Assembly (NCBI GenBank): GCA_022567055.1
Contig: JADFHU010000002.1
Span: 1-33,212, forward strand
From: Planctomycetota bacterium
Lineage (GTDB): Bacteria; Planctomycetota; Phycisphaerae; Sedimentisphaerales; Anaerobacaceae
Length of the DNA stretch: 33,212 nt
Direction: 5' to 3'
Shown: positions 1 through 33,212 of the stretch, piece after piece
Layout: every line of letters starts with the position of its first letter
Numbering within the stretch: position 1 is the first letter of the stretch
The notes under the pieces: model-generated
Database searches by the model: none
What the model was told of the DNA's origin: nothing
Seen by the model: only the letters and a program-made list of their open reading frames with translations
Program-made: the position numbers and the translations under genes

Positions 1-1373
1 GAGGCATCGAAATGGTGTGGGCCAAGAGCGGCGATCCGACGGACACCTGGCTTTCCTTCGCACGGCAATGCGAGCTGGTCACGACCGGGGGCATCCCTGA
101 GAAACGGCCCGCCAAAAGAGCCGTCGCGCTGTGCGTCGAGTCCATCGGGGTGGCCTTCCAGGAGTTCACGATTCCTGCCGTGGGCTCTCAAGAGACCGAG
201 GCCATGGTCCGGATGCAGGCCGAGACACGATTGCCGCTTCCCATCGAACAAATGGACATCGCCTGGCGTACCCGGCCGGGGACGGCCGGTCAGTGTTCGG
301 TGACCCTGGCGGCGGCCCGGAAGGGATTGCTCCAATCCGTCGCCGATCAACTCCATCAGATCGATCCCACGGAGATGGTATTGGAGGCCGAGGCACTCGT
401 GGCGCTGTGGAAACACCTCTGTTCGCACGAGTCCCTGGATTCGGTGTTGATCGATGTGACGTCACGGCGGACCCTGGTCTGCAACGTAGCTGAGGGCGGT
501 CTTGTTGACGCCACGGTGATGGATGTGGGGTGGGCCGATGTGGAGCCGTCCCTGTGGCCCAGGGAGGGGCTGCCCTCAGAGGCACCGAGTCCATTTGAGG
601 TGTTTGTCCAGGACCTCCGGGACATCCTGGACGGATACGGTTCCGAGGCCGGTGCCCGTGAGGTTTATGTCTCGACGGATACCCCTGAGCAGGTGACTCT
701 GCTGGCTCAGTGCCTGGACGCCAAAGGCCTGTCCGTGGCACCCTTGCAGCCGGATCAGGAGCGCCTCGTCACGCACTCCGAATCGGACACCCTCGACCTG
801 ATCTTTGAGTACCGTCTGGCCCTGGGTGCGGCACTCGCCTGCCTGGACAGCGACACCAAACGCCTGCGGCTATTCGATCGGTACTGTGCGGCGCCCGCCC
901 AGAACGCCAAGAGGCGACGATCCATCACGCCAGGCGCCGCGGCTGCGGTGGCGGTGATTGCCACGGCGATCATGTTGGCGGGGCTCTATGGGATCGATGT
1001 GGTCAAGGCCCAACGGCTCGAGGAATTGACCCAGGGCGCGGATCTGAGACAGATACTGCAAGAGAAGGCCTACCAGAAAGAGATCGCACGGCGGCGTCTG
1101 AATGTTCTGGCCTTGCTCCAGGAGATGGGCGCGGCGGAGGGGTCCGGTATCGTCCTGGACAGCTTGCACTTTAAGGAAGGGCAGGCCATCACGGTAGAGG
1201 GCCGAGCCGACAAGGAAGACCAGCTACACACCTTTCAAGAGGGGCTCCTGGGTCAACGGGGGATAAGCAAGGTCATTCTGGCACGCCCGTCTTTCGATAA
1301 GAAGACGAAGAAATTCGGGTTTACGCTGACCTTCCACTACAAGACCTTCACGCTAAAGAGCGCGAAGTCCTAG
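1..1373 (+). CDS. GspL/PilM-like type II secretion/type IV pilus assembly protein, probably 5'-truncated by the window edge
   Basis: 453-aa ORF from 12; the frame stays open to the window edge. PilM/GspL-like segment (FTIPAVGSQETEAMVRMQAETRLPLPIEQM), then one TM (AAAVAVIATAIMLAGLYGI) and a PilN-like periplasmic tail. The N-terminal actin-like subdomain seems to be missing, so the true start is probably upstream. Confidence 0.7.
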   Translation, partial: GIEMVWAKSGDPTDTWLSFARQCELVTTGGIPEKRPAKRAVALCVESIGVAFQEFTIPAVGSQETEAMVRMQAETRLPLPIEQMDIAWRTRPGTAGQCSVTLAAARKGLLQSVADQLHQIDPTEMVLEAEALVALWKHLCSHESLDSVLIDVTSRRTLVCNVAEGGLVDATVMDVGWADVEPSLWPREGLPSEAPSPFEVFVQDLRDILDGYGSEAGAREVYVSTDTPEQVTLLAQCLDAKGLSVAPLQPDQERLVTHSESDTLDLIFEYRLALGAALACLDSDTKRLRLFDRYCAAPAQNAKRRRSITPGAAAAVAVIATAIMLAGLYGIDVVKAQRLEELTQGADLRQILQEKAYQKEIARRRLNVLALLQEMGAAEGSGIVLDSLHFKEGQAITVEGRADKEDQLHTFQEGLLGQRGISKVILARPSFDKKTKKFGFTLTFHYKTFTLKSAKS

Positions 1374-1405
1374 TATTGGTATTCAGTTAAAGGACATCCG
1401 CGGCA

Positions 1406-1933
1406 ATGCAATTGGCAGAGAGAGACAAACGAAGCATCAAGATTGGGGCTGCCTGCTTGGTGGCGATGGTCATGGCCGTGTATATGCCTCGGTGGCTGAA
1501 CCACTGGCGCGACCTTCGACGTTCCATTCACCAATCGGAGACGCTCCTTCAAGATGCAGCGCAGGGGACGGGACCCAAGCAGGCGGCCCTGTTGGCCATC
1601 GTGCCCACCTTCAAGATGCCCGAGGCCGAGGAGAAGCAGAAGTTTCTGTTCAGGGACCGCATGAGTACCCTCATCAAGAAGAGCGGCATCAAGGCGGAAC
1701 CGCTCCAACTGGACAGCAAAGGCAAGCGACGCGGCTCGGGTTATCAACGGTTGTTGTTGCATGTCAAGGGCAAGTGCAAGTTCGGGCAACTGCTCGATTT
1801 TCTGGTGTCGCTGAAGACCAATCCCTACTTCGTCGGGATCGAGACGCTGAAAATAGACTGTGACCCGAAGAAGCCCTCGAAAAATCGGGGCGACATCGAC
1901 ATCGAACTGGTCCTATCAACCTACGCGAAATGA
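1406..1933 (+). CDS. GspM/PilO-like inner-membrane protein
   Basis: 175 aa with an N-terminal TM segment, coiled/ferredoxin-like periplasmic region, position between GspL-like and GspC-like genes, and 4-nt overlap with the next ORF. Confidence 0.6.
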   Translation: MQLAERDKRSIKIGAACLVAMVMAVYMPRWLNHWRDLRRSIHQSETLLQDAAQGTGPKQAALLAIVPTFKMPEAEEKQKFLFRDRMSTLIKKSGIKAEPLQLDSKGKRRGSGYQRLLLHVKGKCKFGQLLDFLVSLKTNPYFVGIETLKIDCDPKKPSKNRGDIDIELVLSTYAK

Positions 1934-2586
1934 CGAACCCAGCCATGAGAACCCGAACAGGCAAGCAAGACCGGCAGTACCTCGCAGGACTGTTACTCGC
2001 AGCCGCGGCCCTGAGTATCGCGTTTCTGATCGCCCACGGCCTGCGATTCTTCCTAGCCGAGCGGGTGACCTCTCTGACACTCCGGAGCCTGACGGCCGAC
2101 GAACCCAATGAAGCGACCGTGAAAGCGTATCTGGCCCAGGACTTCAACAGCGTGGCGCAACTGAAAAAGAGCAACCTCTTCGCACCCGCGCCCCCCAAGC
2201 GAAATCCGGTGGCCGCGGTGCAAGGCATCATGGGACAGTCGGCGTTGATCAACGGCAAATGGTACAGCGTGGGGGACAAGGTCAAGGACGCCAAAATCGT
2301 GGCCATCGAATCGACGTTGGTGACAGTCGAATGGGAGGGTAAGAAGAGCACCTTCGCACCCATTGACGGCGGGTCGGCCGGTCCTTCTCCTGGGGGCCCG
2401 CCCGGACGTGCGGGACGCCCGGCACGCCCTGGAGGTCAGGGTCGTAGAGCCGGTCCCAAGGTGGGACCTGGCCCTAAACCGACTGCCGGGCGGGCGAAGG
2501 ACTTTTCACCTGCGGATATCGCCGGACTCAAGGAAATGTCGCCTGAGGAAAGGAAAGCCGCCATGGTTCAGTTTATGAATCGATAG
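1930..2586 (+). CDS. GspC/PilP-like protein with HR-type domain and Gly/Pro/Arg-rich linker
   Basis: 218 aa. N-terminal TM, KKSNLFAPAPPKRNPVAAVQGIMGQSALINGKWYSVGDKVKDAKIVAIESTLVTVEWEGKK resembles GspC/PilP HR domains. Lies directly upstream of the secretin. Confidence 0.65.
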   Translation: MTNPAMRTRTGKQDRQYLAGLLLAAAALSIAFLIAHGLRFFLAERVTSLTLRSLTADEPNEATVKAYLAQDFNSVAQLKKSNLFAPAPPKRNPVAAVQGIMGQSALINGKWYSVGDKVKDAKIVAIESTLVTVEWEGKKSTFAPIDGGSAGPSPGGPPGRAGRPARPGGQGRRAGPKVGPGPKPTAGRAKDFSPADIAGLKEMSPEERKAAMVQFMNR

Positions 2587-2726
2587 GAGCTGAAGAAATC
2601 AAGCTCGGGGCACGCGACAGGGCGGGACATCTCTGGCGAGCCTCTTGAACGGCTGGTTGGGTCGGCTCTGCCGGGATCTATGTCACTTCGTCGCAGTGAA
2701 GTCACAATGAAAGAGAGGTTTCTAAA

Positions 2727-5700
2727 GTGAAACGGTCAAAACTATTCCTAATGCTTTGCGTACTGGCCCTATCGGCCCTGATGATCTGGCGGATCGGCTT
2801 CCACGACCTCCAATCGTCGGCTCAGACGATCCTCTCACTGGTCCGGTCCGCCGCAGCGGCCGAGGCACCCGAGGCGGACCGCGCGGATGCCGAACCCAAC
2901 GCCGCCACCCCGGCGCCGAAGCAAGCAACAGAGGAAGAAAAAGAAGAGCCTTCTGATCCCAATTCAGAGCAGGTGACAGCCAATACCGAGACACCGCCTG
3001 CGCCTGCGGATGCCAACGAGGCCAATTCGGAAGCGGAATCGGAAGAGGAACCCCTCGAAGCCTTGAATCTGAAAGATGTAGAGGTCAAAGACCTCATCGA
3101 GAAACTGGCCAAATGGACCGACAAGGCGATCATCCCCGACGAGAAGGTCATGAAGCAGAAGATCACCATCTACGCGCCGCACAAGGTGACACGCAAGGAG
3201 GCGCTGGCCTTGATCTATAGCGCCCTGCGGACAAAGGGCTTTGTCGCGGAACACACCGACAATGTCATCTATCTGAAGCCCATTGACAAGGCCAAGCTGG
3301 GGCAGGTCCCGACGGTGGGGTCCGACGAGCACCTGGCCCTGTTCGAGAACAAAGAGCAGATCGTACAGAAGTTCTTCAAACTCAAGAACTACAGTCCCTC
3401 CCGCATGGGCGAAATCCTGGCGCCACTGGTGGGAGAATATGGCGACGTCAGTGCCGATGAGATTACGGGAACCGTGATCGTGATCGACACGGTGGCCAAT
3501 TTGATTCGCATCAAGGGGGTGATCGCCGAGTTTGATGTGCCCGAGGCCGAGCAGTCCGTGTCGGAAGTGATCCAGGTTCATAACGGTGATCCGATCGAGA
3601 TTGTGCAGCTCATCCGGATCTTGATGGGAGGCGAGACACCGGCGCGGCCGCGGTCCAGCAGCAGCAGTTCGCGCTCGTCGTCAAGCCGGGGTATCATTCG
3701 CTTTAGTCCTGGTGGCTCAAGAAGCTCCAGTTCCTCGAAGAAGTCCAAGCCTGCTTCCTCTCCCATCATGGGCAAGAGCCAGGTGCCCATCTATCTGCAT
3801 GCAGAACCCCGCAGGAACTGGATCATCGCCCGAGCCTCGGCCCAGGACATGGTGGTGGTCAAGGAATGGGTCCAGAAACTCGATGTCGCCGAGCCCGTCG
3901 TATCGGAGTACGAGACGGTTTCCGTGGTGTATGCCGATGCGCGGGAAGTCGCCACTCGCATCGAGAGTGCCCTGGCGGAGATGCCGGGCAGCGCACTGCA
4001 ACCGAGTATCCTGGTCCGCTCTCTGGAGCAGTCCCGTCAGATCCTGATCATCGGTCGCAAGGATCTGCGGGAGATGGTCAAGAAGCTCATCGCGGAGATC
4101 GATATCCCTCCGGGAGAATTCGAAACGAAGACTTTTGACCTGAAGTATGTTGACTCCACTCAGATCAAGGAAAACATCGACAGCCTCTACGGTCAGGAAG
4201 GGCCGACCGGCTACAATGACTATTACTATTATCGATATGGGCCGGGCAGTCAGAACAATCCGGGAGACATGGTCAAGGTCATTGATTTTCCCATGATGCA
4301 GCAGGTGACGGTCATCTGTGCACCCGTCAAGATGAGAAGGATCGAAGAGCAGATCGAGGAGTGGGATCAGCCTCTGGATGTGGATGAGGTGAAACCGCGT
4401 TTCGTGGAAGTTCGAAACTCGGACCCCCAGCAGATCGCCACGCTCCTGACCAATCTCTTTAGCGAGGACGCTTCCTCTGTTAATGACTTTTTCCGTGTCT
4501 ACTACTATGGGGACAACTCCGACTCGAAGAAAAAGATCATCGGGCCCCTCTACGGGCAACTCACCTTCGAACATGTCCCCGGTACCAAGAAGATCATCAT
4601 TATCAGCAAGATTCCCGAGGCCTACGATGTCATCATCGATCTGGTCCGTGAGCTGGACGCGGCGGAGATGGCCGAAGTCCCCAACGTGATCCGCCTCAAG
4701 TATGCCGATCCGGAGGCCTTGGCGGAGCGACTGAACGCCCTGTTCAACGAGTCCGGAACGAATGCCTCGATCCGCTTCGACCGTCGGGGACTCAGTGACA
4801 TGGCCACCGGGGGTGGGCAGGGGAGCGACAACCAGAACAACAACAATCGAAACCAAAACAACAACAATAACAACAACAATGATTCGGACAGCTACCGGCC
4901 CTGGTGGAATGAGCAACGGCCGGGCATTGACGAAGAGCCGATCAGCAATGTGATCGGTAAGGTTCGCTTCATTCCCGATACGCACAGCAAATCGATCCTG
5001 GTGCTGGCCCCGCCGGAGTTTATGGAGAACATCGAAAACCTTGTGCGTGAGCTGGATGTCCCCGGCAAGCAGGTCCTGATCAAGGTGGTCATCGTGGAGG
5101 TGGAGCACTCGAGCTTGACCAGTCTGGGCGTGCGATTGTCCTCAAACCCTGGCGCCTTTCCGGCCGTGGGGGAGTCCGGCGTATTGGCCTTGACACAACT
5201 CACTCAGTTGTTCACAGAAGGATCCGCCGCGGCCGCGGCGCGGACCACCTCGCCCCTGAGCGCCGTCGGCACCGGCACCGGTAGCATTGTGGGGGGAACG
5301 GCCGATGTCTACGCCATGGTCGATTTTCTGGCCAAGACGGTCGATGCCAAGATTCTCAATCAGCAGTCTCTCTGGACCAAAGACAACGAAGAGGCCAGCT
5401 TCTTCAAGGGAGATCTCGTGGCCTTCAACGCCGGATCCACGGTCGGGACCGGCGGATTTTCCACCCAAAACATTGTCTTCGACCGGGTCGGTATGTGGCT
5501 ACAGATTCGTCCCAGTATCACGCCCGAGGACCGCGTGGACATGGAGATTCGCGTGACGCTGTCACAACTCAAGAGCGAGACCGTGAATGGGCAACCGGTC
5601 CGGGGCGAGATGGAGACCACCACCAAGATGATTGTCGAGAATGGCGAGACGCTGATGATGGCCGGTATTCTCTTCCAGAAGGACAGCCACATCGCCCTCA

Positions 5701-5933
5701 AGGTGCCCCTGCTGGGGGATATTCCCCTCCTCGGGGCCTTGTTCAAACACAAGGAGTTGATTCAATCGAACACCGAACTCATTGTCTTCATCACGCCCCA
5801 GGTCGTCGGCGTGACAGAGGGCAGGGCCGAGAAGACAGCCGAGCTGATGCAAGAGCCCCTGGAGATACTCGGCGGCGTCGAGGCCCAGATGGATGAGATG
5901 TTTGAGCAGGAGGACGTCTACGACGATGACTAG
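2727..5933 (+). CDS. GspD-like secretin with expanded N-domain array
   Basis: 1068 aa from GTG with RBS agagagg at 2712-2718. Signal/TM start, N0-like module, repeated N1-like modules, C-terminal secretin motif (KVPLLGDIPLLGALFKHKELIQSNTELIVFITPQVV). Confidence 0.9.
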   Translation: MKRSKLFLMLCVLALSALMIWRIGFHDLQSSAQTILSLVRSAAAAEAPEADRADAEPNAATPAPKQATEEEKEEPSDPNSEQVTANTETPPAPADANEANSEAESEEEPLEALNLKDVEVKDLIEKLAKWTDKAIIPDEKVMKQKITIYAPHKVTRKEALALIYSALRTKGFVAEHTDNVIYLKPIDKAKLGQVPTVGSDEHLALFENKEQIVQKFFKLKNYSPSRMGEILAPLVGEYGDVSADEITGTVIVIDTVANLIRIKGVIAEFDVPEAEQSVSEVIQVHNGDPIEIVQLIRILMGGETPARPRSSSSSSRSSSSRGIIRFSPGGSRSSSSSKKSKPASSPIMGKSQVPIYLHAEPRRNWIIARASAQDMVVVKEWVQKLDVAEPVVSEYETVSVVYADAREVATRIESALAEMPGSALQPSILVRSLEQSRQILIIGRKDLREMVKKLIAEIDIPPGEFETKTFDLKYVDSTQIKENIDSLYGQEGPTGYNDYYYYRYGPGSQNNPGDMVKVIDFPMMQQVTVICAPVKMRRIEEQIEEWDQPLDVDEVKPRFVEVRNSDPQQIATLLTNLFSEDASSVNDFFRVYYYGDNSDSKKKIIGPLYGQLTFEHVPGTKKIIIISKIPEAYDVIIDLVRELDAAEMAEVPNVIRLKYADPEALAERLNALFNESGTNASIRFDRRGLSDMATGGGQGSDNQNNNNRNQNNNNNNNNDSDSYRPWWNEQRPGIDEEPISNVIGKVRFIPDTHSKSILVLAPPEFMENIENLVRELDVPGKQVLIKVVIVEVEHSSLTSLGVRLSSNPGAFPAVGESGVLALTQLTQLFTEGSAAAAARTTSPLSAVGTGTGSIVGGTADVYAMVDFLAKTVDAKILNQQSLWTKDNEEASFFKGDLVAFNAGSTVGTGGFSTQNIVFDRVGMWLQIRPSITPEDRVDMEIRVTLSQLKSETVNGQPVRGEMETTTKMIVENGETLMMAGILFQKDSHIALKVPLLGDIPLLGALFKHKELIQSNTELIVFITPQVVGVTEGRAEKTAELMQEPLEILGGVEAQMDEMFEQEDVYDDD
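4829..4880 (+). repeat. AAC/AAT trinucleotide-like tract encoding Asn-rich linker
   Basis: aaccagaacaacaacaatcgaaaccaaaacaacaacaataacaacaacaat, encoding NQNNNNRNQNNNNNNNN inside the secretin. Confidence 0.85.
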
Positions 5934-5978
5934 GGCCTGTGATCCTGCAGATCTTGCGTTTCATCTCTTCGGTCCTCT

Positions 5979-8900
5979 CTATGTGTGCGAGGCATGCTTT
6001 CGTTCCAAACGCTCTTCAATCCAAACGTAGACCGCGGGAATGACAAAGAGCGTGAGCAAGGTCGAGGTGGTGAGTCCAAATACCACAACCGTGGCCAAGG
6101 GGCGCTGCACATCGGCCCCGATGCCACGGGCCAGCAGCAAGGGCAGAAGGCCCAACACGGTGGTCATCGCGGTCATCAGAACCGGTCGAAGACGCAATAA
6201 TGCTCCTTCCTGCACGGCTTCGATGACCGATTTACCGCGCTTACGGAGATCATTGAAGTAGGTGACCAACACCATGCCATTCTGGACGGCGATGCCAAAT
6301 AGAGCGATAAACCCTACCGAAGCCGGCACCGAGAGATACTCGCCTGTCACCACCAATCCGATGATCCCGCCGATGAGCGCGAGAGGTACGTTGACGACGA
6401 TAATCAGGGCATGTCGCATTTGTCCGAACGACATCCATAACATCATAAATACCAGGCCAATGACGGTTGGAACGATGATGGACAATCGTTTCATGGCCCG
6501 CTGCTGGTTCTCGAACTGACCGCCATACTCAATGGTGTAACCAGGCGGTAGTTGCACCTGCTCGGAAATCCGCTTCTGGATATCGGATACGACACTGCCC
6601 ATATCCCGGCCACGGACATTCCCCTGGACAATCCAGCGTCGTTGGTTTTTCTCCCGATTGATTTGAAGGGGTCCGATCACCTGTCGCACCTTGGCGACCT
6701 GTGACAGCGGAATCACGTTTCCTTTGCTGGTTGGAACCAGGACGTTACCGATGGCTTCCGGATCAGTGCGATAGGCTTCCTGGAAGCGCATGTGGATCCC
6801 GAAGCGACGGGTGTTGAGATAGATGTAGTCGATGACTTCGCCGCCGATCGCCAACTCCACCATCTCCATGATCTTGCCGACCGTCACACCGTATCGAGCA
6901 CATGCCTCACGGTCGGCGACCACCTGGACCTGGGGTTGACCAAAGCTCTGTTCAATAGACAGGTCGACGAGGCCGGGAATGGTGTCAATCGCGTCTCGAA
7001 TCTCTTCTGATTTCCGGCGAAGCACATTCAAGTCCTCGCCGTACACTTTGATGGCAAGCTGGGCCCTGATGCCGGAGAGAAGTTCGTCGAAGGCATTCTG
7101 AATCGGTTGGGTGAAGTTGAGTTGCACGCCGGGAAACGGCTTTAGCTTCGCATTGAGACCGTTTATCAATTCCTCTTTGCTGCGATATCCTTTCCATTCG
7201 CGTAACGGTTTCAGTGTTATGTGTATTTCCGCATAGTTGACCGGATGGGGGTGGCTGCCGGCTTCAGGACGTCCAACGCGTGAAATGGTTTCCTCAACCG
7301 CGTCGAACTGCACAATCTCCCTCTCCATCTCCATGATGAGTTCGGTGCCCTTTTCAAGGGAGATAGAGGGCGCCATAGTCACACCGATGAGGATAGATCC
7401 CTCTTCTAGGGTGGGAATAAACTCCGTCCCCAAGAAGGGCACGACCGCCATACTGGCCATAAAGATAAGAAGAGCGGCAGCCATCACACCAAACTTCCAC
7501 CGCAGGGTAGCGGCCAGCAACGGTCCGTAGATCCCTTTCAGACCCCGTACCCATCTCAGCTCTCGGTACGATTGTTGTTTGAGCAGGAACAAGGACAGGA
7601 CCGGTGCAACGACGATAGCCACCCAGAGGGATCCGAAAAGAGCAAAGGCTATGGTGAACGCCATGGGCGAAAACATTTTTCCTTCCACCCCTTCCAGCGT
7701 GAACAAGGGCAAGAAAACGATGATGATAATGACGATGGAGAAGACAATCGGACGACTCACCTCGCGCGCCGCATCGCAAATAACCGTTGCCTTGCTCTTT
7801 CCTTGTTCTTTTCGCACGCCGAGATGTCGGAAGAGATTCTCGACCATGACAATGGCGCCATCGCCCAACATACCAATGGCGATCGCAATTCCCCCCAATG
7901 ACATCAGATTGGCGGAAATGCCCTGTACGCCCATGCCTAGCACCGCAACCAACGCACAAATCGGTAATGAAAGCGCTACGATGAAGGCGCTGCGGAGATT
8001 CCCCAGAAACAGCACCAGCGTCATGATGACCAGTAAGCCCCCTATGAGTAGGGATTTCTTCACTGTCCAGGTGGCCTCCCGGACCAGTTCAGCCTGTTCG
8101 TAGTACGGAATCAGCTCGACTCCCTCGGGAAGCGCTTTCTTGACTTGGTCTATTTTTTCATAGAGTCGATGAATCACATCAGAGGTGTTCTCACCGAAGA
8201 GCTTGAGAACCATACCGGAAACGACTTCTCTCTCGCCGTTGTGGGTAACCACGCCTCGTCGAATCTCATTGCCATATTCGATCTCCGCCAGGTCTGACAG
8301 CAGGACGGGGCGACCCTCCTCTTCCTTCACGGCGATGTTGCGGATGTCCTGGAGGTTCTCCACCAACCCAATACCTCGGACGAGATGCTCTTCGGATCCC
8401 AGCACAAGAAACTGACCGCCCACGTTGCGGTTGTTTTCAGTGACAGCGTCAACCAGATCTTTCAGTGTGAGATCATACTTCAATAACGCGTTGGGGTTGA
8501 CCCGAATCTGGTACTGCAGCACATGACCACCGATCGATAAAATGTCGGTCACCCCGGGAACGGTTTGAAGCTGAAACTTGACGACCCAATCGTTCAACTC
8601 TCGCAGCCAAGTGTCCACCTCCTTACCGTCCGTATCCACCTTCTCCGCGTCTGCTGTCAGATAGTAGAGGAATATCTGACCCAGTCCCGTAGAGATGGGA
8701 CCCAGGGCCGGTGGTTCATCCGTCTCCGGGAGTTCCGCCATGACACTCGATAACCTCTCGCCAACAAGCTGTCGGGCAAAGTAGATATCCGTAGTGTCTT
8801 TAAAGTACACATAAATCACGGCCATGCCGAATGCGGATGTCGACTTGATCTGTGTGACATCCGGAAGACCATTCATGGCCGACTCGATAGGGTAAGTGAT

Positions 8901-9092
8901 GAGCCGTTCAATCTCTTCCGGTGCCATCCCGTGCCCTTCGGCAAAGACAGGCACCATGATCGGAGAGATATCCGGAAAGGCATCCACCGGCATATGTTTA
9001 TACTGATAGATCCCCGTGCCTATCAGCGCGACCACCGTGAAAATCACGAGTCCCGGCAATTTCAATGCGGATTCAGTAATCTTGTCTATCAT
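5979..9092 (-). CDS. Heavy-metal efflux RND transporter, CusA/CzcA family
   Basis: 1037 aa. N-terminal KLPGLVIFTVVALIGTGIYQYKHMPVDAFPDISP, GMLGDGAIVMVENLFRH, C-terminal RPVLMTAMTTVLGLLPLLLARGIGADVQRPLATVVVFGL; typical HME-RND. Confidence 0.95.
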   Translation of the reverse strand: MIDKITESALKLPGLVIFTVVALIGTGIYQYKHMPVDAFPDISPIMVPVFAEGHGMAPEEIERLITYPIESAMNGLPDVTQIKSTSAFGMAVIYVYFKDTTDIYFARQLVGERLSSVMAELPETDEPPALGPISTGLGQIFLYYLTADAEKVDTDGKEVDTWLRELNDWVVKFQLQTVPGVTDILSIGGHVLQYQIRVNPNALLKYDLTLKDLVDAVTENNRNVGGQFLVLGSEEHLVRGIGLVENLQDIRNIAVKEEEGRPVLLSDLAEIEYGNEIRRGVVTHNGEREVVSGMVLKLFGENTSDVIHRLYEKIDQVKKALPEGVELIPYYEQAELVREATWTVKKSLLIGGLLVIMTLVLFLGNLRSAFIVALSLPICALVAVLGMGVQGISANLMSLGGIAIAIGMLGDGAIVMVENLFRHLGVRKEQGKSKATVICDAAREVSRPIVFSIVIIIIVFLPLFTLEGVEGKMFSPMAFTIAFALFGSLWVAIVVAPVLSLFLLKQQSYRELRWVRGLKGIYGPLLAATLRWKFGVMAAALLIFMASMAVVPFLGTEFIPTLEEGSILIGVTMAPSISLEKGTELIMEMEREIVQFDAVEETISRVGRPEAGSHPHPVNYAEIHITLKPLREWKGYRSKEELINGLNAKLKPFPGVQLNFTQPIQNAFDELLSGIRAQLAIKVYGEDLNVLRRKSEEIRDAIDTIPGLVDLSIEQSFGQPQVQVVADREACARYGVTVGKIMEMVELAIGGEVIDYIYLNTRRFGIHMRFQEAYRTDPEAIGNVLVPTSKGNVIPLSQVAKVRQVIGPLQINREKNQRRWIVQGNVRGRDMGSVVSDIQKRISEQVQLPPGYTIEYGGQFENQQRAMKRLSIIVPTVIGLVFMMLWMSFGQMRHALIIVVNVPLALIGGIIGLVVTGEYLSVPASVGFIALFGIAVQNGMVLVTYFNDLRKRGKSVIEAVQEGALLRLRPVLMTAMTTVLGLLPLLLARGIGADVQRPLATVVVFGLTTSTLLTLFVIPAVYVWIEERLERKHASHT

Positions 9093-9101
9093 GGCGGTCC
9101 C

Positions 9102-10391
9102 TTAATGTCCATGCCCGGCATGTGACCCCAGATTGCTCGTTACCACAGTCGCCTTGAGATTAAATGCACCTTTGGCGACATAAGGCGTGCCGGCCTCGAG
9201 GCCTGATAGAATCTCAATGTTCTCTCTGTCCATGCGGCCAATCGTGACCGGCGTCACTTCGAATCCTCCTTCGTGCTCAACGAAAACAACGCTATTTCCC
9301 CCAAGCGCCTGAACGGCATCCTTGGGAATAACGAGCGGAAGATTGTCTTGCGACAGACTGATAAGTCCCGTCACGAACGTTCCCGGCATCCACCGGCCGT
9401 CTTTATTGTCCAGGACAAGCCGCGCGGTTGCGGATCGTGTCGATGCTTCAACGAAAGGCGTCACCATGGACACCTCACTACGACCCCGCGCACCACTGTG
9501 GTCGACCCGCAATGCAACCTCTTGTCCCTTGCGCACAGCCGCCAGGTTCTTGGTGTAAACCGTCAGGTTGGCCCAGACATGGCTGGTGTCGGCGATGGTG
9601 AAGATGTGGTCGGTCGCTTCCAGGCTCTCGCCGAGTGTGATGTGCTTCTGAGTCACTACACCGTCAAACGGCACATGGATCTCGTACCGTGTAATAGCGT
9701 CGTGCTCGTCATCCAACATCTTCATGGCCTCTTCAGAGAGTCCCAGCGCATAGAGTTTCTGTCGGGCCGAGCGGAGATCGATGCGGGTCTCAGCCAGCGT
9801 CTGTTCGGCCTCCAGGAAGTCCTGTTCCGAGGACACCTGTTTCTCGTAAAGCGTTTTTTCTCGGGCAAAGGTCTTCTCAGCCAGTGCGGTTCGCGCCTGT
9901 GCGGCGAGAAACCCCGCCTTGGCATCCGCCAATTCTCGACTGTCGATCACGGCCAGCACCTCGCCCGCGCGTACACGATCGCCAACCGTCTTGGTCACTT
10001 CCCGGACGATGCCGGCCACGCGCGGAACCACGTGCACCACGCGATCCTCGTTGAACACAATTTCTCCAGGCAGACTCACCTCGCGGCGCAGGCGGCCCGG
10101 ACCGGCGACGCGGACGACGATGCCGAAACGTTCACGCTGTTCGGACGTCAAATGCATGCCCTCCTCTTCATGCTCATCTCCAGTGTGTTCATCCTCTTGG
10201 GCATCGGCACTGTGATCGTGACCAGCGTGACCATCCTCCTCCACATTGGCGACGTGATCATGCCCCGTAGGGTCATCGGTCATGGGTGTGGTTTCTTGGG
10301 CCCGCAACCGTTGCACGGTTTGCGATACACCCACGAGAACTACGAATCCTATTGTCGTCACTACGACAATCATCCATCTAGGTTTAGTCAT
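9102..10391 (-). CDS. RND efflux periplasmic adaptor, CusB/CzcB family
   Basis: The track ORF starts at 10517, but the likely start is MTKPRWMIVVV at 10391. Lipoyl/barrel-sandwich segments (VVHVVPRVAGIVREVTKTVGDRVRAGEVLAVIDSRELADAKAGFLAAQ) and a His/Asp/Glu-rich N-terminus. Confidence 0.93.
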   Translation of the reverse strand: MTKPRWMIVVVTTIGFVVLVGVSQTVQRLRAQETTPMTDDPTGHDHVANVEEDGHAGHDHSADAQEDEHTGDEHEEEGMHLTSEQRERFGIVVRVAGPGRLRREVSLPGEIVFNEDRVVHVVPRVAGIVREVTKTVGDRVRAGEVLAVIDSRELADAKAGFLAAQARTALAEKTFAREKTLYEKQVSSEQDFLEAEQTLAETRIDLRSARQKLYALGLSEEAMKMLDDEHDAITRYEIHVPFDGVVTQKHITLGESLEATDHIFTIADTSHVWANLTVYTKNLAAVRKGQEVALRVDHSGARGRSEVSMVTPFVEASTRSATARLVLDNKDGRWMPGTFVTGLISLSQDNLPLVIPKDAVQALGGNSVVFVEHEGGFEVTPVTIGRMDRENIEILSGLEAGTPYVAKGAFNLKATVVTSNLGSHAGHGH

Positions 10392-11757
10392 GGTTCTGTC
10401 CTTCCAGGGATTCAAGGGGCTGGCCAATGAGATGCTCCACATCGGCCTTGGCCTGGTGGTATTCGACCAGAGCTTCGAGGTGCTGGGTACGGGCCGCGAA
10501 GAGCGTCCGCTGCGCATCCAAAACGGTCAGGTAGTCAAACTTGCCGTTCACATACCCGGTCTGTGCAGAATCGAAGGCCTTTTGGGCGCCGGGCAGGACC
10601 TCCTGTTGCAGATCGGTGGCTGTCATGTATTCACTACTCAGGGAGGCGTAGGCCCGACCCAATTCTGCCCGGATACGCGTCAGGGCAGCCCTCTGTTGAA
10701 CCCGCGCCCGAGCAAGGCCCGCTTTGGCTGCCAAGACGCTGCCTTGGTTGCGATTGGTCACGGGCAGTGGCAGAGAGAGACTCAACACGAAGGCCGATTC
10801 GTCGACCTCATTGAGGTGACGGTATCCACCCACGACCGTGGGATCGGGTCGGGCATTGGCTTTCTCCAGATCGAAGCGCGCCTGTCGCTGCTCGATCTCG
10901 GTCTCCCAGCGGGCCACCGTTGGATGTTGGACGACCAGGGCCTGTAAGGCTGAAGGCGCCGGTGGCTCCACGATCCGGTCCAGCGCGCCGCCGACATGTG
11001 TGAATAGGGCCTCGGAAGCACCCCAGGTGGCCGCCAGTGACTGACGCACGGCCGAAGACTCTCGCTGCAGACGTTTCTGCTCTATGCGTACCTGGGTCAG
11101 GCTGACGCGCGCCCGGATGGCCTCCAAAGGAGAGTCCTTACCCGCTTGCACACGCTGATTCACCGCGTGCACGACCTTCTCTGCGATGTCGACTTGTTGA
11201 GCGACGACGCGGCCTCTTTCCTGTGCCGCCAACACCTCTGTGAAGGCCTGGACAACCTCGGTGAATACGGCCAAACGCATTTCCTCATAGTCCCATCCCG
11301 CCAATTCGCTCTCCAAGGCTGCCACCTGCGTACGCTTGGCGCGTTTTCCGCCCACCTCGATCAGTTGGCCCATACCGACCGTCGTTTCCGCAATGCCGGT
11401 TCCCTCGAAGGCACCGGTGCCGGCCAGGTTCTCCATTTCGATGTCCAACTCCGGGTTGGGCCGCAGGCCCGCCTGTAGACGCCGGGCCTCGGCCACACGG
11501 ACCGACCAGGCAAACACCTGCAACTGGGGATTGTGGAGCAGCGCCAAGGCCGCGGCCTCGTCCAGGGTTAGCTCGCCGCCGATGTCTGTCGGATCCAGTG
11601 GCGCCGGAGTATTTTCGTTTCCTGCTAAGGGTGGGACAAATGTTGCATGCGATTGCCCGAGGGGACGCTTCGAGGGTAGACTGCTCTCCAGACTGGGCGT
11701 CGCACATCCGGACAGTAATAACAGCAATGCAGTCATTGACTTAATCATCTCAGCCAT
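10384..11757 (-). CDS. Outer membrane efflux protein, CusC/CzcC (TolC-like) lipoprotein
   Basis: 457 aa. Lipobox-like LLLLLSGCATPSLE, TolC-like coiled repeats (AAALALLHNPQLQVFAWSVRVAEARRLQAGLRPNPELDIEMENL), start overlaps the adaptor gene. Confidence 0.92.
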   Translation of the reverse strand: MAEMIKSMTALLLLLSGCATPSLESSLPSKRPLGQSHATFVPPLAGNENTPAPLDPTDIGGELTLDEAAALALLHNPQLQVFAWSVRVAEARRLQAGLRPNPELDIEMENLAGTGAFEGTGIAETTVGMGQLIEVGGKRAKRTQVAALESELAGWDYEEMRLAVFTEVVQAFTEVLAAQERGRVVAQQVDIAEKVVHAVNQRVQAGKDSPLEAIRARVSLTQVRIEQKRLQRESSAVRQSLAATWGASEALFTHVGGALDRIVEPPAPSALQALVVQHPTVARWETEIEQRQARFDLEKANARPDPTVVGGYRHLNEVDESAFVLSLSLPLPVTNRNQGSVLAAKAGLARARVQQRAALTRIRAELGRAYASLSSEYMTATDLQQEVLPGAQKAFDSAQTGYVNGKFDYLTVLDAQRTLFAARTQHLEALVEYHQAKADVEHLIGQPLESLEGQNHD

Positions 11758-11965
11758 GCCTGACTCCTTGGGGTGGCATTACGAGTAGGTCTTTAACTGA
11801 ACTAGGAGGTCAGCCTGCGCGTCCGACGGATCTCGACAGTCAGGGCCAGTTCAGGGCGATGCGAGAGATGTCCGTCTCCGTTGAGGCGTGGCCGGACGCA
11901 GGCGAGTGGAGAGACCCTAGCGTGCCCGGACAGGCGCCTTTCGAGGATCTCCCGATCAGGGTGGA

Positions 11966-12361
11966 TCAGAGCAGTAGGACGACCGTGTCTGTGGATCTGT
12001 GCCCCAGCGGCCGTGCCGCGGGATGGGTGATGCCTTGGTGTGACAAAGAGTTACGACCGGTCTGCCCGGCGATCACGGCATGCTTGCCATGGGAGGGGAG
12101 GGGCGAGTCGTCGGTGGAATTGCGGCGAGGATCGGCCTTGACGGCCATATCTAAAGGCACATCCTGACAGTGTTCGTGTGATTCAGATCGAGACGAAGGG
12201 GCGGAGACATAGCGCTGGGGGGCTCCGTCGTGCTGCTCGCAACAGCAACCGTGCAGCACCGGTTCAACCGCGATGTGTCCGTCAGGACTGTAGCAGGTGA
12301 CCGCGGCGAGCGACGTGACCGCTAGCATCGTCTGAGCAAAGATCCATATCGTCCGGATCAT
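11966..12361 (-). CDS. Small secreted Cys/His-rich protein at head of RND operon
   Basis: ORF track 12388; likely ATG at 12361 (MIRTIWIFAQTMLAVTSLAAVTCYSPDGHIAVEPVLHGCCCEQHD). Signal peptide, CxxxxGH and CCC..H motif; first gene of the minus-strand efflux cluster. Confidence 0.6.
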   Translation of the reverse strand: MIRTIWIFAQTMLAVTSLAAVTCYSPDGHIAVEPVLHGCCCEQHDGAPQRYVSAPSSRSESHEHCQDVPLDMAVKADPRRNSTDDSPLPSHGKHAVIAGQTGRNSLSHQGITHPAARPLGHRSTDTVVLLL

Positions 12362-12937
12362 GTTTCTCTTTCGAAGGTCCCAAAACATGTGTACCCCGTT
12401 TTTTTAGCTACCGGCATGATTTGCCGACGAACCCAGTCTTTCCTTCTACGGCGCGACTCTAGTCAAAGTTTGTACCCGGAGGCAAGAAAATTCTGACGCT
12501 GCGAAGTCTTCCCAAGGTCGGTCCTCTCTATAGAGGCACGCGCCGTCGCCACAGAGCACGACCCCTGTCGTCGGCAGAAACAGAGGAATTCTTTAAGAAA
12601 GAGTGTCACAAATCACACCGAAGCCCAGTCGTTGAAGATAGAAGCCAATGAAGCATCAGGCTGTAAGTAAGGGCAACAAGGGGCTGCAGGGAAGTGGCCT
12701 TGTCTTAGGAATGGAAGCCATGGGGGGGATGTGGCTCGAGGCGTGGTTGGAGTTGGCACTCAGAAGATCACGTTCGATTGATTACTGGGATCAATCGCGT
12801 GAAAATGTGCTGTTAGAGTAGCGTGTCCTGGGTGAAGCGATTCGCCCGTTCGTCTGAGGTGCAGGCAACTTCAACAGCCTCGCCACATTTTTCGAGTCTT
12901 TCGGCTGGGAGTTTGTGTCCCGGTTATCCCCTGTTTT

Positions 12938-13843
12938 CTACGCTGCGTCCCGGGACTGTTGGCAATTGGGATGGTCCCAGATCAGGGTATCGTTGGCCCG
13001 CTCACCCTGTTGAGTCCAATCAAAGACCTGAGCGTGCCCATCGGGCCAGATCTTGAGAAAATTGTTGGCGGGCCGTGTCCAAGAGCCGCTGTTGTAATAC
13101 CAACGGCCGAACTGTCCGGGTTTGTGGGTATGGCCGGCGACCGCAAGGTCGTATTGACTCCCCTCCAGATGGATGAGAAAGCGGGACAGCATTTTTTGAA
13201 CCCGGAGGGAGTAGGACGCCGCGTGTTCCTGCGGAAGGCAGAGATCTCGGTGGATGGAGTGTCGGTCGTTCCCCGCCAGTAGATGCCAGACCCGCAGGAT
13301 GTGCTCACCCAAGTCATACAGCACATCCGGCAGGGCATAATTCGTGAGATCGAGCAGTGCGTCCTTCAGGTCGAAAAGGGAGGCGCAGATCCCCATGTGT
13401 TTGCCCCAGTTCTGGACGTAGCGGGGCTGGAAGGGGTCTAGTTCGTGGCCATGCATGAAGCGGACGCGCCTCTCACCCACCTGCGTGGTGAAGGGTTCAG
13501 TCACGGATTCATAGAAGGGGTGTAGCTTACGCGCTTCCGAATCTGCCACGGTGGCATCGTGGTTTCCCGGAATGAACAGGGCACCCATCTCTTGGAATCG
13601 CTGCAAGAGGTCCTGCCACTGGTCCGTGACTTGTTCCAGGGGGTATCGCCAGAGTTCGAACAGGTCTCCGCCGATAATGAGGTGGCCTTCTTCTCTCTGT
13701 ACGTGATCGAGGAATCCATTGAGCACCTTCTCTTTTCCGGCGAGGACAAAGCGATCCTTGGCGGACCGGTCGCCCAGGTGCAAATCACTGATCACAAAGA
13801 TGTCATGGGGGGCGTCTATTACCTCATGCTTCCTCGAACTCAT
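12938..13843 (-). CDS. Calcineurin-like metallophosphoesterase (LpxH-like fold)
   Basis: 301 aa. Motifs FVISDLHLGD, IIGGDLFELW, FIPGNHDA, FMHGHELD, VAGHTHKPG. Confidence 0.88.
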   Translation of the reverse strand: MSSRKHEVIDAPHDIFVISDLHLGDRSAKDRFVLAGKEKVLNGFLDHVQREEGHLIIGGDLFELWRYPLEQVTDQWQDLLQRFQEMGALFIPGNHDATVADSEARKLHPFYESVTEPFTTQVGERRVRFMHGHELDPFQPRYVQNWGKHMGICASLFDLKDALLDLTNYALPDVLYDLGEHILRVWHLLAGNDRHSIHRDLCLPQEHAASYSLRVQKMLSRFLIHLEGSQYDLAVAGHTHKPGQFGRWYYNSGSWTRPANNFLKIWPDGHAQVFDWTQQGERANDTLIWDHPNCQQSRDAA

Positions 13844-14060
13844 GGGATCATCAACCTTTCTCCGTCATTTCTTCTTATTTCTTGCCGATCCCTTTTGCTG
13901 ACTAAAATATCGAAAGTTTTTTCACACACTGTCGGCCAAAAAGGAAGGATACGTTTCAAATCCTCTGTGGTTTGGTTGTGCTGGAGTGAGTTGTGGCGGT
14001 CGTCGGGGTTGCACCGACTGTTGGGCAGGACGAGTCGATGGTTTCGACTTCGCGCCAGTC

Positions 14061-14585
14061 TCAAAGAGGATGGATCCTCTTGAAGAAAAACTCGACGATC
14101 TGACGGATGGAGTCAAAGCCGAATCTATGGGGATCGAGTTCGGCGGGGCGGCAGTATACGATGCCCTGGACATCGTCCGCCGCGACGGCCCGCTGGGCCG
14201 ATTCCACCCGGCAGACATAGGCCAGATCAAGTGTTCTGTAAGTGATGCCCCCGAAAGGATAGGCGTTTGGCCGGGAGCAGAGATAGTGGGTGGAAGAGAC
14301 CCGGAGTCCGAGTTCCTCCCGGACTTCTCGTATGACGGCCTGTTCCGCGGACTCGTCCGGATCAACAAAGCCGCCGGGGAGGTCCCAAAACCCCTTCTTG
14401 GGGTCATTCGCTCGGACGGTGACCAGCAGTCTGCCTCGATCGTCTTGAATCAGGGCACACACAGCAGCGGCCGTATTTAGATAGAGCTGAAACTTACACT
14501 GAGGGCAGACCACTTTGTTGACACTGGGGCGACTGAGGCCTGCCGCGCCACATCTGGGACAGTGTTCGAGGATGCGTTCACTCAT
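14061..14585 (-). CDS. NUDIX hydrolase with N-terminal zinc ribbon
   Basis: 174 aa. HCPRCGAAGL...VVCPQCKF zinc ribbon; NUDIX box GGFVDPDESAEQAVIREVREELGL. Confidence 0.9.
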   Translation of the reverse strand: MSERILEHCPRCGAAGLSRPSVNKVVCPQCKFQLYLNTAAAVCALIQDDRGRLLVTVRANDPKKGFWDLPGGFVDPDESAEQAVIREVREELGLRVSSTHYLCSRPNAYPFGGITYRTLDLAYVCRVESAQRAVAADDVQGIVYCRPAELDPHRFGFDSIRQIVEFFFKRIHPL

Positions 14586-14641
14586 GCTTGTGATCCCGGA
14601 GTGCCGTGGGTGACGGCCGGACGTGGAAACCTGCTGGTCAA

Positions 14642-14685
14642 CTGACCCCCTAGGACAGCCGGCGCCGGCTGTCCTAGGGGGTCAG
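14642..14685. repeat. Perfect 44-bp palindrome (22-bp arms, no spacer)
   Basis: ctgaccccctaggacagccggc|gccggctgtcctagggggtcag. Confidence 0.95.
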
Positions 14686-14904
14686 CCATATTGGCGCCAG
14701 ACTTGATTTTGTGCCCTCTTTCTGCTCTAATGGTATAATCTCTGATCGGAACAAGCGTCTCCAGGTGGGGCATGGTGTTTACATTCTGGGAACAAAGAGG
14801 CTCAAGGGGACTGAGATTCGGGAGTGTCGTCCCGCTTTTATTGGCTTTCAAAATGGTGGGTTATTCAGCTAGGGGTCGCTGTAGAAACCGCGAGCGTTAT
14901 GTGT

Positions 14905-14910
14905 TATAAT
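14905..14910 (+). promoter_or_regulatory. Putative -10 element (TATAAT) upstream of the PilM operon
   Basis: gtgtTATAATccgtcc, about 70 bp upstream of the PilM start; -35 match (tagaaa at 17 bp) is weak. Confidence 0.35.
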
Positions 14911-14980
14911 CCGTCCTTCATTTGGCCTACTGTACACGGCCGCGAAGCGTTCGTCAAATCTTCATGGCGGGAGGTTGGAT

Positions 14981-17176
14981 ATGGCATCCGTATCTGATGC
15001 GGTGTGGGCTGTCGACATCGGCAACAGCTCCCTGAAGGCCCTCTATTTGGCCCTTGTGGGCGATAGTGTGGAGGTGGGCGCCTTTGATACGATTCAGCAC
15101 TCGAAAGTGCTGTCGGGCAAGGGAGTCAGTCCCTCGGAGCGTGAGGAACTCATTGCGCTTAGCCTGAGGAAGCTGGTGGAAAGGCATGACATCGCCGTAG
15201 ACGATGTCATCGTTTCCGTGCCGAGCCAAAACAGTTTCGCCCGATTTGTCACCTTGCCACCGGTGGAGGCCAAAAAGATCCCGGAGATCGTGGGGTTTGA
15301 GGCCGCCCAACAGATTCCCTTTGACCTGAATGAAGTCCAATGGGATTGGCAGTTGATGACAGCGGAGGACAGCCCGGAAAAGCGAGTCGGGCTTTTTGCC
15401 ATCAAGAATGAAATCATCAATGCGGAACTCGAGCACTTCAATCGGGAGGACTTGCCCGTCGCCTACGTGCAGATGGCCCCGATGGCGCTGTATAACTATT
15501 TGCTTTATGACCGGCCCAGCCTCCTAAAGTCGGAAGACCGGCCGGTCGTCGTCCTCAACATTGGCGCCGAAATAACGGATCTCGTCGTGTGCACGGGCTC
15601 CACGGTCTGGCAGCGCTGTATCCTCGTGGGGGGCAATGCCTTCACGCAGGCGATCTCCGATGCCTTCAAGATAAATTTTGAGAAGGCAGAAAAGCTCAAG
15701 CGGACGGCGGCCGTGAGTAAGTATGCACGGCAAATCTTTCAGGCCATGCGGCCCGTGTTTACGGAGTTGGCCAGCGAGGTCCAGAAATCCCTGGGGTTCT
15801 ATACCAGCGCCAACGCCAATGCCCGGTTCTCCCGCATCGTGGCCATGGGCGGCGGGACGAAACTCCGTGGCTTGCTGAAGTATCTCCAGCAGACGCTGCA
15901 GGTTCCCGTAGAGCGGCCCGACATGTTCAAGCAACTCCGCTTGGGTCCGGGGGTGTCTGCGGCCAAGTTTCATGACAGCGTATCCCAGTTCGGCGTGGTC
16001 TATGGTTTGGGGGTCCAAGGATTGGGCCTGGCCAGAATAGAGACCAACCTCTTGCCCAAGAGTGTCGTCCGCAGTATGGCGTGGGCCATGAAGATTAGGC
16101 TCTTCATGGCCGCTGCCTGCTTCCTATTTCTCGTATCGCTTATGGCGCTGGGCCGGCAGGTACTCGATAAGGTGAACTATGACCAACAGGACGACGCACG
16201 TCGCCAAATCGCCTCTACGATTAGCCAGGCTCAGGACGTGCAGTCGACTATCGATAAGACCAGGGACGGTCTCGAGTCGCACAAGGAGAGAGTGACCGAG
16301 ATGTTTGCCCGATTTCGATACCGCGATGCCATTGCCCAGGTCCATGAGGCAGTGCTCGCTGAGCTGCCCGGCCCTGACAACAACCCCGCTCAAGAGGCCC
16401 TGTATGCGGCCTTCGCAGCGGGCGATGTCGACGCCGTCAAGCAGGTTCCCAGGAAAGAGCGAAAGCAACTCTTCGTGACTTCCATGGCCGTGTCCTTTGC
16501 CGCCGATCTGACGACTGCGGTGTTTGGTCAGATGAGCATGGCGGAAGAGGGCATGGAGATGTCGCAGGAGGAGATGGAGATGCAAATGCAGATGATGGAG
16601 TATGAGATGGAGTATGGCTTGGAGGGCTACGGGACGGAGCTCGTAGAAGCTCCGCCGACCATCCCCGGCTTCCTGGTGACCATCGAGGGCTACAGTCCCT
16701 ACAAGGATGTTGGATCCCTGCTCGATCCAAGCGGCGTGGAAAACCGACCTGAGGAAGAATGGGGGTTTGTCACCCGCTTACAGCATTTGGACGGGGGGGA
16801 TCCCAACAACGCTCCTTTCAGTCTCTACGAAAAGGGCGTGATCACCCATTTTCAACTCGACAAGGGATTTGTCGATCCGAGTGTGACGGACGTGAGGGTG
16901 CCCTATGGCATCGGTGTGCCGGAGGAACAGGAGGGAATGGCGAACTTCGGTTACACGCAACAGGAGGATATGGTGTTGGTGGACCCTATGACCCAAGAGG
17001 TCATCAGCCCGGTCGATAAACTGGATGACCGGGGCAAGCCCCAGACCAACCGTCGAGGCGAAGTCGTGAAGGTCAAGAATGACTCATGGTTCATCTTGAA
17101 GTTCAAGCTCGTATGGAACGATGCGCCCTTCATCGAAGACCCCATGGCCGGCATGATGATGGGTTATATGAGGTGA
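14981..17176 (+). CDS. PilM-like actin-fold pilus assembly protein with large C-terminal TM/periplasmic extension
   Basis: ATG at 14981 (track TTG at 14975), RBS ggagg. WAVDIGNSSLKAL, PSQNSFARFVTLPPVEAKKIPEIVGFEAAQQIPFDLNEVQWDW, MGGGTKLRGLLKYLQQ; TM at RLFMAAACFLFLVSLMALG followed by about 330 aa including a Met/Glu-rich tract. Confidence 0.88.
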   Translation: MASVSDAVWAVDIGNSSLKALYLALVGDSVEVGAFDTIQHSKVLSGKGVSPSEREELIALSLRKLVERHDIAVDDVIVSVPSQNSFARFVTLPPVEAKKIPEIVGFEAAQQIPFDLNEVQWDWQLMTAEDSPEKRVGLFAIKNEIINAELEHFNREDLPVAYVQMAPMALYNYLLYDRPSLLKSEDRPVVVLNIGAEITDLVVCTGSTVWQRCILVGGNAFTQAISDAFKINFEKAEKLKRTAAVSKYARQIFQAMRPVFTELASEVQKSLGFYTSANANARFSRIVAMGGGTKLRGLLKYLQQTLQVPVERPDMFKQLRLGPGVSAAKFHDSVSQFGVVYGLGVQGLGLARIETNLLPKSVVRSMAWAMKIRLFMAAACFLFLVSLMALGRQVLDKVNYDQQDDARRQIASTISQAQDVQSTIDKTRDGLESHKERVTEMFARFRYRDAIAQVHEAVLAELPGPDNNPAQEALYAAFAAGDVDAVKQVPRKERKQLFVTSMAVSFAADLTTAVFGQMSMAEEGMEMSQEEMEMQMQMMEYEMEYGLEGYGTELVEAPPTIPGFLVTIEGYSPYKDVGSLLDPSGVENRPEEEWGFVTRLQHLDGGDPNNAPFSLYEKGVITHFQLDKGFVDPSVTDVRVPYGIGVPEEQEGMANFGYTQQEDMVLVDPMTQEVISPVDKLDDRGKPQTNRRGEVVKVKNDSWFILKFKLVWNDAPFIEDPMAGMMMGYMR

Positions 17177-17225
17177 TGAAGGTGTCAACGAACAGGAACG
17201 GTACCCTCTTTTTCGGTAAGCGATT

Positions 17226-18629
17226 ATGGACATTAAGAAGCCCGATCTATCGGCGTTGTTAGGGAAGCTGAGTTTTTTCAGAAACAATCTGGCCCTGCTG
17301 GCGCCGATCTGCCTGGCCCTGGTGGCGGGGCTCCTCTTTATCCCTACCGAGTTGCTCAGTCGCAATCTCAAGAAGAGGATTCAAGCCGAATCATTGGACA
17401 AGGCCAGTGTACTGAGAGGGCTGCAGAGCAGCGCTGTGTCCACGGCCACGATCGAAGTTGTGCAGCGTTCTCAGCAAGGCTATGTAGACGACGCCAACGC
17501 CGTCGTGGATTTGAGCCAACAGTGTGGCCGGCGCGCCTTGCTCAGCTACAACATCTTTCCCGAACCCCGAGACACTTCCTCTCTTATTTTCGAGCAATTC
17601 GGAGGGAAATTCACCGAGGGTGTGGATGAGATGGTCGATCTTGTCCATGCCACGGAGTGCCCGACCGATGCGGAACTCGGTGAAAAAGGAGGACGAGGAC
17701 GGGGAGGGGGGCGGGGGCGCCAGTCCGGCCGTGAAGAGATGATGATGGAAGAGTTGTATGGCGGCTATGAGGGTATGGAGCAGGGATACCCGACGGCGGC
17801 AACCAACAACTGGAACGAGATTGAGGATGCGATCTGCCTGCAGAAGGCTCAGTCATCGAGTGTCTATGTCAGCCTTGAGGACATCGCCGGGTACGATTTC
17901 TGGCTGGAATACACCTTCGACGGTGACACGAATTATGCCGTGGAGGACTGTTGGTATTGGCAGCTCGGGTATTGGATTATCGAGGATGCGTTCGCCACTG
18001 TTAGGGCCTGCAATGAGGCCTCAACGACGGTCCTCACCGCTCCGGTCAAGCGTATCAGCAGCATCTCCTTCCAGAAGAAAAGCGCCAGCATGTATGGCGG
18101 CGGATACGGCGGCGGATACGGCGGTGGTTATGGCGGCGGATACGAGGAGGCGTATGGCGGCGGCTATGGCGGCGGCAGTTCACGGTCCACACGTCGATCG
18201 GGTTCGAACAGTGAAGCGAGCCTTCTCAAATACGTGATGGCCAAGAAAGACGCCATGACGACACCCTGCACCAACAGGTTTGGCGACGAAGCCATCGATA
18301 TCGTTCATTTTAATCTGTCTGTGGTCGTGAGGGCCGATTATGTCGTAGATTTCATGAAGGAACTGTGTTCCGCCAAAGAGCATAGCTTCATTGGATACTA
18401 TGGCCGGGAGGCTGAGCAAGCCCTCAAGCACAATCAAATAACGATTCTCGAGAGCAAGATCAGGACGGTTGTCAGTCGCAACGGCAGGCATCGTCTGTAT
18501 CGCTATGGCGAGGATGCCGTGGTCGACTTGGATCTGATCTGTGAGTATCTTCTCGATAAGAAGGGATATGAGGCGATCTATCCCGCGGTCGTCAAGGCGT
18601 ATTTTGCGGACGAGGAAGCGGGCTATTAG
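17226..18629 (+). CDS. Single-TM protein with Gly-Gly-Tyr tract (PilN/PilO-position, unknown function)
   Basis: 467 aa, TM NNLALLAPICLALVAGLLFIPTELL, low-complexity GGRGRGGGRGRQ and MYGGGYGGGYGGGYGGGYEEAYGGGYGGGSS. Confidence 0.75.
   Translation: MDIKKPDLSALLGKLSFFRNNLALLAPICLALVAGLLFIPTELLSRNLKKRIQAESLDKASVLRGLQSSAVSTATIEVVQRSQQGYVDDANAVVDLSQQCGRRALLSYNIFPEPRDTSSLIFEQFGGKFTEGVDEMVDLVHATECPTDAELGEKGGRGRGGGRGRQSGREEMMMEELYGGYEGMEQGYPTAATNNWNEIEDAICLQKAQSSSVYVSLEDIAGYDFWLEYTFDGDTNYAVEDCWYWQLGYWIIEDAFATVRACNEASTTVLTAPVKRISSISFQKKSASMYGGGYGGGYGGGYGGGYEEAYGGGYGGGSSRSTRRSGSNSEASLLKYVMAKKDAMTTPCTNRFGDEAIDIVHFNLSVVVRADYVVDFMKELCSAKEHSFIGYYGREAEQALKHNQITILESKIRTVVSRNGRHRLYRYGEDAVVDLDLICEYLLDKKGYEAIYPAVVKAYFADEEAGY
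18091..18177 (+). repeat. Tandem ~12-bp repeat (tayggcggcgga) coding GGY units
   Basis: tatggcggcggatacggcggcggatacggcggtggttatggcggcggatac...tatggcggcggctatggcggcggc. Confidence 0.85.
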
Positions 18630-18660
18630 GATGGCTGAGTTTAGAATTCAGGGTTGAGAA

Positions 18661-20844
18661 ATGGGAAATTTGCTAGAAAAATTAGGCCATGTTTTCGAAA
18701 CACATGTCGAAAAGATCGTTTTGGCTGTGGCGGGTGTGTTGGGCTTGGTGCTGATTGTGTTCCGCGTTCTGCTCAGTCCGAACGCGGTGGAATTCGACAA
18801 CGAGAACCTTTCGCCCAAGGCCATCGATGCCGCTCTTGTGAAGTTTGCCAATCGGATCGAGACCCGGCTGGCCGAACCCGCGGATAGTGCCAGTGCCCAT
18901 GTCGGACCCTGGGACGAACCGCTGGGCCCCGATGACCCCATCAGAGAAGGCATTAACGGTGATTTGCAGCAGGGTTTCCTAGGCCTCTTTGCGGGACCGT
19001 TGCAGCATGTGAGTTCCGCCTTTTATCCTCCTCTGCCCCGCCATGGCTCTGGAGAGACGCAGGAGAAACGGGAATACGCCTTGCCCGCCATTGACGAGGT
19101 GTCAGATGTTCTGGTTGGGCACATTCGCGCGGCAGCCTATTTTCCCGTGGAAGAGTTGAGCGATGAGAATACCTATGAGAACGGTCAGCATGAACCCAAC
19201 GATTTGGATCTGGTGACGGTCCAGGGGACGTTCGATGTCAGTCTCCTCCGCGAACGATTTTATGACAGTTTTGCAGGGGAAGACCTCCCCGAACCGTGGC
19301 GCGATGAAACATTTGCGGAACCCGTATTCGCGGCCGTCCATCTACAGCGGCAACAACAGGGCGAGGACGGCGCCTGGGGTCCATGGACGGATGTGCCCCG
19401 CTTGGCCATCGAATACCGCGACGAGCTCATGCACGTCATCACCAAGGCGGAGGATTTGCCGCCGGGGGGCATTCGCATCAGGGCCCTGGAACTGAAGGAC
19501 GAGGAGATACGGACCGCCCTGTTGCAACCTCCCGCCTATGACATCGCGTCGGCCCACGAGGATTGGTTCCCGCCCTCACTCCACGACGAGTTTCTGGATA
19601 TGCGAAAAAAGGAAATCAAACGAGTGAAACAGGAGGAGCGGCAAGCCGAAAAGAAATCGCATACGAGCGCGCGTAGCAATAGCCGTGAACAACGTCGTGG
19701 GCAGGGTGGCATGGGAGGAATGATGGGAGGGGGAGGTATGTTAGGTATGGGAGGTCCTGGAGGAATGATGGGAGGCGGACGTGGCGGAGGGGCCGATTTG
19801 GGGGGCATGTATGGCGGCGCCGAGGGGGGCGGCAGACGAACGCGAAGTCGCAGTAGGGGCGGCGACGCATCCTTGGAATCTGGCGGTGCGCGGTCTCTAC
19901 GGGGGAGTCGTTCCCGATCCGCACGGAATAGCCGTGGTGGTGATGCTGAGTTGTACTACGAAGGGATGGAGGGTGAAACACCCGGCCGTACCGCGCGGCG
20001 CAACCAACCCACCGTGGACGATGTCTATGCGAAGTTGGATGAACTGATGCTGTCACCGTTCAAGGAATTCTCGGACATCGACGAGCTGACGTTCTGGGCC
20101 CATGATGATCGCCTGGAGCCAGGCCGTACCTATCGGTATCGGGTCCGCATCGGCGTCCTCAATCCCGTGGCCGGGACAGGTAATGTCCGTGACGCCGACA
20201 TTGCCCAAGCCGACGATGTCATCCTCTGGAGCCCCTTCTCCGATGAAACGAGTCGGGTCTACGTGCCGCAACGGCTCCGCTTCTTCGCCAAGGCTTACAA
20301 GGCCGCCACAGAACAGGTCACAGTGGTGGTGGCAAAGTTTGACATGGGCTACTGGAACATGGAGACTTTCTCGGTGAAGCCCGGCGAGAGGATTGGCCGT
20401 GAGATGGAAGTTGAGGAGGAAGAGGACCCGCTGATGAGGGGAATGGACCCGGCCATGGCGAGGATGATGCGAATGGAAGCGCAGATGTATGCAAACCCCT
20501 TTGGGATCAAACTCGAACCTCAGACCATTGACTACTCAACGGGAGCCGTTCTGGTGGGAGCCGCTCGCGTTGACGGATGGGCACAGGGTAAACCCCTTCG
20601 GGCTCAGATATCTCATGACATGCTCTACACCACTGATGGTGTTCTCATTGAGCGTGCTCCCATCGCCAATGCCAGCTGGACGCATGACATCTCGGCAAGC
20701 TTTAACAGAATCAGGAAGCTGGCCGGTGAGGATCGTGAGGACTTTAGAGCCTTCGGGGCGTCACCGGCTAAACGCGGTCGCACGGGACGTGGTGGCCGCG
20801 GTGATCGCGGAGGACTCTACGGCGAGATGATGATGGAGTACTGA
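18661..20844 (+). CDS. Single-TM protein with central Gly/Met/Arg-rich tract (unknown function)
   Basis: 727 aa, TM IVLAVAGVLGLVLIVFRVLL near the N-terminus; GQGGMGGMMGGGGMLGMGGPGGMMGGGRGGG...RTRSRSRGG; C-terminal RGGRGDRGGLYGEMMMEY. Confidence 0.75.
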   Translation: MGNLLEKLGHVFETHVEKIVLAVAGVLGLVLIVFRVLLSPNAVEFDNENLSPKAIDAALVKFANRIETRLAEPADSASAHVGPWDEPLGPDDPIREGINGDLQQGFLGLFAGPLQHVSSAFYPPLPRHGSGETQEKREYALPAIDEVSDVLVGHIRAAAYFPVEELSDENTYENGQHEPNDLDLVTVQGTFDVSLLRERFYDSFAGEDLPEPWRDETFAEPVFAAVHLQRQQQGEDGAWGPWTDVPRLAIEYRDELMHVITKAEDLPPGGIRIRALELKDEEIRTALLQPPAYDIASAHEDWFPPSLHDEFLDMRKKEIKRVKQEERQAEKKSHTSARSNSREQRRGQGGMGGMMGGGGMLGMGGPGGMMGGGRGGGADLGGMYGGAEGGGRRTRSRSRGGDASLESGGARSLRGSRSRSARNSRGGDAELYYEGMEGETPGRTARRNQPTVDDVYAKLDELMLSPFKEFSDIDELTFWAHDDRLEPGRTYRYRVRIGVLNPVAGTGNVRDADIAQADDVILWSPFSDETSRVYVPQRLRFFAKAYKAATEQVTVVVAKFDMGYWNMETFSVKPGERIGREMEVEEEEDPLMRGMDPAMARMMRMEAQMYANPFGIKLEPQTIDYSTGAVLVGAARVDGWAQGKPLRAQISHDMLYTTDGVLIERAPIANASWTHDISASFNRIRKLAGEDREDFRAFGASPAKRGRTGRGGRGDRGGLYGEMMMEY

Positions 20845-20969
20845 ATGCGGCCTTTGGCTGGGGCCCGCGCCGGACAGGGCAATCGCATCTTACTTACGAT
20901 GACGGCACGACCCCTTTCTCGTCCTCTGCCACGGACCTCCGTAAGGCTTTGATCAGGAATCAGTGGCAA

Positions 20970-21009
20970 AGTAATCAGTTTTTCCAGCCCAAACCGATCA
21001 CTGATTACT
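20970..21009. repeat. 10-bp inverted repeat agtaatcagt...actgattact
   Basis: 20970-20979 and 21000-21009 with a 20-nt loop. Confidence 0.85.
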
Positions 21010-21032
21010 GCGTACTTGACCGTTCGGAGCTA

Positions 21033-21191
21033 AGAGCACCTACGCAAAATGAGTCTGCATTCGAGCGGCTTATTCTCCCTCTGGACGGCGTCAGGCTCCA
21101 TCGACCATCCTCGGATGGCCTGCTTCGCCTTCCTTGCCAGAGGCACGAAACGCTCGCTCTCGGTGCGACGATCATTTTGCGTAGGGGCTCT
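21033..21191 (-). repeat. 159-bp structured repeat element, copy 2 (E2)
   Basis: Terminal 20-bp inverted repeat (agagcacctacgcaaaatga / tcattttgcgtaggggctct, 1 mismatch). Interior in minus orientation: ccgagagcgagcg...ggcgaagcagg...tcgatg...taagccgctcgaa, shared with E1. Confidence 0.88.
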
Positions 21192-21381
21192 AAGATTCTT
21201 GGCGTCCCACACCCCAACGTGCTTGAACATGACACCAAGATGCGATTGCCCTGCTGTCCCGGAAGTTTGGTGTTGCACGCGCTCGCGCATGCCCCTAAAA
21301 TTCCGTATTTTGCTGGTGTTGTGGAATGACGACCAAGGCCCAGTTTGATGAACGCGCCCGAGGGGTGATGGGATCTGAGGC

Positions 21382-23310
21382 ATGGATAGTAAACGGCCCG
21401 AAAAACCTCCTGCAATGACACCCAAGCCCTTTATGGCCGTGGGCCCGACGCTGCACTACAGTCACGAAAACGTGCAGAGATGCTGGTTCTTGGCCATGCT
21501 CGTCTTTTGTCTCACCTGCCTGTTTTGGTCGAAGATTGCGACCGGTTCGTTTGCCTCTTTCGATTCAACGCGGGCATTAACCTTGGACTCATGTCGACTC
21601 GATCGTTTCGTTTTGTCCGGGGCAAGCATCTTCGAGTATCCTTGGCAGATTTTGGTCTTGGGGGCGCTGATGGGTATTCTCGCCGTCGCCCCCGTCCTGG
21701 TCGCCCTGTTGATGAGTTTTAGTCATAGCCTTCCCTTTGTCTTGGCCATCTTTTTCCTCGCCAATTTGCCCGGTTTTGCGGCGACCCTCCTGGTGAGCTG
21801 CATTGGCGTCGCTTGCCGTCCGTTACGCTTCCGTTCGCGGATGATCGCTGTGGCGCTGTGTATGGCGCCTCAATTGATTTACTGGTCGTATTTTGGGGGA
21901 GCCCGGGGCGGCGAGCCGCTGGTGTGGGGTTTTTCCTTTTCTCCCTGGGTGTGCGCGTGGCTCATCGGCCTGGCGATCGCCGGAGCCGTACTTATTATCG
22001 GGCACTACACCCGCTACAAACCCGGGCTCGTGTGGATGTCGACAGGTGTCATTTTGACCCTGACCCTCATCGTGTTCGAAACCAAGATCGGTTTCGATGA
22101 ACTTGCGTTTCAAATCCATGTGGCCGAAAACAACCCGGAGGAGGTCTCTGAGTTTCATTCGCACAGTATCACCGACGCGTTGGATCGCAGGATGGAGGAT
22201 CCCACCATTCGGGACTACCTGGGCGAATACTACACCAGTGAGCCCATCCCCTTGCGTCAGGCATTGAAGCGAGAGATTCAGATCCAGCTCGGCGATTATG
22301 GTCGATGGCCGGGGTGGTTTGAGCTCCTGGAGGTCCCCGACGTCTTGAATTTTCTGGAGAAGCGGAAGTCGCTGGCCCGGCAGTACGATCTCTTTATCAT
22401 TCCCCCCCGTCCGTGGTGGATGCCCAAGTTGCTTCATGATCGCCTGGTGAGCCGACGATCGACCAGTAAGCGCATGGCCACGACCCTCTATTTCAAGGGC
22501 CTGCTGAGTGAGTACAACCAGGATGTGTCCCGGCTCGGTCAAGAAAAGGAAATGCTGCATCTTTACAGTGACTATCCCTTTGAACGGTCACATACTATTT
22601 GGTTTCTTCTTGACAAACAATTCCCTAAAAGCCCCGAGGCCTTGGAAGCGCAGTGGCGGATCGCCATGCGTCGGGCCGGACAGGGCCAGTTTGACCGCGC
22701 CGAAGCGCAGGCCCTAGAGACCAAGGGCTTATTGAAGCAACGCCTCGCGGAGATGCCGACCGGCACATCCGAGGTGGATTCCATCGCAACGCTCTTTCAG
22801 ACCCCCCCGAAGACCGTCATGACCCGCCTAAAATTGGTCGCATTACAGTCCAGAGTGGATCGACTGCTGTCCCTCATTGGAACTGAAAACCGAGGAGAGG
22901 ACAGGGCCTCACTCGAACGATTGGCAAGATTCGTGCGACTCAATCCGCACAATATGGACTATGGGAAGCGACTCCACGATCTGCGGGAAGAAATGGGACC
23001 CCAGGACTGCCTGCGCGACAACGTACTTTTCGCTGAGATCAAGCTGATCGAAGACGACGAAAGGCGATTGCGTGAGTTGGCCGCCCACCGCCGCCAGTTT
23101 GCCAATACCGACGGCGGGATCGAAGCGATGTTTGAACTGGGTCTGTTGGAGATGGGACTCTATCGCGCCCAAGCTGATGCGGAGCAGAAGAAGGCCCGAT
23201 TGCTCGAGGCGAAAGAGACGCTGGACAGCTTCCTGAAATCCTATCCACACAGTATCTACGCCGAACAGGTTAAAAAGAATCTGTCTGATCTGCCGGTCTT
23301 GCCCGAGTGA
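21382..23310 (+). CDS. Multi-TM membrane protein with C-terminal helical/TPR-like region, unknown function
   Basis: 642 aa. Several hydrophobic segments in the first ~240 aa, then helical repeats (EKEMLHLYSDYPFERSHTIWFLLDKQFPKSPEALEAQWRIAMRRAGQGQFDRAE) resembling tetratricopeptides. Confidence 0.7.
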   Translation: MDSKRPEKPPAMTPKPFMAVGPTLHYSHENVQRCWFLAMLVFCLTCLFWSKIATGSFASFDSTRALTLDSCRLDRFVLSGASIFEYPWQILVLGALMGILAVAPVLVALLMSFSHSLPFVLAIFFLANLPGFAATLLVSCIGVACRPLRFRSRMIAVALCMAPQLIYWSYFGGARGGEPLVWGFSFSPWVCAWLIGLAIAGAVLIIGHYTRYKPGLVWMSTGVILTLTLIVFETKIGFDELAFQIHVAENNPEEVSEFHSHSITDALDRRMEDPTIRDYLGEYYTSEPIPLRQALKREIQIQLGDYGRWPGWFELLEVPDVLNFLEKRKSLARQYDLFIIPPRPWWMPKLLHDRLVSRRSTSKRMATTLYFKGLLSEYNQDVSRLGQEKEMLHLYSDYPFERSHTIWFLLDKQFPKSPEALEAQWRIAMRRAGQGQFDRAEAQALETKGLLKQRLAEMPTGTSEVDSIATLFQTPPKTVMTRLKLVALQSRVDRLLSLIGTENRGEDRASLERLARFVRLNPHNMDYGKRLHDLREEMGPQDCLRDNVLFAEIKLIEDDERRLRELAAHRRQFANTDGGIEAMFELGLLEMGLYRAQADAEQKKARLLEAKETLDSFLKSYPHSIYAEQVKKNLSDLPVLPE

Positions 23311-23368
23311 GGCAGGGGCGCCAGGGACGCCCAAAACCATAATTTGCCGATTCTCCATCTCATCTTCA

Positions 23369-23450
23369 GGTCGTCTTTAGCCGTTCCTCAAGCGCGAAAA
23401 CCTAAACGTAGGTACACTACGCCTCCGGTTTCGCTCAATCGATCACGACC
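23369..23450. repeat. 82-bp multi-tier hairpin (REP-like)
   Basis: ggtcgt/acgacc outer stem; gcgaaa(a)cc/ggtttcgc middle stem; cgtag-gtaca-ctacg apical stem. Confidence 0.7.
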
Positions 23451-23508
23451 AACTCCAACCTAGATCTGAGCGGATAATTCGGTAAGTTGCTGTCTTGCAC
23501 GCCCTAAG

Positions 23509-23536
23509 TTGACTTTTCGTGCCGACCCACTATGAT
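23509..23536 (+). promoter_or_regulatory. Putative sigma70 promoter upstream of the GGDEF gene
   Basis: TTGACT (23509-23514), 16-bp spacer, TATGAT (23531-23536). Confidence 0.5.
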
Positions 23537-23729
23537 AAACGGAGTCGTCGTGGTGGTACGACGTGAATCTGTTCTCATTTCTCACCCATGGATTTGGCTT
23601 ATTCGAGGAGCGGTGGGCTATAGACCTACGGCGTAATCCAACTCGTTCACAGGGTTCCAATCGGCCTGCCGTGGGGCAGGTGTCCACCCAGAGAGGCCAG
23701 CGCCAGACTGCGGGGTGGAGGGGACGAGG

Positions 23730-24794
23730 ATGCGTGGGCTGAATCAGACCGCTGGGCCGCACGATGTCACGGGCAAAATACTGGTGCTTGGCGATGCCGA
23801 GCAGGTCTTCCTGGACGGTCCCTCCCTGGATCCGGACCGGTTTGTCGTGGTATCCGACTTGAAGGAGGGTGTTACTGTGGCCTCACAGGGTGGCTTTCAG
23901 GCTATCGGTGTCGTTCTCGCCGACAGGCAAGAACGGGTGGCAGGTCTCTTGAGAAGCCTTCGAGGCGACGGGAGCGCCAAGCTCATTGTTCTGGCCCGCA
24001 TGACGGAAGAGCCCCTCGCCCGGAGACTCACGGGCCAGGCAATGGATGGGAGTGGACAACCCGTTGCGGATGGCTACCTGGTCTACCCCATGGTCTCCAC
24101 CAGGCTCCAGGAACAGACAGAGAGACTCTGTGGAGGTGCTCATCCTGCTCATCACTCGGATACCGTCCTGGACAGAGTTGAAGAACGCATGCGACAATTG
24201 GAGAGACTTGCCACCGAAGACGATCTGACGGGACTCAAGAACAGACGGTATATTTGGGAGTTTGCCAAACAGATTCTGGATCGGGCCCGCAGGGAGGGAG
24301 GCCGCGTCACCTTACTCGTCTACGACATTGATGATTTCAAACACTACAATGATGTCTACGGTCATCCCGTCGGTGACCGTGTCCTGAAGGAAGCCGCCCT
24401 CCTGATGTCCCGTTGTTGTCGAGCCCACGACGTGGTCGGACGCATCGGTGGAGACGAATTTGCCGTGGTTTTCTGGGAGGATGCTTCAGGCAAAAAGGCC
24501 GTGCCGCAGCCAGACCGCCGGTCTGTCGGGGCCACGCATCCCCGGGAGGCCATTTTCATCGCCAGGCGATTCAGAAGGGCCTTGGAGGAATCTGAGCTGC
24601 GCTTGCTCGGTCCAGGCGGTAAAGGTGTGCTGACCATCAGTGGCGGCCTTGCCAGTTTTCCCAGTGATGGGTCCACCATTGACCAACTCTTTGAACGGGC
24701 AGATGCTGCGCTGATGGAGGCCAAACGAAGCGGCAAGAACCGCATCTATTTGGTTGGCGCGCCACAAGCCGACATTGACACGTTTCCTGAGTAA
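23730..24794 (+). CDS. Diguanylate cyclase (GGDEF) with N-terminal receiver-like domain
   Basis: Likely ATG at 23730 with ggagggg SD (track GTG at 23715). Motif GRIGGDEFAVVFWED; I-site RAHD five residues before GGDEF; N-terminal KILVLGDAEQVFLDGP resembles a degenerate receiver fold. Confidence 0.88.
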   Translation: MRGLNQTAGPHDVTGKILVLGDAEQVFLDGPSLDPDRFVVVSDLKEGVTVASQGGFQAIGVVLADRQERVAGLLRSLRGDGSAKLIVLARMTEEPLARRLTGQAMDGSGQPVADGYLVYPMVSTRLQEQTERLCGGAHPAHHSDTVLDRVEERMRQLERLATEDDLTGLKNRRYIWEFAKQILDRARREGGRVTLLVYDIDDFKHYNDVYGHPVGDRVLKEAALLMSRCCRAHDVVGRIGGDEFAVVFWEDASGKKAVPQPDRRSVGATHPREAIFIARRFRRALEESELRLLGPGGKGVLTISGGLASFPSDGSTIDQLFERADAALMEAKRSGKNRIYLVGAPQADIDTFPE

Positions 24795-24872
24795 GGGACC
24801 GGTTGTGCGAAGATTCTCGTCCTCGACGAATGGCGTTCGTCCTGGAAGGGGCATGGTCATCAGTACTCGACC

Positions 24873-24901
24873 TTGATTGCTATCGGGGGAGTCGGTATAA
24901 T
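24873..24901 (+). promoter_or_regulatory. Putative sigma70 promoter for coaD-mcsA-mcsB
   Basis: TTGATT (24873-24878), 17-bp spacer, TATAAT (24896-24901). Confidence 0.55.
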
Positions 24902-24950
24902 TATCGGTCCCATGGAAGATGGTGGGCGTAGGGTTTTGGACGGCAGCAGC

Positions 24951-25439
24951 ATGGCTAAAAACTTTGTCAGAGCCATATTTCCAGGGTCTTTTGATCCCGT
25001 GACGAATGGGCATCTGGACGTGATTCATCGAGCGGTGCCGCTATTCGACGAATTGGTCGTTGCGGTGGTCCACAAGTCCCATAAGAATCAACTGTTCAGC
25101 CCGAAGGAACGGGTGGACATGATTGCCGAGTTGATCGCAGATACGCCCAACGTGTCCGTTGAGAGCTTTGACGGGCTGACGGTTGAGTACGCCTCTAAAC
25201 GGCAGGCCAATGTCATTCTGCGTGGTCTGCGCAGCTTGACCGATGTGCAATATGAGTTTCAACTGGCCATGACCAACCGGGCGGTGGCCAGCATCGAGAC
25301 GGTGTTCATCATGACCAGTGAACGCTATGGATTTACCAGCTCCACGCTGATCCGAGAAATCGCTTCTTTGGGAGGTGATCTTTCCAATCTGATTCCCCAG
25401 AATGTCCAGGCGCAGCTCCGGGATCGCTTCGGGGATTAG
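24951..25439 (+). CDS. coaD: Phosphopantetheine adenylyltransferase
   Basis: AIFPGSFDPVTNGHLDVIHRA, NVILRGLRSLTDVQYEFQLAMTNR, ERYGFTSSTLIREIASLGGDLS; likely start MAKNFVRAIF at 24951. Confidence 0.95.
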   Translation: MAKNFVRAIFPGSFDPVTNGHLDVIHRAVPLFDELVVAVVHKSHKNQLFSPKERVDMIAELIADTPNVSVESFDGLTVEYASKRQANVILRGLRSLTDVQYEFQLAMTNRAVASIETVFIMTSERYGFTSSTLIREIASLGGDLSNLIPQNVQAQLRDRFGD

Positions 25440-25475
25440 CTGTAGAGAAAACGATATTTGGACGATGTCCTAGCT

Positions 25476-25994
25476 ATGCAATGCCAGATATGCAGTAAAA
25501 AGACAGCCACGATACATCTGACCGAAATCACCAATGGTGTGCGGACAGAACTCCATTTTTGTGAGCAGTGTGCGGTGCAGCAGGGCATTGCCGCCAAGAG
25601 TCAGATTTCCGTCAATGAACTGCTGGGCAACCTGCTCAGCTCGCAGCCGACGGACGACGAACTGATGGGGCTCACCGAATCAGAGACCACCTGTCCCCAG
25701 TGTGGGTTCCAGTTGAGTCAGTTTCGAAAAGAGGGCGTTCTGGGGTGCCCCAATGACTATGTACTGTTTGAAAAGGCGCTGTTGCCGCTCATCGAACAGG
25801 CGCACAACGGCAAGACGAGCCACTGTGGCAAGGTGCCGGCACGGGTCCCGCAAGACGTAAAGAACCAGATAGCACGCGCCAACCTCAAAGAACAGCTGAA
25901 AAGTGCGGTCAAGTTGGAAGACTACGAGCGCGCCGCCCAACTGCGTGACAAGCTGAAGCAGATGGGGACCGGCAAGAAGCCGCCGGTTTCGTAA
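25476..25994 (+). CDS. mcsA: McsA-like protein with CxxC zinc motifs and UVR motif
   Basis: MQCQICSKKTATIHLTEI...HFCEQCA, TCPQCGF, UVR motif LKEQLKSAVKLEDYERAAQLRDKLKQM; adjacent to mcsB. Confidence 0.87.
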   Translation: MQCQICSKKTATIHLTEITNGVRTELHFCEQCAVQQGIAAKSQISVNELLGNLLSSQPTDDELMGLTESETTCPQCGFQLSQFRKEGVLGCPNDYVLFEKALLPLIEQAHNGKTSHCGKVPARVPQDVKNQIARANLKEQLKSAVKLEDYERAAQLRDKLKQMGTGKKPPVS

Positions 25995-26011
25995 AGCAGA
26001 GATGGGTCTCT

Positions 26012-27133
26012 ATGAAGCTCACCGATTTTAGCAAAGACATCAATGAGTGGTTGAGTGGTTCCGGACCGATGTCGGACATCGTGATATCCTCCAGGATTCG
26101 TCTGGCCAGGAATCTGGCAGGTCACTCTTTTGTGAGTCGCTGTTCGATCGAGGAAAAGACCGAAATCCTCAGCCAACTCAAAGAGACTCTCATGTCCATT
26201 GATCTCGGCGACAAGCTCATTTACGTCAGTGTCGATGAGACGTCGGATCTGAGCCGCGATTTCTTGGTCGAACGTCACTTGATCAGTCGTCATCATGCGA
26301 TGGGCAAAGGCCCCAGGGGGGCCGTGATCGCCTGTCGCGAATTCTTCACGGGCATGATCAATGAGGAGGATCACCTTCGCATCCAAGTCCTGAAGCCGGG
26401 CTGTCAGCTGAGCGAATGCGCGGAACTGATCAACCGGATCGACGACGAGATTGAGAGCAAGGTGGAATATGCGTTCTGCTCCCAGTATGGATATCTCACC
26501 GCTTGCCCCACGAATTTGGGCAGTGGCATCCGGACCTCGGTCATGTTGCACTTGCCTGCTCTGAAGATGACCGGCCACATCGACAAGTTTCTGGCCGCGG
26601 CCAAAGATCTGAATCTGGCGGTGCGAGGGCTGTTCGGAGAAGGAACGGAAGCGGTCAGCGATCTCTACCAGGTGTCCAATCAGGTCACGCTGGGTGTCTC
26701 TGAGGCCTCCATCATCTACGATTTTGAGAAACGCGTCATTCCTGAAATCGTGGACTATGAGATCTCAGCTCGAAAAACGCTTTTGGGTGAGCAGGTGAAC
26801 ACCCTCGACGACAAGATATCCAGAGCCATGGCGCTGCTGCAAAATGCCCACTTGATCAGTTCACAAGAAGCGCTCTTCTTGCTCAGTCATCTGAGATTGG
26901 GCATTAACATGCAGAAATACCTGGGGGCGTCCACTCCGGCGATCGACAAGCTCAGATCCCTTTTCAAGATCGAGGCGCCGGAAGACCGAGATGTCTCGAT
27001 TGCCAAGATCAATCGTCTCTTCATGCTGACCTTGCCTGCCCACTTGCAGATCAACCACGGAAAATCGCTTGATTCCTCCAATCGCGACGCACTCAGAGCG
27101 GAGATTATTCGGTCAGCCCTAGGCCAGAACTGA
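26012..27133 (+). CDS. mcsB: Protein-arginine kinase McsB
   Basis: 373 aa. ISSRIRLARNLAG, RHLISRHHAMG, YGYLTACPTNLGSGIRTSVMLHLPAL; guanido kinase family. Confidence 0.93.
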   Translation: MKLTDFSKDINEWLSGSGPMSDIVISSRIRLARNLAGHSFVSRCSIEEKTEILSQLKETLMSIDLGDKLIYVSVDETSDLSRDFLVERHLISRHHAMGKGPRGAVIACREFFTGMINEEDHLRIQVLKPGCQLSECAELINRIDDEIESKVEYAFCSQYGYLTACPTNLGSGIRTSVMLHLPALKMTGHIDKFLAAAKDLNLAVRGLFGEGTEAVSDLYQVSNQVTLGVSEASIIYDFEKRVIPEIVDYEISARKTLLGEQVNTLDDKISRAMALLQNAHLISSQEALFLLSHLRLGINMQKYLGASTPAIDKLRSLFKIEAPEDRDVSIAKINRLFMLTLPAHLQINHGKSLDSSNRDALRAEIIRSALGQN

Positions 27134-27209
27134 TAGCGATTGGGTGGCCTGTTAAGCTCGAACGCAATCTCAACGGAATACCCCTCGTTTTCCATCGCCT
27201 CCGAAGGGC

Positions 27210-27247
27210 AGTAATCAGTAATCAGTAATCGGTAATCGGTAGTCGGT
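27210..27247 (+). repeat. Heptamer tandem repeat (A/G)GTAATC, ~5.4 units
   Basis: agtaatc agtaatc agtaatc ggtaatc ggtagtc ggt. Confidence 0.9.
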
Positions 27248-27430
27248 TTGTAGCCCAGCGAGGCCACAGACCCACAGACTAACGCCCACCCCGGGCTGTC
27301 CAAAAGGCATGTGGACGTGGCTGCCAAATTGGCATGCTGAGCGGTGAGTCGCGATGCTCTCTTAGCCTGTAATTGACATAAGATATTGATAGGGAAATAG
27401 ATACGGCCTATCCGGTGGGTTCCATTGTTC

Positions 27431-27447
27431 TTGGCACACTCTTTGCT
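27431..27447 (+). promoter_or_regulatory. Putative sigma54 (-24/-12) promoter upstream of dnaK
   Basis: TTGGCACA-CTCT-TTGCT; GG and GC separated by the canonical 10 nt; near-complete match to YTGGCACG-N4-TTGCW. Confidence 0.55.
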
Positions 27448-27494
27448 TTGCTAATGCAGCGGTCTCGCGTGCAGATGTTTTCCGCCCGAGACTA

Positions 27495-27653
27495 GGCTCT
27501 ATCTGAAGACTCCGGCGTCGGCCCGAGAGCGAGCGATTTTTCGCCTGACAAAGACGGCGAAGCAGGCGATGTTGGTTCTATCGTCGATGCAGCCGGATGT
27601 AGTCAGGCGGAAAATAAGCCGCTCGAAGCCAGGTGGGGTTTTCAGATAGAGCC
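27495..27653 (+). repeat. 159-bp structured repeat element, copy 1 (E1), in the dnaK leader
   Basis: Terminal inverted repeat ggctctatctgaagactcc / ggggttttcagatagagcc (13 bp perfect, 19 bp with two G-U). Inner cgagcg/cgctcg and cgcctgac/gtcaggcg stems; conserved blocks shared with E2. Confidence 0.88.
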
Positions 27654-27700
27654 CAAGCAAAGAAGAATCGCCCAGACGGCACTAGCGAAAGGAAATGGTT

Positions 27701-29635
27701 ATGGCTAAGGTCATTGGAATAGACTTGGGGACGACCAACTCGGTTGTCGCGGTGATGGAAGGCTCGACGCCGAATGTGTTGGTCAATTCCTCCGGATCAC
27801 GGCTGACACCCTCAGTCGTCGGCTTCACGGAAAAGGGAGAGCGACTCGTGGGCCAGATTGCCCGTCATCAGCAGGTGACCAATCCGGAAAACACCGTATA
27901 CTCCGTCAAACGCTTCATGGGACGACGTCACAACGAAGTCGGTTCCGAAGAGAAAATCGTACCCTACAAGGTGACCGGTGGGGCCAATGAACTGGTCAAG
28001 GTCGATATTCGGGGTAAAGAGTATACGCCGCCCGAAGTGGCCGCCATGGTCTTGCAGGACCTGAAGAAGACCGCCGAAGATTACCTCGGCGAGGAAGTGA
28101 CAAAGGCCGTTATCACAGTGCCCGCCTACTTCAACGACTCGCAGCGGCAAGCCACCAAGGACGCCGGCAAGATAGCGGGCCTGGAGGTGGAGCGGATCAT
28201 CAACGAGCCGACGGCGGCTGCCTTGGCCTATGGTTTGGAAAAGAAGAAAAACGAAAAGGTGGCGGTCTTTGACTTTGGCGGAGGCACCTTTGACGTCTCT
28301 ATCCTGGATATTGGAGACAATGTCTTTGAAGTGCTCAGCACCAATGGCGATACGCACCTGGGCGGAGACGACCTGGATGCAGTACTGATCAATCATCTGG
28401 CCGACGAGTTCAAGAAGGTGGAGGGCATCGACCTCCGTGGGGACGCCATGGCCCATCAGCGTTTGAAAGAGGCGGCTGAGAAGGCCAAGTGTGAACTGAG
28501 TGCCCAACTGGAGTCGACGGTGAATTTGCCCTTCATCACTGCGGACAGCTCCGGACCCAAGCACCTGCAGATCACCATCACTCGAAGCAAGTTCGAGGCG
28601 CTGTGCGACGACACCTTTGAAAAACTGCGCGGGCCCTGTGAACAGGCGCTACAGGATGCCAAGCTGCAACCGGGCGATCTGTCCGAAATTTTGCTGGTGG
28701 GCGGATCTACCCGAATCCCCAAGGTCCAGGAAATCGCCAAGAGTATCTTTGGCAAGGATCCCAACAAGAGTATCAACCCGGATGAGGTTGTCGCCTTAGG
28801 TGCCGCCATTCAGGGGGCCGTGCTGGCGGGCGATGCCGGTGTCAAGGACATCCTGCTGTTGGATGTGACCCCACTCTCTCTGGGCTTGGAAACCTTGGGT
28901 GGCGTGATGACCAAGCTGATCGATCACAACACCACCATCCCCTCCAGCAAGAAAGAGGTCTTCTCGACGGCGGCGGACAACCAGACGACGGTCGACATCC
29001 ATGTCCTGCAAGGCGAACGGGAATTTGCGCGCGACAACCGGACCTTGGGCCGCTTTCAATTGACCGAGATTCCCCCGGCAGCGCGTGGCGTTCCCCAGGT
29101 CGAGGTAACTTTCGATATCGATGCCAACGGCATTCTCAACGTATCGGCCAAGGATTTAGGGACAGGGAAGCAGCACTCCATTGAAATCAAGTCCAGTTCG
29201 GGCCTCTCCGACGAAGAAGTGAAGAGGATGACCGAAGACGCCGAATCGCATGCCGAAGAGGACAAGAAGAAGAGAGAGTTGATCGACGTCAAGAATCAGG
29301 CGGATCAGGTGATTTACTCCACTGAAAAGACGCTCAAGGAGCACGGTGAGAAGGTCTCTGCCGAGGCGCGGGCGACCCTCGAAGCCGCGATCAACAACCT
29401 CAAGGAAGTCGTGAAGGGCGAAGACGTCGACGCGATCAACAAGGCGATCGAAAACCTCAGCACAGCCGGCCAGGAACTTGGGAAGATTCTTTACGAAGAG
29501 GCCGCCAAGAAGCAGGCTGCGACCGGGGATGCGGGCGATCCGATGGGAGACCCCACGCCTCCAGAGTCTGAAGGATCGGGTAGCAAGACCGAGGATGACG
29601 TGATTGACGTGGAATTTGAGGTCAAAGACAAATAG
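27701..29635 (+). CDS. dnaK: Molecular chaperone DnaK (Hsp70)
   Basis: [69 protein letters not shown] aaagga suits ATG at 27701 rather than 27695. Confidence 0.97.
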
Positions 29636-29644
29636 TCGTCCATC

Positions 29645-31033
29645 TTATTTTCCGATGCAGAATCTGGAGAAGATTCTTTCGAGGATCTGTTCGTCGAGAT
29701 GCTGCCCCATGTTGGCGATGGCGAGGCAGGCTTCACGCAGCATCATGGCGACAATTTCCATTTGGTTTTCTCGCGCAGCGTCCAGCGCCTGATCCAGACT
29801 GTTTCGTAGCGTCTCGAAGCTGTGTCGCTGGCGGGATGTGAGCAATGCGGCGTCGGAGTATCCTGCCAGCCCCGTCGATCCCGCGACGCCCCTATCACCG
29901 AGGAAGTCGTCGATTGTGTGGGCGAGCGTCTCCAAGCTGTCTGGGTCTCGTATGGAGACAACGACCGCTTCTCGGCCGAGTTGTCGGCTGAGTTCAACAC
30001 GGCGTTGCGTCAGGAGGGATGCCTCTACCCGGTCGGCCTTGGTTCCCACCAGCAACAGGTTCTTTTGTGGCAAGAGTCTGAAAACGTAGGGGTCGTCCCG
30101 CCAGTCCGCACGGGACAAATCGACGCAGCAGAGGACCAGTTGGCAGGCATGGAGGGATTCTAGGGCGGCCTGTTGGGCCAATACATCAATGATCTCGTGC
30201 GGCTCCGCCAAGAGACCGGCGCAGTCGAATAGGACGCATTCGTTGCAGGGGAGGGAGAAGGGTTGGGCCAGCACGTCACGCGTGGTCTTCTCGGTCCCGG
30301 AGACGATGCTCCGCCGGCTTTTGAGCAGGGCGTTAAACAGGCTGCTCTTGCCTGCATTGGGCGCCCCCGTCAATCCTACGGAGGGCAAGTGCAGGAGAGA
30401 CTCAGTGCGGGCGCTCCGCTCGAGCAGAGAATCGAACTCCTCCTTGAGGGTGTCCAGGCGGTCGATGGTGTCTGTCCTGGAGATGAACTCGATGTCTTCC
30501 TCGGAAAAATCCATGCCCGCCTCGATCAAGCTGAGCAGGTCCATCAGATTCGACTGGAGTGTCTTGTTGCGAGCCCCCAATGCGCCGCCCAGCAGGCGCT
30601 GCGCGGCAGCCAACTGAAAGGTGTTCGTGCCCGAGATGATCTCATTGACTGCCTCGGCTTGCATCAAATCGAGTTTGCCGTTGAGATAGGCGCGACTGGT
30701 AAACTCCCCCGGGGCGGCGTGTCGCAGACCATGACCGACCAGGCGTGAGTACAGCAGTTCATTGAGCACATCATTGGTCGCCATGTGCATCTCCACCACC
30801 GTCTGACCCGTATAGGAGTGGGGCTCGAAGAACAGGTAGAGCGTGGCGTCGAGACTGAGTTCCTCCAGTAGCCTAATGGAGGTCTGCCGGATACCATTGG
30901 TCTTTCGATCGGACAAGCCGGTCCCGATCGATCTGCAGCAGGGCCAGGCCTGCGGACCGCTCATGCGGAGGATGGTGCGGGCGGAATGGGGGGCCGTGGC
31001 GATGGCAAAGATGGTGTCGTGTGGGTCGTGCAT
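29645..31033 (-). CDS. mnmE: tRNA modification GTPase MnmE (TrmE), divergent
   Basis: 462 aa. DTIFAIATAPHSARTILRMSGPQA, PHSYTGQTVVEMHMA, GAPNAGKSSLFNALL, DCAGLL, C-terminal IFSRFCIGK. Confidence 0.92.
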   Translation of the reverse strand: MHDPHDTIFAIATAPHSARTILRMSGPQAWPCCRSIGTGLSDRKTNGIRQTSIRLLEELSLDATLYLFFEPHSYTGQTVVEMHMATNDVLNELLYSRLVGHGLRHAAPGEFTSRAYLNGKLDLMQAEAVNEIISGTNTFQLAAAQRLLGGALGARNKTLQSNLMDLLSLIEAGMDFSEEDIEFISRTDTIDRLDTLKEEFDSLLERSARTESLLHLPSVGLTGAPNAGKSSLFNALLKSRRSIVSGTEKTTRDVLAQPFSLPCNECVLFDCAGLLAEPHEIIDVLAQQAALESLHACQLVLCCVDLSRADWRDDPYVFRLLPQKNLLLVGTKADRVEASLLTQRRVELSRQLGREAVVVSIRDPDSLETLAHTIDDFLGDRGVAGSTGLAGYSDAALLTSRQRHSFETLRNSLDQALDAARENQMEIVAMMLREACLAIANMGQHLDEQILERIFSRFCIGK

Positions 31034-31134
31034 TCTGGTCGAAGCGGCTATCGGTCTCTAGCAGCACGATTAAGATTGATCGTTGGCCCGCCCCTGAACG
31101 TTGAAACGCCGAAGCCAGCGAGTCTGACCCGGAA

Positions 31135-33111
31135 CTACTTTTTGTAGAGGGGCTTCGGCTTCTTCTTCTTGACCTTGCCACCGGTCTTACTCGTCACAGC
31201 CACGAGACCGACTGCCTCCGCCTCCTCTTTCTCTTTGAGGTGTTTGCGAATGATCTTCTGCTCGATGACGCCGGCAAAGGTGCTGGTCATGATGTAGAGG
31301 TTGACGCCCGACGGCACCGTATAGAGCATCAAGGGGAAGAGGATCGGCATCATAATCTGCATCATCTTCTGTTGTTGCGCCATCTGCGGATTGGCTGCGG
31401 CGGCCGCCTGAGCGGGCATCATTTTCTGCTGCGCATAGAAGGCGACACCCATCAGCAGGGGCAGCAAGTTGAAGGATTCGATTGTGCCGAAGAAGGGCAG
31501 CGGGATGCCTAGCGGAAAGAGGGCATCGGGCATGGAGAGGTCGGTGATCCAGAAGGGCAGCATGCCTTCTCCCCGTAGATCCACGCTGGCATTGACAGCA
31601 CTCCACAGGGCGATCCATATGGGCATCTGCAGCATCATCGGCAGAAAGCCCATGATAGGTGAGGCGCCCTGTTCTTTGTAGAGCGCCATCATCTGCTTGT
31701 TCATCTCTGTTTTGTTGTTGCCGTACTTCTTCTTGATCTCCTCGGCCCGGGGCGCCAGTTTGCTCATCTTGTGCATGGAGATCTGGCTCTTCTTGGTGAC
31801 CGGATGGAGGGCGAGGCGAACGAGGGCCACCAGGATGATGATCACGAGACCATAGTTGGGAATCCAGCCGTAGAGGAATTTCATGAACCAGAGGATGCCG
31901 AAGGTCAGGGGATTGATGATGCCGGCCGGGCAACAGCAGGACATGAAGTCGATCGTCTCGACGAAGCCGAGTTCCTGAAACTGTTTGTTCCGGTCGAACA
32001 GGCCCTTGTCCTTGGGCCCCAAGTAGATCTGGAATCGGTGCGTCTTGGTGCTGCCGGCTTGACCGACAGGGGCCAGGAGGGTGTCGCTCGTTTCCAGGTC
32101 GAAACCAATGGTCTCCGTGCCGCTGTCCTTTTTGAGATCGCCGTCCGGATTATAGAAGACGGCCGTTCCGGCGTTCCTAAGTCCGACGCTACCATCCGTA
32201 CCCGGGACCGGCACGACAATCGCCGCAAAGTATTTGTTGACGGATGCCGTCCAGAGCAGGGAGTCGGCATTCCCAGAGGCAATTTGTTTGCGTCCATTGG
32301 CCTTTTTCAAGTGTTTGACTTCCACTCGTTCCGCGTCAACGCCGCCACGCTCATTACGAAAGGCGGCCACCACCTTACGCATGTCACCTCTAAAGGCCTC
32401 CTTTTTGAGCCCGGTGGGGCCGACCATGCCCATGCGGACGGTTTGATTTGAATCAGAGAGATTGGAGATTGAGATATCACATTCAAAGAGATAGCTTTCC
32501 GGCTGGACCCGATAGGTCTTGACCACTTCCAGAAAGGGCGTGCCGTCCTGGTCGGTGACGCTTGCCGTGAAACGCGCGGTCTCCCCTCCCGCACGATCCC
32601 TCTCGATTGGTGCGAGTTGCCAGTCGAGTCGATGCAGCCCGATCTGCAGCCCCTGTTCGACCAGGACCAACTGCTTATTCGCAAAGGGAAAGACCTGAGC
32701 TCCGCCCCTCGTGACGGCCGGAGCTAACAGGATTAGTTTTTGCGGTGGATCCATCGCGGCTTCGCGCTGATCGTACTCATTGAAAACGGCCCTGTGGACG
32801 GCCGCACCTTTGGTGGTCAGTTCCAACTCGAACTTGAATCCCGTGTCCTTTTCGCTGGAACCTAGCCAAATGATCTTGTGCTCGGCGTCCTGCGCGCTGT
32901 AACTGGAGGGATCGGCCGACAAGGTCGGTTGCGACCGGGCTTGGGGAGGCGTCACGGTTGTCTTCGGTTTTGCCGTTGCGGTAGGGACGGTCTGTTGGAG
33001 CAGAATGCACCGGCCGTGGAGGGCGCAGTCGCCGTGACGGAGCAGGTCAACGACGAGCCAGGCACAGAGTGCCACAAAGGTCAAAACAACAATACTCAGG
33101 AGTTTCTTCAT
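31135..33111 (-). CDS. yidC: Membrane protein insertase YidC/Oxa1
   Basis: Likely start MKKLLSIVVLTFVALCAWLVVDLL at 33111 (track 33174). Periplasmic domain, PNYGLVIIILVALVRLALHPVTKKSQISMHKMSKLAPRAEEIKKKYGNNKTEMNKQMMALYKEQGASPIMGFLPMMLQMPIWIALW, Lys-rich tail. Confidence 0.95.
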   Translation of the reverse strand: MKKLLSIVVLTFVALCAWLVVDLLRHGDCALHGRCILLQQTVPTATAKPKTTVTPPQARSQPTLSADPSSYSAQDAEHKIIWLGSSEKDTGFKFELELTTKGAAVHRAVFNEYDQREAAMDPPQKLILLAPAVTRGGAQVFPFANKQLVLVEQGLQIGLHRLDWQLAPIERDRAGGETARFTASVTDQDGTPFLEVVKTYRVQPESYLFECDISISNLSDSNQTVRMGMVGPTGLKKEAFRGDMRKVVAAFRNERGGVDAERVEVKHLKKANGRKQIASGNADSLLWTASVNKYFAAIVVPVPGTDGSVGLRNAGTAVFYNPDGDLKKDSGTETIGFDLETSDTLLAPVGQAGSTKTHRFQIYLGPKDKGLFDRNKQFQELGFVETIDFMSCCCPAGIINPLTFGILWFMKFLYGWIPNYGLVIIILVALVRLALHPVTKKSQISMHKMSKLAPRAEEIKKKYGNNKTEMNKQMMALYKEQGASPIMGFLPMMLQMPIWIALWSAVNASVDLRGEGMLPFWITDLSMPDALFPLGIPLPFFGTIESFNLLPLLMGVAFYAQQKMMPAQAAAAANPQMAQQQKMMQIMMPILFPLMLYTVPSGVNLYIMTSTFAGVIEQKIIRKHLKEKEEAEAVGLVAVTSKTGGKVKKKKPKPLYKK

Positions 33112-33212
33112 GATGCGTTTGCCACCGTTCTTATCTTGTGTGCGGAGGGCACATTGGGCTGCCCAACAGGTCATCTGCCTTCGCTGAGTCGCTCCCCGTG
33201 AAAGTCATCTAG

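Follow-up and report, generated by a model that had tools for sequence, protein, structure and literature searches.

Two unrelated nested MITEs in a planctomycete intergenic gap, the inner one with a hairpin core found across the Planctomycetota

The window analysed here, a stretch of 33,212 nucleotides from a Planctomycetota bacterium, corresponds to contig C777 in a draft assembly of 5.67 Mb (844 contigs, 90% complete). Between its orf727 and orf642 lies a gap of 537 bp. The genes upstream of this gap include one for a PilM-like pilus protein, and the nearest named relatives of the orf642 protein are found in Planctomycetota MAGs, often labelled Phycisphaerae or Sedimentisphaerales. A sequence-only reading of the gap had listed a set of nested inverted repeats without an intact transposase, and every repeat listed was recovered at its given position: a perfect 17-bp inverted repeat (20875–20891/21237–21253), whereas the longest that arose when the bases of the gap were shuffled 60 times was 14 bp; within it, a 10-bp inverted repeat (20970–20979/21000–21009); and a third pair, belonging to the element called E2, that extends over 23 nt at 91% identity (21030–21052/21172–21194) when the flanking TAA duplication is included, the TIR proper being 19 bp. 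A 6-bp dyad from the same description, TCTTGG (21197–21202) and CCAAGA (21235–21240), is also present in the sequence; it has no counterpart in an uninterrupted paralog of the outer element (on C534), dyads this short can be expected by chance, and it is probably a chance occurrence. The gap contains neither a transposase ORF nor a Pfam match, and comparing it with plasmid records gave no match. The features discussed below are collected in Table 1.

Table 1. Coordinates of the outer element X, the inner element E2 and associated features in the window
Feature	Position	Strand	Remarks
X left target-site duplication	20865–20874		CCGCGCCGGA, decayed; 7/10 identical to 21254–21263
X left TIR	20875–20891	+	perfect 17-bp inverted repeat with 21237–21253
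X left part, including one TAA copy	20875–21033	+	end-to-end alignment with 205–232 bp X paralogs
X internal 10-bp inverted repeat (heptad repeat)	20970–21009		AGTAATCAGT/ACTGATTACT
E2 target duplication, left TAA	21031–21033
MITE E2	21034–21190	-	157 bp, IS5-type TIRs, inside X
E2 left TIR	21034–21052	+	GAGCACCTACGCAAAATGA
E2 hairpin-forming core	21054–21174	-	covariance model, 128.8 bits
E2 right TIR	21172–21190	-	GAGCCCCTACGCAAAATGA; same end type behind IS5-family transposase gene in C190
E2 target duplication, right TAA	21191–21193
X right part	21194–21253	+	right TIR 21237–21253; C534 paralog aligns through junction without insert
X right target-site duplication	21254–21263		CTGTCCCGGA
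Promoter-like TTGCAC-N17-TAAAAT before orf642	21273–21301	+	read from sequence, 20 bp past insertion
E1, second element with same structured core, other TIRs	27495–27653	+	GGCTCTATCTGAA; upstream of dnaK

The outer element, X, spans 20875–21253 and measures 219 bp once E2 is removed. Its TIR pattern has 122 matches in the host genome at up to three mismatches, as compared with 8 for the reversed pattern (copy numbers given for this genome, G000, are lower bounds or pattern counts throughout); the paired ends mostly lie 205–232 bp apart, the copies align end to end, and the uninterrupted paralog on C534 (1256–1477) aligns across the E2 junction (74%). Almost every X copy has the internal heptad repeat, the number of ATTACTG units varying between copies. 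Short tandem AATCAGT/AATCGGT units like these heptads also occur at 27208–27246 of the window, with no X ends close by. Duplications flanking the copies of the family are perfect at 10 bp in 13 of 39 cases and at other lengths in none or one; for the window copy 10 bp is likewise the best-matching length, although this duplication has decayed.

Matching ends were found in a related genome (G039), which has complete ISAs1 elements (404.9 bits with NCBIfam NF033564, cut-off 70) with the TIR CAGGGCAATCGCATCTA, identical to that of X at 16 of 17 positions, and with perfect 10-bp duplications in three copies. X shares with these elements its TIR and a duplication length of 10 bp, as an ISAs1-family MITE should; it is assigned to the ISAs1 type by its ends and duplication length, the ISAs1 partner coming from another genome. 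In G000, no PF13808 match to an ISAs1 transposase was obtained at an E value of 0.001 (this draft being 90% complete, a source may be lost or unassembled), and no X-type end pair lies beside any of its PF01609 transposases. Elsewhere in the family, two X copies of a congener (L335 and L336; G001:C113:4546–4770 and 5793–6010) stand about 1 kb apart with their 10-bp duplications exchanged, while the matching place in the host genome carries a single X (L079, on C797); this looks like recombination between X copies.

When the genome was searched with the gap, at least 40 scored copies of the inner element, E2, 89–99% identical, were returned with matches that cover 21030–21195, and the left part, which belongs to X, had separate, weaker copies. 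The E2 TIR pattern gives 124 genome matches versus 2 for the reversed control. Identical 3-mers flank 27 of 34 copies (24 TAA, 3 TTA) and no identity extends to 4 bp or more; the duplicated TWA usually sits within C-TWA-R, and in the window both flanking triplets are TAA. E2 combines the features of a MITE: a length of 157 bp, 19-bp TIRs, no Pfam match, a 3-bp TWA duplication and many copies.

Ends of the E2 type also border IS5-family transposase elements. In this genome, C190 encodes an IS5-family transposase (182 bits with NF033580, cut-off 110) followed by an TCATTCTGTTAGGGGCTC end; the right end reads GAGCCCCTAACAGAATGA, and the left end is missing where the contig stops. Among the PF01609 transposases of this genome, that on C190 is the only one with an E2-type end. 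A complete IS5-type relative is present in another genome (G018), with the TIR GAGCCTCTAACRAAATGA and TTA on either side. The TIRs of E2 are related to the ends of both elements, which places E2 among IS5-family MITEs, the complete partner being that of G018 and the partner in G000 being truncated by the contig. From these ends, we infer that E2 is likely moved by IS5-type transposases. Several contigs of the host assembly, including C262, C692, C164 and C349, terminate at or near an E2 copy, probably because the repeat interrupted the assembly.

A comparison with close relatives gives the order of events. In a species of the same genus (G001, 91% protein identity), the corresponding gap measures 151 bp and the sequence continues uninterrupted, ...GGCCTTTGGCCGGAGTCTGACCGGGAAGTTTGG..., where the window carries X and E2, as established by visual inspection and pairwise alignment; the difference in length is explained by the 379 bp of X plus E2 together with the duplication. 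This empty site holds CTGACCGGGA in place of the X duplication CCGCGCCGGA, and in a second congener (G002) the insertion is likewise missing and the gap short. The search for an empty site in sister genomes that the sequence-only reading had proposed was thus positive, and its broader view of a region built of inserted repeats without a transposase is borne out. The site is polymorphic for E2 as well, the whole region being absent from G001. Since X is lacking there, it must have entered after the two lineages split, unless it was precisely lost in G001. The E2 of the window is up to 99% identical to other E2 copies.

In our reading, X, of ISAs1 type, inserted with a 10-bp duplication after divergence from the sister species, and E2, with its IS5-type ends, subsequently entered X at a CTAAG site and duplicated TAA. 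Both are non-autonomous and gene-less. Their ends would be recognised by a transposase encoded elsewhere, and both would move by excision followed by reinsertion with a fixed stagger; here the ends and duplications are observed, and the link to a transposase is deduced from them. The promoter-like motif before orf642 has counterparts in the relatives (TTGCAC-N17-TAGAAT in G001, TTGCAA-N17-TACAAT in G002), such that TTGCAM-N17-TANAAT is common to all three genomes; in a consensus scan it fell below threshold. Because this putative promoter lies beyond the insertion, at a distance of 20 bp, the insertion may have been tolerated.

Other origins of the gap have been considered. The nesting of the arms, and the good fold of the full 379 bp as single-stranded DNA (z -5.8), could indicate a single composite or foldback element, inner repeats included, that moves as a whole; a composite foldback element had been raised in the sequence-only reading. 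The inner parts do not move only as a unit, however: E2 is found by itself at 40 or more further sites and X by itself as 205–232 bp copies, the two differ in their TIRs and in the lengths of their duplications, and a second X+E2 unit was not found in the genome. Because X and E2 occur separately, this explanation is refuted, and we hold it to be very improbable; there are instead two independent MITEs that belong to different IS families and have separate TIRs and duplication lengths. A decayed gene in which the repeats are coincidental would account for the 126-codon frame that spans the gap, but this frame matches no Pfam family and crosses two repeats that are found elsewhere without it, and the entire stretch is missing in the sister species; we give this explanation practically no credence.

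The same reading had also suggested that the gap is a hotspot that attracts repeat insertions. Two insertions do lie within one gap, and further cases of E2 in X exist: at L130 (C589), E2 sits 23 bp from an X end, and at L375 (C469) there is a 5' E2 fragment. Such cases number two or three in all. Against this, congeners have no insertions at this place, and with ~35–60 X and 100–270 E2 copies in the genome, mostly intergenic, a few insertions of E2 into X would be expected; E2 inserts at CTWAG-like sites genome-wide, and the frequency of nesting would be about that expected from abundance. A hotspot is therefore very unlikely, and the claim is not upheld. We conclude with high confidence that the gap is occupied by two unrelated MITEs, E2 having entered X by an ordinary insertion of one MITE into another.

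The interior of E2 has a wider distribution than its ends. Its 120 nt form, on the minus strand, a single long hairpin whose internal loops are conserved, and an initial MAFFT alignment of 10 sequences already had double changes at 18 of the 34 pairs. A covariance model built from 10 sequences found this core in 27 of 150 genomes of the class, and a rebuilt model found it in at least 61 of 392 Planctomycetota genomes (nine candidates per genome scored). Among 50 sequences, 33 of the 34 pairs have compensatory changes and 94.8% of cells are paired; an independent phylum-level set of 29 sequences, of which most lie beyond the class and two had contributed to the model, gave 94.6% paired and covariation at 31 of 34 pairs, both alignments being fitted to the model and so leaning towards structure. 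As controls, none of 500 shuffles was as good, and slid partners pair in 27–50%. The core was rejected as a coding sequence, its lengths differing by non-multiples of three.

Elements with other ends, of very different TIR sequence, contain the same core, and of the distant copies examined for this, 89% have TIR-like flanks directly at the core; neither the IS5 nor the ISAs1 elements contain it. E2 is one family in a Planctomycetota-wide group of ~160-bp MITEs in which the core is constant and the TIRs change. Rfam gave no match at the gathering threshold for the whole window and none at an E value of 1 for the gap, and in the literature we found no paper on such MITEs in Planctomycetes. A second member of the group, E1, is present in the window itself: its core matches the covariance model at 27512–27633 (126.3 bits), and its end is separated by 41 bp from a dnaK-like gene (27695). 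Upstream of E1 there is a -24/-12 sigma-54-like sequence, TTGGCAC-N5-TTGCT (27431–27447), and E1 may therefore lie in the dnaK leader. At 14642–14685, the window also contains a loopless perfect 44-bp palindrome, CTGACCCCCTAGGACAGCCGGC and its complement.

Does the core matter as RNA or as DNA? At pairs dominated by Watson–Crick combinations, the alignment made from sequence alone has 64 GT versus 28 AC cells, an asymmetry that suggests one strand acts as RNA; the count of 107 GU to 16 AC on the model-fitted alignment was judged biased, and this one was used instead. In 42 of 48 copies, the better RNA fold is that of the model strand. By crude gene calls, 8 of 25 E2 copies and 21 of 28 distant ones have their RNA strand in the direction of the upstream gene, and in the window the RNA strand of the E2 core is antisense to the operon. 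On these data, the odds that the core acts as RNA seem to us about even. A hairpin that matters as DNA, whether as a cruciform or as a single-strand substrate in transposition or replication, would fit with its filling the entire interior between the TIRs, with the inconsistent orientation of the core relative to genes and with the position of almost all copies examined between TIRs; yet both the wobble asymmetry and the better RNA folding of the model strand speak against it, and IS5-type DDE transposases are not known to require single-strand hairpins. We consider a DNA role rather unlikely.

As an RNA, the core would most likely be a hairpin within transcripts that cross the element, and its structure would protect or regulate host transcripts, by analogy with what has been proposed for other structured bacterial MITEs. 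Tentatively, we suggest that the core may be a previously undescribed, Planctomycetota-wide structured RNA carried as MITE cargo, a hairpin selected as RNA whose terminal repeats have repeatedly been swapped to fit the available IS5-like transposase. Should the core prove to function as RNA, it would constitute a mobile RNA module and add a family to RNA catalogues, and its effect on host transcripts could be tested, for instance before dnaK. The X/E2 pair is in itself a clean, time-ordered example of MITE activity in an uncultured planctomycete lineage, and it does away with a false hotspot claim. The larger point is the constant structured core with changing ends: phylum-wide, the interior has outlived many sets of ends, in contrast to the common view of a MITE as the remnant of one IS.

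Like bacterial MITEs derived from ISAs1 and IS5, X and E2 are short, gene-less and multicopy, with a fixed duplication and with TIRs in common with an element that encodes a DDE transposase. The interiors of MITEs are usually remnants of the parent IS, whereas the structure of the E2 interior is conserved well beyond its TIRs. In this respect, a conserved RNA-like structure in a mobile repeat, E2 resembles bcr1 and other structured repeats of the B. cereus group, which are mobile, ~100–400 bp long and in some cases of conserved secondary structure (PMC2267715; PMC3446304; PMC6542083). bcr1 is described as MITE-like (Okstad 2004, cited in PMC2267715). Of the B. cereus bcr1–bcr18 copies, about half lie within transcripts (PMC3446304). 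The likeness is one of description: bcr1 moves with TTTAT motifs and occurs in a single species group, whereas the E2 core is phylum-wide and associated with many TIRs.

The NEMIS/Correia, RUP, ERIC and Nezha elements, most of which have a narrow host range, belong to phyla and carry TIRs other than those of E2. These MITEs are reported to be transcribed, to fold robustly and to stabilise or destabilise the adjacent mRNA (PMC3733652). REP/BIME palindromes (the GTAG and CGTC superfamilies) resemble E2 as numerous intergenic hairpins, and their reported hosts include Planctomycetes (PMC3733652); the E2 core happens to begin with UCGUCG at the foot of its hairpin. REPs, however, are tagged sequences of 20–40 bp, those of the GTAG type being associated with tyrosine transposases, whereas E2 is a 157-bp element with TIRs and a 3-bp duplication.
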